From: Thermoanaerobaculia bacterium
GTDB taxonomy: Bacteria; Acidobacteriota; Thermoanaerobaculia; UBA5066
Assembly: GCA_022071945.1 (NCBI GenBank)
Contig: JAJVIN010000015.1
Coordinates: 1-64,000 of the forward strand
Direction: 5' to 3'
DNA: 64,000 bases
Shown here: positions 1-64,000 of the stretch, piece by piece
How positions within the stretch are numbered: position 1 is the stretch's first letter
Layout: each line of letters starts with the position of its first letter
Made by a program: the position numbers and the translations under genes
Notes under the pieces: model-generated
What the model was told of the DNA's origin: nothing
Seen by the model: the letters and a program-made list of their open reading frames with translations, nothing else
The model's database searches: none

Positions 1-309
1 GATCAGACTGATTGCGGGCTCACCTGCATCGAGAAGACTCCATCTGCTTCCCTGTTACGTCTGACCTACGCCCAATCCGGCACAGACCCATCCCTTCAGG
101 ACCCTCCAACTGCCGTTTCTAGGTTGATGGGGGCGTGTCGGCGGGGTTCGCGGCGGCGAGGCGGAGGCTCTCACCGCCGCCCCACCGGATCGGGCTCAGC
201 GCTGGCATCTGCCGAACAGTGCGGGCATCTAGTTGCCGCGGCCAATTGAGACGCCAGGACACTCTGTGTTCTCCGAGGACCTGGCGTCCCGGAAGCATTA
301 GGCCAGCAG
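1..309. other. Left-edge region without a supported gene
   Basis: No gene is supported here. The plus-strand frame that begins at base 1 is open until a TGA at 247-249, and the next gene lies in the same frame after a further 60 bases. The stretch could therefore be the tail of a gene cut by the window edge, or a decayed upstream part of the DUF11 protein. Codon content in the second half is very Arg/Gly-rich, which argues against real coding there. Confidence 0.3.
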
Positions 310-975
310 GTGCCGGGAGGCATCATCTACCTGGGGAGCGGGAACACGCCGGCCGAGGACGTCTCGGCGTTCTTCGACCTGGAGGACAACCTCTGGATCT
401 GGGTCGTGGATGAGAACGGCGCCACTTCCCTCGCGAGGTTTGATCCGCCGTATGCCGGGCCGCCGGCTTCGCGGATCGAACTCGCCTGGACGATCGAGGG
501 GATGGCCTTCAACTTCCAGGGAAGGCACACCTCCCGGGACGGAAGCGCGATCTTCGCGCTCGGAACGAACCCTCCGGCCCCGACGGGATTGACGTTCTTC
601 CGGGCGCCGTTCGTGGAAGGACCGACTCTGTACCACGTCTCGTCGCCGTCCCTGACCGACTCGATCGGGCACCTCTCGCTCGTGAGCGTCCGGTTCCCCC
701 AGGGTCAGGCGGGGCTCACCCTATCGGCCTCCCTCGTGGGCTCCGCTCCGTCGGGTTCTGGCCTCGAGGTCACGACGCGGCTCGAGTACGCCAACACGGG
801 AGAAGACGCCCTGGATGTCCGGCTCACGATCCCGCTCCCGGAAGGCTCGAGCTTCGTCTCGGCCAGCAACGAAGGGACCTTCGACCCCGAGACCGGGCTC
901 GTGACATGGGAACTCGGAACGGTTCCCTCCGGGGCATCCGGACAGGTCGACCTGACCACGACGACGGGCAGCTGA
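310..975 (+). CDS. DUF11-type repeat-domain protein, probably an N-terminally truncated remnant
   Basis: A 221-residue protein read from a GTG; no better start exists, because the frame is closed by a TGA at 247. Residues about 1-140 are of unknown type. Residues about 145-221 resemble a DUF11/CARDB-like surface repeat: an aliphatic-NTG segment, then IPLPEGSSFVSAS, then WELGTVPSGASG. DUF11 modules occur in large secreted adhesin-like proteins. This copy has no signal peptide, only one such module, and ends just after it, so it looks like a fragment of a longer exoprotein rather than a working gene. It is followed 35 bp later by the ParB-like gene but need not belong with it. Confidence 0.45.
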   Translation: MPGGIIYLGSGNTPAEDVSAFFDLEDNLWIWVVDENGATSLARFDPPYAGPPASRIELAWTIEGMAFNFQGRHTSRDGSAIFALGTNPPAPTGLTFFRAPFVEGPTLYHVSSPSLTDSIGHLSLVSVRFPQGQAGLTLSASLVGSAPSGSGLEVTTRLEYANTGEDALDVRLTIPLPEGSSFVSASNEGTFDPETGLVTWELGTVPSGASGQVDLTTTTGS

Positions 976-1010
976 ACAAAGAGAGAAAGAAGCTGAAGAG
1001 AGGGAGAGAG

Positions 1011-1577
1011 ATGGCGAAGAAGAAGCTCCAGATCGCGGGTGAGATCCGGAATCGGGTTAAGGAACTCAGGTTCATGAAGGCCTCGGAGTTGATCCCGCAC
1101 CCGCAGAACTGGAGGAAGCACCCGGACAAGCAGAGGGAGGGACTCCTCGGGAGCCTCAAGGAGATCGGGTTCGCGGACGCCCTCCTGGCCTTCGAGACGC
1201 CCTCCGGTCTCCAGCTCATCGACGGACACCTCCGGGCCGAGACGGCACCGGAAACGACCGTTCCCGTCCTGGTGCTCGACCTGGATGAACGGGAAGCCCG
1301 GATTCTCCTGGCGACTCTCGACCCGCTCGCCTCGATGGCGTCGACGGACACGGAAGCACTCCAGTTCCTCGTCGACTCGATCACTCCGACTCACGAGGAG
1401 ATGGCGGGGCTCCTGGCAGAGATCGCTCCGCTCACGGCGCCGACCGAGGACGAACTGGCGGAAACCGACATCCTGATGACCTGGGGCGTCGTCATCGAGT
1501 GTGAGAACGAGGAGCAGCAGCTCCAGCTCCTGGCGCGGTTCAACGAGGAGGGCCTGCAGTGCCGAGCCTTGATGTAG
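1011..1577 (+). CDS. ParB/Srx-fold N-terminal domain protein, first gene of a four-gene cassette
   Basis: A 188-residue protein. The ATG at 1011 follows a purine-rich ribosome-binding stretch (AGGGAGAGAG). Residues about 15-100 match a ParB N-terminal (ParB/sulfiredoxin-fold) domain: an ELIPHPQNWRKH start, a GLLGSLKEIGFADALL helix, and LIDGHLRAET in place of the usual (I)xDGHxR motif, followed by VPVLVLDLDEREA. The Lys/Arg-rich start could contact DNA. Stand-alone ParB-like domains of this size occur in phages and next to DNA methylases, where they act as DNA-binding or CTP/ATP-using factors rather than in chromosome partition. The end overlaps the next gene by 19 bp, and that gene's ribosome-binding site lies inside this one, so translation is probably coupled. 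Assignment to the ParB fold is good; the biochemical role is unknown. Confidence 0.75.
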   Translation: MAKKKLQIAGEIRNRVKELRFMKASELIPHPQNWRKHPDKQREGLLGSLKEIGFADALLAFETPSGLQLIDGHLRAETAPETTVPVLVLDLDEREARILLATLDPLASMASTDTEALQFLVDSITPTHEEMAGLLAEIAPLTAPTEDELAETDILMTWGVVIECENEEQQLQLLARFNEEGLQCRALM

Positions 1578-2674
1578 CGGTGTCATGTCCGGTGACGCGG
1601 AGTCCGCGCGTGATGCAGATCGAGGCGATGTACGACGTCCCGCCCTCGCAGCGGTCCGAGCGGACCTGGCACGTGGACCTGCCGATCGAGTCGCTCGAAT
1701 GGAGTGTCGGCCTCATCTGCGGGCCGTCCGGGACGGGCAAGAGCACGGTGGCGAGGAGAGTCTTCGGGGACATCGACGCTCCGCTGGCCTGGAGCCCCGG
1801 CAAGTCGATTCTCGACGAGTTCCCGAGGGAGATGTCGATTCACGACGTCCTGGCCTTCATGGGAGGGGTCGGGTTCTCCTCGACGCCGTCGTGGTTCCGG
1901 CCGTACCAGCACCTCTCGAACGGGGAGCAGTTCCGGGTCTCGATGGCCCGACGCCTCGCGGAGGCCTCGCTCTCGGAATCGAAGCTCGCGGTGGTCGACG
2001 AGTTCACGTCGGTCGTCGATCGCCAGGTGGCGCAGATCGTCTCGCATGGCGTCCAGCGCGTGACACGTGCCCGCGGGTTGCGGTTCGTGGCGGTCAGCTG
2101 CCACGCAGACATCATCGACTGGCTCCAGCCCGACTGGATCTACTTCCCGGCGAGCAACGAGTTCGTCCGGAGGGAGCTTCAACGACGCCCCAGCATCCAG
2201 CTGGATGTCTGTCGGGTTCCGAATTCCGCATGGACCTACTTCAAGCAGCATCACTATCTGAGCGGCAAGCTCCAGGGGAGCGCGATCTCGTTCGGGGGCT
2301 TCGTTGGCGAGAAGTGCATCGCGTTCTCCGCCATCACGCGGTTCCCGCACCCGAAAGCCAAGAACATCATGAAGGGACACCGGACGGTCGTTCTCCCGGA
2401 CTGGCAGGGGATCGGGATCGGAGGCCGGCTCGACGACTGGATCGGCGAGTGGTGCGCGAAGTCCGGGCAGCGGTACCTGAACACGGTGGCGCACCCGGCG
2501 ATGATTGCCTACTACAACAAGTCTCCGCGCTGGCGATTGCTGGCGCACTCCAACGTCGGTCCGGAAGCGACACTGAAGATCGGAACGACGAGCAAGATGG
2601 CGAAGCGGATGGCGTCCGTGCGGGTGCTCCAGCTTCGTTCCTTCGAGTACATCCCCGAGAGGTTCAGAAGATGA
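1559..2674 (+). CDS. ABC-type ATPase fused to a Mom-like GNAT acyltransferase domain
   Basis: A 371-residue protein. The GTG at 1559 is preceded by GAGGAGG at 1545-1551 with a 7-base spacer, better than at the later ATG 1613. Residues about 20-210 form a soluble ABC ATPase: Walker A GPSGTGKST, signature-like LSNGEQFRVSMARRL, Walker B LAVVDEF, switch-His segment VAVSCH. There is no membrane domain, so it is not a transporter. Residues about 220-350 resemble a GNAT fold, with HHYLSG, HRTVVLPDWQGIGIGGRL (the acyl-CoA pyrophosphate loop) and a C-terminal W-containing strand. Phage Mu Mom, which converts adenine to a carbamoylmethyl derivative, belongs to the GNAT superfamily. The ATPase could load or remodel DNA or switch the transferase. 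It is coupled by ATGA overlap to the PanD homologue. The domain calls are firm; DNA modification is inferred from context. Confidence 0.75.
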   Translation: MPSLDVAVSCPVTRSPRVMQIEAMYDVPPSQRSERTWHVDLPIESLEWSVGLICGPSGTGKSTVARRVFGDIDAPLAWSPGKSILDEFPREMSIHDVLAFMGGVGFSSTPSWFRPYQHLSNGEQFRVSMARRLAEASLSESKLAVVDEFTSVVDRQVAQIVSHGVQRVTRARGLRFVAVSCHADIIDWLQPDWIYFPASNEFVRRELQRRPSIQLDVCRVPNSAWTYFKQHHYLSGKLQGSAISFGGFVGEKCIAFSAITRFPHPKAKNIMKGHRTVVLPDWQGIGIGGRLDDWIGEWCAKSGQRYLNTVAHPAMIAYYNKSPRWRLLAHSNVGPEATLKIGTTSKMAKRMASVRVLQLRSFEYIPERFRR

Positions 2675-3039
2675 GGTGTTTCGTACGGGCGAAGATCCAC
2701 GGGATCACGGTGACGGACAAGTCGGTCGACTACCACGGCTCGGTCTCGATCGGAAAGGACCTGCTGAGGGCCGCGGGCATCGACCCTTACGAGCGGGTCG
2801 AGATCGTCAACCTGACCAACGGGCAGCGGTGGGCGACGTATGCGATTCCGGCTCCGGAGGGTGAGTTCACGCTGAACGGGGGCGGTGCCAGGCTTGGCGA
2901 GAACGGGGATCGGTGCGTGGTGATGGCGTTCGACTTCAAGGCCCAGTTCGGTCCGGAGCCCGCGCAGGTCGTCTTCTGCAAGGCGCAGGCTGGGAAGAAC
3001 GTGATCTCCGAGGTTACGGAATACCGTGCGAGTGCTTGA
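2671..3039 (+). CDS. panD: PanD-type pyruvoyl-dependent aspartate 1-decarboxylase homologue
   Basis: A 122-residue protein, the usual PanD length. Against E. coli PanD it keeps Lys8 and His10 (KIHGITVT), Tyr21, the Gly23-Ser24 self-cleavage pair that forms the pyruvoyl group (DYHGSVSIG), the TNGQRWATYAI block with the substrate-binding Arg, Thr and Tyr, and an Asn-Gly-Gly-Gly turn matching the Asn72 region. PanD normally makes beta-alanine from aspartate for pantothenate and CoA. Here no other pantothenate gene is nearby. The start codon shares ATGA with the stop of the ABC-GNAT gene, and the end overlaps the CoA-transferase gene by 14 bp, so it belongs to the same cassette. It may supply a beta-alanine or related amine group for that cassette; the substrate could also be another acidic amino acid. 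Confidence 0.85.
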   Translation: MRCFVRAKIHGITVTDKSVDYHGSVSIGKDLLRAAGIDPYERVEIVNLTNGQRWATYAIPAPEGEFTLNGGGARLGENGDRCVVMAFDFKAQFGPEPAQVVFCKAQAGKNVISEVTEYRASA

Positions 3040-3700
3040 ACTCGGCTCGTTCATCGTCCCGGCGTACGCGGGGATGGTGCTGGCGGAGCAGGGACACGAT
3101 GTCGAGAAGTGGTGGACGGGGGACGACCCCGTGCTCCACCTCAATGCCGGGAATCAGCTCTGGCGATGGCTGAACGAGCCGAAGACGCTCGTCGAGAAAC
3201 GGGTCTCGCGAGAAGCTCTCGAGAAAGCCCTTCCGGCCTTCGACGTCGTCATCGAGAACATCCGGCCGGGGACCTGGAAGGCCTGGGGCATCGATCGGGC
3301 GGCCCTGGCCGCGCGCCATCACATCCGCTGGGTCTCTATGGAGGCCGAACTCGATGGCGGCCGGAGCTTCGATGCCGTCGCGCAAGCCCAGGCTCTCGGA
3401 GGCGTCTCGCCTCCGATCCCGTTCTACATCGGCGACACGGCTGGGGGTCTCTGGCTCGCCTTCAAGGCGCTGGCGTCATCCGAACCCGGCCACTTCCGGC
3501 TTTTCCAGGCTTCGTGTCTCGCGAAGCTCGTCGAGGGTGAGCTGATGGTTCCGCGCAAGGCCTGGGACCGCACGCTCTACCGCCTCGATGCGGACGGCGC
3601 GGCGGTCGAGTTCCGCGGCGAGATCGTCCGGGAACCGCTCAGGGATGATGAGTGGCGGAGGAGGAATCTCCAGCACAGGAAGGGGAGGATCCTGATCTAG
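3026..3700 (+). CDS. Half-length class III (CaiB/BaiF/Frc-type) CoA transferase
   Basis: A 224-residue protein with a GTG start overlapping the PanD gene. The N-terminus (RVLELGSFIVPAYAGMVLAEQGHDVEKW) is the Rossmann-like opening of class III CoA transferases, followed by FDVVIENIRPGTWKAWGID. Residues about 115-150 read FDAVAQAQALGG...FYIGDTAGGLWLAFKAL, and Asp137 matches the aspartate that carries the acyl-CoA intermediate in formyl-CoA transferase. Family members are normally about 380-430 residues and form interlocked dimers. This one lacks roughly the C-terminal half, yet keeps the catalytic residue, so it may be a minimal or repurposed form rather than a broken gene. It is the last gene of the cassette; a converging gene starts 31 bp on. 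Confidence 0.7.
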   Translation: MRVLELGSFIVPAYAGMVLAEQGHDVEKWWTGDDPVLHLNAGNQLWRWLNEPKTLVEKRVSREALEKALPAFDVVIENIRPGTWKAWGIDRAALAARHHIRWVSMEAELDGGRSFDAVAQAQALGGVSPPIPFYIGDTAGGLWLAFKALASSEPGHFRLFQASCLAKLVEGELMVPRKAWDRTLYRLDADGAAVEFRGEIVREPLRDDEWRRRNLQHRKGRILI

Positions 3701-3731
3701 CAGCCAGTGCCGAAAACAGATCGCCGAACAG

Positions 3732-5507
3732 CTAGAGGCCCATCTTCTCCCACCCCAGGTCATCCTCCGCTCTCTGCATACATCTCTGGTAGAAGGCCTT
3801 GGTCCGCAGGAACGCTGTCTTCTCGTTCTGTAACTGATCTTGGTAGGGACTTTCCAACGCCGCCTTCTTGATGATCGGGACCACTTTGTTCACAGCTAGG
3901 GTCTTCAGGGTCTCGGTGAACTCTGTCTCCATCGACGTGGACTTGCCGAACCTCTCGGCCAGTTTCTCAAGGTCTTTGTGGTTCAGCAGAGCCTGAATGA
4001 GAAGCGCCCATAGCAGATTCCAGCCCCTCTGGATGAACTGAAAAGAGGGGCCTTTGTTCTCCTCGACGTACCGAAGAAGAGCCCGCCGCCTGAGGTGAAT
4101 CTTGTAGGTCAGCACGATTCGCTTCAGGTCTACCTGGAGGAGGCTGTCGGGAAACGTCTTTCGGAACAGTTTCTCCTCCTCGAACACGTCGCCGATGCGA
4201 GACATCCTGTCGATCTCACCTTGAACGGACAAGAGGGTTTGGGCAAGGGGTCGAATCTGGATCGGCTTCTGGTTCTTGTCGATGTCCATCTCCTCGAGTT
4301 CTTCGAGGCTGTAACTCTCCCAGCTCTTCTCCTGCCTTTCGTAGAAGAGGCTCAACTCCTCACAGAACCGATCCTCGAGATCCACCTGAATTTGCTCGCT
4401 GGCTCTGAGGTTCCACGGGTCGACCGGGTTTTGTTTGTTGGTGCTGATCGTGACGCCAACGGAAAACGGGGGCTCAGCCCGGTCGATGACCTTGGCCAAG
4501 ACTTCGATCTGGTCGAGGCGGTCGCGATTCTGGAGATAGACTGGGTGGTCCTTTCTCTGCTCCACGAATCGGGCCAGCGAGGTCAGTGTTTGGGCACCGT
4601 TCAGAACGCGGGGTTCGGTGAGGACTATCGTGCCATCCTCGACACTGAGATGCTCCGCTGACAGAGTCACGCCGTTGTGGTTGAAGGCGAATATCGATGG
4701 GTCATCAGAGGAGTCGAGGACGATTCTCTCGAAAGCTCTTTTGAGCGAACGGTTCGCAGACCGCTCTTCACTCAGGCCAAACCTGATGTTTCTTTCGAAC
4801 AGCCGGGCGCCCATGGCCTGGTAGAGGGCATAGAGGTCCATTAGCCTGGCGAATCCAACGTGCAAGCGCTCGCCGGCGACATGCGACCTTTCCAGCGGCG
4901 CCGAGAGCCGAACGGGATACTTGTGTGTCTTCCGGATGTGCTTCGCGGTCCTGCCTCTCGTCTCAGAGGAGCGGAACTCGAATGTCAGTTCCACTGGTCG
5001 GTCCTGGCCGAAGTACGAGCCGATCAGGTGGTTCTTTGATTCGAGGTCCTCTCGGAGGTGCTCAAGCCCCTTGCTCTGATCAGCCTTCTCCACGGAACCC
5101 TTGAAGACAAAGACGATCAAGACGCGGTCGATCAGGCCCTGCTTCTCATTGAGATCTGCCCGCAACCTGCCGAGGAAGTTGTTCTCGGTGTAGGCCGCTT
5201 TTGGGTTTCCGAAGACCCGCTCCATTCCGGAATCAACAAGCCTGTGCAGCGAGTCTTTGAAGAGGTTGTGGTCCTCTGACCACTTGAACTGGAATAGGTA
5301 GAGATTGCGGGTTTTCCCGTCGATGTGGTACGCGTCGAGACCGTGGTCATAGGACCCGAACGCGCATCGCTCGGCCGCATCGTCGATCGGCAGTCCGAAC
5401 TCCCGTGAAAGGTAGACTGCGGCGAAGTAGTCCTCCTTCTTGCCGCCGAGGCTCTCGTGGAGTCGGCCCCAGGCTACCTTCAGATCGGATTCGGTGATCT
5501 GTCGCAT
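3732..5507 (-). CDS. AIPR-family abortive infection / phage-resistance protein
   Basis: A 591-residue protein. Features of the AIPR family (Pfam PF10592) are clear: FNHNGVTLSAE, VLNGAQTLTSL, and TISTNKQNPVDPWNLRASEQIQVDLE. The N-terminal 100 residues (AFGSYDHGLDAYHID, YLFQFKWS) resemble a PD-(D/E)XK-like module, with Asp and Gln-x-Lys in the expected spacing. AIPR proteins are found in abortive-infection systems and next to restriction-modification genes, and a nuclease role is plausible. The gene is the most distal of the leftward set after ASCH, with 105 bp in between, so it may have its own promoter. It converges on the four-gene cassette. The family call is firm; the trigger and target are unknown. 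Confidence 0.8.
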   Translation of the reverse strand: MRQITESDLKVAWGRLHESLGGKKEDYFAAVYLSREFGLPIDDAAERCAFGSYDHGLDAYHIDGKTRNLYLFQFKWSEDHNLFKDSLHRLVDSGMERVFGNPKAAYTENNFLGRLRADLNEKQGLIDRVLIVFVFKGSVEKADQSKGLEHLREDLESKNHLIGSYFGQDRPVELTFEFRSSETRGRTAKHIRKTHKYPVRLSAPLERSHVAGERLHVGFARLMDLYALYQAMGARLFERNIRFGLSEERSANRSLKRAFERIVLDSSDDPSIFAFNHNGVTLSAEHLSVEDGTIVLTEPRVLNGAQTLTSLARFVEQRKDHPVYLQNRDRLDQIEVLAKVIDRAEPPFSVGVTISTNKQNPVDPWNLRASEQIQVDLEDRFCEELSLFYERQEKSWESYSLEELEEMDIDKNQKPIQIRPLAQTLLSVQGEIDRMSRIGDVFEEEKLFRKTFPDSLLQVDLKRIVLTYKIHLRRRALLRYVEENKGPSFQFIQRGWNLLWALLIQALLNHKDLEKLAERFGKSTSMETEFTETLKTLAVNKVVPIIKKAALESPYQDQLQNEKTAFLRTKAFYQRCMQRAEDDLGWEKMGL

Positions 5508-5612
5508 GACAACCTCCCCTTGGATCCTTCAGTGGAAGGATCGAGACTTCGTCCTCGGTGCCAGGATTCCACTTGTTCCGACGCCACGCAAGCGATTGAT
5601 TCTGCTCTGAAT

Positions 5613-5945
5613 CTAGAGGTCCACCTCGAATAGCCCCAGCTTCCCGGCCATCGGCACCGGCTTAATCGGACGCGGATTCGCCAGGACCCATCCATACGGC
5701 CCTTCGAACCACGGCGAGGGGTGCGCCTCCACGACGTCGACGAGATCGACGATTCCGAGGATGCTCGAGTACAGGGATGGGATGGCTGCCTTCGGAACGA
5801 ACTGTGAGAGTGGGCTCCAGTTCGTGGCTCCCACGTGAATGAGGAGCGGACCCCGGTACTTTGTCGTCCAGGTCCGGTTCTCGATGTCCTTGATGCCCGC
5901 CACGATGAGGGCGGCCCACGGCTGGCGGATGGTGATGGCCTTCAT
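5613..5945 (-). CDS. Small ASCH-domain protein
   Basis: A 110-residue protein that is essentially one ASCH domain. The start KAITIRQPWAALIVAGIKDIENRTW and the following KYRGPLLIHVG are typical of this PUA-related RNA/nucleotide-binding fold. Similar small ASCH proteins are common in phages and plasmids, and some ASCH proteins hydrolyse modified nucleosides such as N4-acetylcytidine. It lies between the sliding-clamp gene and the AIPR gene on the same strand, with 63 bp upstream. The N-terminal Lys and the Glu-Asn-Arg triplet suggest a working domain. The substrate cannot be inferred, though a modified-nucleoside role would suit the neighbouring candidate modification cassette. Confidence 0.8.
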   Translation of the reverse strand: MKAITIRQPWAALIVAGIKDIENRTWTTKYRGPLLIHVGATNWSPLSQFVPKAAIPSLYSSILGIVDLVDVVEAHPSPWFEGPYGWVLANPRPIKPVPMAGKLGLFEVDL

Positions 5946-6008
5946 GTCTACTCTCTGAAGTGGCGCGGGAGGCGTCGGGGTTTCGCTCGACGCTGCTCCT
6001 CGGGGCCG

Positions 6009-7508
6009 CTACCGCCGAAGCGGCATGAGGACCTGGAAGAGGTCTCCGGACGAGAACCGGATCTGCGACGGCTGCTTCCCGGCCCAGTCCATTTCGAGGT
6101 CGATCGTCTCCGTCTCGGCCGCCTTCAGGGCCTGAAGGAGGTACTTCGGGTTCATCCGGACATCGATCGGCTCGGTGTCGTCCGGGGAGAGATCTGAGGG
6201 CCTGTGGGAGACGGAGGCCTCGAACTCCGACCTGACGTTATCGGTGGCGACCGTGATGGAGTTCGCCGAGAGGAGGAGCGAGCATTCCTTCGATTTCCCG
6301 ACGGCCTCGAGCGCCGCCATCGCGGGCTGACGCGAGAACCGGATCTGGACCTGCTCTCCCGACGCCGAGATGACCTTCCTCCACTCCGGGAAGCGGTGGT
6401 ACTCGATCCGCATCCACGAGCCGTCCTCCCACAGGAGCCACTCGTGCATCTCCTTCGGCGGGACGAGCCTTGCCATTCCCTTCGGCCACTGGAGGAACGG
6501 GAGGATCGGGATCGGGAGCGTCCACATCGGTTGCTCCGTCTCGGTCGCGAACGGAACGACGGCGAGCCGGTGTCCGTCGCTCGCAGCGCAGTGAGTGTCG
6601 ATCCCGAGGGCCTGGAGCTGGACTCGGGGCGATCCCTGCGTGTCCGCCGCGTGGAGGACTCGCTTCGCGGCCGTCAGAAGACGCGGAATATCGAGATCCA
6701 CTGCCGGGAGAGTCATGGGCGGGACCGGGTGTCTCGGGAGGTCCTCGAGCGGGATGGTCGAGAGCTTCGCCGCGAAGGCTCCTTCCCGGATGTGAACCGT
6801 GTCGCCCTCGAGTTCGAAGGAGAGGTCCTTCGGGAGATTCAGCCTCTCGAGGTCGAGGACGTCAACCGCGAAGGGCGTCTCAGCCCGGAGGCCCGGGATG
6901 TGGAGCGAGATCGTGTGGTCGAGATCGGTGAAGGTGATCCGCTCGTCCTCGAAGAGGATCGCCCGGGCCGCCCGCGTGCTGTTGCTCCCGAGCAGGGACT
7001 TCGCCTGGCGGAAGATCGTCCGGAGATCTGGACCCGGCTCGGGCTTCCTCGCCTTCGGCGCCGGCGCCTTTGCCTCCCTCTTCGCGGGTTTGGGCGCTGG
7101 CTGAACCGGTCCCGGGACCGCCACCCGGGTGATGACGGCGGGGATGTCGCCCGGAGTGATCCGGATCGCGGCGATCCCGCCCTCGAGGTAGGCGAACGAG
7201 CCGGATTTGAAGAGCGCGGTCTCCTTCGGGAGCTTCAGGAGCTGGATGGCGTGGTTATCGGCGAAGTACGGAACCCCGGCCTCGTCAAGGAGAAGCCGGG
7301 CGTTCCGGGACGCGACCACCACGTCCGTGAGGGTGAGCCGCGTGGCCGTCCCTGAAAGCAGTGGAGGCGGCTCGAAGGGAGCCGCCCCCGCCGTCGTCAT
7401 GGTTTCCGGGAACGCGTCCTTCATGGCCGCGAAACTCGGACCGAAGATCCACCCTCCGGCGTCGATGTAGCGGATCTGCTTGGCTGGGGTCCATGTCGAG
7501 AGCTTCAT
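6009..7508 (-). CDS. DNA polymerase III beta-clamp-like protein with an N-terminal extension
   Basis: A 499-residue protein. The C-terminal ~330 residues resemble the DnaN sliding clamp: CAASDGHRLAVVPF matches the ATDGHRLA block, ALEAVGKSKECSLLLSANSITVATDN fits domain 3, and the protein ends QVLMPLRR, like the VIMPM end of clamps. About 170 residues precede this, with a small separate domain and an Ala/Pro/Lys-rich linker (about 135-170), making it far longer than ordinary DnaN (about 370). Phage and plasmid-borne clamps are diverse, so this is more likely an element-encoded processivity factor than the housekeeping gene. It follows the DUF932 gene by 30 bp, probably in one operon. Confidence 0.75.
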   Translation of the reverse strand: MKLSTWTPAKQIRYIDAGGWIFGPSFAAMKDAFPETMTTAGAAPFEPPPLLSGTATRLTLTDVVVASRNARLLLDEAGVPYFADNHAIQLLKLPKETALFKSGSFAYLEGGIAAIRITPGDIPAVITRVAVPGPVQPAPKPAKREAKAPAPKARKPEPGPDLRTIFRQAKSLLGSNSTRAARAILFEDERITFTDLDHTISLHIPGLRAETPFAVDVLDLERLNLPKDLSFELEGDTVHIREGAFAAKLSTIPLEDLPRHPVPPMTLPAVDLDIPRLLTAAKRVLHAADTQGSPRVQLQALGIDTHCAASDGHRLAVVPFATETEQPMWTLPIPILPFLQWPKGMARLVPPKEMHEWLLWEDGSWMRIEYHRFPEWRKVISASGEQVQIRFSRQPAMAALEAVGKSKECSLLLSANSITVATDNVRSEFEASVSHRPSDLSPDDTEPIDVRMNPKYLLQALKAAETETIDLEMDWAGKQPSQIRFSSGDLFQVLMPLRR

Positions 7509-7538
7509 CTCTTGTCTCCTTCCTTCCTCGCTTCCCGC

Positions 7539-8594
7539 TTACTGGATGCTCGCCTTCTCGAGGACGAGATCGAGGACTTGGGACTTGACGTTGGCCGCCG
7601 TCCCGTTCGGGAGGAGCTGACTCGTGAAGTGGCCCTCCGCGGAGGTGCGTTCGCCGTGCATCTGGTGGTCGGCGAAGCTGCCGATGGCGTTGAAGAGGCT
7701 CCACGCGCTGTCGCCGCCGAGGTCCCGCTCGCGGTCGAGGTTCTGGAGGATGGTGGAGAGGATCCCGTCCCGCTTGATCCGGGCGCGCTCGGCCTTCTTC
7801 TGATCGGTGAGCGTCGTCTCCGCGAGCATGGCGTCGAGGTAGGAGCCGTTGGCCTGGGCGGTCTGACGGTCGATGATGGTCTCGGTGATGCCGCGGGCCA
7901 TGATGATGTCGACGGCCCGGTCGAGGACGTCGTGCTCCTCGGTGGAACTCATCTTCGTCTGCGCCATCGCGGCCACCTGAGCGTTCCACCGCTCCCGGAT
8001 GGCCTTGCATGCGGCGAGGGATCCCTTGGCTTCCTCGAGGCGCTGGGCGAAGGACTTGGTGTGGGTGAGCTGGATGCTCGGGTTACGGAGCCCGCGCTGT
8101 CTTCTGAGGGACAGGTTGAGGGTGTTCTGGCAGACCACGCGGACCTGGGTTGGGAAGATTCGGACCTTCTGGGTGCCGTCGTGGTTGTTGGTGAGGAGGA
8201 GGTAATCGATGAGCCTGTCGTCGCTCGAGACCTGGGTCTCGCCGATCTGGGCGAGGATGAAGATCGTCTTGCCGTTGCGGAGGCTCCCCGCGGACTCGTA
8301 GAAGACCTCGCCTCCGAGGACTTCATCCACCGCGGCGAACGCGGTAGCGTTCTGGACGGGCTCGTAGCTGCTTCCGACGACTCCGAGGACCCGTCCGTCC
8401 GACTGTCGGACGAGACCGAACTGGTCGTCGATGACGTCGCCATCGACGAGCTGGATTGACTGTTTCGCCACTGTCCAATCGAGCCCCGCCTGTGCGAGAG
8501 CCTCAGTTGACGTGGGCGCATGGTCGAGGACTATTCCGAGCCCATGCCATGCGGGTTTCGCGAAGAACATAGCGGTTTCCACTTCGTGTGCCAT
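7539..8594 (-). CDS. DUF932 phage/plasmid-type protein (TIGR03299-like)
   Basis: A 351-residue protein starting at MAHEVETAMFFAKPAWHGLG; this start is preferred over an in-frame upstream one because it matches the typical beginning of the family. The conserved AWHGLG, YEPVQN, LTNNHDGTQ and RVVCQNTL segments are the hallmarks of DUF932/TIGR03299 proteins, which are carried by phages, plasmids and integrative elements and are often near replication or recombination genes. The biochemical function is not known. The gene heads a leftward group with the clamp and ASCH genes. About 170 bp of non-coding DNA lies upstream, which probably carries the group's promoter. Confidence 0.8.
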   Translation of the reverse strand: MAHEVETAMFFAKPAWHGLGIVLDHAPTSTEALAQAGLDWTVAKQSIQLVDGDVIDDQFGLVRQSDGRVLGVVGSSYEPVQNATAFAAVDEVLGGEVFYESAGSLRNGKTIFILAQIGETQVSSDDRLIDYLLLTNNHDGTQKVRIFPTQVRVVCQNTLNLSLRRQRGLRNPSIQLTHTKSFAQRLEEAKGSLAACKAIRERWNAQVAAMAQTKMSSTEEHDVLDRAVDIIMARGITETIIDRQTAQANGSYLDAMLAETTLTDQKKAERARIKRDGILSTILQNLDRERDLGGDSAWSLFNAIGSFADHQMHGERTSAEGHFTSQLLPNGTAANVKSQVLDLVLEKASIQ

Positions 8595-8765
8595 TGTTGT
8601 TTTCCTCCGATACATAAATGTAATGTCCCGACAACGCCGTGTCATCGGTCGGAGGCCGGAAAAGCCACAATCACAAGCGAAATCGCCACTCCGTCCTACT
8701 GTGGCTAGTGGTCGATGTGGCCCGAATGCCGCGATGGTGTCGCGGCTACTTGCGGCCGGGCGCCA

Positions 8766-10562
8766 TCAGAGTTTCTCGAACCAAGTCTTGATCTTCAACG
8801 CCATGAGCGCGCGACGCTCATCAAGGAAGTCGTCGTAGGCTGGGGCCGCTTTGTCCAATAACGATTCCGGAACGCAGCTCATTCTGAGGTTGGCCCGCAG
8901 ATCGGCTTCCGACGTAATGCCACCATACTTTTTCTTCCCGCCGTTACACTGCGCAGCCAGTTCGGCAAAGTAGATCGCTGGCGACCTGTTCCCTATGGCG
9001 ATGTTGATCTCGCTCTGCGCCAGAACGAAGTTGGCGATCTGATTGTAGCGGGTGCGCGAGAACCCTTGGTCCTTCAGGTACTTTCTCGGATAGACGTGGT
9101 GAACGTCGCTTCTATTCAGCAGAAGGTCAAGAACGGTGATGTCCCGTGACAGGAACCCTTTGTCGCCCAGCTTCACTTGAGCCGCCTGATACACCAGGAA
9201 GTAGGGACTCTGAGCCGAGGAAGTGTCCATGAGCTGCGGCAGCATTCCCGTCCAGAAACTCGCTGGGAGTTCGTTCGCGAGGACCGACTCCGTGTACCGA
9301 GCCAGGCCTCGCGTCTCGATCTGACGAATATCGAAGTCAAACGAGGTCTCAGGACTCCCCGCATAACGTCCGCGGAGGACAGTCATGACGTACCACCGCC
9401 GGACCATTCGCTCCAGGTCCGCAGCTGGCATCCCCTCAGCGCGCCCGCGCAGGTAGAGGATGTAAGCAAAGTTGACGGCGTTCTGACCGCCGATCAGGCC
9501 ACTCGTGACGAAGCCAGCAGAGCGCAGGATCATCGTTAGGCGTTCAAAGTGCGTCTTGTTGATGAACGCCAAAATGCCCTTCTTCAGCTTCCCGAACGAC
9601 TCTTCGGCAATTGTCTCCTCGAACTGTTTGGTCTCGAAGTTGCGGCCTGAGAGCAGGGCAACAAGGTCCTGGAGCTTTCCGCGCCCGAACTCGGACGTGA
9701 ATGCGACCCGGAGCATGTCCGTGTAGGTCGGATCGTAGATGTCGTCGTTCGTGCCGGCGAGCCATCGCATCTGCGGAAGGAACTCTGAATTGGCGAACTC
9801 CGGATCCCCCTTTTCGATGCGGGGGAGGAACTCCGGCGCAACAGCGAGATGGCAGAAGTAGTCGATTGCCTTGCGCAACAGGTTCCCACCGTAGGTACCG
9901 TTGACCGCAATCTTCGACATCGCGAAGTCGGCCTGGGACAACTCGGTGCCGGCCGAGTTCACTCGGATGAAGATCTCCGTAACGGTTTCGATGTCGAGAT
10001 CGTCCGCTAGCTCGATCACACCGACGTGGTTGTTGATGATTTTCCGAAGACGCTCGATCGTCACGAAGATCTTCTCTTGTGACGCTCCAGTGTTTTTCTC
10101 GCAATAGGACGCCACGAGCTGAAAGAGACCGGTCTTGGGGGAGAAGACCTCCGCTACATCCTCGATCCACGCCGAGTTCTTTCCGGTCAAGGCGTTGGCC
10201 ACTTCGAAGCGCTCGTTCTGCGGATCAAAGGCAATCCTGATCCGGGTCGTTGCATAGTCCTTCGTGAGAACCTCAGAACCCAGAAGAGCCGCCATGAGGG
10301 CCGTCACGCGCTGCTGCCCATCGATGAGGATTCGCTTGCCGGCTGAAGGCGTTCCATCCTTCAGTCTCACGGTCGGATTGCGCCACGCGATCAGATACCC
10401 GATGGGGTAGCCCTGGTAAAGGGAGTCAAGCAGATTGCGGACCTTGATCGCGTCCCATACGAAGGGGCGCTGGATCTCTGGAATGGCAATCTCCCCGGAC
10501 TTTACCCAGGTCAGAAGAGTCTCAATCGGATGTGGTGTGACGGAGTATCGCTGAGTCGTCAT
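8766..10562 (-). CDS. GmrSD/BrxU-like type IV restriction protein (DUF262-DUF1524)
   Basis: A 598-residue protein. DUF262 at the N-terminus: QRPFVWD at about 31-37 and DGQQRVTAL at about 81-89, the nucleotide-dependent ParB-like module of GmrS. A DUF1524 HNH-type nuclease follows near the C-terminus: [11 protein letters not shown], then [24 protein letters not shown]. Fused GmrSD proteins cleave DNA carrying modified (for example glucosylated hydroxymethyl) cytosines, and the homologue BrxU works beside BREX on a characterised Escherichia fergusonii plasmid island. Here the start overlaps the GIY-YIG gene by ATGA, and that gene overlaps brxL, so this is the last gene of the BREX transcript. 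Its expected job is to attack phages whose modified DNA escapes BREX. Confidence 0.85.
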
Positions 10563-11632
10563 GAATTTCCGCCTCGCTCGAGCGCCGCCGAAGCCAGCTG
10601 CACGCAGTGATATCTAGAGAAGGCGGTCGCTCTCTTTCTCATCACGCGAAGGACCAGGGTTCCAGCGGCTCTCTGCACACCGTCGTCCTCCAGGAGTTCC
10701 TGCATCTGCCGCTCCGTGCCGCCCCACAGACAGAACAAGTGCGGGCCCGCGTCTTTGTACTCCATCGGTAGGAACTCTATGTGTGGGAAAGCCCGCTGGA
10801 AGGCCCGCTTACTGCCGAAGTGCTGTATGAGTACGTCGGACGCCACGTTCAGGAACCCCCACATTTCACTCGTCCTGCGGTGCTCGGCAAAGGGTCCAAG
10901 CGCAAACGTCTCCATGAAGCCGACGTTCACGCAGAACAGTCTCGGCCAGTCTCTCGCGTTGGTTGACGGCAAACAGCTCACGGCCCAGAACGAGTATTCG
11001 GTGCTTCGCGGGAGAGGCACTGCCGCTCCGAGGTATCTTCCCAGGAGGCGCTGCGCGGCCTTCCCGAGTGGATGAGCCCCGAACGCCTTGAATCGGTCCT
11101 CGAACCTCTCTATCTGGGACTTCGGAAGGACCAGCCGCTCAGGCGTATCGCTCCGTCTGTTCGTCTCCCATGGGTTCGCGAGCCATCGGACTTGGGTCTC
11201 TGCGGGAACAACCAGTTCGAAATCCGAGTCCCCTTGAATCGTCGAAACGTGCTCGATATTCGTCAACCGAAGCCCCGCCCGCTCCGCAGCGTGGATCAAC
11301 TCCCGTTCTCTCGTGTCCAGATCCGACTGCCGTGTGGGAATGAACGAGAACGCCTCTATCGTTTCGTGAACTTGCCGGTGCTGAGCGAACCTCCGTACAA
11401 CGTCGACCGCCTGGCCTACATACGCCTTTCCCTTCGGAAGGATCAGGAGATAGATTCCGCACCTGCTCTTAGACTTGCCAAAGAGATGAGCTATGGTCCG
11501 TAGCGTTCCAACCGGCGTCGGTTCTGGAAACCCCAATGCCACTGCTTTGCCGTACAGGGGAGGGATGGCCTTCGAGTCGTCCTTTGGCGGCCTTGGGGAC
11601 AGCGACCCGAGCCGTTGAGGCCTGCCCCCCAT
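10559..11632 (-). CDS. GIY-YIG nuclease-domain protein downstream of brxL
   Basis: A 357-residue protein read from the ATG that overlaps the brxL stop (TGATG). Residues about 57-130 form a GIY-YIG domain: GIYLL (59-63), YVGQA (71-75), Arg80/81, Glu109/111 and Asn125 are in place, so the active site looks intact. The remaining ~225 residues (WALSCLPST-like segment, [15 protein letters not shown]) have no function I recognise and may recognise the target. GIY-YIG domains cut DNA in homing endonucleases, some restriction enzymes and defence proteins. The gene is translationally linked to brxL upstream and to the DUF262-DUF1524 gene downstream, so it is probably a BREX-linked effector and not a wandering homing nuclease. 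Confidence 0.75.
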
Positions 11633-13680
11633 CAGGCACCCCCCAGCACCTTCATCGCCGCTGTCTTTGGGTCTCCGTAGAACGCCGGGTCGACGTGCTC
11701 GAGAACATCGGCACTCACGTCGAAGAAACTCCTCTTGTTCTCGATCGGGATCAGGGCCCGGCGGGCGCCGTTGTCCATCGCCACCCGGAGCGGCTCCGCA
11801 AGCGATCGGACCGCCTTGATGTTCCCCTGAACGCTCGTGTCGCCCAGGACGAGCAACGCGGGCTGGACACAAGTCCGCCTGAGGGCTGAGCAGAATGCGA
11901 TGAAGACCGCAACTCCGACCTCGGCCTCGGCCTTGTTGCCGATCAGGTCGATCACCTGAACATGAAAGTCCGAGGTGTCAACGTCGTGCCCCAGACCTAG
12001 CTCGACCTTCTTGGCGTTGAGATAAGCGAAGGCGCGTAGCGCGGATTCCTTCATCTCGCCCGAAAGGCCTCCCGCCATCTTGATCTTCCCGGTGCCCGCC
12101 GCGACGGACACTTCGACTCGGTAGATCCCGACCACGCTCTGGTCTGACACCCCCGCCGTGTAGACAGTCCCGGGCCCCGGAGGGTCCGCGGGGATGAGGT
12201 TTCGGCCTCCCTGCTCGGGAACGCCTACGAACTTCTCGAGACCACTCTCGCGGTCGATGTAGCTGAAGGAAGTCTGGTGGAACTCGAACGAGCCGAGCTT
12301 CTTGAGCTGCTCCTTCACCCGGCGGCGGCCTTCGAGCGCCAGCTCCACCAGTTCGGCCATCTCCTCTCGAGCGGCCTCACCGTGCGGATGGATCAACTTC
12401 ATCAGCCCAGAAAAGGTCTTCTGCACGGCTTTCCGGTCACGCTGAACGAGATGCGAGCCAAAGGCAAAGTCCCGCTCCACCACCTCTGTAAAGTTCAGCT
12501 TCCGCATCTCTCTGAGGGCCTCGGCGAGGTAGTCCACGACGAAACCGTAGTGGCTGCTGAAGAGTTCCGGCCGCATCTTCGGGATCTCCCAGCCCGGAAC
12601 GTACGTGTGCAACCGGTCGAGGAAGGCCATCGTCCGGACGTTCTCCGGGAGCGGCTCGAAGAGATGGCTCGATTGGACCAGAACATCTACCGGCCGGTTC
12701 GTGTTCCCGAAGAGCGCCAGGCTCGCCTCGCCGCTCGTTGCCTCGGACCCCCGCTGGAACTGCCCCGATTCGCAGAACGTCTGGAGCATCGGAATCAGCT
12801 CCTTCGGCATGTTCTTTAGCTCGGCAACTTCGTCGAAGGCGACGACGTCCCAGAGCTGGACGAGACCTTTTTGCCGTCCCGTGACATAGCCAAAGAGCGT
12901 CGCCACCGTGGGCGAGCCAGTGAGCAACGCGGCGTAAGGTGAGATCTCCTGGACGACGTAGCTCTTGCCCGTCCCTCGAGGTCCCAGCTCCACGAGGTTG
13001 AAATTCCTTTCACAGAGCGGGACGAGCCGGAGCAGAAAGAGGAGCTTCAGCCGGCGAGACATCTCCGCCGGTTCGTACCCCATGCTCCGCAGGGTCAGGT
13101 CGATCCACTCATCCGTCGTGAACTCTCGCCGGAGCCTCCGGTAGGTGTCGACGTCGAATGTGGCGATCTGTATCGGCGTGAGCCGCTCGATCCAGAAAGG
13201 GTTCTTCCCCTTCCCTTCCTCGTCGTACTCGAAGCGCATGTCCACTTGCGCCCAGATGCCCCCCATCAGCAGCCGTTCGTAGTCCCTGACGTACTGGGTT
13301 GGCACATGGATGAACTTGTTGCCGAAGTTCACGGCCTCGGCCCAGTAGTCCGAGTCGACGAGGCGCACCTTGATCTTGTCGATGAACGAATATCGGCCGT
13401 TTTCCTTGACCTTGCTCTGGGCTTTGGGTCCCTCGTCGGGCCGAATGTAGTTGTTCGCGAGCGTGTCGTTGACCACCTCGAGACCCATCTGGATCGCCAC
13501 CTCGTCGGACGAGGCACAGTACTTCCCCAGGAGGAACTCCAGAACGAAGACCGGGACGTTCGTCCCGACCTTCACCTTTCGGACGAGGTCTTTTCGAACG
13601 ACTTTTCCCGCGAAGAGGCGATTGGCCTTCTCGTCGAGCGGGTCCCGGGCCGGGGCGCTTCCCATGAAGTCGGCTGTCAT
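11632..13680 (-). CDS. brxL: BREX BrxL, Lon-like AAA+ protein
   Basis: A 682-residue protein with the full BrxL plan: N-terminal BREX-specific region (YCASSDEVAIQMGL..., about 50-200), AAA+ core with Walker A GPRGTGKS and Walker B VVAFDEV, and a C-terminal Lon-protease-like domain (VGIYRVEVSVAAGTG to SALRRTCVQPALLVLGD). In true Lon the catalytic Ser sits in a GPSAG-like loop; here the equivalent loop reads NKAEAEVG, without the serine, in line with BrxL being a DNA-binding motor rather than a protease. BrxL is required for phage restriction in type I BREX. The gene starts 2 bp after the pglZ stop and overlaps the GIY-YIG gene. Confidence 0.92.
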   Translation of the reverse strand: MTADFMGSAPARDPLDEKANRLFAGKVVRKDLVRKVKVGTNVPVFVLEFLLGKYCASSDEVAIQMGLEVVNDTLANNYIRPDEGPKAQSKVKENGRYSFIDKIKVRLVDSDYWAEAVNFGNKFIHVPTQYVRDYERLLMGGIWAQVDMRFEYDEEGKGKNPFWIERLTPIQIATFDVDTYRRLRREFTTDEWIDLTLRSMGYEPAEMSRRLKLLFLLRLVPLCERNFNLVELGPRGTGKSYVVQEISPYAALLTGSPTVATLFGYVTGRQKGLVQLWDVVAFDEVAELKNMPKELIPMLQTFCESGQFQRGSEATSGEASLALFGNTNRPVDVLVQSSHLFEPLPENVRTMAFLDRLHTYVPGWEIPKMRPELFSSHYGFVVDYLAEALREMRKLNFTEVVERDFAFGSHLVQRDRKAVQKTFSGLMKLIHPHGEAAREEMAELVELALEGRRRVKEQLKKLGSFEFHQTSFSYIDRESGLEKFVGVPEQGGRNLIPADPPGPGTVYTAGVSDQSVVGIYRVEVSVAAGTGKIKMAGGLSGEMKESALRAFAYLNAKKVELGLGHDVDTSDFHVQVIDLIGNKAEAEVGVAVFIAFCSALRRTCVQPALLVLGDTSVQGNIKAVRSLAEPLRVAMDNGARRALIPIENKRSFFDVSADVLEHVDPAFYGDPKTAAMKVLGGA

Positions 13681-13681
13681 T

Positions 13682-16201
13682 TCACACCCCCAGATTGAGC
13701 GGGATAGGTCCCGGTGAGCGGTAGAGTTCGGCGTCGGTCGCCGGGTCGAGGAAGACCAGGCGGACCTCCTTCACGGTGTCGTCCGTCAGACGGAGAGCAA
13801 GAACGGTCGGTACATCGGGTTTGAGCGTTACCGTCCCGGCATCCCGATCAAAAGCCGCCGCATTGATTGCCCCGAAGAGTCCGCCCACTCGGCGACCCTC
13901 GGAGATCAGCACGGGAACGAGGTGAGCTTCGAACAGGCTCTGGGCATGCACGGAGATCATCCGGTTCGTAATCTCGGCGGGAACGCTGCTCACCTGCACT
14001 GCAGCCGAAGTCGCAGGCTGAACAGCCGCGCCGGGCATCTTGATGTTCAGAACCGGCACGATGAGTTCCTGAAGAGACGGGCCTCCGTGGTGGAACGCGA
14101 GATCGCCCCCCGCCTTGAAGACCCCGCCCCCCTCGGGGAAGACGAACTCGAGCGTCGAGTCGTATCCGAGGGCCGATGCCGGTACTCGAACCGTCCCTGA
14201 CGGGGTCGTCCCTCCCCGGCCGATCCAACAGCGCCGGTGAAGTTCCACCGTCGCGCCTCCTGGGGAACCGGTCCGCATCGCCTCATCGCGCCCAGCTGCA
14301 AAGAACACGTGGCCATGGTCGGCGGTGACCACCGACCGGACGACTCCGGCAGCCGCGAGCTTCCTGATGGCGCGCACAAGGTTGTCGATGACCGTATCCA
14401 TAACCTGCCGGGCCTGGAAGGAGTGTCCCGATTCGCCGGCCTGATCGATCTCCTGCGACCGGACGATGACGACCTGCGCGTCCTCGACCTTCTTTTTGAC
14501 CTTGCTTGCCGTAAGGCTCAGGAGGTCGTCGAGGGTGACGTCGACAAGATTCGGCACGCGGGCCGCCGCGAATCTCTTACGCGCCGCCAGGTCGGGCAGG
14601 AACCCTCCTCCGATCCTTGCACCGAGCTTTCCGCCTTCCTCCGCAACGGAAAAGCTCCCGGAGGCCTCCGGCATCAGAGCCGCCATCCCGACCGGCGTGA
14701 TCGACGGCAAGGCCGCGACCGCCGGGCGCAGGCTGACATCCACTCCACCGGGCAGCCGCCCCGCAAGCTCAGTCCCCATCTCGAACCGCATGGCATCGAC
14801 AAGGAAGTACGCCACCGGTTTCGGCTGCGATGAAACGATCTCGGCGAAGATCCGCGTCTGGTGCAGAGTTCCTGGCACGGTCCAGCCAGCCTGCCGCAGC
14901 ACCCTCGTGAACCCCTGCGCCATCGCCTGCTGAGCGTCCTCGTAGGCTCTCCGAACGAGGCCGAGTGGCCTTTCCTCGGGTTCCTCCTCGAGGCCGGTCA
15001 GGAGCGCTTCCATACGCCGCTGGAGAAGGTCGAGCTGGTGCCAGCCATTCGTGGTGGTGTAGGCCTCCACCCACCGGGCCGGATCCGAGCCCAGCTTTGG
15101 CAGCGCCTGTCGAACGGACATGGCCTCCTTGCCCAGGAGGGCCATCCGCCGGCAGGCTTCCCAGTGCGCCTTCCGGACGACATCCCTTTCGAGCCAGAAA
15201 CTCCCCTCCCGCTCACTGACGATCGCAAGGGCCTCGTCCCAGCGCCCCGCCACGATCAGTTCGCCGCAATACGAGAGGAGGGCTCGCTCTTCAAACCGGA
15301 AGGTGTCTATGGCGCCGAGCGCTCCGGAGGGAACCATCGCGGCCTTCAGACCCAGCGCATGCTCGACCGTGCTAGCCAGGACCATGTAGGCGTCCCCGTG
15401 GGAGGCACGCAGGAGTTTCGCCATCGCCCGCACCGCTTCCTCCTCAGCCTTGGTCCCGGGCGCCGGGACGCTGGCGACGGACGGAGGCGGAGGGCAGCGC
15501 AGATCTAGCCGGAAATCGCCCGCCAGAACGTAGCGCGCGGTGATCGCCCGGAGCTTTGGGAGCGGTTCGTCCCCCGGAAGCTGCAACCCGAGCCGTGCGT
15601 GGACAAGCTTCACCAGCTCGGGACGCGCGCTATGGGACTCGATGTCGGCGTCTCTCGCGTCGCTCGCAAGCCAGGCGGCCAGGATGGCGTCGTTCCCGAG
15701 GCTTCCACCGAAAACCACCTTCAAGAGAGAAGGGCCCGCGTCCCCTTCGAGCGCCCGGACGATCTCGCCGTAAGTCACCGTCTCTGGCCCGAGCAGATCG
15801 TCAATGAGCCCGTCGGTGAACTTCTGCCGGAGAGCATTCCGAGCCAGGCGCTTGAGCTGTGGTTCGTAGCAGGTCCCTGCGAGTTCCAGCTCCATCAGGA
15901 GAGACCCTCTCCGGTCGCGCTCGACCCCAGGAACGTAGAGAAGGAGCGGGTCCGGAGTGTCCCTCGCGAAAAGCGGTTCGGCGGCGGCCCGGACCGCCAG
16001 GAAGGAACCAGCGAACTCGACGAGGGTTGCACGGCCTTCTCCGAGGACGATGCCGACAGGGTCCTTCGCGGAGTCCTGGCCTCCGCGAAGCTCCTTGATG
16101 AAGGGTTCGAATTCGCGGCGCGGGTCGTACCAGACGACGACCCGTCGCGCCTTGAGCTTCTCGGCGACCTGACGAGCGATGTATTCGTGAAACGGGTGCA
16201 T
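13682..16201 (-). CDS. pglZ: BREX PglZ, alkaline-phosphatase-superfamily protein
   Basis: An 839-residue protein of normal size for BREX type I PglZ. The PglZ domain of the alkaline phosphatase superfamily is visible in the second half: PVAYFLVDAMRFEMGTEL (metal-binding Asp), the TPVGMAALMPEA segment, and VVTADHGHVFFAAG (the DHGH metal-ligand motif). The N-terminal half begins VVVWYDPRREFEPF, also typical. PglZ is a core BREX component needed for both methylation and restriction and binds other Brx proteins; its enzymatic target is not established. The ATG overlaps the DUF4276 stop (TGATG), so it is read from the same polycistronic message as the embedded ATPase pair. Confidence 0.92.
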   Translation of the reverse strand: MHPFHEYIARQVAEKLKARRVVVWYDPRREFEPFIKELRGGQDSAKDPVGIVLGEGRATLVEFAGSFLAVRAAAEPLFARDTPDPLLLYVPGVERDRRGSLLMELELAGTCYEPQLKRLARNALRQKFTDGLIDDLLGPETVTYGEIVRALEGDAGPSLLKVVFGGSLGNDAILAAWLASDARDADIESHSARPELVKLVHARLGLQLPGDEPLPKLRAITARYVLAGDFRLDLRCPPPPSVASVPAPGTKAEEEAVRAMAKLLRASHGDAYMVLASTVEHALGLKAAMVPSGALGAIDTFRFEERALLSYCGELIVAGRWDEALAIVSEREGSFWLERDVVRKAHWEACRRMALLGKEAMSVRQALPKLGSDPARWVEAYTTTNGWHQLDLLQRRMEALLTGLEEEPEERPLGLVRRAYEDAQQAMAQGFTRVLRQAGWTVPGTLHQTRIFAEIVSSQPKPVAYFLVDAMRFEMGTELAGRLPGGVDVSLRPAVAALPSITPVGMAALMPEASGSFSVAEEGGKLGARIGGGFLPDLAARKRFAAARVPNLVDVTLDDLLSLTASKVKKKVEDAQVVIVRSQEIDQAGESGHSFQARQVMDTVIDNLVRAIRKLAAAGVVRSVVTADHGHVFFAAGRDEAMRTGSPGGATVELHRRCWIGRGGTTPSGTVRVPASALGYDSTLEFVFPEGGGVFKAGGDLAFHHGGPSLQELIVPVLNIKMPGAAVQPATSAAVQVSSVPAEITNRMISVHAQSLFEAHLVPVLISEGRRVGGLFGAINAAAFDRDAGTVTLKPDVPTVLALRLTDDTVKEVRLVFLDPATDAELYRSPGPIPLNLGV

Positions 16202-16764
16202 CAGTTCCCAGCCTCGGCGACCAGTCTCTGGACGCCGGAACAGAATGTGCGAAAGCTCCGGGATTGATTCCGCTTCGGGTCGAGAAGCGGGCCGATGAGC
16301 CGCGCTCCATGCCGCTTCTGATACTCGGGGATGAACCTCCGGAGAGACTCCACGGGTCGAACGATCCGGTCTGGATCGAGGAACACCTTCTTCGAGGCCT
16401 GTGCGCTCAGGTTCGGTTTGTCGAAGGCTCGAGCCACGGCGTTCCAGTCACCCACGATCCATGACTCCAGTTCCCGGCACGCAATTCGGACGAGCACCGG
16501 TGCGCGCGCACTCTCGTGAACCAACGACACTAGCCTCGCCTTCACCGCATCGCATGCCGCAGCGTCCTGATCGCGAAGGACAACGAACGCCGTCTCGGGG
16601 AGCCGCCATCCACGTAGCTTTCTGACGAGCTGCCGCTCCAGATCCTGCTTCCCTTCGAAGACCAGGTAGTAGACCTTCAGATCCGCGGGAAGAAGCCTCG
16701 GCAAGAGTCCTTGCAGAAGGTCCTTCGCCGAAAGCTCCTCGAGGAGAAAGACAAGATGCTTCAC
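16201..16764 (-). CDS. DUF4276 protein embedded in the BREX operon
   Basis: A 187-residue protein of the DUF4276 family: KHLVFLLEELSAKDLLQGLLPRLLP at the start, FEGKQDLERQL, FVVLRDQDAAACDAVK, CRELESWIVGDWNAVARAF, and a Lys-rich C-terminus. The acidic Glu (LLEE) and the Asp pair (RDQD) suggest a Toprim-like metal site, so a nuclease or nucleotide-processing effector is possible. The start codon shares ATGA with the preceding AAA ATPase gene. ATPase plus small Toprim-like partner recalls the OLD/PARIS type of anti-phage pairs. The function in this context is inferred. Confidence 0.8.
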   Translation of the reverse strand: MKHLVFLLEELSAKDLLQGLLPRLLPADLKVYYLVFEGKQDLERQLVRKLRGWRLPETAFVVLRDQDAAACDAVKARLVSLVHESARAPVLVRIACRELESWIVGDWNAVARAFDKPNLSAQASKKVFLDPDRIVRPVESLRRFIPEYQKRHGARLIGPLLDPKRNQSRSFRTFCSGVQRLVAEAGN

Positions 16765-17957
16765 CTCGGATCGGCCCCTTCAAAAAGCCCTTGCTTCCAC
16801 AGATAGCCGAGCTTGTCACCGTCGGCCATGTAGGCGGCCACTTGCGGGTCGTCCTTCGCACGCCGGACCTCGGTGAACCCGCCCTTCTTGACCAGCCAGA
16901 ACGCCTCATCGACCTCGACGGCATTCAAGAAGTCGGGGGAGTGCGTCGAGACGAAGACCTGCCCGCCGCGGGCCGAGTAGCTTCGGAACTCCTCGGCGAG
17001 ATCACTCAGCAGCGCTGGGTAGAGCTGGTTTTCTGGTTCCTCGACACAGAGCAGCGGATGGGGCTTGGGATCCAGCAGGAGAACGAGATAGGCCAGCATT
17101 TTTATAGTTCCATCCGAGACATAGCGGGCCAGAAACGGGTCCTGGAATGAGCCGTCCTGGAACCTGAGCAAGACGCGCCCCTCTTCGGTTACCTTTGAAT
17201 CTACATTCGTGATCCCGGGCACGCGGCTCGCGAGCTTCTCGAGGACTTCCTTGAAGACCTTGGGATGTTGTTTGTGCAGGTACTCGATGACGAGCGAGAG
17301 GTTCTCGCCTTCGCGCGAGAGGTGCTCGGCGTATCCGGCTTCTTGCTCCGGCCGCGCACGGTTGATGTGGAAGTCGGAGAGGTGCCAGTTCTCGATCAGC
17401 GTGCCCAGCGCCACCGCGGCGGGGAATCGTTCGAATTGCGCGAGCCCCTTGATCGCCAGGATGTCCGGACTCCGGAGGGTCTGCTTCTCTCTCTTCAGCT
17501 CGGTCTCGTCGACAACCGAATCCAACTCGTTCGTGACGGCTTCACCAGTTCCCCCGCTGAAGTCAATGAAGTGCCACGGTTGGCCGCCGCTGCCTCGCCG
17601 GTATTTCAGAACCTCGCGCTGGACGACTGGCTTGCCCCCTTCCTCATCTAGCTCGAGCAGATAAGTGATGAGGCTCCATTTCGAACGCCCGAGGTCCGCT
17701 CGGATCTTGAGTTCGATCTCGATGGCTCCTTCGCTTCCACGTGACCGGACCTCCTGGAATCCCCGGCTGCCGCCCAGGCGCCCGAGGGCCGCGGTGACGT
17801 TCGTGGTCATCGCGTCGCGCAGGAACGAGAAGACCGAGAAGAGACTGCTCTTGCCGGTTCCATTCGCCCCGATGAGGACGCAGAAGCCCGGGATATCTCG
17901 CATCTGGACATCGCGGAAGGCCTTGAAATTCCTGAGGCGAATCGATTCAATCTTCAT
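16761..17957 (-). CDS. AAA_15/AAA_21-type ATPase (OLD/SMC-like) embedded in the BREX operon
   Basis: A 398-residue ABC/SMC-class ATPase: MKIESIRLRNFKAFRD start, Walker A IGANGTGKSSL (about 28-38), signature region YVSDGTIKMLAYLVLLL, Walker B LLCVEEPENQLYP, and a D-loop/H-switch VFVSTHSPDFLNAV. This is the stand-alone ATPase type that senses or loads in many two-gene defence systems. It lies between pglX (50 bp upstream) and DUF4276 (ATGA overlap). The ATPase-DUF4276 pair is therefore carried as a unit inside the BREX operon and would be produced together with PglX and PglZ. Whether it is an accessory of BREX or a passenger defence system cannot be told from sequence. Confidence 0.85.
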   Translation of the reverse strand: MKIESIRLRNFKAFRDVQMRDIPGFCVLIGANGTGKSSLFSVFSFLRDAMTTNVTAALGRLGGSRGFQEVRSRGSEGAIEIELKIRADLGRSKWSLITYLLELDEEGGKPVVQREVLKYRRGSGGQPWHFIDFSGGTGEAVTNELDSVVDETELKREKQTLRSPDILAIKGLAQFERFPAAVALGTLIENWHLSDFHINRARPEQEAGYAEHLSREGENLSLVIEYLHKQHPKVFKEVLEKLASRVPGITNVDSKVTEEGRVLLRFQDGSFQDPFLARYVSDGTIKMLAYLVLLLDPKPHPLLCVEEPENQLYPALLSDLAEEFRSYSARGGQVFVSTHSPDFLNAVEVDEAFWLVKKGGFTEVRRAKDDPQVAAYMADGDKLGYLWKQGLFEGADPR

Positions 17958-18007
17958 GGTTACTTCCTCGTGGCGCTTCCAATGCTAGAGCCACGTCGCG
18001 ACCAGGC

Positions 18008-21000
18008 CTATCCAGTATCTGATCCACGAACTGGGGTCTTGCCTCTCCGGCCCGCCTTCGTCGCTCCCCCAGTCACCGGAGCGTCCAGAAGCTCCTTCAG
18101 CGCGGCCTTCACGGCTGGCGACGTCCGTGCCGCGACGAGTTCTGAAATCGGCGTCAGGGGCGTCCTGCGGACGGTCCACTTGCCGTTCGCGCCTTCCTCC
18201 CAGAAGGCCTCTTCGAGCCCGTGGGCAATCGCCAGGCTGCGGTCCATCGCGCACTTCGGGACGACCCGCTCGGGCCAGAGGTGCATCGCCATGTGTGCCC
18301 AGTCGTACTCGCCGGAACAGAGGGAGTCCCATGTCGCCTTCAACTCCTTCTGCCAGGCCCGGTGCTGGGGGACGAGTCGCCAGAGCGGCGCCATCGTCAG
18401 GAGGACGCCGTCATCAAGGCTGGGCTTCCAGAGCGGAACGACGCGGGCGATCTCGTCACGGAAGGCACGCAGTTCTTCCACGAATGATTCCTGGCCGGCG
18501 CTCGCCTTCCGCTGGCTGGCCGTGGGGCTGGGTCCGTGCTCCTGGACGAGCGAGACGCGCTTGCGTTCCTCGTGCTCGAGCTTCGGGGTTACAAGCTCAT
18601 TGAGAAGGTAGAAAAAGGTGTCGGAAGTAACCCGATGCGCATACAACCAGATACAGTAGCGGCCCGCTTCAGAACCCAGCTGCCAATATATTGGCGCAGC
18701 GCGCCGGCTCTTCGAGTAATCGGCTAGATGTCCCGGAAAGAACTTCTTTGTGACCCAGTCGCGCAATGATCGCCCAGCACACAGCCCCTTAGCCAGCTCC
18801 TCGTACCAGATTTGGCCCCATATGCTGCCATCAAATACTCTGTCCATCCGCGCTCGCCAGTCGGCCGAGTGCCAACGGTCCTCCACCAACACGCCCCGTT
18901 CCTCTGTCGTACGTTCGTCTGCAAGTGTGCTGCCCCACGGCAACGTACATTCAAACGGATCAACCTCCCGTGGCAGACAATCCGGCTCCTGCAGCCAGCT
19001 TCTGCTCCATCTCGAAATCGCGGTGCCGAACGCCAGACTGAAGACTCGTCGTGCGTACTCTTCCCTGAGAGCCAGATCTTCTGTGAGGAGTTCCTTCCAT
19101 ACCGCCCCAACTGACCGGCAGTTAGCCTGCATTAGGTGGCAGAGCAGATCTAGCTTCCTGCTTCCGAAATACGCCTTCTTGACGATGTACCGCTTACTTC
19201 CGAGCCGCTGCTGCGCAAGATCAACCAGCTCTTGCCAACCCAGCGAGCAGAGCTTGTTGGCATGCGATCTCTCCAGCACGACTTCAGGATATGACGCTGG
19301 TTGGCATCCCTCAGCTCGATCCAGTTCGCGCCTTACTTCATAACCCACAGCTCCCGACGAGAGAATCGCGAGTTCCAGCTCATGCGATACCTCGGCCAAC
19401 TCTACGGAACGATCGATCTCCCGCTCACCCCAGCGAACTGCCGATTCCTCAAGATCACCTCTCGGCGCAATGGTGCTCGGCTCGAAAATGGAAGCAGTCT
19501 CGTCTTCTCGGAAACGACCTGCGGATAGCTGGATCATCCGAGCAACCAACTCTGGGGCCCGCGCGGAACTTGGCAACCACGGGACCACTCCCACCGAAGT
19601 CGCCGTCTGATTTCGCGCAGCCGTACCAGAGAGTGAACTGTCGCCCAGACCCAACGTGAGTTCCATCACGTATCGGGCGAGGCGCGTGTTGAACAATCCG
19701 CAAGCGAAGAGTACTTTGTCATCTTCAAACGGGAAGACGCCCCATCCACCATTCGTGATCACAGCGCCTCGTGGCAGAGGCCTAAGGCAGAAAGCGCTCG
19801 TCGTACGCATCGGGTAGGTAAGGCCACCGACGAAGTAGAACTCTTCGTTGAAGATCCGTTTCCCGGCATTTCCGTGCCGTTCGGTCACAGCGGCGCGCAA
19901 CTCTTCGGCATCCCGAAACCAATTGGCAACCAGATGCACATCATCGTAGTAAGGACTGTACTCGCCGCCCTTGGCAAAGCGAACCCATCGGCTGTCAAAA
20001 GTGTGGCGGAGATAGAATTGGCGAGCGTCGTTACGAGAGCCCCTGTGGTCAATGGCAAGTATCTCCTCGCGGGGTACTTCCCACGTTAATCGAACGAACC
20101 GAAAGTTATCTTCGGTACTCACACCGCCGCAGACGACTCCTCCCGCCACTTGATACTGCTGGAATTGGGTGAGAAGCTGCCGGACGCTCTCCGGCACCCA
20201 GTAACAAATGGCTCCTTCAGGCATCTTTCGAAAGTCTTCCTGAGCCCAGGTGAATACGCGCTTTCTTTCATCGCCTGATCTCTCGTCAAGAACGAGATGT
20301 CTTAGAGCACTTTCCTTGTCTGTCTCCTCCAATACGGAATAGGCTTGTAGCTTGTTCGTGGGAGACCCACCGGACCGTTGCCTGACCACATATGCGGCGG
20401 CCTCCACGACCGCGTCAAGCACGCCGTAACCTAAGTCGGCAATCCCCGTAACTACATAGTCGCCTGTGAGATATCGGTCGCGCCACCCGTGATAGGAAGT
20501 CGTAAACAAGCACGTCCGCGTCGTGAGCGCTCCCAGAGCACCGTTTTGGAATAGGTTATCGGCCCAGCGACCCACGAATGCCGTCGCAAGGTCATTCTTC
20601 CCGAGCGAGTCCTTATGATCGAGATATTCCTGCCCTCTGGACGTTGAACTACCAAAGGGTGGATTCATGACGACCACGTCGTATCTCTGCCTCACAACGT
20701 CGACTAGTGCCATTCCCTGCGCTGCATCACCTGCGAACAGTCGGCGGCGAACTCTCGCCCCTCCTCCTGCGGACTCCGCGAACTCCCGCAGGGCGTCGAG
20801 AAGCAACTCCTCCGCCTGGTCGAAGAAGGTGCCATCGTCGATCCGCGAGAAGTCCTTGTCACTGGGAACGGTGTAGATGTCGAGCCCGAGCGGGTTGTCC
20901 CTCCGCTGCCTCTCATAGTCTTCCCGCGCCTTCCTGATCGCCTCGCTCAGCGTCCGCTCGACCTGCAGGAGCGTCCCCAGTTCCCCGGCGAGACGCATCT

Positions 21001-22279
21001 CACTGACCATCTTCTTGAAGAGATCGCCCATGAGCGGCGGATTCAGAGTCGCGGCGAACTCGTCGACGAGGGTGGCGTCGCCCGGCATTGGCTCGGCCAC
21101 GATGATATGGGTCCGCGTGATCCGGGGCCGCTGCCCCGCTGGGATTCCCAGTTCTTTCCACGCCCGCTGGGCCCGCAGCCAGAGCGCCAGCGCGGCAATC
21201 TGGGTACAGCGCGGGTCGATGTCCACGCCGTGGAGGTTGTGCTCGAGAATCAGCGCTGGCACGGCCCGGAAAAGGGCGTCGAGGTCGGGATAGTCATCGC
21301 GGAGCGTCCGCCCCGTGCTGACCCGCCGCGCGGCCCCTAGGTCTGCCCAGGCTTCTTCATAGATGACAAGGAACAGGTCGAACGCGTAAAGCAGGAAATG
21401 GCCCGAACCGCACGCCGGGTCGAGGAGCTTGAGGTCTCTAGGGTCCTTCTTCGCTCTGGGACCGAGGCTCTCGGCATCCCGCACGAGGAAGTCGCACCGT
21501 TCGGCGATGCGCGTTCCGCCCTCCCCCATCATCTCGATCCAGATCCGGGCGAGGGTGTTCTCCGTCAAGAAGCGGACGACGTAGCGGGGGGTGAAGAACT
21601 GGTTACGGACCGCGAGTTCACGACTGTTACGCGGGGCCTGCGAGGCGTCGCGCATGGCGCGGCGCTCGTCGCCACTGTTGAAGTACTGGTAGACCCATCC
21701 GATGGTCTCGTCCTCGCCCCAGACGGAGGCGAGTTCGGGAGCGTTGAAGACGGCGAGCAGCTCCTCGAAGGCCGTCCGGCGCGGCCAGAGAACCGCGGAA
21801 GGATCGCGGCGGTCAAAGAGCACCTTGATCTCGGTGGAGAGTTCGTCAAAGAGGCATTCCAGGTAGAGCCGGTAGCCCTCCCCGCCGGGCAAGAGCGCAA
21901 CCCCGGGAGCGAGGCCCGTGAACTCGCGGTATCCGCTCGACTGTTCGCCCTTGCTGACGCACTCCTGGGCGAGTCCGCGCGCCTCGATCATCTTGAGTGC
22001 GGCGAAGCGGTTGACGGCCGTGAAGGCGGCGTCGCGCAGGTACGAGTCGACCGCCTCGGCCGGCTTCATCCCTGTGGCTCGACGGTGGTCGATTGCGGCG
22101 GCGATCCGTTCCCGGAGGGCGTGCTGGCGTGGGGAGAGGTGCGGCCCGCCTTTCGGGGGCACGACTCCCGAGAGGCGAACGTCGAACGTCCCCTCGAGCT
22201 GCTCGGTGAGGTCGCTCTCGAGGATGCGGCGGGCCTTCTGGGTGGCCCGCTCGATGGCGTTGCGGGTGTCTTTGTCCAT
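18008..22279 (-). CDS. pglX: BREX PglX, adenine-specific DNA methyltransferase
   Basis: A 1,423-residue protein, starting at MDKDTRNAIERATQKARRIL; in-frame codons upstream run into brxC and are less likely. SAM-binding motif I LLDPACGSGHFLLYAF lies near residue 290 and catalytic motif IV VVMNPPFG near 540, giving a gamma-class N6-adenine methyltransferase. NQFFTPRYVVRFLTENTLARIW is the usual PglX segment before motif I. The long C-terminal part would recognise the target site. PglX marks host DNA at an asymmetric site so that BREX spares it. It is somewhat longer than typical type I PglX (about 1,200). GC content dips in the middle third (about 18.6-20.6 kb), where rarer codons appear, suggesting a recombined target-recognition region. 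Confidence 0.93.
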   Translation of the reverse strand: MDKDTRNAIERATQKARRILESDLTEQLEGTFDVRLSGVVPPKGGPHLSPRQHALRERIAAAIDHRRATGMKPAEAVDSYLRDAAFTAVNRFAALKMIEARGLAQECVSKGEQSSGYREFTGLAPGVALLPGGEGYRLYLECLFDELSTEIKVLFDRRDPSAVLWPRRTAFEELLAVFNAPELASVWGEDETIGWVYQYFNSGDERRAMRDASQAPRNSRELAVRNQFFTPRYVVRFLTENTLARIWIEMMGEGGTRIAERCDFLVRDAESLGPRAKKDPRDLKLLDPACGSGHFLLYAFDLFLVIYEEAWADLGAARRVSTGRTLRDDYPDLDALFRAVPALILEHNLHGVDIDPRCTQIAALALWLRAQRAWKELGIPAGQRPRITRTHIIVAEPMPGDATLVDEFAATLNPPLMGDLFKKMVSEMRLAGELGTLLQVERTLSEAIRKAREDYERQRRDNPLGLDIYTVPSDKDFSRIDDGTFFDQAEELLLDALREFAESAGGGARVRRRLFAGDAAQGMALVDVVRQRYDVVVMNPPFGSSTSRGQEYLDHKDSLGKNDLATAFVGRWADNLFQNGALGALTTRTCLFTTSYHGWRDRYLTGDYVVTGIADLGYGVLDAVVEAAAYVVRQRSGGSPTNKLQAYSVLEETDKESALRHLVLDERSGDERKRVFTWAQEDFRKMPEGAICYWVPESVRQLLTQFQQYQVAGGVVCGGVSTEDNFRFVRLTWEVPREEILAIDHRGSRNDARQFYLRHTFDSRWVRFAKGGEYSPYYDDVHLVANWFRDAEELRAAVTERHGNAGKRIFNEEFYFVGGLTYPMRTTSAFCLRPLPRGAVITNGGWGVFPFEDDKVLFACGLFNTRLARYVMELTLGLGDSSLSGTAARNQTATSVGVVPWLPSSARAPELVARMIQLSAGRFREDETASIFEPSTIAPRGDLEESAVRWGEREIDRSVELAEVSHELELAILSSGAVGYEVRRELDRAEGCQPASYPEVVLERSHANKLCSLGWQELVDLAQQRLGSKRYIVKKAYFGSRKLDLLCHLMQANCRSVGAVWKELLTEDLALREEYARRVFSLAFGTAISRWSRSWLQEPDCLPREVDPFECTLPWGSTLADERTTEERGVLVEDRWHSADWRARMDRVFDGSIWGQIWYEELAKGLCAGRSLRDWVTKKFFPGHLADYSKSRRAAPIYWQLGSEAGRYCIWLYAHRVTSDTFFYLLNELVTPKLEHEERKRVSLVQEHGPSPTASQRKASAGQESFVEELRAFRDEIARVVPLWKPSLDDGVLLTMAPLWRLVPQHRAWQKELKATWDSLCSGEYDWAHMAMHLWPERVVPKCAMDRSLAIAHGLEEAFWEEGANGKWTVRRTPLTPISELVAARTSPAVKAALKELLDAPVTGGATKAGRRGKTPVRGSDTG

Positions 22280-22287
22280 CCCGCTCC

Positions 22288-25200
22288 CTACACCACCACG
22301 ATCTTCTTCCCGGCCCCGATGAGCCGGGAGCACTCTTCTCGAATTCCGGTGAGGGCCGCCTCGAGCTGTTCCTCGGTCTCGATTCCGGAACCGAAATAGC
22401 CTCCCAGCCGGATCGTCGCGAGACGGTCGCCCTCGACGAGACGCCGGACTTCCGCCACGGCGGCCTTCAGGCGCACCTCGCAGGCTTCTCGTTCGGAGCG
22501 GAGTTGCGGAATGGGGACGGCCGGATCACATGGCGAGGCTCCCTGGCGGAGTGGCCCCTCGATTCGGGTGCGCTGGTCTTCATCCAGGTCTTCCCAGCCG
22601 GGAGTCTCTCCGAGTTTTGCAATCGCCTTTGCGTAGGACTCGATGCGCGACTGCTGAGCGGCTTCCCGGCGGCCCTTGTACTCGGCTTCCAGCGCCTTCG
22701 TCTGCTGTTCGATGGCCGGAAACTCCTTGAAGAAGGTCTCCCGTTCGAGGAGGTCCGCGAGGCTCTCGGCCCTGGCCGGCAATTCTTCCGGCAGCTCGGC
22801 TTCGATCTTCAAGAAGGGCCAGAGGACGGACCGGGCACGACGGGCGCGCTCGAGAAGTGCAAGGTGGCTCTCCGTGAGGGCGTGCTCGATCTCGGCTCCG
22901 CGCTTGATCGCATCCTTCAGTGTTTTGTGGCACGTGTTGAATGTCGAGACGGCCTGCTCGTCGCTCCCCCGAAGGATGGCCTTCATCTGTCCCAGAGCGG
23001 AATCCAGCACTTGCCAGCCAGGGAGCTGCCCAGCGCGGAGCTGGCCGAAGGCCGAGGCCACGGTTTCCTCGTGACGCGCGACTTCACGCCGGAGGTCAGC
23101 CACTAGGGGGACCGCGGCCAGCTCGGTAACCTCCACGCCAAACGTGTCTCGGAACGACTGAGCCGCTCGAGCCAGCTCGGCGAAGTCGATCCCTTTCTTG
23201 GGACGGAAGGCGGCAGCGCGGAAGAAGTTGTTGTTGCTGAAGGTCTCTTTCGCCTCGGGGCCGTTGGCGGCGTCGAACGATTGACCCTTGCTCGTGGCCG
23301 CGATCTTCCCGGCCCGCAAAAGGCAGAGAACAAACAGGCGGACGGCTTCGAAGTCCCAACCGAACGGTTCTTCGGCGAGTTTCTCGGCCAGCCACCGTCC
23401 GCTTGCCGTCTCGCCGTAGGCCGCTCGCTCCTCGATCCGTCGAAGGACCTCCGCCAGCGGCCCGTCATCGAGCCGGAACACGTTCTTCCCCTTTTCAATT
23501 CTCAAGAGGTGGAGCGCGGCGAAAACCGCAGGCAATCCGTTGAGGGTTTCGGCAACCAGAAGGGCGTCGAGGGCCCTCTTCAGGTCGGATGTCTTGGCGG
23601 CGGCTTCCTTGAACCGCTCGAAAAGTTCTGGCAGAACGGCAGCGAGGATCTCGCCGGCAGTCTTGCCAACGTCGCTCGCTCCAGGGCTCGGGCTCCGGTC
23701 ATTGCCCCGGAAACTCACAGAGCCCGAAAGGAACGCCGCACGCAAGAGGCGGCGAAGCTCATCCAGGTGGCGCTTCTGGCGCTGCTTTTCTTCTGAGATC
23801 AGGGCGCCCTGGTCCTGGGTCCGGGCCTCGCGCTCCTTTCGCTCGATCAACTCCCGGGACCGGAACAACTCCACGGTCTCGCGGTCGATGGCATCGGAGA
23901 GGCCCACCGCCCAGAAGACGCTCCGGCGTTCCTCCCGGCTTCGCTGGCGGAGTTCCTCGGAGAGCGCTCCCAGAGCCTTGCTGTCGTCGGCGAGGTGGAT
24001 GTGAAAAAGGAGGTCTCCATCCTGGATCACCCGCCCGTGGACAGCCAATCCGGCTTTGAATGCCTTCGTTTCGAGGAAAGTGTGGGAGGGCTGGGGCTGC
24101 CAGAAGCTCGAGATCACCTCTGAATGGAGCCTATGGATGTCTCCGGGCTTGGGGCTGAGGCCTATCCGGGTCCGTTCCCAGTCGTCTTCGGCCGGAGTCG
24201 GGATGCGGTAGCCGTCGTCCCCGTGCCGAACGAGGTGAGCCGACTCGAGTTCTCGAAGGGCTTCCTTGACAGATGCGAGCTGAGAGTCGGCCGTGACGGA
24301 GGGGTGGAGCGTGGCGGCAATGTTTTCGGCCGTCCGGTGAACGCTGCGGACGTACTGGAGAAGGCAAATCGCCTTTGCAACGGACTGGGCAAACGGGTGG
24401 TCGACGGTGCGAGGGATCGAGGCAATCTTGGCTCGCACTTCGGAGCCGATGTTTCCTTCCACGAGGTCGTAGACCTGGTCGAGACGGGCGAGGGTCCCGA
24501 CGGACTGGTCCGCAAGGTTCACGGCCGGATTGATGAGAATTTGCTGGGCGAGCTTGATGATCGTCCGGTTGGCGCCTCCGACGTGCCGACCTGCCCCGCC
24601 CTGAGTCCTGAGGCCCGAAACGACCTGGATGATGAGGTCGATGTGGTACGGGAGCAGGGGGTAGAGGTCCACGAAGGCGTCTCGCGTCAACTCGGGGAGG
24701 CGAATGTCGGCCGAGAGGCGGGTGCTGCCAGCAAGCCGCCCCCGGTGGTCATCGAAGAGCTTTCCGAGGGCGGCCTGGGCGGCGGCATTCTTGGTGAGGA
24801 CGCGGCGGCTCGTCACTTCCGAGATGTCGGAGGGTTCGAGGTGGACCTGCTGGGGAAAGCGGTCCATTAGTCGTGCAAGCTCGATCTTCTTGTCGTCCAG
24901 GCCGCTGACGAGCTGGTCGAGCTTCTCTTGCGAGGTCACAACTACCCAGTGCTTGCCGCGCCCCTTGACCCCGAGGTTCTGAACGACGGCCTGGAGGTCG
25001 AGCATCTTCTGGACGTCCCGCGCGACGAACTGGCCGACCTCGTCCACAACGAAGAGCAGGGTCTGTCCCGGGCGGCGCCGTTTCATCAACTCGGTGGCCC
25101 GCTCCGCCAGCTTGCCAGGGGTGATGTCCGCCTTGTCTTTGACAGCCTTCACCCAGGAGTCCGCCATCGGGTAGGTGGCTGGGTCCAGCGTGTGGAGCAC

Positions 25201-25839
25201 CCGGCTCGCCTCACTCAGCGCGAAGGCGACTTTCCCCTTCTCCTCGTTCCAGCTCTTTCGGAAGATCCGTTCGTACTCCGCCTCGAAACGGGGAAGTTCC
25301 CCTTTCTCCTCGAGAGCGATCTCCATCTCGGAGAGGTCGAGGTCCTTGGAGTAGCCGAGGCTCTGGAGGAAGAGGCGATACATGATCTCGGTGAGGGTCT
25401 GGTTGCCGCTCTTGATGCCCCGGTCGGTCGAGACGTCGAAGATCACGGCGTGGGTCGGGATCTTCTCGGCGATGGTCTTGAGGAGGACTCTGATCTTGTT
25501 GTCGCCCGTCCTTTCGGCGAACTTCTCTCCGGCCCGGCCGCCCGCGATGGGACGATCCGAGAGAGCGAGGCCCAGGATCTTGGCGAAGCTCGATTTGCCC
25601 GAGCCAAAGAATCCCGAAACCCAGACGGCGATCCCTTCGTGGGGTTTCGCGGGTGTCTCGGCGTACTTCTCGACGACGTCGGTGTAGTGCCGGCGGATGG
25701 CATCGGTCACGACGTACTCGGCGATCTCATCGTGGAGGATCTGATCGTCCGTCTGGTCGACCTTGATGACTTCCTCGATCCGGCGCCGGATGTCGCTGGC
25801 AAACAGAGCGCCGATGGAACCAAGTGCAGGAGTCGTCAT
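22288..25839 (-). CDS. brxC: BREX BrxC, large P-loop ATPase
   Basis: A 1,183-residue BrxC. The N-terminal ATPase has Walker A VSGFFGSGKSSFAKIL (about 73-88) and Walker B LLFVVDEVGQFV (about 260-271); DVSTDRGIKSGNQTLTEIMYRLFLQ and LYPLLPYHIDLI are characteristic blocks. Extended helical, partly coiled-coil segments fill the C-terminal half (Glu/Arg/Lys-rich, about 640-1,150). BrxC is essential in characterised type I BREX systems and forms ATP-dependent assemblies with other Brx proteins. It starts 14 bp after the brxB stop and ends 8 bp before pglX, as expected in the conserved order. Confidence 0.92.
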   Translation of the reverse strand: MTTPALGSIGALFASDIRRRIEEVIKVDQTDDQILHDEIAEYVVTDAIRRHYTDVVEKYAETPAKPHEGIAVWVSGFFGSGKSSFAKILGLALSDRPIAGGRAGEKFAERTGDNKIRVLLKTIAEKIPTHAVIFDVSTDRGIKSGNQTLTEIMYRLFLQSLGYSKDLDLSEMEIALEEKGELPRFEAEYERIFRKSWNEEKGKVAFALSEASRVLHTLDPATYPMADSWVKAVKDKADITPGKLAERATELMKRRRPGQTLLFVVDEVGQFVARDVQKMLDLQAVVQNLGVKGRGKHWVVVTSQEKLDQLVSGLDDKKIELARLMDRFPQQVHLEPSDISEVTSRRVLTKNAAAQAALGKLFDDHRGRLAGSTRLSADIRLPELTRDAFVDLYPLLPYHIDLIIQVVSGLRTQGGAGRHVGGANRTIIKLAQQILINPAVNLADQSVGTLARLDQVYDLVEGNIGSEVRAKIASIPRTVDHPFAQSVAKAICLLQYVRSVHRTAENIAATLHPSVTADSQLASVKEALRELESAHLVRHGDDGYRIPTPAEDDWERTRIGLSPKPGDIHRLHSEVISSFWQPQPSHTFLETKAFKAGLAVHGRVIQDGDLLFHIHLADDSKALGALSEELRQRSREERRSVFWAVGLSDAIDRETVELFRSRELIERKEREARTQDQGALISEEKQRQKRHLDELRRLLRAAFLSGSVSFRGNDRSPSPGASDVGKTAGEILAAVLPELFERFKEAAAKTSDLKRALDALLVAETLNGLPAVFAALHLLRIEKGKNVFRLDDGPLAEVLRRIEERAAYGETASGRWLAEKLAEEPFGWDFEAVRLFVLCLLRAGKIAATSKGQSFDAANGPEAKETFSNNNFFRAAAFRPKKGIDFAELARAAQSFRDTFGVEVTELAAVPLVADLRREVARHEETVASAFGQLRAGQLPGWQVLDSALGQMKAILRGSDEQAVSTFNTCHKTLKDAIKRGAEIEHALTESHLALLERARRARSVLWPFLKIEAELPEELPARAESLADLLERETFFKEFPAIEQQTKALEAEYKGRREAAQQSRIESYAKAIAKLGETPGWEDLDEDQRTRIEGPLRQGASPCDPAVPIPQLRSEREACEVRLKAAVAEVRRLVEGDRLATIRLGGYFGSGIETEEQLEAALTGIREECSRLIGAGKKIVVV

Positions 25840-25853
25840 TTCTTAGAGTCCCT

Positions 25854-26429
25854 TCAGAGGATCTTCGGCCGGTAGTTGTGTTCGGCGTCGAGAACGCCCA
25901 TGAATCGAAGGCCCGCGGCGCCATCCAGGACGCCGGGATAGAAAAGGATCGCAGGGACGCTCACTTGCCCCTTCAGCTGCTCGAGGAGCGAGAAGGTGCG
26001 ATACGCCGGGAAGAGCGAGCCCGTTCGAAGGACGAAAACAATGTCCTGGAGCGGATCGGGTTCTTCTGGAAGACGGCGGGCGACGAGATCGACGAGGGGT
26101 TCGTATTCCGAGAGCACGGCGTGGATCGTCTCGACGAGCGTCTCGACTCCCTGTTCCCGCTCCGCGGCGATCCAGTCCTCGAGAGGCCGCTGCGAGCGGA
26201 GGGCCTCTTCGAGACACTCGGCAAGGGAGATCCGCGAGACTCGCTTTCCCTTCTGGCTGAGCCGGGTCTCGAGCAACCTCACCTGTTTTCGCAGTTCCAG
26301 CTCGTCTTCCGGGTCGTACCGGAAGATGGCGTAGGGCATGTCGTGGTAGGCGCTGAGGCGCGGGCGGGGATCCGGTAGCTCGAGGATCGGCTCGAGGACG
26401 GTCTTGATCCGGTGTTCGAGATTGCTCAT
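25854..26429 (-). CDS. brxB: BREX BrxB (DUF1788)
   Basis: A 191-residue DUF1788 protein, starting at MSNLEHRIKTVLEPIL with an ATGA overlap to brxA. Conserved segments are MPYAIFRYDPEDELELRKQV, RVSRISLAECLEEAL, FVLRTGSLFPAYRTFSLLEQL and VPAILFYPGVLDGAAGLRFM; the FLLRxGxxxPxxR...LLxxLxGxxxxPxxLFYPG pattern is diagnostic. BrxB is an NTPase-associated core BREX protein of unknown activity. Its place between brxA and brxC is the standard order. Confidence 0.92.
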   Translation of the reverse strand: MSNLEHRIKTVLEPILELPDPRPRLSAYHDMPYAIFRYDPEDELELRKQVRLLETRLSQKGKRVSRISLAECLEEALRSQRPLEDWIAAEREQGVETLVETIHAVLSEYEPLVDLVARRLPEEPDPLQDIVFVLRTGSLFPAYRTFSLLEQLKGQVSVPAILFYPGVLDGAAGLRFMGVLDAEHNYRPKIL

Positions 26430-27211
26430 GCGGCCATGCTCCCGGCGTAATCGAGTGCGGTCCTGAAGGGCAAGGTGAGCTGGACGATGGTCCCGGCGGC
26501 CTCGTAGTTGAGGGCACGGAACTGGTGAAGCCGCAGGAGTTCGCGCTCGACGTCCGATGGTTCCATCAAGAACATCTTCCACTCCTGCGATTCGATGAGG
26601 CGGCGAGGATTGGGCTGGGATTCGTGGAGAACGTGAAGGAGATAGAGGAAGCTCGGATCGGGGAGGTGGTATGAGGCAAAAGTTCGAACGGTCGAGCCAC
26701 GCACGAGGCCGAATGAGGACGCCATCCCAAGAAGACCAACGGCAACTCGCCTAAGCGTCTTTTCGCTCCATTGGCGCTGGATGACGCCGCCGCGTTTGGG
26801 AACGGACCTCAGGAACTCGTAGAGATCCTCGGGCCGCAACCGATGCACGCCTTCGCGCCACGCTGGAAAGAGCCAGTTGATGAGGAAATCCCTGAAGAGA
26901 AACTCTTCCCGCGTGATGTGCCAGAGGAGAGCTGGTTTCCAGGCGTCAAGGCTCCAGGCCGCCTTCGCGAGGAGCGCCAGGGGACGGTCCTTGCCGGCCG
27001 GGTCGAACCGGCGGCTGAGAACCCGTCCAATGTCTCGAAGCCAAGTCTGGCTCTTGGCGGCAACAAGGTTCAAATCGCGAATGTGGTCCAGGTTCTGACG
27101 TTTCGTCTGGTCCAAATCCCAGGCCGCGAGGGCGGAGAAGGTCTCCTCGACCATCGCCCCTTTGATGATCGTGAACGAGGAGACAACGTTGGCCCGGCTC
27201 ACAGACTTCAC
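26426..27211 (-). CDS. brxA: BREX BrxA (DUF1819), DNA-binding protein
   Basis: A 261-residue DUF1819 protein starting with GTG, which shares GTGA with the stop of the brxE gene. The N-terminal KSVSRANVVSSFTIIKGAMVEETFSAL and the central AAWSLDAWKPALLWHITREEFLFRDFLINWLF are BrxA features. Characterised BrxA is a compact DNA-binding protein with winged-helix-like parts; it is needed for restriction in most type I BREX systems. Context (brxE-A-B-C-X-Z-L) makes the call secure. Confidence 0.9.
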   Translation of the reverse strand: MKSVSRANVVSSFTIIKGAMVEETFSALAAWDLDQTKRQNLDHIRDLNLVAAKSQTWLRDIGRVLSRRFDPAGKDRPLALLAKAAWSLDAWKPALLWHITREEFLFRDFLINWLFPAWREGVHRLRPEDLYEFLRSVPKRGGVIQRQWSEKTLRRVAVGLLGMASSFGLVRGSTVRTFASYHLPDPSFLYLLHVLHESQPNPRRLIESQEWKMFLMEPSDVERELLRLHQFRALNYEAAGTIVQLTLPFRTALDYAGSMAA

Positions 27212-27774
27212 TCGTCTGCCATCCTCATGTACGGGACCGCGAGAGCACCCGGCTCTCCGCGCGAAAAGCCGAGCGCCAGGAGGGTGATGTCCTCGTTGCT
27301 GCCGATGAAAAGACTCGGTAGCTGGACAGCTCGTCCCTCGGCTGACCGCCGAAGGCGGGAAACCGCGTCGAGGTCTTGCTGACCCGCAAGTCCGAGCCGC
27401 TGGAGGACGGCTGAGAGGTCCAGGCTGTCAGGCTTTTCCAAAGAGGTGAAGAAGGGCTCCCACTCGGCCGCCTGGTCGAGCCAGCCTTCCCACCTGCTCT
27501 CGAATTCCTCTTCGACCTGAGCCGGCAATTCCCAAAGGGTGACGCAGCCCGGAGGAGCAAAGACCTCTCGGCAACGTTGGGCGGCGACGGCGAAGACGGC
27601 TTTGGCCTGGGCGAAGCGACATGTCCTAGGGAACCCCCGGCGCAAGACCGTCGCCCCCAGGGGCCCGAGCTGACCGTTCGTGTTCCACCATCGGGCCACG
27701 TCCATCTCGCCGTAGCGGGCGACGGCAGCTCTGAGTTTGAGAAGGCGGTCGAAGTCCAGCTGTGGTCGCGTCAT
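27208..27774 (-). CDS. brxE: BrxE-like first gene of the BREX operon
   Basis: A 188-residue protein starting at MTRPQLDFDRLLKLRAAVAR, behind a GAGG site. The segment GEMDVARWWNTNGQLGPLGATVLRRGFPRT, then AQAKAVFAVAAQRCREVF and VTLWELPAQVEEEFESRW, fits my recollection of the BrxE family, described from type 6 BREX loci, where it also comes first. Function is unknown; the conserved Arg/Trp-rich head and absence of membrane or catalytic motifs suggest a structural or DNA-contact role. It is joined to brxA by GTGA overlap. The family name rests on remembered family consensus rather than a search. Confidence 0.7.
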   Translation of the reverse strand: MTRPQLDFDRLLKLRAAVARYGEMDVARWWNTNGQLGPLGATVLRRGFPRTCRFAQAKAVFAVAAQRCREVFAPPGCVTLWELPAQVEEEFESRWEGWLDQAAEWEPFFTSLEKPDSLDLSAVLQRLGLAGQQDLDAVSRLRRSAEGRAVQLPSLFIGSNEDITLLALGFSRGEPGALAVPYMRMADE

Positions 27775-27964
27775 GTCTGCCTCAAGTCTGCCCCTGGGTG
27801 AAAGTGCTGACTCGGACATGGCGCATCCGGGCAGTCGGATGGAACTGCCGACTGGAAGATCACGTCCTGGTCGGCCCGCGTCGGCCTGGTGGATGCTCCC
27901 GTTGGACTCCAAGCATCGGTCACCCTCGGCACCTCTGGTTGCTCAGATGCGCGAACGCCAGCGT

Positions 27965-28129
27965 TCAATCCCCGTAAGTGTACGGGAGGCGCCCATCGAT
28001 CGGCCGGAGGCCGAGCAGGTACCCTTCGCCGATGCGAGCCACATCGCCCAGCAACCCTCGTAGGTCTGCCCTGGTCGCCTGGTCGAGCAGGAACGTGTTC
28101 GGAAGCGGGCTTCCACGCGAATGCGGCAT
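27965..28129 (-). CDS. Possible small protein upstream of brxE (54 residues)
   Basis: An ATG at 28129 opens a 54-codon frame ending at a TGA at 27965-27967. The product reads like a soluble protein (LLDQATRADLRGLLGDVARIGEGYLLGLRPIDGR, ending PYTYGD), with balanced composition instead of the Arg/Pro/Ser runs seen in false frames of this GC-rich DNA. An in-frame TGA directly precedes the ATG and no strong ribosome-binding site is visible, so it may also be the surviving C-terminal end of a decayed gene. No family is recognised. Confidence 0.35.
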   Translation of the reverse strand: MPHSRGSPLPNTFLLDQATRADLRGLLGDVARIGEGYLLGLRPIDGRLPYTYGD

Positions 28130-28158
28130 TCATCGCGAAAAGGCTAGCCTCGAGGGAG

Positions 28159-28173
28159 GGACAAATAGTGTCC
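28159..28173. promoter_or_regulatory. GGACA-N5-TGTCC palindrome in the BREX leader
   Basis: GGACAAATAGTGTCC is an inverted repeat followed by GG. The same arms with a different 5-base centre occur 26 bp upstream of the HIRAN gene (29430-29444). It could be an operator shared by the two leftward operons, or a copy of a dispersed REP-like element. Confidence 0.4.
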
Positions 28174-28360
28174 GGGGGGGCGCTCTCTAGCTGGAGCGTG
28201 GCGGGAAGCTGGCCGCTCCGCCGAAGCCATCTCCCGCCCTCCGCCGCCCTGATTCCGGCTTCTCCTCATCGGCCATCACGCGAAGTCAGCTCCCCCTCTG
28301 AGCGGCTACCCGAGGTGTTCCATCCGGCCGCCCCCTTCTGTGGGTTCCCCCAGGATGACC

Positions 28361-28822
28361 TCAGGGCGAGGTTGTAGCTTTCTTGGAAGCCCGCTCAAAC
28401 CATTCCTTGGTCTTCGCCTGTCCTTCTTCGGGGGCTAGACGCGAGGAAGCGACGATGAGCGACGACAGATGATGCCGAAAAGGCTCGTCGTCTGGAGACA
28501 GCGCCCCACCGTCGAAGATCTTCGAGTAGATCTCGTCTTCTCGCCGCAGCCTGCGCTCGACGGCTTCGATGATCTGTTTCGGCGTCACCTCGGATAGAAC
28601 CACGGAGCCCGTACCTCGGATGATGTCGCCTTCCAAGGTGAGGACGAAGTTGATGTCCAGATCCCCGAGGAACCTTTCTAGCCTCTCGGGGCCGTGAATC
28701 ACGCCGAATACACCTCTCTCGAAGGCTGGGCCGGTTTGGGGCGGCGCCCAGACATTCACTTCTTGGATGTCGGGCGAGAAGTGTAGGTAGACGCGGAACT
28801 CAGGTGCTCTTGTCCGGCTCAT
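28361..28822 (-). CDS. Protein of unknown function, third gene of the HIRAN operon
   Basis: A 153-residue soluble acidic protein with no family I recognise. It begins MSRTRAPEFRVYLHFSPD, has a central FLGDLDINFVLTLEGDIIRGTGSVVL strand-rich part, and ends in a Lys-rich helix (EEGQAKTKEWFERASKKA). It overlaps the preceding 51-codon gene by 23 bp and is on the same strand, so the three genes from 29404 leftward form an operon. It lies directly upstream of the BREX leader. Confidence 0.6.
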   Translation of the reverse strand: MSRTRAPEFRVYLHFSPDIQEVNVWAPPQTGPAFERGVFGVIHGPERLERFLGDLDINFVLTLEGDIIRGTGSVVLSEVTPKQIIEAVERRLRREDEIYSKIFDGGALSPDDEPFRHHLSSLIVASSRLAPEEGQAKTKEWFERASKKATTSP

Positions 28823-28955
28823 TCAGGTCTCCTCCTGTTGGCTTGGGAGGATACCGGTCCATTTCGTGAGGACTCCAGCTGGTGTAGACGAACTCGTCTT
28901 CGGCCTCGGTGTAGTCGCTCGCCTTCACCCCATGCTTGGTGGAGCGAGTCTTCAC
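28800..28955 (-). CDS. Small hypothetical protein, second gene of the HIRAN operon
   Basis: A 51-residue product from the GTG at 28955, which shares GTGA with the stop of the HIRAN gene; this tight overlap decides the start over an in-frame GTG at 28991. It is charged (KTRSTKHGVKASDYTEAEDEF, WSPHEMDRYPPKP) without membrane segments. Overlap at both ends with neighbouring genes is the main support for it being real. No function is recognised. Confidence 0.5.
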   Translation of the reverse strand: MKTRSTKHGVKASDYTEAEDEFVYTSWSPHEMDRYPPKPTGGDLNEPDKST

Positions 28956-29404
28956 GCAACCTCTTCCAACTCTTCCCGGCTCTTGGGCCACTCACCCGGA
29001 CACCGCGCAGCGACCAGAATCCCGACGGTCGGCGCTTTGGTCACTCCGCCCAGGAACTTTGCGGGGAATGCCGGGAGGAACCCCACCTCTTCTTCCATCT
29101 CACGCACCTTCGCGAACCACTCGTTCGCGAGTTCGCGCGGCAGGTATCCGGCCTGGCAGCTCTCTCCGGTCCTCGGCTCGAGGAGCATCAGGCGGACCGC
29201 CCGGTCGTGGAACTCGTTCTCGGGTTCCGGCCAGAGCCAGGCGAGAAGGTGCGGAAGCCGGGCGAAGCGCTCCTTGAAACTCTCCAGCGACTTCTGCCGG
29301 AACGAGGCTCCCGCGGCCCGGAAGTAGAACGGGTCGTCCGTCGGGTACATGACGGCGAGGTGGAAGGGCTGGTCGTCGTGCCAGATGAGCATCTTGCGAT
29401 TCAT
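28952..29404 (-). CDS. HIRAN-domain protein
   Basis: A 150-residue protein starting at MNRKMLIWHDDQPFHLAV. Residues about 30-96 form a HIRAN domain: GASFRQKSLESF, then WPEPENEFHDRAVRLML (the EPxNxxDxxAV core) and AGYLPRELANEW. HIRAN domains bind single-stranded DNA 3' ends or stalled-fork structures in Rad5/HLTF and occur alone in prokaryotes near DNA repair and defence genes. Here it heads a three-gene operon between the repressor and BREX, with the palindrome GGACA-N5-TGTCC 26 bp before its start. Confidence 0.75.
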   Translation of the reverse strand: MNRKMLIWHDDQPFHLAVMYPTDDPFYFRAAGASFRQKSLESFKERFARLPHLLAWLWPEPENEFHDRAVRLMLLEPRTGESCQAGYLPRELANEWFAKVREMEEEVGFLPAFPAKFLGGVTKAPTVGILVAARCPGEWPKSREELEEVA

Positions 29405-29429
29405 GGCAGGAACGATGGAGCCGGGGGGC

Positions 29430-29444
29430 GGACAGATGGTGTCC
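29430..29444. promoter_or_regulatory. GGACA-N5-TGTCC palindrome before the HIRAN operon
   Basis: GGACAGATGGTGTCC has the same arms as the site in the BREX leader, and both carry GG after TGTCC. Its position 26 bp before the HIRAN start codon is suitable for an operator. Confidence 0.4.
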
Positions 29445-29448
29445 GGTG

Positions 29449-30282
29449 TTACGTCTTTTTTGCGCCCTCCTCGCGACCCACCCTCTTCGCCAGCTCTCGC
29501 ACCACCCCCACGAGACACCACCGGTACTCCAGAAGCCGGTCCCAGTTCGGCGGCACCAGCGGCGGGTGCGACGGGTTGTCCGGACTCAGAATCCACCGCT
29601 TGCTATACCCGTCGTGACGGAACCGCTTCACCATCGTCTCGCCGTCAATCCAGAAGACCACCACGTCCAGCTCCTCGAGCTTGCCGATGTCCGTCATCGG
29701 CTGCACGAAGACCATGTCGCCATCCTCGTAGGTCGGTGACATCGAGTCCCCCACGACCCGGATCACCTTGTACCCCTTCATCTGCGCCCGCTCGGCTACC
29801 ACCTTCGGGAGACTCACGTCCTCGTAGAACTGCGTCCACTGCGGGTACCGGTTCGTCCCCGCCGCCGCCAGCGCCTCCACCGGTAGCCGCACCTCCGGGA
29901 ACCCCACGAGCTTCACCGGACGCCCGTAGTCGGTGGGGCCGACGTCATACCCCCGGGCCCGGAGCGCATCGATGATCAGCTGCTTCAGGACGGCTTCTCG
30001 ATCGGCCTCCGTCTGCCGGACGAGTTCCTCCACGACCTGATCGACGTCGCCATCCAGGTCGAGGACGTCCTGCGCCTTCTCCCCGATGAGCTTGCTGGGA
30101 TGGACTCCCATGGCACCCGCCATCCGGAAGAGAGCCTCCACCGAGATGCCCCGGATCTTTCCGTGCTCGTAGCGGCTCCAGGAAGGGGGCTCGAGACCGA
30201 CGGAAGCCGCGATGGGCGCGACGGGACGGCCGGCGCGAGCGGCCTTGATTCTTTGGCCTAAGGCGACGGGATCGAATTCCAT
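29449..30282 (-). CDS. CI/LexA-type phage repressor (HTH + S24 peptidase)
   Basis: A 277-residue repressor read from MEFDPVALGQRIKAAR; ATG 30288 is an alternative. Residues 1-70: XRE-type helix-turn-helix (VAPIAASVGLEPPSWSRYEHGKIRGISVEALFRMAGAMG). Residues about 155-260: S24 peptidase domain, with the Ser nucleophile in RVVGDSMSPTYEDGDMVFVQP and the general-base Lys in GETMVKRFRHDG. Such proteins cleave themselves when RecA is activated, so the island is probably held silent and released by DNA damage, like lambda CI. It is divergent from the cro-like gene, and an 18-bp palindrome covers its start codon, which suggests autorepression. Confidence 0.9.
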   Translation of the reverse strand: MEFDPVALGQRIKAARAGRPVAPIAASVGLEPPSWSRYEHGKIRGISVEALFRMAGAMGVHPSKLIGEKAQDVLDLDGDVDQVVEELVRQTEADREAVLKQLIIDALRARGYDVGPTDYGRPVKLVGFPEVRLPVEALAAAGTNRYPQWTQFYEDVSLPKVVAERAQMKGYKVIRVVGDSMSPTYEDGDMVFVQPMTDIGKLEELDVVVFWIDGETMVKRFRHDGYSKRWILSPDNPSHPPLVPPNWDRLLEYRWCLVGVVRELAKRVGREEGAKKT

Positions 30283-30298
30283 TGGCATAGATGCCAAT
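30281..30298. promoter_or_regulatory. Palindromic operator overlapping the repressor start
   Basis: ATTGGCAT-AG-ATGCCAAT is a perfect 8+8 inverted repeat with a 2-bp centre, at the repressor start codon in the repressor/cro interval. It is a good candidate operator for autoregulation by the CI-like protein. Confidence 0.6.
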
Positions 30299-30333
30299 TG
30301 TGCACCACGAGGCGGAAAGAGTCTAGAATTGCA

Positions 30334-30362
30334 TTGCGAATTGCGGTAATTACGCCTAAATT
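30334..30362 (+). promoter_or_regulatory. Putative rightward promoter of the cro-int operon
   Basis: TTGCGA (30334-30339), 17-bp spacer, TAAATT (30357-30362), with the cro-like ATG 10 bp further on. Repeated AATTACG segments lie in and after the spacer and may be part of an operator. Inferred from the consensus only. Confidence 0.45.
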
Positions 30363-30371
30363 ACGTTTACC

Positions 30372-30608
30372 ATGACTCTCAACGTTCGGACGACCCTCCG
30401 CGCCCTCCACATCCCACACGGCCGCTTCGCCGCCGCCATCGGGGCTCGCCCCGAGACCCTCTGCCGCTGGATGAAGGGCACCAACAGGCCCCGCGCGGAT
30501 TTCGTCTACCGGATCCTCGCCTTTCTCAACCAGCCCTCCCACCTCGAGCAGCTGGGACGTACCGAGCCCTTCCGGCTCGAGGAGCTGTTCTCCGAGGAGG
30601 CCGCGTGA
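30372..30608 (+). CDS. Cro-like small HTH protein
   Basis: A 78-residue helix-turn-helix protein (LRALHIPHGRFAAAIGARPETLCRWMKGTNRPRADFVYRIL), divergent from the CI-type repressor and first in the rightward cascade. Size, place and opposite orientation suggest the Cro-like partner of the genetic switch. It shares GTGA with the next gene. The HTH assignment is firm; the Cro role is from context. Confidence 0.75.
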   Translation: MTLNVRTTLRALHIPHGRFAAAIGARPETLCRWMKGTNRPRADFVYRILAFLNQPSHLEQLGRTEPFRLEELFSEEAA

Positions 30609-30913
30609 TCGGTGTCTCTTCTGAACCGTCTTCGTCTGAGTTCCCGGTCTTCGACGTGACGTTCGAGGCGGAGGTGGTCCAGTGCCGCCACCGTCCCGAC
30701 CTCGTGACGTGGCACTGCCAGAGATGCGGGGTTCCGGTCGAGATGACCGATGACGAGCGGGCCGAGTACGCCGTCTCCCGGTGCCGGGAAGAGTCGCGTC
30801 CCCTGCGGGCCCGTCTCGACGGAGAGGTCGTCGGCACGCTCTTCCCCTCGGGTCTCTTCGTTCCGGACAAGCGGCGCAGGCGCAGCTCGGGCTCCCGCAG
30901 GAGGACGTCATGA
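30605..30913 (+). CDS. Small protein with a possible zinc-binding Cys pair
   Basis: A 102-residue product from GTG 30605, overlapping the cro-like gene by GTGA and the exonuclease gene by ATGA. It contains CRHRPDLVTWHCQRCGVPVEMT: a Cys-x2-Cys pair plus a nearby Cys and His that could bind zinc. The C-terminus is strongly basic (DKRRRRSSGSRRR), fitting nucleic-acid binding. No family is recognised; the double overlap in a coupled operon supports it as a gene. Confidence 0.6.
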   Translation: MIGVSSEPSSSEFPVFDVTFEAEVVQCRHRPDLVTWHCQRCGVPVEMTDDERAEYAVSRCREESRPLRARLDGEVVGTLFPSGLFVPDKRRRRSSGSRRRTS

Positions 30914-31956
30914 CACCGTGTGTGGAGGAGAGAGTGGTTGGGACTCCCGAGGAGTTCCTTGCCGGGGGAGGGGTTGGTTCAGATGGAGGGTCTCCGGTCG
31001 TCCTGGTGCCTTCTTCCGAGTCGGAGTGGCTCGAGGCCCGGCTCTCCGGGATCTCCGGATCGGACGTCGCGGCCATCCTCGGGCTCAGCCCCTTCCGGTC
31101 TCCGATCGACGTCTTCTGCGAGAAGCTCCGGCTCGTCGAGGGTCCGTCGGAATCCCTGCCCATGAGGGTCGGGAAGGCCCTCGAGCCCTTCCTGGTCGCC
31201 GAGTACAACCGGCAAACAGGGTTCGAGGCTCGTCCAGCCACGGCTCTCTACCGGAGTTCCCGGCATCCCTGGATGCTCGGAACTCCGGACGCATTCGTCG
31301 CCTCTCCCTCTCTCGGCGTCGAGTTCAAGACCGCGAGCGTCCGTTCGGAGCGCTTCTGGGGAGACGGCGAGGACGCCATCCCCGACTACTACCTCACCCA
31401 GATCGCCTGGTACGCCGCCATCACCGGAATCGACACCTGGAACTGCGCCGTCCTCATCGGCAACGCGGACTTCCGCATCTACACCATCCGGAGAGACCCG
31501 GCTCTCGAGCAGCTCCTCATCGAGAAGGCCCAGGAGTTCTGGGAGAAGCACGTCCTCACCCAGGAACCACCGGCTCTCGATGGCTCCTCCTCTTGCGACG
31601 CCTATCTGAGGGCCCGGTTCCCGCGCTCCTCCGCGTCTCTCCGCTCCTCCAACCCGGTCGAGGACGCCCTGGCGGCCGAGATGGCTCGCGTCCGCTCCGA
31701 ACTCGCGGAGCTGGAGCGGCAGAACGCCGCCCTGGAGGCCCGGATGAAGCTCGCCATTGGCGAGGCCCAGGGGATTCAGGGTGAGGGCTGGAGAGCCACC
31801 TGGAAGCGCACGAAGGACTCCTCGGTCACCGACTGGGAAAGCGTCGTGAAGCACCTCCCCCAGGACGACCACATCAAGAACCTCGTCCGCGGCGCGACCC
31901 GCAGGAAGGCCGGCACGCGGCGGTTCCTCTTCAAGACGGAAGGAGACAGCGAATGA
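30910..31956 (+). CDS. YqaJ-type phage recombination exonuclease
   Basis: A 348-residue protein from the ATG that shares ATGA with the upstream gene. Residues about 36-210 are a YqaJ/lambda-exonuclease PD-(D/E)XK domain: RLSGISGSDVAAILGLSPFRSP, Glu92 (GKALEPF), Asp127 (LGTPDAF), and Glu138-x-Lys140 (GVEFKTAS) give the metal and catalytic set. The C-terminal part has a coiled-coil stretch (LAAEMARVRSELAELERQNAALEARMK) and a basic tail. It would resect dsDNA 5' ends and hand 3' single strands to the RecT annealase encoded next. Confidence 0.88.
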   Translation: MTPCVEERVVGTPEEFLAGGGVGSDGGSPVVLVPSSESEWLEARLSGISGSDVAAILGLSPFRSPIDVFCEKLRLVEGPSESLPMRVGKALEPFLVAEYNRQTGFEARPATALYRSSRHPWMLGTPDAFVASPSLGVEFKTASVRSERFWGDGEDAIPDYYLTQIAWYAAITGIDTWNCAVLIGNADFRIYTIRRDPALEQLLIEKAQEFWEKHVLTQEPPALDGSSSCDAYLRARFPRSSASLRSSNPVEDALAAEMARVRSELAELERQNAALEARMKLAIGEAQGIQGEGWRATWKRTKDSSVTDWESVVKHLPQDDHIKNLVRGATRRKAGTRRFLFKTEGDSE

Positions 31957-32771
31957 CGACCGCCCTCACACCGGCCCAGCGAATGGGCACGCTCAAGGAC
32001 CTCCTCGAGAAGAACCGCGGCTCGCTCGCCACCGTTCTCCCGAGGCACCTCACCCCCGAGCGAATGATGAAGCTCGCCCTGGTCGCCGCGAGCCGCAACC
32101 CCGTGCTCCTCCAGTGCGACCAGAGGTCGATCCTCCAGAGCGTCATGGCCGCGGCCCAGCTCGGGCTCGATCCCTCGGGCACGCTCGGCTCGGCCTACCT
32201 CGTTCCCTACCGCAACAGAAAGAAGGGCACCTTCGAGTGCCAACTCATCCCCGGCTACCGCGGACTCATCGACCTCGCCCGGCGATCCGGAGAGATCGAA
32301 TCCATCGAAGCTCACGTCGTCTTCGAGAGGGACCACTTCGAGATCGCGTACGGACTCGAGCCGCAGCTCGTCCACAAGCCCCACCTCGGGCCGGACCCCG
32401 GCAACGTCATCCTCGTCTACGCGATCGCGCGGCTGAAGGGCGGGGCGAGGCAGTTCGAGGTGATGACGCGGGCGCAGGTGGAGTCCGTCCGCGCGAGGTC
32501 CCGAGCGGCAGACGACGGCCCGTGGAAGACCGACTTCGACGAGATGGCGCGGAAGACGGTCGTCCGCAGGCTCTGCAAGTACCTGCCGCTCTCGACCGAG
32601 CTGGCCGAGGCGCTCTCGCTCGGCGAGGAGGAGTCTCCCGTCATCGAGATCGAGCCGATCGGGCCGGATGACGAGGATCCCACTCCAACGGAGCCGACAT
32701 CGAAGGCCGCTGAACTCGCCGCGAAGCTCCGGAACTCCGCCCCCGAGGAGCCCGTCCGGGAGGCGGCGTGA
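31953..32771 (+). CDS. recT: RecT-family single-strand annealing protein
   Basis: A 272-residue RecT: LTPERMMKLALVAASRNPVLLQCDQRSILQSVMAAAQLGLDPSG, YLVPYRNRKKGTFECQLIPGYRGLIDLARRSGEIESIEAHVVFE and FDEMARKTVVRRLCKYLP are signature blocks. It pairs with the YqaJ exonuclease as a phage two-gene recombination system. It overlaps neighbours by ATGA on both sides. The acidic C-terminus (IGPDDEDPTPTEP) is usual for the family. Confidence 0.92.
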   Translation: MTTALTPAQRMGTLKDLLEKNRGSLATVLPRHLTPERMMKLALVAASRNPVLLQCDQRSILQSVMAAAQLGLDPSGTLGSAYLVPYRNRKKGTFECQLIPGYRGLIDLARRSGEIESIEAHVVFERDHFEIAYGLEPQLVHKPHLGPDPGNVILVYAIARLKGGARQFEVMTRAQVESVRARSRAADDGPWKTDFDEMARKTVVRRLCKYLPLSTELAEALSLGEEESPVIEIEPIGPDDEDPTPTEPTSKAAELAAKLRNSAPEEPVREAA

Positions 32772-33256
32772 AGGTCCTGGCGATCGATCCCGGACCGACG
32801 GTGAGCGGGCTCGTCCTCTTCGGGGACGGGATCGAGGCTCTCACCCGTTCCAACCACGAACTCCTCCGGCTCATCGGCAGCACGGAGTCGTTTCGCTCGG
32901 CGGACTTCCTCGCGATCGAGGAGGTCACGGGGCAGGGGCGGTTCGTCGGGCGAGACGAACTCCACACGATGGCCTGGGCAGGCCGGTTCATCCAGCAGTG
33001 GCTCCTCACCGGGCACCAGGAGGACGACGTCCTCTGGATCCCGCGTGCCAACGTCAAGAAGTACCTCCTGGGCCGCGTCACGGGTTCCGACACCGAGGTC
33101 CGCGCGGCCATCACCGATCGCTTCGGGGGCAAGGAGAAGGCGATCGGCAGGAACGCCAAGCCAGGACCTCTACACCGAATCAAGGGACATGAATGGGCCG
33201 CCCTGGCCGTCGCCCTGACGGCAATTCACGAGGTGGCCCGGGAGGCGGCAGCATGA
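32768..33256 (+). CDS. RuvC-fold Holliday-junction resolvase-like protein
   Basis: A 162-residue RNase H-fold protein. KVLAIDPGPTVSGLVLF holds the first catalytic Asp; FLAIEEV the Glu on strand 4; and HRIKGHEWAALAVALTAIHE the C-terminal helix with the final His/Glu set, as in RuvC and phage RuvC-like proteins. VLWIPRANVKKYLLGRVTGSDTEVRAAI is typical of the phage subgroup. Placed after recT, it likely resolves recombination intermediates. Confidence 0.8.
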   Translation: MKVLAIDPGPTVSGLVLFGDGIEALTRSNHELLRLIGSTESFRSADFLAIEEVTGQGRFVGRDELHTMAWAGRFIQQWLLTGHQEDDVLWIPRANVKKYLLGRVTGSDTEVRAAITDRFGGKEKAIGRNAKPGPLHRIKGHEWAALAVALTAIHEVAREAAA

Positions 33257-33540
33257 AAACGACCCCAACCCAGGTTTCACTCATTCCGGCGACCGAACTC
33301 GCGAAGATGCTCGGCGTCAGGACCGCGACGCTCGCCTACTGGCGTCGAAAAGGCAAAGGCCCGCAGGGCTGGACCTACGCGGGCGAGACGGTTGTCGTCT
33401 ACCCCGTCGCGGAGGTCGAGGCCTTCATCGCGGAGCGGCAGGCGAAGCGCGACGAGATGCTGGCCCTCGCGCGGGAGCGGGCACAGGTCCTCGTCGAGTA
33501 CGCGAGGCGTAGGAAAGAACTCAGGGAGGCGCGGGCATGA
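33253..33540 (+). CDS. MerR/AlpA-like excisionase candidate
   Basis: A 95-residue protein from ATG 33253 (ATGA overlap). It has a winged HTH of the excisionase type: IPATELAKMLGVRTATLAYWRRKGKGPQGWTYAGETVVVYPVAEVEAFIAER, followed by a basic helix. Position directly before and overlapping the integrase gene supports a role as recombination directionality factor. Confidence 0.75.
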   Translation: MKTTPTQVSLIPATELAKMLGVRTATLAYWRRKGKGPQGWTYAGETVVVYPVAEVEAFIAERQAKRDEMLALARERAQVLVEYARRRKELREARA

Positions 33541-34772
33541 AAGCCGCCCTGCCAGGTTTCGACTACGACCCCAAGACGCGCACGGCACGCTTCGAGTGCT
33601 GTGTGCCCGGGGCGTCGGGCCGGGCGCGGAGGCGGAAGACCATCCGGAACACGACTCGGGCCGAGGCGCTCACCGCCTGGAAGGAATTCAGAGAGAAGGT
33701 CGAGGCCGGAGAGATCGAGCGCGAGATCTGGACGTTCAAGGAATACGCGGACAAGTACCACCCGCAGATGGCCATGCGGACCGCGGAGTCGACTCGGAGG
33801 TCCGAGAAGTCGATTCTGAAGAAGCTCAACGCTCACTTCGGCACCCTCCGCCTCGACCGGATCACGGCGGCACACGTGCGTGACTTCGTGGCGGCGCTCC
33901 GTGGCGATGGCCTCAGCGCGGCCTCGGTCAACAGTTGCCTGCGGGTGCTCGTCAAGATCCTGCGAGACGCCGTCGACCGCGAGTGCCTCGACATCATCCG
34001 CATCCGGGGCCGGATCAAGCTCAGGGAAGAGCTTCCGCGCCTCGAGATGACGGCAGCCGAGCAGGCCCGGTTCCTGGCCGCCTTCGACGACGAGGCGGCC
34101 TTCCGGAGGCACCTCGCCGAGTCACGCCGTCCCGGCACCGTCTCCATCAGCACGTATTACGGCGACAAGCCCCGGGTCTTCGGGGGGCCCCTGAAGCCAG
34201 ATGGGGCGGCGGCCGGCTACTACTTCGAGCGATTCCGCTGGAGCCGGCCGCTCTTCGTGATCGCGCTGGAAACTGGCCTTCGTCGCGGAGACCTCCTGGA
34301 CCTTCGCTGGGATGCTGTGGACATCCCGGGAAGGACGATCCGGGTGAAGGTCCGCAAGACGAAGGAGACGGCGCTGATCGCTCTCTCGCCCGCCTGCATC
34401 GAGGCTCTCGAGGAGTGCCGGAGGCGGAAGGTCAGAGGCGCCCACGTCCTCCTGAACCCGGAAGGTCACCCCTACTCCACCACCCACGTCCGCGACTACT
34501 TCCTGATCGCCAAGAAGCTCGCCGGGATCAACCGTCGGCTCCGGTTCCATGACCTGAGACACACCTTCGCCTCGAATCTGGCCGCGATGGGGGTCAGCCT
34601 CCAGCTCATCCAGCGGCAGCTCGGACACGCCTCGATCACCCAGACGGAGCGGTACTCCCGGGTCTCCGAAGACGCCATCCGCGAACTGGGCAACTTTTTA
34701 TTTGAGAGGGCCCTCGCACGAACTCAAACACGAACTCGGGCCATTTCTGGGGGGTCCGGCGATGCGAGCTAA
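33537..34772 (+). CDS. int: Tyrosine recombinase / phage integrase
   Basis: A 411-residue integrase with N-terminal arm-binding part, SAM-like core-binding domain (TFKEYADKYHPQMAMRT to DRECLDIIRIRGR) and catalytic domain. The active-site residues are visible: Arg in LETGLRRGDLLDLRW, His-x2-Arg in FHDLRHTFASNLA, His in LGHASITQ and the nucleophile Tyr in TERYSRV. The gene ends 15 bp from the 3' end of tRNA-Arg, pointing at it, which strongly suggests that this gene is the insertion site. It is the last gene of the rightward cascade. Confidence 0.93.
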   Translation: MKAALPGFDYDPKTRTARFECCVPGASGRARRRKTIRNTTRAEALTAWKEFREKVEAGEIEREIWTFKEYADKYHPQMAMRTAESTRRSEKSILKKLNAHFGTLRLDRITAAHVRDFVAALRGDGLSAASVNSCLRVLVKILRDAVDRECLDIIRIRGRIKLREELPRLEMTAAEQARFLAAFDDEAAFRRHLAESRRPGTVSISTYYGDKPRVFGGPLKPDGAAAGYYFERFRWSRPLFVIALETGLRRGDLLDLRWDAVDIPGRTIRVKVRKTKETALIALSPACIEALEECRRRKVRGAHVLLNPEGHPYSTTHVRDYFLIAKKLAGINRRLRFHDLRHTFASNLAAMGVSLQLIQRQLGHASITQTERYSRVSEDAIRELGNFLFERALARTQTRTRAISGGSGDAS

Positions 34773-34787
34773 GTCCTTGAAAATGAA

Positions 34788-34830
34788 TGGTGCGCCCGCC
34801 GCGATTCGAACGCGGGACCTTCAGATCCGG
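34788..34830. other. Probable attachment site (attL/attR) at the tRNA-Arg 3' end
   Basis: The 3' half of the tRNA-Arg gene, including T-loop, acceptor stem and encoded CCA, borders the integrase gene. Tyrosine integrases commonly use this tRNA part as att core. I searched the rest of the window by eye for a second copy of the acceptor/T-arm sequence and found none, so the partner site is probably outside the window. Confidence 0.5.
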
Positions 34831-34865
34831 AGTCTGACGCTCTATCCGGGCTGAGCTACGGGCGC
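34788..34865 (-). tRNA. tRNA-Arg (anticodon CCG)
   Basis: Cloverleaf on the minus strand: acceptor GCGCCCG/CGGGCGC, D-arm GCTC...GAGC, anticodon stem TCAGA/TCTGA with loop CTCCGGA (anticodon CCG), T-arm CCGCG-TTCGAAT-CGCGG, discriminator A, encoded CCA at 34790-34788. Confidence 0.95.
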
Positions 34866-34896
34866 ATCCTGGTTTTCAAGGGACCGTGACCGAACT

Positions 34897-34973
34897 TGGG
34901 GTGAGAGACGGGATTTGAACCCGCGACCATCGGATCCACAGTCCGATGCTCTACCGACTGAGCTACTCTCACC
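34897..34973 (-). tRNA. tRNA-His (anticodon GTG)
   Basis: Minus-strand cloverleaf with the His-specific extra 5' G at 34973, acceptor GTGAGAG/CTCTCAC, anticodon loop CTGTGGA (GTG), T-loop TTCAAAT, discriminator C73 at 34900 and encoded CCA. Confidence 0.95.
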
Positions 34974-35080
34974 ACACCCGGCCGGGCCGCGTAGGATAGC
35001 AGAAATCCGGATCAAAGCGTACCGGGCCCCCCGGACCCTCGGGAATCCGGCTGGCGCTATCGTCCGTTACCTCCTCGAGG

Positions 35081-35971
35081 ATGAAGATGAGAACTGCTCG
35101 CTGGCTCCTTCCTCTCCTGCTCCTGGCGGCCCTGCCCGCCCGGGCGATGCAGGTCAATCCGGAAGCCGAGAGACGCCTGGCGCTCCTCCGCGCTTCCCTG
35201 GACGATGGCAAGATCGACGAGGCCATCGCCCATGGCGAGGCCGCCGTCGAGCTCGCCCCCCAGCGCTCGAGCGCCCACCACTGGCTCGGCCGGGCCCTCG
35301 CCGCCAAGGCCATCGCCGTGAAGAACTTCACCGAGATCTACTGGCTGTCACGGGCCGAGACCGAACTCAGGAAGGCCATAGAACTCCACCCCAAGAACCT
35401 CGACGCCCGCCTCGACCTCATCCAATTCGATCTCGCCCGGCGGCGTCCCCTCGACTACAAGATCCCGCCGCGAGCCCGCGAACAGGCCAACGCGATCCTG
35501 GCGGAGAACGCCGTCCTCGGACACCTCGCCTGGGCCGTCATCTACGCCCAGTCCAAGGAGCCCGAAAAGGCCGAGGAGCGCTACAAGAACGCCCTCGAGG
35601 CCGACCCGAAGTCCCTGCGGGCCCTCACCGAGTTCACCGGCTTTTACGCCGACCGGCTCCGCTTCAAAGAGGCCATCGAACTCACCCGGCAGTTCGCCGC
35701 GGCCAACCCCGAAAACCCCATCCCGCTCTACCTTCTCGGCAAGCTCACCCTCATGTCCGGCAAGGACCTCGAGGGCGGCCTTTCGTACTTCGACAAGTTC
35801 CTGGCCCAGGAGGCTCCCCCCGAGGGTCCGAGCCACGCCGACGCCTGGTGGCGAAAGGGGATGATCCTCGAGCAGCTCGGCAAGAAGGACCAGGCCGCAA
35901 GCGCCTTCAAGAAGGCCGTCGCCCTCGATCCCGATCACAAGGAGGCCCTCGCCAAGGTCGGAAAGAAGTGA
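35081..35971 (+). CDS. Secreted/periplasmic TPR-repeat protein
   Basis: A 296-residue protein with an N-terminal signal peptide (ARWLLPLLLLAALPARA then MQVN). ATG 35087 is an equally good start, with GAGG at a suitable distance. The mature part holds about five TPR-like helix pairs, e.g. AIAHGEAAVELAPQRSSAHHWLGRAL, AETELRKAIELHPKNLDARLD, AEERYKNALEADPKSLRALTEF and AASAFKKAVALDPDHKEALAK. It probably acts as a protein-interaction scaffold in the cell envelope; no specific partner is evident. It converges on the cyclase gene. Confidence 0.75.
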   Translation: MKMRTARWLLPLLLLAALPARAMQVNPEAERRLALLRASLDDGKIDEAIAHGEAAVELAPQRSSAHHWLGRALAAKAIAVKNFTEIYWLSRAETELRKAIELHPKNLDARLDLIQFDLARRRPLDYKIPPRAREQANAILAENAVLGHLAWAVIYAQSKEPEKAEERYKNALEADPKSLRALTEFTGFYADRLRFKEAIELTRQFAAANPENPIPLYLLGKLTLMSGKDLEGGLSYFDKFLAQEAPPEGPSHADAWWRKGMILEQLGKKDQAASAFKKAVALDPDHKEALAKVGKK

Positions 35972-35993
35972 CCGGGCGGGCTCCCAGCCGTCC

Positions 35994-37241
35994 TCAGCCC
36001 GTCTCCGGCCCGCCCACCCTCAGCTTCCAGGCCTTGATCCGCCCCGTGTTGCGCGCCTCGAGCGGCTCGAGCTCCTCGAACTCCGCCTGCCTCTCCTCGC
36101 CGACCTCGCGGAACAGCGAGTTGGTCATCACGATCTCGCCGGGCCCGGCCGCCGCCATCAGACGCGACGCGACATTGATGCAGTCCCCGATCGCGCCCAT
36201 GTGCGTCCGGCTGTACGGCCGCAGACTCACGATCTGCAGGTCCCCCACCGCCATCCCGATGTGCAGGCCTCCCGAGGACTGCATACGGTCGATCCGCCTC
36301 TGCCAGTGGTTCGAAACCGACAGCCCGATGCTCGTGAGCGCCCGCGCCGTCTCCAGAGCCGCCGCGACCGTTCCAGGCTCCCGTCGCGGGATGCCGAAGA
36401 ACCCGATCACCTCGTCCCCCACGAACTGATACAGCATCCCGCCGTTCTGAATGATCTGGTACCGCGACTTCGAGTAGAAGGCCGTCAGACACTCGTGCAG
36501 GACCTCGGTGTCCCTCGTGTCCCGGACATAGCTCGAGAAAGAGCAGAGATCGGCCAGGAGCACGACCACCCCTCTGTAGTGCCCGGGCTGCAAGAGGTCC
36601 CTCGGGGCCGACCCGAGCAACTCCCGGAGCTTACGGAGCTGCCAGAACCCGAAATGCCACAGGAGCTGGGAGCTCAGAGGGTCGTTTCGGTACTCGGAGT
36701 CCGTGTCCTTCCCGAACGCGTGCCGCCCCTTTGCCCTGTCGATCACGTCCCGGACCTCCAGGAGGTTCTCCGGCGTGATGGCGGGCAAGTCCTCGCCAAA
36801 GCAGAGCCGGACCTCTTCCCGGAACCGCTCCTCACTCCAGATCTGAAGCGAAAGGCCCGGATCGAGCCGAGAGCGCAACTCCCGCTCCGCCCGATCCCAG
36901 TCCGGCCGGCCAGCCGTGTCCAGAAGGAGGATCAGCCGCGACCGCGGTCCCGAAGACGCGGGCAGCGTCCGGTACTTCCGGAGCAGATGCCGCACCAGGA
37001 CGTCGGTCGAGTACCCGAACTTCACCTCGACAAAGTACGGATCCGCCTCGCCGGCAACGACCCGGATGTCGGCGAAGACCTCTCTGCCGCCGAGCGCGAA
37101 CTCCCGATCGATCCGGATTCGCTCGTGCCCGAGCCCATCCCTCATCACGTGCTGGAAGCGGCAGAGGTCGCAGCAGATCTCCTCCAGCAAGAGGCGTAGC
37201 TGGCTGAGCTGGCTTTCCCGGCCCGGAGTCTCGGCTGTCAC
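35994..37241 (-). CDS. Class III nucleotidyl cyclase fused to a PD-(D/E)XK-like domain
   Basis: A 415-residue protein, GTG start chosen where similarity-like sequence begins; uncertain. Residues about 30-145: a restriction-endonuclease-like part with VFADIRVV (Asp58) and PYFVEVKFGY (Glu72-x-Lys74). Residues about 222-400: class III cyclase domain with both metal Asp residues (VVVLLADLCSF, FVGDEVIGFFG) and the Asn/Arg transition-state pair (INVASRL). The two residues that select adenine, normally Lys and Asp/Thr, are Gln272 and Gly, so base specificity may be relaxed or different. It may make cAMP, cGMP or a pyrimidine cyclic nucleotide. No Pycsar-type effector is adjacent; the downstream gene converges. 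Confidence 0.75.
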   Translation of the reverse strand: MTAETPGRESQLSQLRLLLEEICCDLCRFQHVMRDGLGHERIRIDREFALGGREVFADIRVVAGEADPYFVEVKFGYSTDVLVRHLLRKYRTLPASSGPRSRLILLLDTAGRPDWDRAERELRSRLDPGLSLQIWSEERFREEVRLCFGEDLPAITPENLLEVRDVIDRAKGRHAFGKDTDSEYRNDPLSSQLLWHFGFWQLRKLRELLGSAPRDLLQPGHYRGVVVLLADLCSFSSYVRDTRDTEVLHECLTAFYSKSRYQIIQNGGMLYQFVGDEVIGFFGIPRREPGTVAAALETARALTSIGLSVSNHWQRRIDRMQSSGGLHIGMAVGDLQIVSLRPYSRTHMGAIGDCINVASRLMAAAGPGEIVMTNSLFREVGEERQAEFEELEPLEARNTGRIKAWKLRVGGPETG

Positions 37242-37287
37242 GGCCGTCGATTCTACCGGCCCCCTCCCGGCAGAAGGACCCCGGAGT

Positions 37288-37947
37288 TCACTCGTTCCCG
37301 CCCCCTTCCCGGACGGCCGGGCCCGCCTCTCCAAACCACCCCGCGACCCTGACGCTCGCATACGAGAAGAACGGCGCCGCAAAGACATCCACCGAGTAGT
37401 GAACGTGCTGGAGGAGAACACAGAACGCCACCCCGGCCGTCGCGACGAGAAACGCCACCCGGTGTCCCCTCTTCACCGCCAGGAGAAAGAGCAGGAACAT
37501 CAACGAGGTGTGCCCCGAGAAGAAGAGATCGCGCGTCAGGACCTGAGTCTCCGTGAAGAACTCGACGATCGGGTCGCGCAGAACGATGATCTTCTCCGGC
37601 GCCTCGAGCGGCGTGAGCCACATCCCGGCAAACCGGCAGGCCCCGAGGATCGCGTAGGCCCGAAAGGCCACCATCAGCCTCCGCGGATCCCTCACGAGAT
37701 CCGACAGGGCCAGGATCACCGCCCCGTAGATCAAACCAAACGTGATCCACGAGACCTCGACCGGCGAGAAGAGCTTCAGGAGGGGATCCGGAAGCCGGAC
37801 ACCCGGCCGAGTCTCGACCAGAGGCAAGAGCCACGCCAGCGCCCAGAGCACGCCCACGAAGGCTGCCGTGGACCCGATCGCCTCGATCCGAAAGCGCGCG
37901 TCCGACACCACCGCGCCCCAGCCCTTCTCCCCCATCGGATCCATCAT
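37288..37947 (-). CDS. PAP2-like (sphingomyelin-synthase-type) membrane protein
   Basis: A 219-residue integral membrane protein with about five to six hydrophobic segments. The PAP2 C-terminal type motifs are present: RDLFFSGHTSLMFLL (SGHT) and HVHYSVDVFAAPFFSY (His-x3-Asp), matching the catalytic residues of the sphingomyelin-synthase/PAP2 group. It may hydrolyse or transfer lipid phosphate head groups in the membrane. ATG 37947 is preferred; the frame extends to 37980. Confidence 0.75.
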   Translation of the reverse strand: MMDPMGEKGWGAVVSDARFRIEAIGSTAAFVGVLWALAWLLPLVETRPGVRLPDPLLKLFSPVEVSWITFGLIYGAVILALSDLVRDPRRLMVAFRAYAILGACRFAGMWLTPLEAPEKIIVLRDPIVEFFTETQVLTRDLFFSGHTSLMFLLFLLAVKRGHRVAFLVATAGVAFCVLLQHVHYSVDVFAAPFFSYASVRVAGWFGEAGPAVREGGGNE

Positions 37948-38008
37948 AACGGCTCCAGAACCTGATAGAGACATAAGCATATTTGTAAGTTTCCGAAGAT
38001 TTCCGGAC

Positions 38009-38037
38009 TTGACAAATAGACACTAAGATTCTAGATT
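38009..38037 (+). promoter_or_regulatory. Sigma-70-type promoter before clpB
   Basis: TTGACA (38009-38014), exactly 17 bp, TAGATT (38032-38037), 23 bp before the clpB ATG, in a locally AT-rich stretch. No CIRCE or HAIR heat-shock operator is evident. Confidence 0.65.
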
Positions 38038-38060
38038 GAGGTCGTCGAAATGGAGGTTCC

Positions 38061-40679
38061 ATGAACGCGGACCGATTCACCCTCAAGGCTCAGCAGGCTC
38101 TCCAGGCCGCGATCTCCCTGGCCCGCGCCGAACGCCACCCCGAGATCACCCCCGAACACCTGGCCTTTTCTCTTCTCGATCAGGCGGATGGAACCGTTCC
38201 CGCCATCCTGAACCGGATCGGCGTTCCCGCTCAGCTCTGCAAGCAGGACCTTCGGACCGAGCTCGATCGCCTCCCGCACGTTCACGGGGACGGCCACGAA
38301 CCCCGCGTCGCGCCCCCGCTCTCGAGGCTCCTCGACTCCTCGGAGTCGCTCGCTTCCGAGTTCCACGACGACTACGTGGCCGCCGAACACTTGCTCCTCG
38401 CCCTTCTGCGCGAAAGCAAAAGCAAGGCTGCTTCCATCCTTCTCTCCCGAGGAGCGAGCGAGGCCTCTGTCCTGGCCGCCCTCAAGGAGATCCGGGGCTC
38501 GGCCCGCGTCTCGGATCCCGCGGCCGAGGAGAAGTACCAGGCCCTCAAGCGCTACGCCAAGGACCTGACCGAGCTCGCCCGCCGCGGCAAGCTCGACCCC
38601 GTCATCGGACGCGACGAAGAGATCCGCCGCGTGATGCAGGTTCTCAGCCGCAGGACCAAGAACAACCCTGTCCTGATCGGCGACCCGGGCGTCGGCAAGA
38701 CCGCCATCGTCGAGGGCCTCGCTCGGCGGATCGTCTCGGGGGACGTCCCGGAGAACCTCAAGGACAAGCGCGTCGTCGCGCTCGACCTCGGCGCCATGGT
38801 CGCCGGCGCCAAGTACAGGGGCGAGTTCGAGGAGCGGCTCAAAGCCCTTCTGAAGGAAGTCGAGGAGTCGGACGGAAAGGTCATCCTCTTCATCGACGAG
38901 CTCCACACCCTCATCGGGGCGGGGGCGGCCGAGGGCGCCATGGATGCCGGCAACATGCTCAAGCCCGCCCTGGCCCGGGGCGAGCTCCGCGCCATCGGCG
39001 CCACCACGATCGGCGAGTACAGGAAGCACGTCGAGAAAGACCCCGCCCTCGAGCGCCGGTTCCAGCCCGTCTTCGTCGGGCAGCCGAGCGTGGAGGACAC
39101 GATCGCCATCCTGCGGGGGCTTCAGGAGCGGTACGAGGTTCACCACGGGATCAAGATCACCGACGGCGCCCTCATCGCCGCGGCCACCCTCTCGGACCGC
39201 TACATCGCCGACCGGTTCCTGCCCGACAAGGCCATCGACCTCGTCGACGAGGCGGCGGCGAAGCTGCGCATGGAAATCGACTCCCTGCCGACCGACATCG
39301 ACGTCATCGAGAGGCGTATCCTGCAGGCAGAAATCGAGCGGAAGGCCCTGCAGAAGGACGACTCGAGGGGCGCGAAAGAACGCCTGACGTCTCTGGAGCG
39401 CTCGCTCGCCGAGTTGAAGGAAGAGTCCGCCAGGCTCAAGGCCCGTTGGAAGTCCGAAAAGGACGCCATCTTGAAGATCCGGGACCTGAAGAAACGCGTC
39501 GAGGAGACGCGAAACGCCGCCGAGAACGCCGAGCGGCAAGGAGACCTGAACAAGGCCGCCGAGCTCCGCTACGGGACGCTCCCGAGGATCCAGAAGGACC
39601 TCGAGAGGCTCTCATCCGAGCTCGACTCCCTGCAAAAGGACGGGGCGATCTTGAAGGAGAAGGTGGACGACGAGGACATCGCCGCCGTCGTCTCGAAGTG
39701 GACGGGGATTCCCGTCGATAAGCTCGTCGAGGGAGAGACCCAGAAGCTCCTGCACATGGAGGAGCGGTTGAAGGAGCGCGTCGTCGGCCAGGACGAGGCG
39801 GTGGCCAGCGTTTCCCATGCCGTGAGGCGCGCGCGCGCCGGGATGAAGGACCCGCGCCGGCCGATCGGTTCGTTCCTCTTCCTCGGCCCCACGGGTGTCG
39901 GCAAGACCGAGCTCGCCCGCGCCCTGGCGGAGTTTCTCTTCGATGACGAGAACAGCATGGTCCGCCTCGACATGTCCGAGTACCAGGAGAAGCACACCGT
40001 CTCCCGAATGATCGGCGCGCCCCCGGGATACATCGGCCACGACGAGGGAGGCCAGCTGACCGAAGCCGTCCGCCGCCGCCCCTACTCCGTCGTCCTCTTC
40101 GACGAGATCGAAAAGGCGCACCCGGACGTCTGGTCCGTGCTCTTGCAGGTCCTCGACGACGGCCGCCTCACCGACGGCAAGGGCCGTTCCGTCGACTTCA
40201 AGAATGTCGTGCTCATCATGACCTCGAACATCGCCTCCCCGATCCTCCTCGAGATGGAGGACCGCAACGACGCCGAGATGAAGAAACGCATCGAGGCCGA
40301 GCTGAGGCAAAGCTTCCGGCCGGAGTTTCTCAACCGGATCGACGACATCGTGACGTTCCACCGCCTCACGCTCGGGAACATCGAGAAGATCGTCGAGCTC
40401 CAGCTGGCCCGCGTCGCGGCACTCGTCGCGCCTCGCAACCTGAAACTCGGGTGGACGGAAAAGGCACGTACCGCCCTCGCCCGCGAAGCCTTCGACCCGG
40501 TTTTCGGGGCGCGCCCGCTCAAGAGAAACATCCAGAAGATGATTCAGGACCCGCTTGCCATGGCGATCCTCTCCGGCCGGTTCCACGAAGGCTCGGAGAT
40601 CCTCATCGACCTGGCTCCCGGCGGCTCCGGATTCGACTTCGTCGAACAACTCACCTCGGCCACCGCAGACATCGCCTGA
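38061..40679 (+). CDS. clpB: ClpB protein disaggregase
   Basis: An 872-residue Hsp100 ATPase with the full ClpB layout: Clp N-domain (about 1-145), AAA-1 with Walker [16 protein letters not shown] and the [13 protein letters not shown] block, a long coiled-coil middle domain (about 400-530), AAA-2 with [19 protein letters not shown], and the C-terminal domain ending in small aggregate-binding regions. The coiled-coil M-domain distinguishes it from ClpA/ClpC. It works with DnaK to resolubilise aggregates. It is followed 15 bp later by hsp20, giving a heat-shock operon behind a good sigma-70 promoter. Confidence 0.97.
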
Positions 40680-40694
40680 TACAGGAGGCCCCCC

Positions 40695-41183
40695 GTGGCA
40701 ATGACCCGCTGGAACGACCCCTTTCGTGAGCTCGCGTCCCTCCAGGACCGGATGAACCGGATCTTCGAGGACACCCTCTCCCGCTCGCTCTCTCGCCGCG
40801 AGGACGAGGTGGCCTTCGGCGCCTGGGCCCCGCCCGTCGACATCTTCGAAACGGCCGACCGCCTCGTTCTCCGCGCCGAACTCCCCGGCTTCACCGAGGA
40901 ACAGGTCTCGCTCCGGATCGAAAACGGAATCCTCTCGATCGAGGGGGAACGGAAATTCGAGGAGAAGTCCGGCAGCGAGAACTACCACCGGATCGAGCGG
41001 AGTTACGGCCGGTTCGTTCGCTCCTTCTCGCTCCCCTCCGCCCAGTTCGACGCGGACAAGATCTCGGCCTCCATGTCGAACGGCATCCTGACCGTCGAGC
41101 TCCCGCGCCGCGAGGACACCAAGCCGAAGCGCATCAAGATCCACGCGCACGCCGGAGGAGGAGACGTGGAAGGGAAGGGCTGA
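40695..41183 (+). CDS. hsp20: Small heat-shock protein Hsp20
   Basis: A 162-residue alpha-crystallin-type chaperone. GTG 40695 is supported by AGGAGG 6 bp upstream; ATG 40701 is the alternative. Core features: PPVDIFETADRLVLRAELPGFTEEQVSLRIENGILSIEGER, then the SFSLP and MSNGILTVELPR strands before a basic tail. It holds unfolding proteins for ClpB/DnaK and is co-transcribed with clpB. The last 27 codons are included in a 168-bp tandem duplication that extends downstream. Confidence 0.95.
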   Translation: MAMTRWNDPFRELASLQDRMNRIFEDTLSRSLSRREDEVAFGAWAPPVDIFETADRLVLRAELPGFTEEQVSLRIENGILSIEGERKFEEKSGSENYHRIERSYGRFVRSFSLPSAQFDADKISASMSNGILTVELPRREDTKPKRIKIHAHAGGGDVEGKG

Positions 41184-41210
41184 CGGAACCCTCAGACCAT
41201 CCGCACGGCC

Positions 41211-41263
41211 GTGGACCCCTCCGGCCCTGCCGGGCCGCCTCCCCTTCGCAAGGGGAGGCAACC
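41211..41263. repeat. Two-hairpin dispersed element, copy A1
   Basis: Opens GTGGACCCCTCC, then stem GGCCC/GGGCC with loop TGCC, then stem GCCTCCCCTT/AAGGGGAGGC around CGC, then AAC. It lies just downstream of hsp20 and could act as a terminator. Confidence 0.7.
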
Positions 41264-41378
41264 GGGGGCAGCGCGCCGCGAGGACACCAAGCCGAAACGC
41301 ATCAAGATCCACGCGCACGCCGGAGAAGGAGACGTGGAAGGGAAGGGCTGACGGAACCCTCGGACCATCCGCACGGCC

Positions 41379-41431
41379 GTGGACCCCTCCGGCCCTGCCG
41401 GGCCGCCTCCCCTTCGCAAGGGGAGGCAACC
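41379..41431. repeat. Two-hairpin dispersed element, copy A2
   Basis: Exact second copy of A1, carried by the 168-bp tandem duplication. Confidence 0.7.
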
Positions 41432-41493
41432 GGGGGCAGCGCGCCGCTTGCCCCCGGCGCATCTCTGCCGCCCCACAGGGGCCAAGGGAGATT

Positions 41494-41525
41494 AGCCGGG
41501 GACAAACGCAGTGCTGTCCCCGGCT
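41494..41525. terminator. Strong hairpin between hsp20 and cysK
   Basis: AGCCGGGGACA and TGTCCCCGGCT form an 11-bp perfect stem around a 10-base loop. Without a T run it is not a classical terminator, but it lies between convergent genes. The GGACA/TGTCC core is shared with the palindromes at 28159 and 29430. Confidence 0.45.
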
Positions 41526-41836
41526 CCACGGGTTCCTGGTTCGCTCCCCACCCCCGGCTCCACGGGTCCCTGGTTCACTCCCCGGCCTCCCGCTCCACGG
41601 GCCCCTGGTTCGCTCCCCGGCCTCCCGCTCCACGGGTTCCTGGTTCGCTCCCCGACCTCCCGCTCCACGGGTTCCTGGTTCACTCCCCGGCCTCCCGCTC
41701 CACGGGTTCCTGGTTCGCTCCCCGGCCTCCCGCTCCACGGGCCCCTGGTTCACTCCCCGGCCTCCCGCTCCACGGGTTCCTGGTTCACTCCCCGGCCTCC
41801 CGCTCCACGGGCCCATGGTTCCCTGAGCGGGAAGGG
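41519..41836. repeat. Nine-copy 35-bp minisatellite
   Basis: Units start with GCTCCACGGG at 41523, 41557, 41592, 41627, 41662, 41697, 41732, 41767 and 41802: spacing 34 once, then 35. Variation is limited to a few positions (TTCC/CCCC/TCCC; TTCG/TTCA). Unit length is not a multiple of three, and no gene covers it. Confidence 0.95.
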
Positions 41837-41862
41837 AGTTTCTCCAGCGGTGCGGGGTGAGG

Positions 41863-42828
41863 TCAGATCGTCGGGGCCGGGGCCGGCGCCTCCTCTTCCT
41901 TGAAGAGATCCGTCGAGATGTAGCGCTCGGAGGTCGACGGGATGACAAAGACGATGAGCTTTCCCGCGCTTTCCGGACGGCGGGAGATCTCGAGCGCGGC
42001 AAATGCGGCCGCACCGGAGGAAATGCCCGCGAGGATCCCCTCCTCCTTGGCGAGACGGCGGGCGGTGGCGAACGCCTGATCGTTCGAAACCTGGATCACC
42101 TCGTCGATGAGGTCTTTTTGCAGGTTGTCCGGCACGAACCCGGCGCCAATCCCCTGGATCTTGTGCGGACCGGGCTGACCGCCCGAAATCACCGGCGAGT
42201 GGACGGGCTCCACCGCGACGAGCCTCACACCAGGCTTCTTCGCCTTCCAGACCCTTCCCACTCCCGTCATCGTCCCGCCCGTCCCGACTCCGGCGACGAA
42301 GACGTCCATCCCCCCATCCGTGTCCCGCCAGAGCTCCTGGGCCGTGGTCGCTTCGTGGATGGCCGGGTTGGCGGGGTTGGAGAATTGCTGCGGGATCACA
42401 CCCGCCGGTCCGAGCTCCGCCACGAGCTCGTTCGCCTTCGCGATGGCGCCCTTCATCCCGAGAGGACCGGGTGTCAGAACGACCTCGGCCCCCAGGAGCT
42501 TCAGGACCTTCCGCCGCTCGATCGACATCGTCTCGGGCATCGTCAGGATCAGGCGGTAGCCCTTCGCCGCCGCCGCGAACGCCAGCGCAATCCCCGTGTT
42601 GCCCGACGTCGGCTCGACGAGGACCGTCTTGCCCGGCTCGATCTGGCCGCTTCTCTCGAGCGCCTCGATCATCGCCACACCGATCCGGTCCTTGACCGAG
42701 TGCGCCGGGTTGAAGAACTCGAGCTTGGCCGCCACCACCGCCCCGGGCGCCGACGAGGCCGCCATCCGGTTCAGCTTCACGAGCGGCGTGTTGCCGATCA
42801 ACTTCGTCATGTCTTCCGCGATTCGCAT
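41863..42828 (-). CDS. cysK: Cysteine synthase A (O-acetylserine sulfhydrylase)
   Basis: A 321-residue PLP enzyme of normal CysK length, start [20 protein letters not shown]. The PLP lysine is Lys46 ([11 protein letters not shown]), the substrate loop is [12 protein letters not shown], and the phosphate-binding loop is [23 protein letters not shown] completes the set. It makes cysteine from O-acetylserine and sulfide. The C-terminus has an Ala/Pro tail ending PAPTI, and an Ile C-terminus as seen in CysK proteins that bind serine acetyltransferase is reversed in that enzyme, so no inference is drawn. The Rrf2-type regulator gene lies 54 bp upstream on the same strand. Confidence 0.95.
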
Positions 42829-42882
42829 GAAGTCCTCCTGGGTTCTCGGCGCCGCGATCCCTCGACCCCGGCGCCACATTTG

Positions 42883-43290
42883 CTAGATGTCGTACGTGAC
42901 GACCTGATTGGCCTCCCGGGCCCGCCGGACCAGCGCTTCCACAGTCACCTGCGCGAACGTCCGGCGATACGCCTCGTGAGCCATCCCGGCCAGCTCAGAC
43001 ACATAGGAAGGAACATCCGAGCCTTGCTCCCGGTGAGACGTATCAGAAGAAAAGGGCGCCATGACCTCCCAGGCACTCGCCAGAAGGGCCCGGCCGCTCA
43101 GGCGGTAGCCCCCGTTCCGGCCGCGCCCCGCCTCCACGAGGCCGAGACGCACCAACGGCAGCAGAAGCTGGTATGCCGCCTCGCGCGTCAGCCCCAGCTT
43201 GCCGGCCAGAACGGGCCCCCGCAGCTCCCCCGACGGGGCGAGCGCCAGCTCGACGATGACCTCAAGCGCCTTCTTCTGCCGGATGTTCAC
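42883..43290 (-). CDS. Rrf2-family transcriptional regulator (CymR-like by context)
   Basis: A 135-residue winged-HTH protein with GTG start. RQKKALEVIVELALAPSGELRGPVLAGKLGLTREAAYQLLLPLVRLGLVEAGRGRNGGYRLS is a clear Rrf2 DNA-binding domain. There are no cysteines, so it cannot hold the Fe-S cluster of IscR or NsrR. Its position before cysK suggests a CymR-like role in sulfur control. It diverges from degP, and a 14-bp palindrome lies in the shared interval. Confidence 0.85.
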   Translation of the reverse strand: MNIRQKKALEVIVELALAPSGELRGPVLAGKLGLTREAAYQLLLPLVRLGLVEAGRGRNGGYRLSGRALLASAWEVMAPFSSDTSHREQGSDVPSYVSELAGMAHEAYRRTFAQVTVEALVRRAREANQVVTYDI

Positions 43291-43329
43291 GTGACCTCGC
43301 TAAAACTCATAAATGTGTTTCAGGTATTT

Positions 43330-43343
43330 GTAGATTAATCTAC
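43330..43343. promoter_or_regulatory. Palindrome between the Rrf2 and degP genes
   Basis: GTAGATTAATCTAC is a perfect 14-bp palindrome, 9 bp before the degP ATG and 40 bp from the rrf2-type start. Candidate operator for the Rrf2 protein or a degP regulator. Confidence 0.45.
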
Positions 43344-43352
43344 GGAGGCATC

Positions 43353-44681
43353 ATGTCAAGAGGATTTCGTCTCGCGGCGCTCCCGCTTCTCTTCACCCTC
43401 TCCGCCCCTTTGTCTGCCCAGACGAGGACAGCGGCGGGACTCGACGAGAGGCGCACACCCATCGTCGCGGCGGTCGAGAAGGTCGGACCGGCGGTCGTCA
43501 ACATCTCCGCGGAGCAGCTCGTGAGGCGCCGCGCGTCGGCCTGGGAGGAGTTCTTCAACTACGGCTCGCCGGACCGCCGCGAGCGCGGCTACCGGACGGA
43601 GTCGCTCGGATCGGGCGTCATCATCGATCCCAACGGGATCGTGGTCACCAACGCCCACGTCATTTCCGGCGCATCGAGGATCTTCGTGACCACGGCTGAT
43701 GGACGGGAGCTCGAGGCGGACGTCCTGGGGGCCGACGCGGACAACGACCTGGCGGTCCTGAAGGTGGAGTCGAAGAATCTGAGGGCGGCCAGGCTCGGAA
43801 CGACGAACGACATCCTGATCGGCGAGACGGCGATCGCGATCGGAAATCCCTTCGGCCTTTCCAACACGGTCACGACGGGCATCGTCTCCGCGCTGCACCG
43901 GAGCGTGCCGGGCGACAGCGGCCGGGTCTATTCCGACTTCATCCAGACGGACGCGGCGATCAACCCGGGCAACTCCGGCGGCGCGCTCGTGAACGTCCTC
44001 GGCGAGCTCATCGGCATCAACACGGCCATCGTCGGGGGAGCGAACACGATCGGGTTCGCGATACCGGTCGAGCGGGTCAAGCGCATCACGGACGACCTCC
44101 TGCGGTTTGGCGAGGTGAAACCGGTGTGGCTGGGAGTCCGGGCGGCCACCGTGACCTCGGACAAGAACCGGGCGTCGGCCCGCGGCCTGGGAGCCCGCAT
44201 CCGCTCCGTCTATCCGGGCTCGCCCGCCGAGGAGGCGGGCCTCGAGGAGGGCGACATCGTGACCTCGGTGGACGGGCGTCCCGTCGAGTCACGCGAAGAC
44301 TTCGACACGGCTCTGACCTCGGCCGGACCGGGCAAGACCTTGAGCATGGAGGTCCGCAGAAACGGCAAGAGCCGGATGGTGGCGGTCCGGACCACCCGGG
44401 CGCCCGATAACCTCGGTCTCGAGGTCCTCAGGCGCGAGATCGGGATCTCTCTGACCGCGAAGCGATCCGGAGGTCTGGCGATCACTTCGGTCGCCAATGG
44501 CTCTCCCGCCGATCAGAAGGGTATCGAGCGCGGCGACGAGCTCCTGGCGGTGAACGGACGGAAGGTCACGAGCCTCGAGGACGTCGGGCGCGCTCTCGAG
44601 GCGGCCGCGAGCCGCCCCACGACGGTCCTCGTCGTCGCGAGGGGACGCTACGCCTACACGATCACGTTCCGGCTGGACTGA
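43353..44681 (+). CDS. degP: DegP/HtrA-type periplasmic serine protease
   Basis: A 442-residue protein with a signal peptide (RLAALPLLFTLSAPLSAQ). The trypsin-like triad is visible: His102 (VVTNAHVI), Asp132 (DADNDLAVLKV) and Ser208 (NPGNSGGAL). Two PDZ domains follow (about 255-350 and 365-435; GSPAEEAGLEEGDIVTSVDG, GSPADQKGIERGDELLAVNG). It degrades or refolds misfolded envelope proteins. GGAGG lies just before the ATG. Confidence 0.93.
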   Translation: MSRGFRLAALPLLFTLSAPLSAQTRTAAGLDERRTPIVAAVEKVGPAVVNISAEQLVRRRASAWEEFFNYGSPDRRERGYRTESLGSGVIIDPNGIVVTNAHVISGASRIFVTTADGRELEADVLGADADNDLAVLKVESKNLRAARLGTTNDILIGETAIAIGNPFGLSNTVTTGIVSALHRSVPGDSGRVYSDFIQTDAAINPGNSGGALVNVLGELIGINTAIVGGANTIGFAIPVERVKRITDDLLRFGEVKPVWLGVRAATVTSDKNRASARGLGARIRSVYPGSPAEEAGLEEGDIVTSVDGRPVESREDFDTALTSAGPGKTLSMEVRRNGKSRMVAVRTTRAPDNLGLEVLRREIGISLTAKRSGGLAITSVANGSPADQKGIERGDELLAVNGRKVTSLEDVGRALEAAASRPTTVLVVARGRYAYTITFRLD

Positions 44682-44850
44682 CGGGATCCGGCCGAAGTCC
44701 TGCCGGCCTTCGGCGCCTCTTCTGGTAAACGGCAAGATTGCGGCACGGCCCTTTCTCGGTGCCTCTCCTCGTGAAGGTGAGGCCAGGCCGCCGGCCCGGG
44801 AAGGGTCCGCGCCCGTCCCTTCCGGAAAGAGGTCTCATGCCGATCTCCCC

Positions 44851-44902
44851 GTGGACCCCTCCGGTGCTTCGCACCGCCTCCCCTTCGCAAGGGGAGGCAA
44901 CC
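44851..44902. repeat. Two-hairpin dispersed element, copy B1
   Basis: Same opening GTGGACCCCTCC and same second hairpin as A1, but the first hairpin is GGTGC-TTC-GCACC in place of GGCCC-TGCC-GGGCC: both sides of the stem changed together. Confidence 0.7.
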
Positions 44903-44934
44903 GTCACCGGGTCATCGGTCACCCTCACGGCGAT

Positions 44935-44963
44935 CCGCCTCCCCTTCGCAAGGGGAGGCAACT
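44935..44963. repeat. Two-hairpin element, partial copy B2
   Basis: Only the second hairpin (CCTCCCCTT/AAGGGGAGG) and the AAC end are present, 59 bp after the same segment in B1, directly before the 3' end of the EamA gene. Confidence 0.65.
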
Positions 44964-44967
44964 CCTT

Positions 44968-45867
44968 CTACCTTCTCCGTCGCTCCGCCACGAGGATGCC
45001 GGCGAGGATCAGGACGCCGCCCGCGATCTCTCTCGCCGACATCCGCTCGCCGATCGTCAGGGCCGCGAAGAGGGCGGTCCAGACGGGCTCCATCGCGAAG
45101 ATCACCGCCGCGTGGGTGGCGGGCATCCGGGCCTGCGCCCACGTCTGCACGATGAACGTCAGGACGGTGGCGATGAGGGCCATCCAGAGGACCGAGAGCC
45201 AGAACCTGCCCGACATCGGCAACGGGCGGCTTTCCAGGGCCGCAAACGCCCCCGACCTGGGAAGGTGGGGCCAGACCGCGAACCGGGCGAGGCCGAGGAA
45301 GAGGGCCGCCGCGGCAATCTGGCCCGCGGCGAAGCGCCGCGCGTTGTGCCGGGGGGCGGCCTCGCCCATGTAGAAGATGATGTAGCCGTAGATCACGGCC
45401 GTCAGGAAGACGAGGGCGTCTCCCGGGTCGAGCCTCGTCGCATCCCGGGGCCAGGCGAGGACGAAGAAACCGGCCACGGCCAGGACGAGACCTTGCAGGT
45501 TCGCCCTGGAGGGGAGCTTTCGCGTGACGAGAAAGCCGATGATGGGGGTCAGGGGAACCGAGAGCCCCGTGATGAAGGCCGTCTTCGAGGCCGTCGTGTA
45601 GATCTGGCCCGCGAGCTGGCAGCCGATGCTGGTGGCCAGGAGAAAGCCGATGAGGAGGCTGTCTTTTCTCAGGCCCGCGCTTCTCGGTGCCCCCCTCGCC
45701 AGAGCCACCAGGACGACGGCGGCGAGGGCAAACCGAATGGCGAGGAAGAGGAGGGGCGGCGCGTCCTTCAGAACGAGCTCGTTCACGACGAACGTCGTCC
45801 CCCACAGGGCCGTGACGAACGCGAGCGCCAGGTCCGGCATCCAGCGTGAAGCCCAGAGAGAAGTCAT
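44968..45867 (-). CDS. EamA/DMT-superfamily transporter
   Basis: A 299-residue membrane protein with ten predicted hydrophobic helices in two EamA halves: ALAFVTALWGTTFVVNELVL at the start and a second half beginning near LRTLALVFLTAVIYGYIIF. ATG 45840 is a possible later start. Family members export metabolites or amino acids; the substrate is not predictable. It diverges from gltX with about 35 bp between the starts. Confidence 0.88.
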   Translation of the reverse strand: MTSLWASRWMPDLALAFVTALWGTTFVVNELVLKDAPPLLFLAIRFALAAVVLVALARGAPRSAGLRKDSLLIGFLLATSIGCQLAGQIYTTASKTAFITGLSVPLTPIIGFLVTRKLPSRANLQGLVLAVAGFFVLAWPRDATRLDPGDALVFLTAVIYGYIIFYMGEAAPRHNARRFAAGQIAAAALFLGLARFAVWPHLPRSGAFAALESRPLPMSGRFWLSVLWMALIATVLTFIVQTWAQARMPATHAAVIFAMEPVWTALFAALTIGERMSAREIAGGVLILAGILVAERRRR

Positions 45868-45902
45868 CCCGCCCGGATGATACGGGTATCATCGCGGCCG
45901 CG

Positions 45903-47324
45903 ATGGACTCCGTTCGTGTTCGATTCGCTCCCTCCCCGACAGGTTCCCTTCACGTTGGCGGCGCCCGGACGGCTCTTTACAACTGGCTGTTCGCCCGCAG
46001 GCACTCTGGCACGTTCATCCTGAGGATCGAGGACACGGACGTCGAGAGGAGCCGGAAGGAGCTGACCAGCCAGATCCTGGAAGCCATGACGTGGCTCGGC
46101 CTCTCGTGGGACGAGGGACCCTATTTCCAGAGTGAGCGGTACGCGCACTACCAGGAAGCCGCGAATCGCCTCATCGACGAGGGGAAGGCCTACCGGGCCT
46201 TCGAGACTCCCGAGGAGCTCGAGGCCGAGAAGAAGAGGGCAGAAGCCGAGGGCAAGGCCTTCCGCTACTCCGGCGCGTGCCGGGCTCTTTCCCGCGAGGA
46301 ATCGGACCGGCGGGCGGCCGCCGGCGAGAAGTTCGTGATCCGCCTTCTGATGCCCGAGGAGACGATCGTCGTCAACGACGTCGTCCAGGGCCGGGCCGAG
46401 TTCTCTCCGGACGTCCTCGACGACTTCGTCCTCGTCCGGTCGGACGGCCACCCGCTCTATCACTTCTCGGTCTGCGTGGACGATGCGGCGATGGGAATCA
46501 CCCACGTGATCCGGGGTGTCGACCATCTGCCCAACACCCCCAAGCACGTCGCCCTCTTCCGCGCGCTCGGCGTCAAACCGCCGGTCTTCGCCCACCTCGG
46601 CATGATTCTGGGGACGGACGGCAAGAAGCTCTCCAAGCGCCACGGCGCGGCGGGCGTCGAGGAGTTCCGGGAAATGGGGTTCCTGCCTCAGGCGCTCGTC
46701 AACTTCCTGGCCCTCCTGGGCTGGTCGCCGGGCGAGGACCGGGAGCGCATGACGACCGAGGAAATGATCTCCCTCTTCTCGCTCGAGAGGATCGGTCCTT
46801 CTCCGTCGCGCTTCGACCACGAGAAGCTCGCGTGGATGAACGGCCAGTCCCTGCAGGAAACGCCCGAGCCCGAGCTCCTCGCCCTCCTGAAGGCGCCCGA
46901 GCTCTCCGCCCTGCCGGAAGAAACGCTTCACGCCGCGATCGGCCTGCACCGCCCACGAACCAAGACGCTGGTGGAGCTTCGGAAGGCCCTCTCAATCTAC
47001 CTGGAAGACCCCGCGGAGTTCGACCCGGCCGGGATGAAGAAATTCGCCAGGAGAGAGGACGCGGCGCATCTGCGAACCCTGGCCGCCCGCCTCTCGTCGA
47101 TCGAGCCCTTCACGCACACCGGGATGGAGGAGGCCGCGCGCGCCCTCGCCGAGGAGACCGGACTCAAGCTCGGGGCGCTGGCCCAGCCGGCACGCCTCGC
47201 CCTGACGGGTTCCCTCGCCTCCCCGCCTCTCTTCGAGATGATCGAGGTCCTCGGCAAGGAGACGGCGCTGCGGCGCATGCTCTCGTTCGCCGGCCGGATC
47301 GAGGCGAACCCGCACCCTCACTGA
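45903..47324 (+). CDS. gltX: Glutamyl-tRNA synthetase
   Basis: A 473-residue class I synthetase starting [31 protein letters not shown] (HVGG version of the HIGH motif). [11 protein letters not shown] is the KMSKS-type loop, and the C-terminal helical anticodon domain is complete. It charges tRNA-Glu with glutamate. Because glnS follows, this organism does not need to mischarge tRNA-Gln, so the enzyme is probably discriminating. The two genes are 11 bp apart. Confidence 0.96.
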
Positions 47325-47335
47325 GGAGAATGACC

Positions 47336-49057
47336 ATGGAAGAAACCCCGACAGCGGTTCTGCCCCCCGAAACCTCCGGACGCGACTTCATTCGCCAGAT
47401 CATCGACGGCGACCAGGAATCGGACAAGCACGCCGGACGGGTGGCCACGCGCTTTCCGCCGGAGCCCAACGGCTACCTCCACATCGGCCATGCCAAGTCG
47501 ATCTGCCTCAATTTCGGCGTCGCGGCCGAATACCAGGGCACGTGCAACCTCAGGTTCGACGACACCAACCCTCTGAAGGAAGACGTCGAGTACGTCGAGT
47601 CCATCCAGGAGGACGTCCACTGGCTCGGCTTCGACTGGGCGGATCGGATGTACTACGCCTCGGACTACTTCGAGAAGCTCTACGAGTTCGCCGAACAGCT
47701 CATCAAGGACGGCAAGGCCTACGTCTGCGACCTTTCGGCCGAGGAAGTCCGTGAGTACCGCGGCACGCTCACCGAGCCCGGCAAAGACAGCCCCTACCGG
47801 CAGCGGAGCGTCGAGGAGAACCTCGATCTCTTCCGGCGGATGCGCGGAGGCGAGTTCCCCGACGGCTCCCGCACCCTCAGGGCCCGGATCGACATGGCCT
47901 CGCCCAACATCAACCTGAGGGATCCGGCGCTCTACAGGATCCGCAAGGCCACGCACCACCGCACGGGCGATCGCTGGTGCCTCTACCCGATGTACGACTA
48001 CGCACACGCGCTGTCGGACTGGATCGAGAGAATCACGCACTCGCTCTGCACGCTCGAGTTCGAGGACCACCGGCCCCTCTACGACTGGTGCCTGGAAGCC
48101 CTGAACCTGCCCGACCGCCCCCGGCAGATCGAATTCGCCCGGCTGAACCTGACCTACACGCTCCTGTCGAAAAGAAAGCTCCTGCACCTCGTGACGGGCA
48201 AGTACGTCTCGGGCTGGGACGATCCGCGCATGCCCACGATCGCGGGCCTTCGCCGGCGCGGCTACACGCCCGAGGCCATCCGCGAGTTCTGCGACCGGAT
48301 CGGCCTCGCCAAGAGGGACAGCGTCGTCGATGTCGCCCTCCTCGAGCACTGCCTGCGCGAGGACCTCAACAGACGCGCCCCTCGCGTCATGGCGGTCCTC
48401 GACCCCGTCAAGGTCGTTCTCACCAACTATCCGGAGGGCCAGGTCGAGGAGTTCGACGCGGTCAACAATCCCGAGGACCCCTCCCACGGATCCCGAAAGG
48501 TCCCGTTCTCGCGCGAGCTCTACATCGAGCGGGACGACTTCCGCGAGATCCCGCCGCCGAAGTACCACCGCCTCTCCCCCGGCCAGGAAGTCCGCCTGCG
48601 CTGGGCCTACCTCGTCCGTCTCGACGAGATCGTCAAGGACGAAAACGGCACGGTCACCGAGCTGCGATGCACCTACGACCCGGCCACGCGCGGCGGGGAC
48701 GCGCCCGATGGCCGGAAGGTGAAGAGCACCATCCACTGGGTCTCGGCCTCGCATTCGCTTCCGGCCGAGGTCCGGCTGTACGACCGGCTCTTCTCCTCCC
48801 CGGACCCCGATGACGTGCCCGAGGGCAAGGACTTCCTGTCGAACCTGAACCCCGAATCGCTCGTCGTCTCGACCACCTGCCGGGTCGAGCCGGGCCTCTC
48901 GCAGGCAAAGGCCCTCGATTTCTTCCAGTTCGAGCGGCTGGGCTACTTCGTCGCCGACCCCGACTCGACTCCGGAAAGGCTCATCTTCAACCGGTCCGTG
49001 GCCCTGAGAGATTCCTGGGCCAAGATCGAGAAGAAAACACGAGGCGGCAAACCTTGA
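47336..49057 (+). CDS. glnS: Glutaminyl-tRNA synthetase
   Basis: A 573-residue GlnRS; ATG 47336 has GAGGAG at the best spacing (ATG 47330 lies too close). [23 protein letters not shown] is the HIGH motif, [11 protein letters not shown] the KMSKS equivalent, and the two C-terminal beta-barrel anticodon domains are present ([11 protein letters not shown]). It attaches glutamine directly. A tRNA-Gln gene follows 0.4 kb downstream. GlnRS in a bacterium reflects an ancient transfer from eukaryotes and is found in only some phyla. Confidence 0.97.
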
Positions 49058-49461
49058 AAGACCGGGGAACGCGCCTCCGAACCCGGATCGTCTTGTGGGC
49101 TCCGGTGGCCGTTCTCCTCTCCTTCGAGTTCTACCTCTCGGCCCAGTCGACGCTTCCCTCGATCCCCGTCTCCCTGCCATCGCTCGACAAGCTCGCGCAC
49201 GCGGGCTACTTCTTCCTCGTGGCTCTCTTTGCCGTGAGAGCCGCGCGATTCGGAGAGGGCTGGACGCGAAAAAGGACGGCAATGGCCATCGTCGGCGCGA
49301 TCCTCCTCTGGGGTCTTCTCGACGAGTTCCACCAGTCGAGGGTGCCTCAGCGGTCCGTGGAGGCTCTGGACATCGTCGCGGACGTCGTGGGCGCGCTCCT
49401 CGGGGTCGCGGCAGCGGAACCCCTCTGGAGGGTCTTCAAACTCGACCGCGTCGTGACGTGA
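49054..49461 (+). CDS. VanZ-like small membrane protein
   Basis: A 135-residue protein from TTG 49054, sharing TTGA with the glnS stop. It has four hydrophobic segments and VanZ-like features: [57 protein letters not shown], with the Asp-Lys-x2-His and Glu-x2-Gln pattern typical of the family. Function is unknown outside teicoplanin resistance; translationally coupled to glnS. Confidence 0.8.
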
Positions 49462-49468
49462 GGGAGAG

Positions 49469-49542
<74 letters not shown>

Positions 49543-49620
49543 GCAAGGTGAGGGACGGCGATTATCGACGGGTTCCGTGAGTCCGTCAACCGAGACGGAG
49601 CCCTCGAGACTCCACCCGCG

Positions 49621-49716
49621 GTGAGGCCTCACCCCCACCACCCCACCCGCAGCGAGGCCTCATTCGCGATGAAGCCTCATTGACGATGAGGCCGTAATAA
49701 CGATGAGGCCTCATCG
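49621..49716. repeat. Cluster of AGGCCTCA-centred short repeats
   Basis: GTGAGGCCTCAC at 49621 and CGATGAGGCCTCATCG at 49701 are perfect palindromes, with imperfect GAGGCCTCATT, GAAGCCTCATT and GATGAGGCC copies between. The interval 49543-49825 holds no gene. Confidence 0.6.
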
Positions 49717-49723
49717 CCCGCGA

Positions 49724-49791
49724 CCCTCTCCCGCGCATGCGGGAGAGGGGGAGCCGCTGGGGAACCCTCTCCCGCACTCGCGGGAGAGGGT
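49724..49791. terminator. Paired hairpins downstream of the LRR gene
   Basis: Two stem-loops with the same stem CCCTCTCCCGC/GCGGGAGAGGG, loops GCAT and ACTC, 15 bp apart; outer CGCGA/TCGCG arms can also pair across both. Positioned 35-100 bp after the stop of the minus-strand LRR gene, so termination or mRNA 3'-end protection is plausible; also typical of REP elements. Confidence 0.55.
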
Positions 49792-49825
49792 CGCGCGAAA
49801 CGAGGGGTGAGGGCCCCGGCCGGCC

Positions 49826-52800
49826 TCAGAACCCGATCGACCCCTGCAGGGTGCCGGTCGGGCCGAACACGTAGACGTCGCTGCGCTTCGAATCCGGATC
49901 GTTGTCGATCTTGGTGGCGACGGCCAGGACTCTGCCCGCTCCGGAAATCCACTCGATGTCGGTGGCGACGTCGACGAACTCGATCCCGTCGCCCGCCACG
50001 ACCTTCATGAAGCTGTTCACCTGGAGCCGCTGGTGGGGCTGGAGCGTGAATTCCTTTTCCGCCAGCGCCACGCCGCCCGAGTTCTTCGGGATGAGCCGCA
50101 CCTTCACGGTGGCCTCGGCCCCCGCGGTTTCCGCCAGGATCAGGTTCGTCCGGAACTGAGTGCTCTCCTCGAGGGCCGGGTGAGAGACGACGGCCGAGGG
50201 AAGCCCGCCGGCCGGGTCGCCGATCGCCTGGTCAGAAGCGGGCGCATACGCCGCTAGGGTCGAGGGAGACGTTCCCTTCGACGGGTCCTCCGGGTCCAGA
50301 GGCGTCGATGTCTCGGACGAGACGATGAGGCGGGTCACATCGGACCCCTCGACGAAGAGCATCCCCTGGTTTCCCTCGTCTTCGATCCCGAAGGCCTGGT
50401 ACACGATGTCCGTCCACGTGAGGGTCTTCTTGCCCTCGACGGTGAAGTCCTTGGACGGAGCGTCCGCCTCGGGGACGCCATCCTGCAGGTAGCGGAGCTT
50501 GAAGGCCACCGTCTTGGCCGTACCGTTCCGGATGGAAACGGCGGTCGTGAAGAAGGAGTTGTTCCTCCCTCGCGCCCGCGCGATCGCCGGCACGACGAGA
50601 CGGGTCGGGATGGCCCGGGGCGAGACTCCGTCCCGGCCCGAAGCGGCCCCTTCCGGGGGAAGGAGCTTGCCGGTCCTGATCGTGTAGCCCTGCGAGATGT
50701 TGTCGATGACGGTTGCGAAGGCCGCCACGGTCCCGATCCCGTCGGTGGGAATGACCTCGAGGCTCGCCCCGTCGTAAGAGACCCCGGCCGGGAACAGGGC
50801 CGGGTCACCGTCGTTGATCTGGAGCTTCGAGTACCCGAGGACGGTCTTGGCCGTTTCGCTCAGGAGGCGTCCATCCTTGCCCACCAGCCGCAGGTTCACC
50901 GAGAGAGAGCGGCCGGACGTCTCGGACAGGATGATGTTGCTCCGGAACTGGGAGCTGTTCCCGCCCTTCAGGCCCGTCAGGACGACCGGGGCCGCGCCCG
51001 TGGCCGTCATCCGCGCCCCCTGGCGGGACCGGATGACCGGGATCTCGGCGCCGAAGCGGCTCACGCCGCGGCCCGCCCTGAAGGTCAAGGAGTCGACCGT
51101 GGAGCGCACGGCCAGCGTTCCGACCCCGGCGGACCTGATCTCGATCGCCCCGCTCCCGCTCGTCCCGAAGAGCCCCCGGACGAAGTCGGCGAGGCGGTAC
51201 GTGGCGTACGGCTGCAACGTGATCTCGTTGTGCCTGACCTGCGGGTGGATGAGGCCATCCGCGCCATCCGGGGTGTAGTAGAGCGAGGCCTGAACCGCCG
51301 ATCCGCTCGTGTTGCGGATCCAGCCGTCGGAAATGAAGAAGGTCCCGCGGCCCGAGGCGCTGACACCGGACGGGATGATGAGCGAGGACTCGGTCGCCGA
51401 CAGGACTTCGCGCCGGTCGCCGGTCGTCACCGCTGACGGTTCCTCATCGAAGACCTGGAACAGCACCTTCGGCCTGTCCCCCTTTCCGTCGACCGCGACG
51501 AACGCGAGGTTGGTGGCGGCGGGCGCCGGCTCGTTCACACCCCGCCGTGACCGGTCGGAGGCGAGAAGGAACGTCCGGGCCTCCCCCGGCTCGAGCGGGT
51601 TGACGAGGTCTCCCGAGACGACGGAGAGCCACGCGCCGCCAGGGCCGATCACCGCGACCACCCTCGTCCTGACGGTGCCGTTGTTACGGATCGTGATCGA
51701 CTGGGTCGGAGGGTTCACCCCTGCCCGGGCGATGAAGTGGACCTCGTTGGAAGGCTCCGCGCTCAACCGGACCGTCGCTTCCGGCGTGATGACGGGGGCC
51801 GAGCCCAGGGCGCTTCGAATGACGGGCACGCAGACCTGCTGGCTGCTGCTGCCCTCCGCCCAGATGGCGCAGAAGGAATCGAAGAGAGTGGCCGGGGTCA
51901 CCGTCACCAGCGGGTCGTAGACGAGGGCCACCTCGACACTCTGCCCCGGCGCGATTGGACCGGTCGACGCGGGCTCGGGTCTGAAGGTCGACAGCTTCGA
52001 GGCAAACGAGAGGGCCGCCGCGGTGCTCCCGATGTTCCGGATCTGGATCTTGCCGTCTTCCGAGACGTTGCCGAGGACAAAGGGCTCCTGGATCGCCTCC
52101 GCCGCGACCACGGCGAAGAAGGCGGGAGCGGTCCGGATGGTGACGACGATGGGCTCGGACGGGTTGCCCACGCAATCTGCCGGAGTGATCGCCCTGACCG
52201 TGGCGCACCACGTGCCGGCGTCGCTGGCCTTCGTCGTCACCGACAGCGAGGTCCCGGGAGTCGTGAAGCTCCTCGGGGTCCCGGTGCAGGTCGCGTTGGC
52301 ATAGAGGTCGAGGCGGTATCTGCCCGTGTCCGTTCCCGGCACGGTGTCCGGCCCGGAAAGGACATCCGTCCAGGAAAGCGTCAGGGCGGTGCCGGCCCGG
52401 ATGCTCAAACCCGCCGAGCGGTTCAGGAATCCCGGGGTCCCGGGCCGCTCGCACTCGTCGTAGGTGACGACGAGGTCAGCAGCCGCCGAGGTCCCGCCGA
52501 GAGGCTCGGGCAAGACGGCGCGAAGGTAGGTCGTTCCGGGGCCTCGGGACGTGATCGCGACGGGAACCGAAGCTTGCCCGGCGGGGACGGTTACGGTCGC
52601 CGGAACGGTCGCGATCGACGGATTGGCCACCGAGAACGCCACGGCGACATCCGCGGGCTGGACGGGTTCCAGGGTAACGGTCACGTTCGCCGGACGGCCG
52701 ACGACGATCCGCTGCTGGGCGGGCGTCAGCTTGACGACCACGGACCCGGGCGCCGAGGTCAGCGCCGGCGTGGGCGGCTCGCTCGGGTCGCTGAAGAGGA

Positions 52801-55108
52801 GGTTCTCGTTGTACTGGTGAGGCAGCGTGTAGGTCCTGACCCTGAAGAAGTAGGAGCTCCCCGGGGTGAGGCCGTTGATCGTCGCGGACGAGATCTGCTT
52901 GCCCTGCACGAGGAGGGCGCGTGAGTACGGGCCGAGAACGCGACTGGCGACCAAGACCTCGTACCCGCCCGGATCCCACTGGTAGGTGATGGGGTTCCAC
53001 CGGATCGTGACGGACGTCGTCGAGACGACCCCGACGGTCGGGCTGATCGGTGCGATCGTCTGCGTCTCGTCGAACCCGCCTCCGTGGCTGTTGATGTAGT
53101 CCCTCACGGCCGGATCCGAGGTGTGGAGCGCGTTGTAGCGGAGGTTCAGCCCCCACTGTTCCATCTTCGTCAGTTTCGTGATCGTGGACGGCACCTCGCC
53201 CGAGAGCGCGTTGCCCCACAAGTAGAGGTAGGCGAGCTCGGGCATCTCGCCGATCTGGTCCGGAATCGGCCCGGAAAGACGGTTCGAACCCAGCGCGATC
53301 CAGCGCAGCTTCTTGAGGTTCGCGAGGGTGCGCGGCAGGGAACCCGTCAACCGGTTGTTGCCAAAGTCGAAGCCGTCGAGCGTGGTCAGGGACCCGATCG
53401 AGTCCGGGATGCTCCCGGTGAGCTGGTTCCCGCTCAGGTTGACCTCGATGAGGGCGCTCAGGTTACCGATGGTTGCGGGAATCGACCCGGTGAGGCGGTT
53501 CGTCGCGAAAAAGAGATACTGCAGCTTCGACAGCTGGCCGATCGAGGCGGGGATCTCTCCCTCCAGGAGATTGCCGTTGGCATAGAGCCTCTCGAGCTTC
53601 GCCAGGCGGCCAATCGAGTCGGGAATCGGTCCCCGGATCTGGTTCTCATAGATCACGAGACGGACGAGCGACGTCATGTCCCCCAGACTTGCTGGCAGCG
53701 TCCCGCTGAGCTGGTTCTCGGAGACATCGAGCTCGCCCAGAAGCGAGAGGCGCGTCAACGTGGAGGGCAGACCGCCCGTGAGCTCGTTCTGCGCCAGGTA
53801 GAGCGTCTCGAGATTCGTGAGGTTCCCCAGACTCGCCGGGATGTCGCCGGAGAGCCGGTTCTCGCCCAGCCAGAGCCCCCGCAGCTTCGAGAGGCCGCCA
53901 AGCGATTCAGGTATCGAACCGCTGAACTTGTTCGCCGCGAGTTCGAGGTATTCGAGCGAGGCAAGCCTTCCCAGCGACGGAGGGAGCTCACCAGAGAGAG
54001 CATTCCCCCACAGCGACAGATGTCTGAGCTTCGTCAGCTTGTCGATTTCGGCCGGGATCGTCCCGGTGAGCTCGTTTCTGGCGAACTCGATGTTCTCGAG
54101 ACTCGTCAGCTCCACGATCCAGGCCGGGAGCTCGCCGGAGAACTTGTTGGCGTAGAGGTTGATGTCGCGCAGCTTCGCCGCCTTGCGCAGAGAAGCCGGA
54201 ATGGGCCCGGCGATCTTGTTGTACTGGAGCTCGACCAGCTCGAGGTCGGCCATGTCCCGAAAGAGGCCGTCCGGAACGGACGTCAACTCGCCCCCGTAGG
54301 CGAGGTAGAGCCTCTGGAGCTTCTTCAGGCCCGCGAAGCTCTCAGGGATGGCTCCGGTCAGGACGTTGCCGCTGAGCCCCAGGATCTCGAGATTCGCGAG
54401 CGCCCCGAGCTCCGGCGCGAGCTCGCCCGTCAGCTTGTTGTTGCTCAGATCGAGGATCGTCAGCGCGGAAAGGCCGCCGAACTCTTTCGGGATCGCTCCC
54501 TCGAGCTGGTTCCCGTAGAGCCTCAACTCCGTCAGCTTCTTCAGGTTACCCAGGGCTCCTGGCAGCGCTCCCGAGAGCTTGTTGCCCGAAAGCTCCAGGA
54601 TTTCCAGATTGGCGAGATTCCCGAGCGAAGCCGGAATCGGACCCGAGAGGCTGTTATAGGGGGCGTAGAGACGCCGCAGGGACGCGAGGCCGGAGAGAGA
54701 CTCCGGCAGCGCTCCCGTCAGGCCCGTTCCGCCCACATTGAGGACCTCCAGGGCCTGGAGGTCCGAGATGTTCGGAAACGGTCCGTCGAAGGGGTTGTCG
54801 CCGAGGTAGAGCTCCCGGAGGTTCGGCAGGCCCCTGACCTCGACTCCACCCGTGATGTTGTTCCCCCCGAGCCACAGGATCGAGACCGAGGTCCCCGTTT
54901 CATTGCAGCCGACACCCGCCCAGCTGCACTCGGTTCCGGGAGCCCCTCTCCAGCCCGTCCGGTTCGTCCAGTTGGCGCCGTTCCCGGTGTCGTAAATGCG
55001 GATCAACGCATCCCGCTCGGCCTGGGGGACGGCCGCGACGAGGCCCCGGGCCGCCGGGAAGAGGGCACTGGCAAGGAGAAACGCGAGGGTAAACGTCCTG
55101 TGACGCAT
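49826..55108 (-). CDS. Very large secreted plant-type leucine-rich-repeat protein
   Basis: A 1,760-residue exoprotein, start MRHRTFTLAFLLASALFPAARG giving a signal peptide. After it comes a plant-like LRR N-terminal cap (WTNRTGWRGAPGTECSWAGVGCNETG, with the Cys-x6-Cys pair). About 25 repeats of 24 residues follow (about 65-690), consensus LxxLxxLxLxxNxLSGxIPxSLG, as in plant receptor kinases. Then a fibronectin type III domain (SVTIRWNPITYQWDPGGYEV), Ig-like/Big-type domains and beta-rich C-terminal modules containing two similar SQFRSNIILSETSG / TQFRTNLILAETAG blocks. No membrane anchor or kinase is seen. Likely an extracellular binding protein. Confidence 0.9.
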   Translation of the reverse strand: MRHRTFTLAFLLASALFPAARGLVAAVPQAERDALIRIYDTGNGANWTNRTGWRGAPGTECSWAGVGCNETGTSVSILWLGGNNITGGVEVRGLPNLRELYLGDNPFDGPFPNISDLQALEVLNVGGTGLTGALPESLSGLASLRRLYAPYNSLSGPIPASLGNLANLEILELSGNKLSGALPGALGNLKKLTELRLYGNQLEGAIPKEFGGLSALTILDLSNNKLTGELAPELGALANLEILGLSGNVLTGAIPESFAGLKKLQRLYLAYGGELTSVPDGLFRDMADLELVELQYNKIAGPIPASLRKAAKLRDINLYANKFSGELPAWIVELTSLENIEFARNELTGTIPAEIDKLTKLRHLSLWGNALSGELPPSLGRLASLEYLELAANKFSGSIPESLGGLSKLRGLWLGENRLSGDIPASLGNLTNLETLYLAQNELTGGLPSTLTRLSLLGELDVSENQLSGTLPASLGDMTSLVRLVIYENQIRGPIPDSIGRLAKLERLYANGNLLEGEIPASIGQLSKLQYLFFATNRLTGSIPATIGNLSALIEVNLSGNQLTGSIPDSIGSLTTLDGFDFGNNRLTGSLPRTLANLKKLRWIALGSNRLSGPIPDQIGEMPELAYLYLWGNALSGEVPSTITKLTKMEQWGLNLRYNALHTSDPAVRDYINSHGGGFDETQTIAPISPTVGVVSTTSVTIRWNPITYQWDPGGYEVLVASRVLGPYSRALLVQGKQISSATINGLTPGSSYFFRVRTYTLPHQYNENLLFSDPSEPPTPALTSAPGSVVVKLTPAQQRIVVGRPANVTVTLEPVQPADVAVAFSVANPSIATVPATVTVPAGQASVPVAITSRGPGTTYLRAVLPEPLGGTSAAADLVVTYDECERPGTPGFLNRSAGLSIRAGTALTLSWTDVLSGPDTVPGTDTGRYRLDLYANATCTGTPRSFTTPGTSLSVTTKASDAGTWCATVRAITPADCVGNPSEPIVVTIRTAPAFFAVVAAEAIQEPFVLGNVSEDGKIQIRNIGSTAAALSFASKLSTFRPEPASTGPIAPGQSVEVALVYDPLVTVTPATLFDSFCAIWAEGSSSQQVCVPVIRSALGSAPVITPEATVRLSAEPSNEVHFIARAGVNPPTQSITIRNNGTVRTRVVAVIGPGGAWLSVVSGDLVNPLEPGEARTFLLASDRSRRGVNEPAPAATNLAFVAVDGKGDRPKVLFQVFDEEPSAVTTGDRREVLSATESSLIIPSGVSASGRGTFFISDGWIRNTSGSAVQASLYYTPDGADGLIHPQVRHNEITLQPYATYRLADFVRGLFGTSGSGAIEIRSAGVGTLAVRSTVDSLTFRAGRGVSRFGAEIPVIRSRQGARMTATGAAPVVLTGLKGGNSSQFRSNIILSETSGRSLSVNLRLVGKDGRLLSETAKTVLGYSKLQINDGDPALFPAGVSYDGASLEVIPTDGIGTVAAFATVIDNISQGYTIRTGKLLPPEGAASGRDGVSPRAIPTRLVVPAIARARGRNNSFFTTAVSIRNGTAKTVAFKLRYLQDGVPEADAPSKDFTVEGKKTLTWTDIVYQAFGIEDEGNQGMLFVEGSDVTRLIVSSETSTPLDPEDPSKGTSPSTLAAYAPASDQAIGDPAGGLPSAVVSHPALEESTQFRTNLILAETAGAEATVKVRLIPKNSGGVALAEKEFTLQPHQRLQVNSFMKVVAGDGIEFVDVATDIEWISGAGRVLAVATKIDNDPDSKRSDVYVFGPTGTLQGSIGF

Positions 55109-55294
55109 GGAGATCTCCGTCAGAGTAAAGACGCACGGAATCGAAGAGGGGTTACCACGGGTTGTCAAGACTTTTCTTATCACGGATCCAGGGCCCTGGA
55201 TGATGACGTTCCGCAACAATCTGCCCGAAAGGTCCGCCGCCAGAGCCGCCGGAGAAGGCAGGCGATCGGGAGGAGCGCGCCGCGCTCTACAGGG

Positions 55295-58288
55295 TCAGTC
55301 CCGGTGCGGCGAGAGGAGCTCGGCAAGCTCATCTCTCGAGAACCGCTTGAGAAAGCCTGCCTCGTCCTCGGGAACGATCTCGCGGGAGAGGCGGGCCTTG
55401 CGGGCGATCATCCTCTCGATCCGCTCCTCGACGGTGCCCTTGGTGACGAGACTGAGGACCTGCACGCCCCGCTTCTGCCCGAACCGGTGGACGCGGGCCG
55501 TGGCCTGGTCCTCTCGCGCCTGGTTCCACCAGCGGTCGTAGTGGATGACGACGGAAGCCGGCGTCAGGTCGATGCCAGCCCCGGCCGCGTTGAGGCTGGC
55601 GAGGAACACCCGGCAGGACGGCTCCTCCCGGAATCTCCTCACGGGAGTGGCACGGTCGACCGTCGCGCCCCGGATCTCGGCGAAGGAGATCTCGCGCTCG
55701 TCGAGGTAGCGCCCGATCAGGTCGAGCATGCGCACGTATTGACTGAAGACGACCACCTTCAGCCCGCTCTCCAGGGCCTCGTCGAGAAGCTCGGTGAAGA
55801 GGTCCCACTTCCCGCACGGGAGGAGCGCCCCTTCGCGAGGCAGGACGAGGGCAGGGTGATCGCAGATCTGCTTCAGCTTGCTGAGCAGGGCGAAGACGTG
55901 GAGGTACGAGATGCTCTTGCCGCCGGCAAGGCCCTGCCTCAGGTCCTGGCCCCGGCGGTCAAGGGTGTCCTCGTACAGGCGAGCCTGTTCCGCCGAAAGC
56001 GAGCAGACTCGCCGGTCCTCGATCTTCTCGGGGAGGGACGAGAGAACCTGCTCCTTCGTCCTTCGCAGAACAAACGGCCGGATCAGCCTCCGCAGCCGTT
56101 CCTCGGCCCCGGGGTCGCCCTCCTCGATTGGCTTGACGAAGTTCTTCCGAAAAGCGGCCTCCGGCGGCAGGTAGCCGGGCAGGACCAGCTCGAGGAGGTT
56201 CCGGAGTTCCTCCACGCTGTTCTCGATGGGAGTTCCCGTCAGTCCGACGACGACGCGCGCCGGCAGCTTCTTCATCGCCTGGTGGGTCAGGGTGCCCCGA
56301 TTCTTGACGACGTGCATCTCGTCGAGCACGAGGAGGTCGACCGAAAGCGACTCGAAATCCACGATGTCGTTCCGCAGGGTCCCGTACGTCGTCAGGACGA
56401 TGGCGGAGCGGGCCGCGTCTTCCAGGGTCCGGGACCCGCCGGCATGGGTGCAGATGGTGACCTCGGGCAGGTACTGACGGAGCTTCTCCTCCCAGTGCGG
56501 CAGGACCGAAGCCGGACACACGATGACGGTCCGGCTCAGCTCCGGCGCGCCCTTGTGGACCGCGCCGATGAGGGCCATCGTCTGGAAGGTCTTTCCGAGC
56601 CCCATGTCGTCGCAGAGGAGGCCACCGAAGCCATTGCGGACGAGGAACCAGAGCCACCCATAGCCCGTCCGCTGGAAATCGAAGAGCCCGAATCCCAGCT
56701 CCTCGGGCGGAGGCGCGCTGGACTCCGGCGAGACCGCCAGGAAGCGCGCGAGGGCCTCGCCGGCACCCGGGCCGGCGAGAACCCGCTGGTCTTCGGGCAG
56801 GAAAGTTCGCAGCCGGCAAGCCTCGAGGGAACTGAGTGTGAGGGTGAGCTCGTCCTCGTCACCGGCTTCCGGCACGTCCGGGAGGAGGTCGAGCCAGGAG
56901 AATCGCGGGTGACCCGGAACGATGACGGCCCCTCCCACGAAGAGGATCCGGTCCCGCTGCCTCCGGGCGCGCAGGATCCGCGCCGCAGAAAGGCGGTGGC
57001 CGTTGACGAGGTACGTCACCGACAGCTGAAACGACTCGCCGGCGAGGCCCTGGAGAAAGACCTCTGCCGCTTCCGGCTCCGCCAGCCCCCCATCCCGTAG
57101 CTCGACGGGGAGCAGGGACCGGGGCCAGGCGGCAAGTTCGGCCTGGTGTCTCGAGAGGAACCTCGCAACCTGATCTGGTGGGACTCGCGTTTCCTGATCG
57201 AGCGGCAGCCCGACGGGCGAGGGCCTGTAGAGCCCGTCGAAAACCAGCTCGGCCTGCAGGCCCGCCTCGGGCTCCGCGAACGGCTTCCTTCCCGGCGCAA
57301 GCCTCGCGATGAGTTTCGATTCGTAGAGGAGCAGGACGCCGCCCGCACGGAAAACCCCTTCGCCCTGCTGCGCCACGACGCGTTCCTCACCGTCCTGCCG
57401 CAGGAGGATCGCCGGAGCGAGGACGAGAGTTCCGTCGGGATCGAATCGCAGCGTGAGCGACGGCTCCGCGGGTTCGGGGACCTCGGTGAATCCGTGGCTC
57501 ACGAAGAAGCCGGGCAGCTCCTTCATGAGACCGGGCAGGGCCTCGGGGGCGACGAGGACCTCGAGCCGAGTGGCCCCGTGAGCGGCCGTCACATAGAGCC
57601 GGCCCGCCGTGACCCTCAGAGCGAGCGAGACCGGACCTTCACTCCATGCCTCGAATGCCCGCTTGGCGAGAAAGTGCGGAAAGGACTCCTCGAATGCCTG
57701 TCCCCGCGTCTTGATCCCGGAGCGGTTGAAGCGATCTTCGTCCGGCGTTCTGGAGAAGCGAGCCAGGTTCTGCTCGGCATTCGTGAGCTGGGGAGTGCCC
57801 GAGGCCGGGAAAGCCGACGCCACGGCTACCCACTCGCTCGCGACCGGATCGCCCTCGAGCCGGGCGAGAAGCACACCGTCGCGGCTCTTCGCCACCCGGA
57901 CCTCCCCGTGGGCAACGATGTGCACGCTCTGAGGGAGAGCCTCCGCCAGGTGGTACCAGAGACTCCTCTTGAATCTCTGGACCGGCAGCGAGGGTCCTTC
58001 CCCCCCTCGGCAGGCGACGAGGGCGAGGGCGGCCAGGTGATAGCAGAGCGAGCCGGGCTTCTGAGAGGCCGAGCACGGGCACGACGCGCGCTGGAAGGCC
58101 CCGAGACCGTCGAGCGCAATCCAGGCGGGAAGGACTCTCCGGTTCGCCCCGACCGCCCGGCCAGAAAGGGACATCCGCCAGAAAGCGATGTCGGTGACGG
58201 TTCCGCCCACCAGGAACCTCTCGGCGGCCCGGAGGGAAGAGGCGGGGAAGAGAGAGGCGAGAGGAGGGGGCAGGAGAGCGGTGGACAT
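55295..58288 (-). CDS. SWIM zinc-finger SNF2-family helicase
   Basis: A 997-residue Swi2/Snf2 ATPase. N-terminal SWIM zinc finger: ASCPCSASQKPGSLCYHLAALAL. The two RecA-like domains carry DDMGLGKTFQTMALI (Walker A), LDEMHVVKN (DExx box), VGLTGTPIENSVEELRNLL (motif III), FSQYVRMLDLIGRYL, ASLNAAGAGIDL and DRWWNQAREDQATARVHRFGQKR (motifs V/VI). Bacterial members of this type remodel protein-DNA complexes, e.g. the RapA-like group. It diverges from the lipoprotein gene 74 bp away. Confidence 0.93.
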   Translation of the reverse strand: MSTALLPPPLASLFPASSLRAAERFLVGGTVTDIAFWRMSLSGRAVGANRRVLPAWIALDGLGAFQRASCPCSASQKPGSLCYHLAALALVACRGGEGPSLPVQRFKRSLWYHLAEALPQSVHIVAHGEVRVAKSRDGVLLARLEGDPVASEWVAVASAFPASGTPQLTNAEQNLARFSRTPDEDRFNRSGIKTRGQAFEESFPHFLAKRAFEAWSEGPVSLALRVTAGRLYVTAAHGATRLEVLVAPEALPGLMKELPGFFVSHGFTEVPEPAEPSLTLRFDPDGTLVLAPAILLRQDGEERVVAQQGEGVFRAGGVLLLYESKLIARLAPGRKPFAEPEAGLQAELVFDGLYRPSPVGLPLDQETRVPPDQVARFLSRHQAELAAWPRSLLPVELRDGGLAEPEAAEVFLQGLAGESFQLSVTYLVNGHRLSAARILRARRQRDRILFVGGAVIVPGHPRFSWLDLLPDVPEAGDEDELTLTLSSLEACRLRTFLPEDQRVLAGPGAGEALARFLAVSPESSAPPPEELGFGLFDFQRTGYGWLWFLVRNGFGGLLCDDMGLGKTFQTMALIGAVHKGAPELSRTVIVCPASVLPHWEEKLRQYLPEVTICTHAGGSRTLEDAARSAIVLTTYGTLRNDIVDFESLSVDLLVLDEMHVVKNRGTLTHQAMKKLPARVVVGLTGTPIENSVEELRNLLELVLPGYLPPEAAFRKNFVKPIEEGDPGAEERLRRLIRPFVLRRTKEQVLSSLPEKIEDRRVCSLSAEQARLYEDTLDRRGQDLRQGLAGGKSISYLHVFALLSKLKQICDHPALVLPREGALLPCGKWDLFTELLDEALESGLKVVVFSQYVRMLDLIGRYLDEREISFAEIRGATVDRATPVRRFREEPSCRVFLASLNAAGAGIDLTPASVVIHYDRWWNQAREDQATARVHRFGQKRGVQVLSLVTKGTVEERIERMIARKARLSREIVPEDEAGFLKRFSRDELAELLSPHRD

Positions 58289-58362
58289 GGCGGAACCGGC
58301 TCGAGTCTACCCAACCCCTTTCGAGTGCCGGATGAGCCCGGGGCTCTTATGATGGCTCCCCT

Positions 58363-59286
58363 ATGCGACGCATCCATTCCGGCGTTCTCGCCGCGGCGGT
58401 TCTCGTCTCGTTCCTTTCGGGCTGCGGTCCCCAGGTGACCGTGATGCACACGATTCCGGCCGTTTACAACCTCGGCCTGATCGAGCGGGTTGTCCTGGTC
58501 GAGGCGTGGGGCTCGAGCTTCGAGGTCCCGGCCGTCGTCTCGGCGATGGCGGGCGAGTCGTATGCCCGGGGCTTCTACCAGTTCGTCGACGCGAGGTCCG
58601 CCCGCATGGCGATGAGGGTCCTGAAGTCCGCCGATGCGGAGCGGGAGGCGGAGAAATTCCGGAACGAATGGAAGGCCGACGTCTACATCGGTCTGGAGCT
58701 CCTCGGATGCCGGGTCAAGCCGAACTCTCGGGTCGTCACGGAGAAAGACAAGGACGGCAAGGAGTACCAGGTCACGAAGTACTGGCACGAGGGCTCGTGC
58801 GAGGTGAAGGTGGACCTCGTCAACGCTCGCGACGGGCGCGAGATCGCCTCGTTCGGAGTGGTCTCGTCGGAAGAGACGAGTCCCATGAATACCGAGAGCT
58901 CCTACGACGCCGAGCAGGCGCTGAAGCGGGCCCTTGAATCCGCCGGAGTCCAGGCGGTGGCGCGGTTCACTCCCAGGCGCGCCTCGCAGTCGATCTTCCT
59001 GGAGAAGGACGCCCCCCTCGGCAAGGAGGGTGGCCAGCTCGTCTCCGACCACAGGCTCCCCGAAGCCCGGAAGTTCTGGGAGGACGCGCTCTCGTCGTAC
59101 CAGGAGGTCGCCTCCTACAACTACAACCTCGGAGCGGTCTGCGACGCGCTGGGAGACAGTGCCGCCGCGCGGAGGTACTACGAGAAGGCGGTGAGGCTCG
59201 CCCCCGATTCGGACCGCTACCGCAACGCGCTTTCGTCCCTCGAACAGCGCGAGGCGGACGCGAGGGCCCTGCGGCAACGGAAGTAG
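58363..59286 (+). CDS. TPR-containing lipoprotein
   Basis: A 307-residue protein with a type II signal peptide: lipobox LSGC at residues 18-21 (FLSGCGPQV). The middle (about 30-210) resembles lipoproteins of unknown function that carry a CsgG-like beta/alpha plan, and the end (about 230-300) has TPR-like pairs (LPEARKFWEDALSSYQEV..., SAAARRYYEKAVRLAPDSDRYRNAL). Probably anchored in the outer membrane; its specific role is not recognised. Confidence 0.75.
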   Translation: MRRIHSGVLAAAVLVSFLSGCGPQVTVMHTIPAVYNLGLIERVVLVEAWGSSFEVPAVVSAMAGESYARGFYQFVDARSARMAMRVLKSADAEREAEKFRNEWKADVYIGLELLGCRVKPNSRVVTEKDKDGKEYQVTKYWHEGSCEVKVDLVNARDGREIASFGVVSSEETSPMNTESSYDAEQALKRALESAGVQAVARFTPRRASQSIFLEKDAPLGKEGGQLVSDHRLPEARKFWEDALSSYQEVASYNYNLGAVCDALGDSAAARRYYEKAVRLAPDSDRYRNALSSLEQREADARALRQRK

Positions 59287-59423
59287 ACCCCGTCAGAAGC
59301 ACTCATCGCGACGTGGCAAAGGGACGTTTCCGCCCGGCGCGGGTCCCTTGCGCGGCCCCCACTCCGCCTCTACCCTCTCGCCGTGCGACTCGCCGGACTG
59401 CCCATGGAGCGGGGCTCTTCCTC

Positions 59424-60356
59424 GTGAACCGAACCGTCCTCGCCGCTCTTCCCGCCCTGCTTCTGCTGGCTCCGTCCTGTCTCCTCGCCCAGGCGGTGGC
59501 GTTCACGTTCGACGACGGGCCTCACCTCCGCGAGACACCGCTCCTGACCCCTTCGCAAAGGAACAGAGCTCTCCTCGAGACTCTCGCCCGCAACGGCGTC
59601 AGGGCCGCCCTCTTCGTGACCCTCGGAAACGGCGCGGACCGGCCGGAAGGCCTGCGTCTCGCGCGGGACTGGGGAGAAGCCGGACACGTCCTCGGGAATC
59701 ACACGGTTTCTCACCTCGACCTCAATGCCCAGACCACGACCCTGGCGCGGTACAGGGCGGAGATCCTGGCGTGCGAGGCCGTCATCTGCTCGCTGCCTGG
59801 ATTCCGCCCCTGGTTCCGGTTCACGTTTCTGCGGGAGGGCAACACCGAGGAGAAGCGCGACGGCATGCGGACATTCCTCAGGGAGCGGGGCATGCGGAAT
59901 GCTCACGTCACGCTCGACACATCGGACTGGCGGTTGAACGAGGCCCTCGAGAAGGCTCTGAAGGCCAGCCCCAGAGCGGATCTGGCTCCGTTCCGGCAGG
60001 CCTATCGCGACCATCTGCGGCAGCGCGCGGAGGCCTACCGGGACCTCTCGCGCCGGCTCTTGGGGCGCGACATCCCGCAGATCCTCCTGCTCCACCACAA
60101 TCTGATCAATGCGCTCTTTCTCGAGGACGCGATCGGTCTTTTCCAGGAGATGGGCTGGGAGATCGTCGACCCGGAAATCGCGTTGGGGGATTTTGTCTAC
60201 ACCCTCGAGCCTCAGCGGCCCGCGCCGGGCCAGAGTCTGCTGCTTTCCATCGCCCGGAGCCTCGGCCACCGGCCCAAGGAGTGGGAACGCCTCGTGGACG
60301 ACGGCGACGCGGAGATCGAGTGGCTGCGAAAGCGAGGGGTGCTGGCGCCGGAGTAG
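59424..60356 (+). CDS. Secreted polysaccharide deacetylase (CE4-type)
   Basis: A 310-residue protein; GTG 59424 places a signal peptide (TVLAALPALLLLAPSCLLAQA) at the N-terminus, better than in-frame codons further upstream. NodB homology: AFTFDDGPHLR (catalytic Asp and metal Asp), VLGNHTVSHLDLN (His-x3-His metal site) and LLLHHN. It should remove N-acetyl groups from peptidoglycan or another surface glycan outside the cytoplasm. Confidence 0.85.
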   Translation: MNRTVLAALPALLLLAPSCLLAQAVAFTFDDGPHLRETPLLTPSQRNRALLETLARNGVRAALFVTLGNGADRPEGLRLARDWGEAGHVLGNHTVSHLDLNAQTTTLARYRAEILACEAVICSLPGFRPWFRFTFLREGNTEEKRDGMRTFLRERGMRNAHVTLDTSDWRLNEALEKALKASPRADLAPFRQAYRDHLRQRAEAYRDLSRRLLGRDIPQILLLHHNLINALFLEDAIGLFQEMGWEIVDPEIALGDFVYTLEPQRPAPGQSLLLSIARSLGHRPKEWERLVDDGDAEIEWLRKRGVLAPE

Positions 60357-60462
60357 CCGGGTCGTCTTCTCAGGGTACTTGAGGGGTACCGGATGGTCTT
60401 GGGACGGCCGAAGTTCGGACTCCCGCTCGAGATACCACAGGAGCGGACATTCTTCTTGGTCG

Positions 60463-60490
60463 TCGTAAAACGGTCCGGACCGTTTTACGA
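60463..60490. promoter_or_regulatory. Perfect 28-bp palindrome before the DUF4143 ATPase gene
   Basis: Half-site TCGTAAAACGGTCC is followed directly by its exact inverse, ending 5 bp before the ATG at 60496. It would cover the ribosome-binding site, either as a hairpin in the mRNA or as an operator for autoregulation. Confidence 0.65.
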
Positions 60491-60495
60491 TAGCC

Positions 60496-61710
60496 ATGAT
60501 CATGGTACGGAATCAAGGACGGCCGCGGCTCTACGACGCGATCTTGCGAGACCATCTGGCCCGGAACCGGCAGATGGCTTTCGTATCCGGCCCCCGGCAG
60601 GTCGGGAAGACGACGGTGTGCCGAGCACTGGGAGATTCCTACTTCAGCTGGGACAACACCGACGACCGCAGAATTCTCATTCGCGGTCCCGCCGCCGTAG
60701 CCCACGAGCTGGGACTCGATCGCCTCCGGACCGCCACGCCCGTCGCCGTCTTCGACGAACTCCACAAGCACACCAAGTGGAAGGCCTTTCTGAAGGGGTT
60801 CTTCGACACGTACGAGGACCGTGTCCGGGTGATCGTCACGGGGAGTTCACGCCTCGATGTCTTCCGGCGTGGAGGCGACAGCCTCATGGGACGCTACTTC
60901 CTCTACCGGATGCACCCGTGGTCCGCTGGAGAGGCTCTCCGGACCTCGCTGCCGGAGCAGACGATCGCACCGCCCGGGGAACCATCGCCACAGGATTGGG
61001 AGGCCCTCTGGGAGCACGGCGGGTTTCCGGAGCCCTTTCTGAAGAGAGACTCCCGGTTCACCCGCCGGTGGCGTTCCCTGCGGCTCCGTCAGCTGTCGAG
61101 AGAGGATCTGCGCGAGATCACGAGAGTGAAGGACATCGGGATCGTCGAGACCCTCACACAGATTCTCTCGGAGAGGAGCTCGTCGCAGCTGGTGTACTCG
61201 AATCTGGGGCAAGAGATCGGAGTTTCCGTGGACACGGTCAAGCGCTGGGTCGATCTGCTCTGCCGCCTGCACTTCGGCTTTCTCGTTCGGCCCTGGTTCC
61301 AGAACGTCGCGAAGGCGTTGAGAAAGGAGCCAAAGTGGTTTCTTTCGGACTGGAGCGGCCTCGCCGGAGACGGTCCTCGCGCGGAGACATTCGTCGCCTG
61401 TCACTTGCTGAAGGCGGTGGACACGTGGACGGACCTGGGCCTCGGCGACTTCGAACTCAGATACCTACGAGACAAGCAGAAGCGAGAAGTCGACTTTCTC
61501 GTGGTGCGGGATCGAGTCCCCTGGTTCCTTGTCGAAGTCAAGATGTCCGACGTCTCTCTCTCGCCTGCCCTGAGGCATTTCCAAGAAGCCACGAAAGCAC
61601 GGCACGCCTTCCAGGCAGTGATGAATCTCCCCTTCGAGAATGTGGATTGCTTCGGGACCACACGGCCGTGCGTCGTCCCCGCCCGCACGTTTCTGACTCA
61701 GCTACCCTGA
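60496..61710 (+). CDS. AAA_14 / DUF4143 ATPase with nuclease-like C-terminus
   Basis: A 404-residue protein. Walker A SGPRQVGKTTV (about 31-41), Walker B PVAVFDELHK, sensor VIVTGSSRLDVFR; then a winged-helix segment (GQEIGVSVDTVKRWVDLL) and DUF4143 with a PD-(D/E)XK-like core: REVDFLVVR...FLVEVKMSD. Family members are mobile-looking, patchily spread ATPases of unknown role, sometimes linked to toxin-antitoxin behaviour. The perfect palindrome directly upstream suggests self-regulation. Confidence 0.85.
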   Translation: MIMVRNQGRPRLYDAILRDHLARNRQMAFVSGPRQVGKTTVCRALGDSYFSWDNTDDRRILIRGPAAVAHELGLDRLRTATPVAVFDELHKHTKWKAFLKGFFDTYEDRVRVIVTGSSRLDVFRRGGDSLMGRYFLYRMHPWSAGEALRTSLPEQTIAPPGEPSPQDWEALWEHGGFPEPFLKRDSRFTRRWRSLRLRQLSREDLREITRVKDIGIVETLTQILSERSSSQLVYSNLGQEIGVSVDTVKRWVDLLCRLHFGFLVRPWFQNVAKALRKEPKWFLSDWSGLAGDGPRAETFVACHLLKAVDTWTDLGLGDFELRYLRDKQKREVDFLVVRDRVPWFLVEVKMSDVSLSPALRHFQEATKARHAFQAVMNLPFENVDCFGTTRPCVVPARTFLTQLP

Positions 61711-61777
61711 CGGACCTGAGACGGAGCGGCCCTTGCTCCTCGGGACTCCGAGGAAGCCGGCGCAGAGCCGCCGCCGG

Positions 61778-62467
61778 TCATGGGTGTTCCGAAGGCCACC
61801 CGCGAATCAGCGCCCCCAGCGCCGCCTCGAACTCTTGCACGAAGTCGAGATCGAAGGGGGCAAGCGCCGGGTCGGAGCCCAGGGCCGCCTTAACGGCCGC
61901 GGACGGTCGCGACATCTGAAGAAGCCCTATCGCAAGGGCGTGGGTCCGCAGGATGAACGAGAAGCCGTCCCCCGCCCTGCCCCCGGGAAGATGCCTCTCG
62001 AATGTCGCCGCCACCGGGGCCATGGTCTCCGCAAGACGCCTCTTGAAACGCAGTGCCGTCTCGACATCGATGTTCCGCTCGAGAACGGCGTGCAAGAGAG
62101 GCAGGAGCCGCGTCAGAAGCGGCCGCGCCGAAAGGCTCCGCGCCACGAAGCCAGGAAGGCTCGCCCCGCTCCCGGCAATCGCCGCCTCGGCAACTGCCGC
62201 CTCGTCGGCCACCGGCACCAGCTCGGCGAACCAGTCCCCGATCTCGCGAGTCAGGAGCTCGAGAAAAAGCGCCTCCTTCGTCGCGAAGTACCTGTATGGC
62301 GTCCCCTTCGCGACCCCGGCCTCCTCGGCGACCCGGGCCATCGTCACGGCCTCGTAGTCGTCGCGAGAAAAGACCCGCGCCGCCGCATCCAGTACCTGAT
62401 CGCGGCGAAGGTCCTTCTCGTTCTCCGAACGGGCCCGGATGAACTTCCCGGCTTCTCGGTCAGCCAT
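61778..62467 (-). CDS. TetR-family repressor
   Basis: A 229-residue TetR regulator: N-terminal HTH RRDQVLDAAARVFSRDDYEAVTMARVAEEAGVAKGTPYRYFATKEALFLELL, then a helical ligand-binding domain. It overlaps the SDR gene by 8 bp as the second gene of that operon, so it most likely binds the two operators upstream of the SDR gene and is induced by a substrate of that enzyme. Confidence 0.9.
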   Translation of the reverse strand: MADREAGKFIRARSENEKDLRRDQVLDAAARVFSRDDYEAVTMARVAEEAGVAKGTPYRYFATKEALFLELLTREIGDWFAELVPVADEAAVAEAAIAGSGASLPGFVARSLSARPLLTRLLPLLHAVLERNIDVETALRFKRRLAETMAPVAATFERHLPGGRAGDGFSFILRTHALAIGLLQMSRPSAAVKAALGSDPALAPFDLDFVQEFEAALGALIRGWPSEHP

Positions 62468-63338
62468 TCGCCCCGCCCCGCCCCGGCTGCGGGAACTGAG
62501 TCTTCAGGAAGAAGTCCCAAACACCATCCGGCAGCATCGCCCTCTGGGTCATGAGGAGATGCGCCGAGAGAGTGACCCGGTAACGGGCCTTCGGACACTT
62601 CGTGGAAAGCGCGCGCTCGATCACCGCGGCCACATCTTCGCCGCTCCCGCCCAAGAGCGCGAGCGGGCCCTTCTCGTACGCCTCCTTCGTCGCCTTCGCC
62701 ACCGTGTCCGTGAAGGTCCCGTACGGCCCCTCTGCCTTCTTCACCGCCCCGATACTCGAAACAGCCGCCTCGCTGAACTCGGTCTTGATGAGACCTGGCT
62801 GGATGAGGACGACGTCGACCCCGAACCCCTTCACCTCGAACCGGAGCGCGTCGGAGATCGCCTCCACCGCGTACTTTGTCGAGTGGTAGATCCCTCCTCC
62901 AGGGAAGGTCAGGACTCCCCCCATCGAACCGATGTTGACGATCCGGCCATATCCCTGCCGCCTCATTCCGGGCAACACCAGCTGGCACATCCGGACGAGA
63001 CCGAAGACGTTCGTCTCGTACTGCTTCCGGATCCTCTCGATCGGAATCTCTTCGATCGGCCCCGACTGACTGTATCCCGCGTTGTTGATCAGGATTCCGA
63101 CCGCCCCCTCGGCCTTCTCCACGGCCGCGACGGCGCTCGCCATGGAAGCCTCGTCGTTCACGTCCAGAGCAAGAGTCTTGCAGCCCGCCTGTGCCAGGTC
63201 CTTCAATGTCTCCGGACGCCGCGCCGTCGCGTAGACCGTGTAACCCGCCTTCACGAGCCTCAACGCCGTCGCGTGCCCGATCCCCGACGAACATCCCGTG
63301 ATCAGAACCGCCTTCGAAATCCCGCTCTTCTTCTTCAT
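62460..63338 (-). CDS. Short-chain dehydrogenase/reductase
   Basis: A 292-residue classical SDR: TGCSSGIGHATAL (cofactor loop, TGxxxGxG), NNAG, Ser of IVNIGSMGG, and the YHSTK catalytic pair. Arg in TARRPET favours NADP(H). The substrate is unknown. Together with the TetR gene it forms a two-gene operon behind paired operators. Confidence 0.93.
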   Translation of the reverse strand: MKKKSGISKAVLITGCSSGIGHATALRLVKAGYTVYATARRPETLKDLAQAGCKTLALDVNDEASMASAVAAVEKAEGAVGILINNAGYSQSGPIEEIPIERIRKQYETNVFGLVRMCQLVLPGMRRQGYGRIVNIGSMGGVLTFPGGGIYHSTKYAVEAISDALRFEVKGFGVDVVLIQPGLIKTEFSEAAVSSIGAVKKAEGPYGTFTDTVAKATKEAYEKGPLALLGGSGEDVAAVIERALSTKCPKARYRVTLSAHLLMTQRAMLPDGVWDFFLKTQFPQPGRGGANG

Positions 63339-63372
63339 TCCCTGCTCCTGACTCAGCTCGGCAAAATATTAA

Positions 63373-63408
63373 TGACCTTCGGTCACTAATATTGGTGACC
63401 ACGGGTCA
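63373..63408. promoter_or_regulatory. Paired TGACC-N3-GGTCA operators before the SDR-TetR operon
   Basis: TGACCTTCGGTCA (63373-63385) and TGACCACGGGTCA (63396-63408) are two 13-bp inverted repeats with the same arms, centre distance 23 bp (about two helical turns), starting 35 bp upstream of the SDR start. This is a typical dimer-pair arrangement for TetR proteins. Confidence 0.75.
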
Positions 63409-63466
63409 TTTGTCAAGGGTGCCGGACGAAGTTTTTCAGCGATAAGCTGACGGCCGGAGGATCACG

Positions 63467-63949
63467 ATGAGTGCGGACGCCACCCGGTCATTTCTCAGAC
63501 ACACCGTCGCCACGCTGGCTTACCGGGCGAACAAGTCGATCAAGGGGGCGCCGCCCGAGTTCGCGACCTACTCGCCCGGAGAGAGGCCCCGCCCGCCGCT
63601 GAAGATCCTGTCGCACATGGGAGACCTCCTCGACTGGGCCCTGAGCATGGCCACGGGCGAGAAGGTCTGGAAGGAGAGCCAGCCGACGGACTGGGACGCG
63701 GAGGTCTCGCGCTTCTTCGCGTCGATCGAGCGCTTCGACGAGTTCCTCGGCTCGGGTTCGCCGCTCGAGTGCACGTGCGAGAAGCTCTTCCAGGGCCCGA
63801 TCGCCGACGCGATCTCGCACACGGGGCAGCTCGCCATGCTGAGGCGTCTCTCCGGAGCGCCGATCAAGGCGGAGAACTACTTCAAGGCTGCCGTGGAGAT
63901 CGGCCGGGTCGGTCCCGATCAAACTCCGCCCAAGTTCGAGTTCGACTGA
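63467..63949 (+). CDS. DinB-like four-helix protein
   Basis: A 160-residue protein. His residues at helix positions, KILSHMGDLLDWALSMATG and ISHTGQLAMLRRLSGAP, with long helices between, fit the DinB/DUF664 metal-binding four-helix bundle, which is used by bacillithiol-dependent transferases and thiol-related enzymes. The reaction is unknown. It diverges from the SDR-TetR operon across the operator pair and could be part of the same regulon. Confidence 0.65.
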   Translation: MSADATRSFLRHTVATLAYRANKSIKGAPPEFATYSPGERPRPPLKILSHMGDLLDWALSMATGEKVWKESQPTDWDAEVSRFFASIERFDEFLGSGSPLECTCEKLFQGPIADAISHTGQLAMLRRLSGAPIKAENYFKAAVEIGRVGPDQTPPKFEFD

Positions 63950-64000
63950 CCCCCGCCCAGAGCCGGCGCGCCCCCCGGACTCTCGGGCGAAGACTTGACG

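Follow-up and report, generated by a model that had tools for sequence, protein, structure and literature searches.

A candidate phage-derived cassette for acyl-donor synthesis and DNA base modification in a Thermoanaerobaculia genome

The window analyzed here, a stretch of 64,000 nucleotides from a Thermoanaerobaculia bacterium (assembly GCA_022071945.1, contig JAJVIN010000015.1), carries four genes that, with moderate confidence, can be read as a self-contained cassette of phage origin that makes its own acyl donor and places a beta-alanyl group on a DNA base. More tentatively, the result would be a DNA base of a new chemical class, for which the phage makes beta-alanyl-CoA from aspartate, the acyltransferase is ATP-driven and ParB-partnered, and the active sites of GNAT domains switch donors in step with the gain or loss of a half-size CoA transferase. 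The logic of the module is well supported by the conserved gene set and order, the nested dependence of its genes, the folds, catalytic residues that are intact, and an association of the CoA transferase with particular GNAT residues. The genes are as follows:

Positions 1011 to 1577, plus strand: ParB-like gene, 188 aa
Positions 1559 to 2674, plus strand: ABC-ATPase/GNAT gene (P0002), 371 aa
Positions 2671 to 3039, plus strand: PanD-type gene (P0003), 122 aa
Positions 3026 to 3700, plus strand: mini class III CoA transferase gene (P0004), 224 aa

The first-pass annotation had described four overlapping plus-strand genes at 1011-3700 with these four identities. The coordinates bear out the layout, with overlaps of 19, 4 and 14 bases between successive genes, and PHROG and Pfam matches agree with the identities, the CoA transferase being only half-length. 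The ABC/GNAT protein matches Pfam ABC_tran and Acetyltransf families, and its match to phrog_11143 is full length (residues 9-367, E 2.7e-91). It is a single polypeptide with an ABC-ATPase at about residues 1-205 and a GNAT acyltransferase at about 213-367. The set of ATPase motifs is complete (Walker A GPSGTGKS, signature LSNGEQFR, Walker B VVDEF, H-switch SCH), the GNAT domain has the motif QGIGIG, an invariant H232-Y233 and the residues N308 and Y319, and the motifs are invariant across an alignment of 36 sequences. The AF2 model (pLDDT 89.6) resembles ABC folds in its first part (Z about 15-16). Foldseek searches with the full model were swamped by ABC transporters, so the GNAT part was judged on the VIA row for residues 213-367, which is matched by the GNAT structure 1y9k (Z 14.4), an ordinary acetyltransferase. 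The ParB-like protein has no Pfam match; it matches the PHROG ParB families phrog_620 (E 2e-12) and phrog_498 (E 3e-13). Its C-terminal motif, GVVIECENEEQQLQLLARFNEEGLQCRALM, is common to nearly all ParB partners of the ABC/GNAT family in a motif comparison. A ParB gene adjoins ABC/GNAT in 57 of 63 clusters, nearly always upstream.

Mu Mom is a protein of GNAT fold whose product is N6-carbamoylmethyladenine. The likeness to Mom that had been proposed holds for the fold and for a distant profile match (E 7e-5 over 49 columns, against 0.59 for ordinary GNATs and 0.16 in a second control), in which the invariant His-Tyr of Mom aligns with H232-Y233. It does not extend to the rest of the Mom signature (HY, ELNR, S-x-x-D, YQAxN), since only the HY region aligns. 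The match was obtained with a 14-member Mom alignment; the single Mu Mom sequence gave no match to the ABC/GNAT profile (E 0.58). One Mom model was found among the BFVD structure matches (rank 35, E 1e-4). The cassette system appears to be distantly related to Mu Mom. Nevertheless, the GNAT domain might act on a protein (of the virion or of the host, say, at the time of packaging), on a tRNA or other RNA, or on a small molecule, with the ParB-like protein and the ABC-ATPase in a regulatory role. Proteins and small molecules, not DNA, are the usual targets of GNATs, the solved structure that was matched is an ordinary acetyltransferase, and the pair of ParB and ABC/GNAT genes often adjoins terminase-like genes. 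However, such an acceptor is unlikely when weighed against the frequency of the ParB-like partner, the profile match to Mom, which itself does not match ordinary GNATs in profile comparison, and the ParB genes that likewise adjoin Mom-like phage GNATs.

The two remaining genes point to the preparation of a donor. The cassette PanD matches Asp_decarbox (PF02261, E 5e-29) and also a PanD of the PDB. It has the self-cleavage site Gly23-Ser24 and conserved K8, H10, Y21, R53, T56, Y57 and N69; aligned with E. coli PanD, the catalytic residues are intact in all 13 cassette PanDs. These proteins have a shortened C-terminus and form a branch of their own, apart from host PanD, and the window protein scores 79 bits against the NCBIfam TIGR00223 equivalog, below the cut-off of 106. 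PanD normally serves pantothenate synthesis, and the host genome keeps its own panBCD, from which the cassette copy is distinct. Judged by sequence, the cassette PanD represents a divergent subfamily rather than a housekeeping PanD, and it is predicted to make beta-alanine.

Full-length class III CoA transferases have about 350-430 aa, with a small domain and a C-terminal part. The cassette enzyme matches CoA_transf_3 (PF02515, E 4e-9) only at positions 4-112 of 366 and consists of the N-terminal Rossmann half of the CaiB/Frc type, without the small domain and the C-terminal part; VIA alignments mostly stop near residue 171-212. Its AF2 model matches the CaiB/BaiF family structure 4ed9 over residues 1-212 (Z 18.9), with low confidence for the C-terminal part. 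The catalytic-type Asp137 (IGDTAGG) is invariant in 16 of 16 mini CoA transferases and aligns with the Asp of full-length relatives. The activity is uncertain, because the second half of the class III fold is absent and the C-terminal part is modeled with low confidence. In four actinobacterial chromosomes (L109-L112), the mini CoA transferase is flanked by two GABA-forming enzymes, a homologue of glutamate decarboxylase (GAD) and an aminobutyraldehyde dehydrogenase, so the CoA transferase travels with makers of omega-amino acids. The product of that operon is presumably 4-aminobutyryl-CoA.

The order of these steps could also be reversed, with the CoA transferase and the GNAT domain loading aspartate or another acid onto the base and PanD decarboxylating it on the DNA. 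In thymidine hypermodification, decarboxylases do act on amino acids carried by DNA, and two further points in favor are that the PanD gene usually lies immediately 5' of the CoA transferase gene and that the cassette PanDs have a separate branch and a shortened C-terminus. This order of events is nonetheless improbable. The cassette PanD keeps the active-site residues of an enzyme for free aspartate, and the actinobacterial mini CoA transferase accompanies makers of free omega-amino acids. Moreover, several otherwise intact loci are without PanD, which is easier to understand if the host can supply beta-alanine.

The four-gene neighborhood is strongly conserved, the opposite of the scattered genes that the first-pass annotation had named as grounds for refuting its proposal. 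About 13 distinct viral lineages, among them that of the cultured Rhodococcus phage Jace, carry all four genes in identical order, and several prophages do so too; the four proteins of Jace are, in order, 31, 47, 52 and 58% identical to those of the window. In scans of viral contigs, PanD peptide patterns yielded little, and queries with the CoA transferase and ABC/GNAT were far more productive. Among 63 ABC/GNAT clusters, 14 have both PanD and the CoA transferase (13 if one fragment is merged), 3 have the CoA transferase alone and 46 have neither, so that PanD beside ABC/GNAT is always accompanied by the CoA transferase. Where ABC/GNAT loci lack the cassette, their complete records, many of them fragments, were searched for divergent PanD or CoA transferase genes; none was found except a PanD on another contig of a Hyphomicrobium genome. 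Most ABC/GNAT loci are without donor genes, so their acyl donor may differ, and four loci with the CoA transferase show no PanD within the locus sequence examined; both points count against the beta-alanyl reading.

The presence of the CoA transferase is mirrored in the GNAT domain. N308 is found in 20 of 21 sequences with the CoA transferase and in 1 of 47 without it; for Y319 the counts are 18 of 21 and 0 of 47. When the tree is built from the ATPase domain only, 12 of 13 independent pairs agree with the association, and the genes of the one disagreeing locus, L113, look broken. Two independent results, the actinobacterial GAD operon and the N308/Y319 association, tie the parts of the cassette into one pathway. 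These data leave very little room for PanD and the CoA transferase as auxiliary metabolic genes that boost pantothenate or CoA supply and are chance neighbors of a separate ABC/GNAT system. Pantothenate synthesis is the usual role of PanD, and Achromobacter phage 2-1 does have PanD without ABC/GNAT nearby. However, the same gene order recurs in Jace and many viral contigs of distant lineages, which argues against chance, PanD never joins ABC/GNAT without the CoA transferase, the latter co-varies with GNAT residues, and the host already has panBCD.

A BREX and type IV-like nuclease context had been noted for the cassette, and downstream there are indeed BREX genes, together with AIPR and a type IV-like protein of GmrSD type. 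A bacterial defence unit of this island, sensing through the ABC-ATPase and acting through the GNAT domain, is very improbable despite these neighbors, since nearly all relatives of the cassette are in phages or prophages, often by terminase-like genes, and the element in the window carries a phage-type integrase, RecT and YqaJ. A role as a BREX accessory was dropped, as the relatives are phage genes. The element is incomplete, because the contig starts at base 1 with nothing further to the left. Apart from the window genome itself, matches to the ABC/GNAT protein among its relatives are weak and partial (8 of 60 genomes), and the mini CoA transferase occurs in 1 of 149 genomes of the class, namely the window genome. 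Both are thus absent from the relatives, which indicates that the cassette is mobile rather than ancestral.

For the beta-alanyl cassette, we infer the chain of substrates, that DNA is the acceptor, the modified base, the product and its protective role. PanD would cleave itself to the pyruvoyl form and convert aspartate to beta-alanine. Through Asp137, the mini CoA transferase would move CoA from a host acyl-CoA to the carboxylate of beta-alanine, giving beta-alanyl-CoA. The first-pass annotation, whose interpretation is supported in part, had assigned an amine-bearing unit to PanD and an acyl group to the CoA transferase; rather than two separate molecules there is most likely one. The GNAT domain, with its classical CoA-binding loop and Tyr319 as a general acid, would then take beta-alanyl from CoA and attach it to an exocyclic amine on a DNA base. 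The analogy with Mom suggests N6 of adenine, and N4 of cytosine is the other candidate. Before the DNA is packaged, the ABC-ATPase and the ParB-like partner would bind it and either remodel it or select it for modification. Such a mark, bulky and positively charged, could shield the DNA of the element from restriction or other DNA-sensing defences.

Where GNAT-type DNA modification takes its acyl group from is, to our knowledge, still an open question. A cassette with its own donor synthesis points to one donor, beta-alanyl-CoA, and one product mass, which for a beta-alanyl amide would be a shift of +71.037 Da. Jace, a cultured, temperate phage with the entire set that is propagated on R. erythropolis RIA 643, makes the idea checkable in virion DNA. 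If the proposal is true, an amino-acyl DNA base would be added to known chemistry, together with a new means of evading restriction and a class III CoA transferase of half size that acts on omega-amino acids, and N308/Y319 would mark which ABC/GNAT systems use beta-alanyl-CoA. In the literature searched, no paper connects either PanD or a CoA transferase with DNA modification, and the searched passages of a 2026 Rhodococcus phage paper that covers Jace do not mention the cassette.

Several known systems resemble the cassette in part. Mom shares the GNAT fold, the distant similarity at the invariant His-Tyr and the phage setting, and some Mom-like loci also share the ParB neighbor; however, Mom is without the ATPase domain and the donor genes, both of which the cassette has, and the cassette GNAT, unlike Mom, retains the classical CoA-binding loop (QGxGxG). 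The actinobacterial L109-L112 operon, apparently uncharacterized, shares the mini CoA transferase (49-54% identity) and its place next to an omega-amino-acid-making decarboxylase, but it is chromosomal, with ABC/GNAT, ParB and PanD not nearby. A further counterpart is the ABC-ATPase/GNAT family of phrog_11143, which was predicted earlier to acylate DNA bases, as stated in PMC7824862, citing Iyer et al. 2013. It shares the fused protein, by full-length profile match, and the upstream ParB in almost all loci. To this the cassette adds two enzymes that would make and activate the acyl group, as well as N308/Y319, which apart from the single N308 are absent from family loci without the CoA transferase. 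The earlier remark that no characterized system has such a gene set still holds, but the ParB/ABC/GNAT core belongs to a previously predicted family; the cassette is a donor-making variant of that predicted DNA-modification system, and only the donor half is new. For this half, PanD and a CoA transferase form a working route to beta-alanyl-CoA in pathways derived from C. propionicum (PMC13067684). The act route of C. propionicum runs through the same two types of reaction, likewise in that order, but it leads on to acrylate via an ammonia lyase, whereas the cassette enzyme is a half-length class III protein beside an acyltransferase; the likeness is one of reactions. Finally, in the Dpd 7-deazaguanine system, the ParB-like ATPase DpdB partners a DNA base-modifying enzyme (PMC12839542), a pairing that is predicted for the cassette as well. 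Dpd exchanges the base by a transglycosylase without acyl-CoA chemistry, unlike the route proposed here.

The four plus-strand genes at 1011-3700, which the first-pass annotation had described as a candidate DNA-hypermodification cassette, stand at the positions given there, and profile searches back each assignment. Successive genes overlap by 19, 4 and 14 bases.

1011-1577, plus strand: ParB-like gene (P0001); ParB PHROGs, E 2e-12; no match in Pfam
1485-1577: C-terminal motif of the ParB-like protein
1559-2674, plus strand: ABC-ATPase/GNAT gene, ABC/GNAT (P0002); phrog_11143, the family of the fused protein, full length, E 2.7e-91; ABC_tran and Acetyltransf matches
2671-3039, plus strand: PanD gene (P0003); Asp_decarbox, E 5e-29
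3026-3700, plus strand: CoA transferase gene, CoAT (P0004); CoA_transf_3, first third only, E 4e-9

The products probably act in one pathway. PanD would convert aspartate to β-alanine, CoAT would turn this into β-alanyl-CoA, and the GNAT domain would pass the β-alanyl group to the amine of a DNA base, with the ParB-like protein and the ABC-ATPase handling the DNA. The parts are joined in this way because they are nested (beside ABC/GNAT, PanD occurs only with CoAT, and phage CoAT occurs only with ABC/GNAT), because half-length CoAT has an independent omega-amino-acid setting, and because GNAT residues co-vary with CoAT. The catalytic residues are in place: the Gly-Ser cleavage site, K8, H10, Y21, R53, T56, Y57 and N69 are kept in 13/13 PanDs, and in ABC/GNAT the Walker A, signature, Walker B and H-switch motifs are all intact, as is QG in the CoA-binding loop.

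The neighbourhood search proposed in the first-pass annotation found the cassette order again in Rhodococcus phage Jace (entered in the sequence collection as Gordonia phage Jace) and in viral contigs. Jace genes 85-88 are named ParB, ATP-binding, aspartate decarboxylase and hypothetical, and they share 31%, 47%, 52% and 58% identity with the ParB-like protein, ABC/GNAT, PanD and CoAT of the window, respectively. The CoAT query against viral contigs gave 11 loci, and in each of them PanD and ABC/GNAT lie upstream. With ABC/GNAT as the query, 80 loci were retained; clustering at 90% identity, with the window and phage records counted in, left 63 clusters. PanD and CoAT accompany 14 of these (13 if one fragment is joined to its group), CoAT only accompanies 3, neither is found in 46, and PanD only, without CoAT, in none of the 63. 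A ParB gene adjoins ABC/GNAT in 57 clusters, and a terminase-like gene pair, recognized from gene sizes and sequence starts, follows in several loci. Among 84,980 cellular species, ten close CoAT relatives were found, six of them (L104-L108, L113) with PanD and/or ABC/GNAT nearby and four (L109-L112) in a different setting. Four loci (L037, L053, L071, L108) are without PanD, probably because the host provides β-alanine; PanD is encoded on another contig of the L108 host.

Variations in gene content were also observed. In L006 (878-4138) and contigs nearly identical to it, CoAT is followed by a further ABC/GNAT copy, which keeps N308 and has His in the position of Tyr319. In L104 (1067-1408 and 5633-5989), from an Alsobacter prophage, the PanD gene is found 3 kb upstream of the ParB gene, and an antisense ASCH-like ORF with no Pfam match stands between ABC/GNAT and CoAT. 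A LAGLIDADG endonuclease gene occupies the expected PanD place between the same two genes in L108 (5016-5987). The PanD of Achromobacter phage 2-1 (L177, 3989-4384) stands beside a DNA polymerase, with no ABC/GNAT or CoAT nearby, and Aeromonas phage PX29 (GU396103) carries both a homologue of Mom, the DNA-modifying GNAT-fold protein of phage Mu, and an ABC/GNAT protein.

The cassette-bearing element is tRNA-integrated, phage-like and carries BREX. The window starts at the contig end, so the left part of the element is missing; a DUF11-domain ORF (310-975) lies immediately left of the cassette in this end region (1-975). To the right are AIPR, an ASCH protein, a DNA polymerase III beta-like protein, DUF932, a GmrSD_N protein and the BREX genes BrxL, PglZ, an Eco57I-type methylase, a DUF6079 protein and BrxA. 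The right end (29449-34972) holds an S24 repressor, YqaJ exonuclease, RecT and, stopping 18 bases short of a tRNA-Arg gene, a tyrosine integrase. No close relative of the window genome carries P0002, and among 149 genomes in the class only the window genome itself has CoAT. The host has a separate panB-panC-panD operon elsewhere, which makes the cassette PanD a spare; in a quick tree, the 13 cassette PanDs separate from housekeeping PanDs.

With a pLDDT of 78.8, the CoAT model superposes on class III enzymes at Z scores reaching 18.9, with an rmsd of 2.2 over 172 aligned residues within 1-212. Asp137, within IGDTAGG, does not vary and falls on the Asp of full-length relatives in the alignment; such an Asp forms the aspartyl-CoA thioester in class III CoA transferases (PMC9813914). 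Unlike the known enzymes, the cassette CoAT has no second half and is thus a half-length, putatively active variant. In Promicromonospora, Streptomyces, Actinopolyspora and actinobacterium OK074 (L109-L112), the gene stands, in the same order in 4/4, between homologues of glutamate decarboxylase (TIGR01788, E 2e-103, slightly under the equivalog cut-off; PDB GadB, E 6e-80) and aminobutyraldehyde dehydrogenase (PRK13473, E 8e-177, slightly under its cut-off), for example at 4707-8192 of L111. Both neighbours would form GABA, so half-length CoAT accompanies omega-amino-acid makers in two unrelated settings, a pattern consistent with its activating β-alanine in the cassette and GABA in actinobacteria. 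The three-gene set is apparently a route to 4-aminobutyryl-CoA.

Co-variation was followed in 68 ABC/GNAT proteins, 21 with CoAT and 47 without, numbered on the window protein. Asn308 occurs in 20/21 with CoAT and 1/47 without, and Tyr319 in 18/21 and 0/47. Because Fisher values for these residues ignore kinship, a tree of the ATPase domain only was built. It contains 13 edge-disjoint pairs differing in CoAT; N308 is present in the carrier and absent in the non-carrier in 12, and Tyr319 follows CoAT in 11. The one N308 exception is L113, where PanD and CoAT are each broken across two frames and which may be decayed or hold sequence errors. The whole-protein tree groups most carriers in one half and shows several events of gain or loss. 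In the model, N308 belongs to strand 305-310 and Tyr319 to helix 313-321, where GNATs have a conserved motif whose Tyr is the general acid in many of them. Tyr319 would be this Tyr, given that the Pfam match ends at residue 320 (profile 112/116) and the spacing is YxxxGF-like; automatic alignment to three host GNATs left the stretch unaligned.

DNA is the acceptor we infer for the acyl group. In the ABC/GNAT model (pLDDT 89.6), residues 213-367 match GNAT 1y9k (Z 14.4, rmsd 3.8 over 136 residues). A viral BFVD entry named aspartate 1-decarboxylase (A0A8S5PZ92, rank 10) also matches the model structurally, perhaps through misnaming or fusion. A profile built from 14 aligned Mom sequences picks up the GNAT part at E 7e-5 across 49 columns (probability 63%), compared with control values of 0.59 for ordinary host GNATs and 0.16 for a reversed profile, and in the profile alignment the invariant His-Tyr of Mom falls on the family's invariant H232-Y233. 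This points to distant similarity to Mom and is not proof. ParB genes adjoin, or stand one gene from, Mom-like phage GNATs. In most loci, with or without CoAT, ParB ends in a motif of ~30 residues, (V/I)xCxxExxQxxLLxRxxxEGLxCRAL, a possible docking site for ABC/GNAT.

In Dpd systems, too, a ParB-like protein is a partner of base modification (PMC12839542). According to PMC7824862 (its reference 136), Iyer and colleagues predicted that an ABC-ATPase/GNAT pair acylates a DNA base; the core pair of the cassette is an already predicted, putative family. An engineered yeast pathway reaches β-alanyl-CoA through PanD and then a β-alanine CoA transferase (PMC13067684). In the literature searched, no description was found of the half-size CoAT, of the donor-making part or of the way this part is coupled to GNAT residues, and these would be new additions to the predicted core pair.
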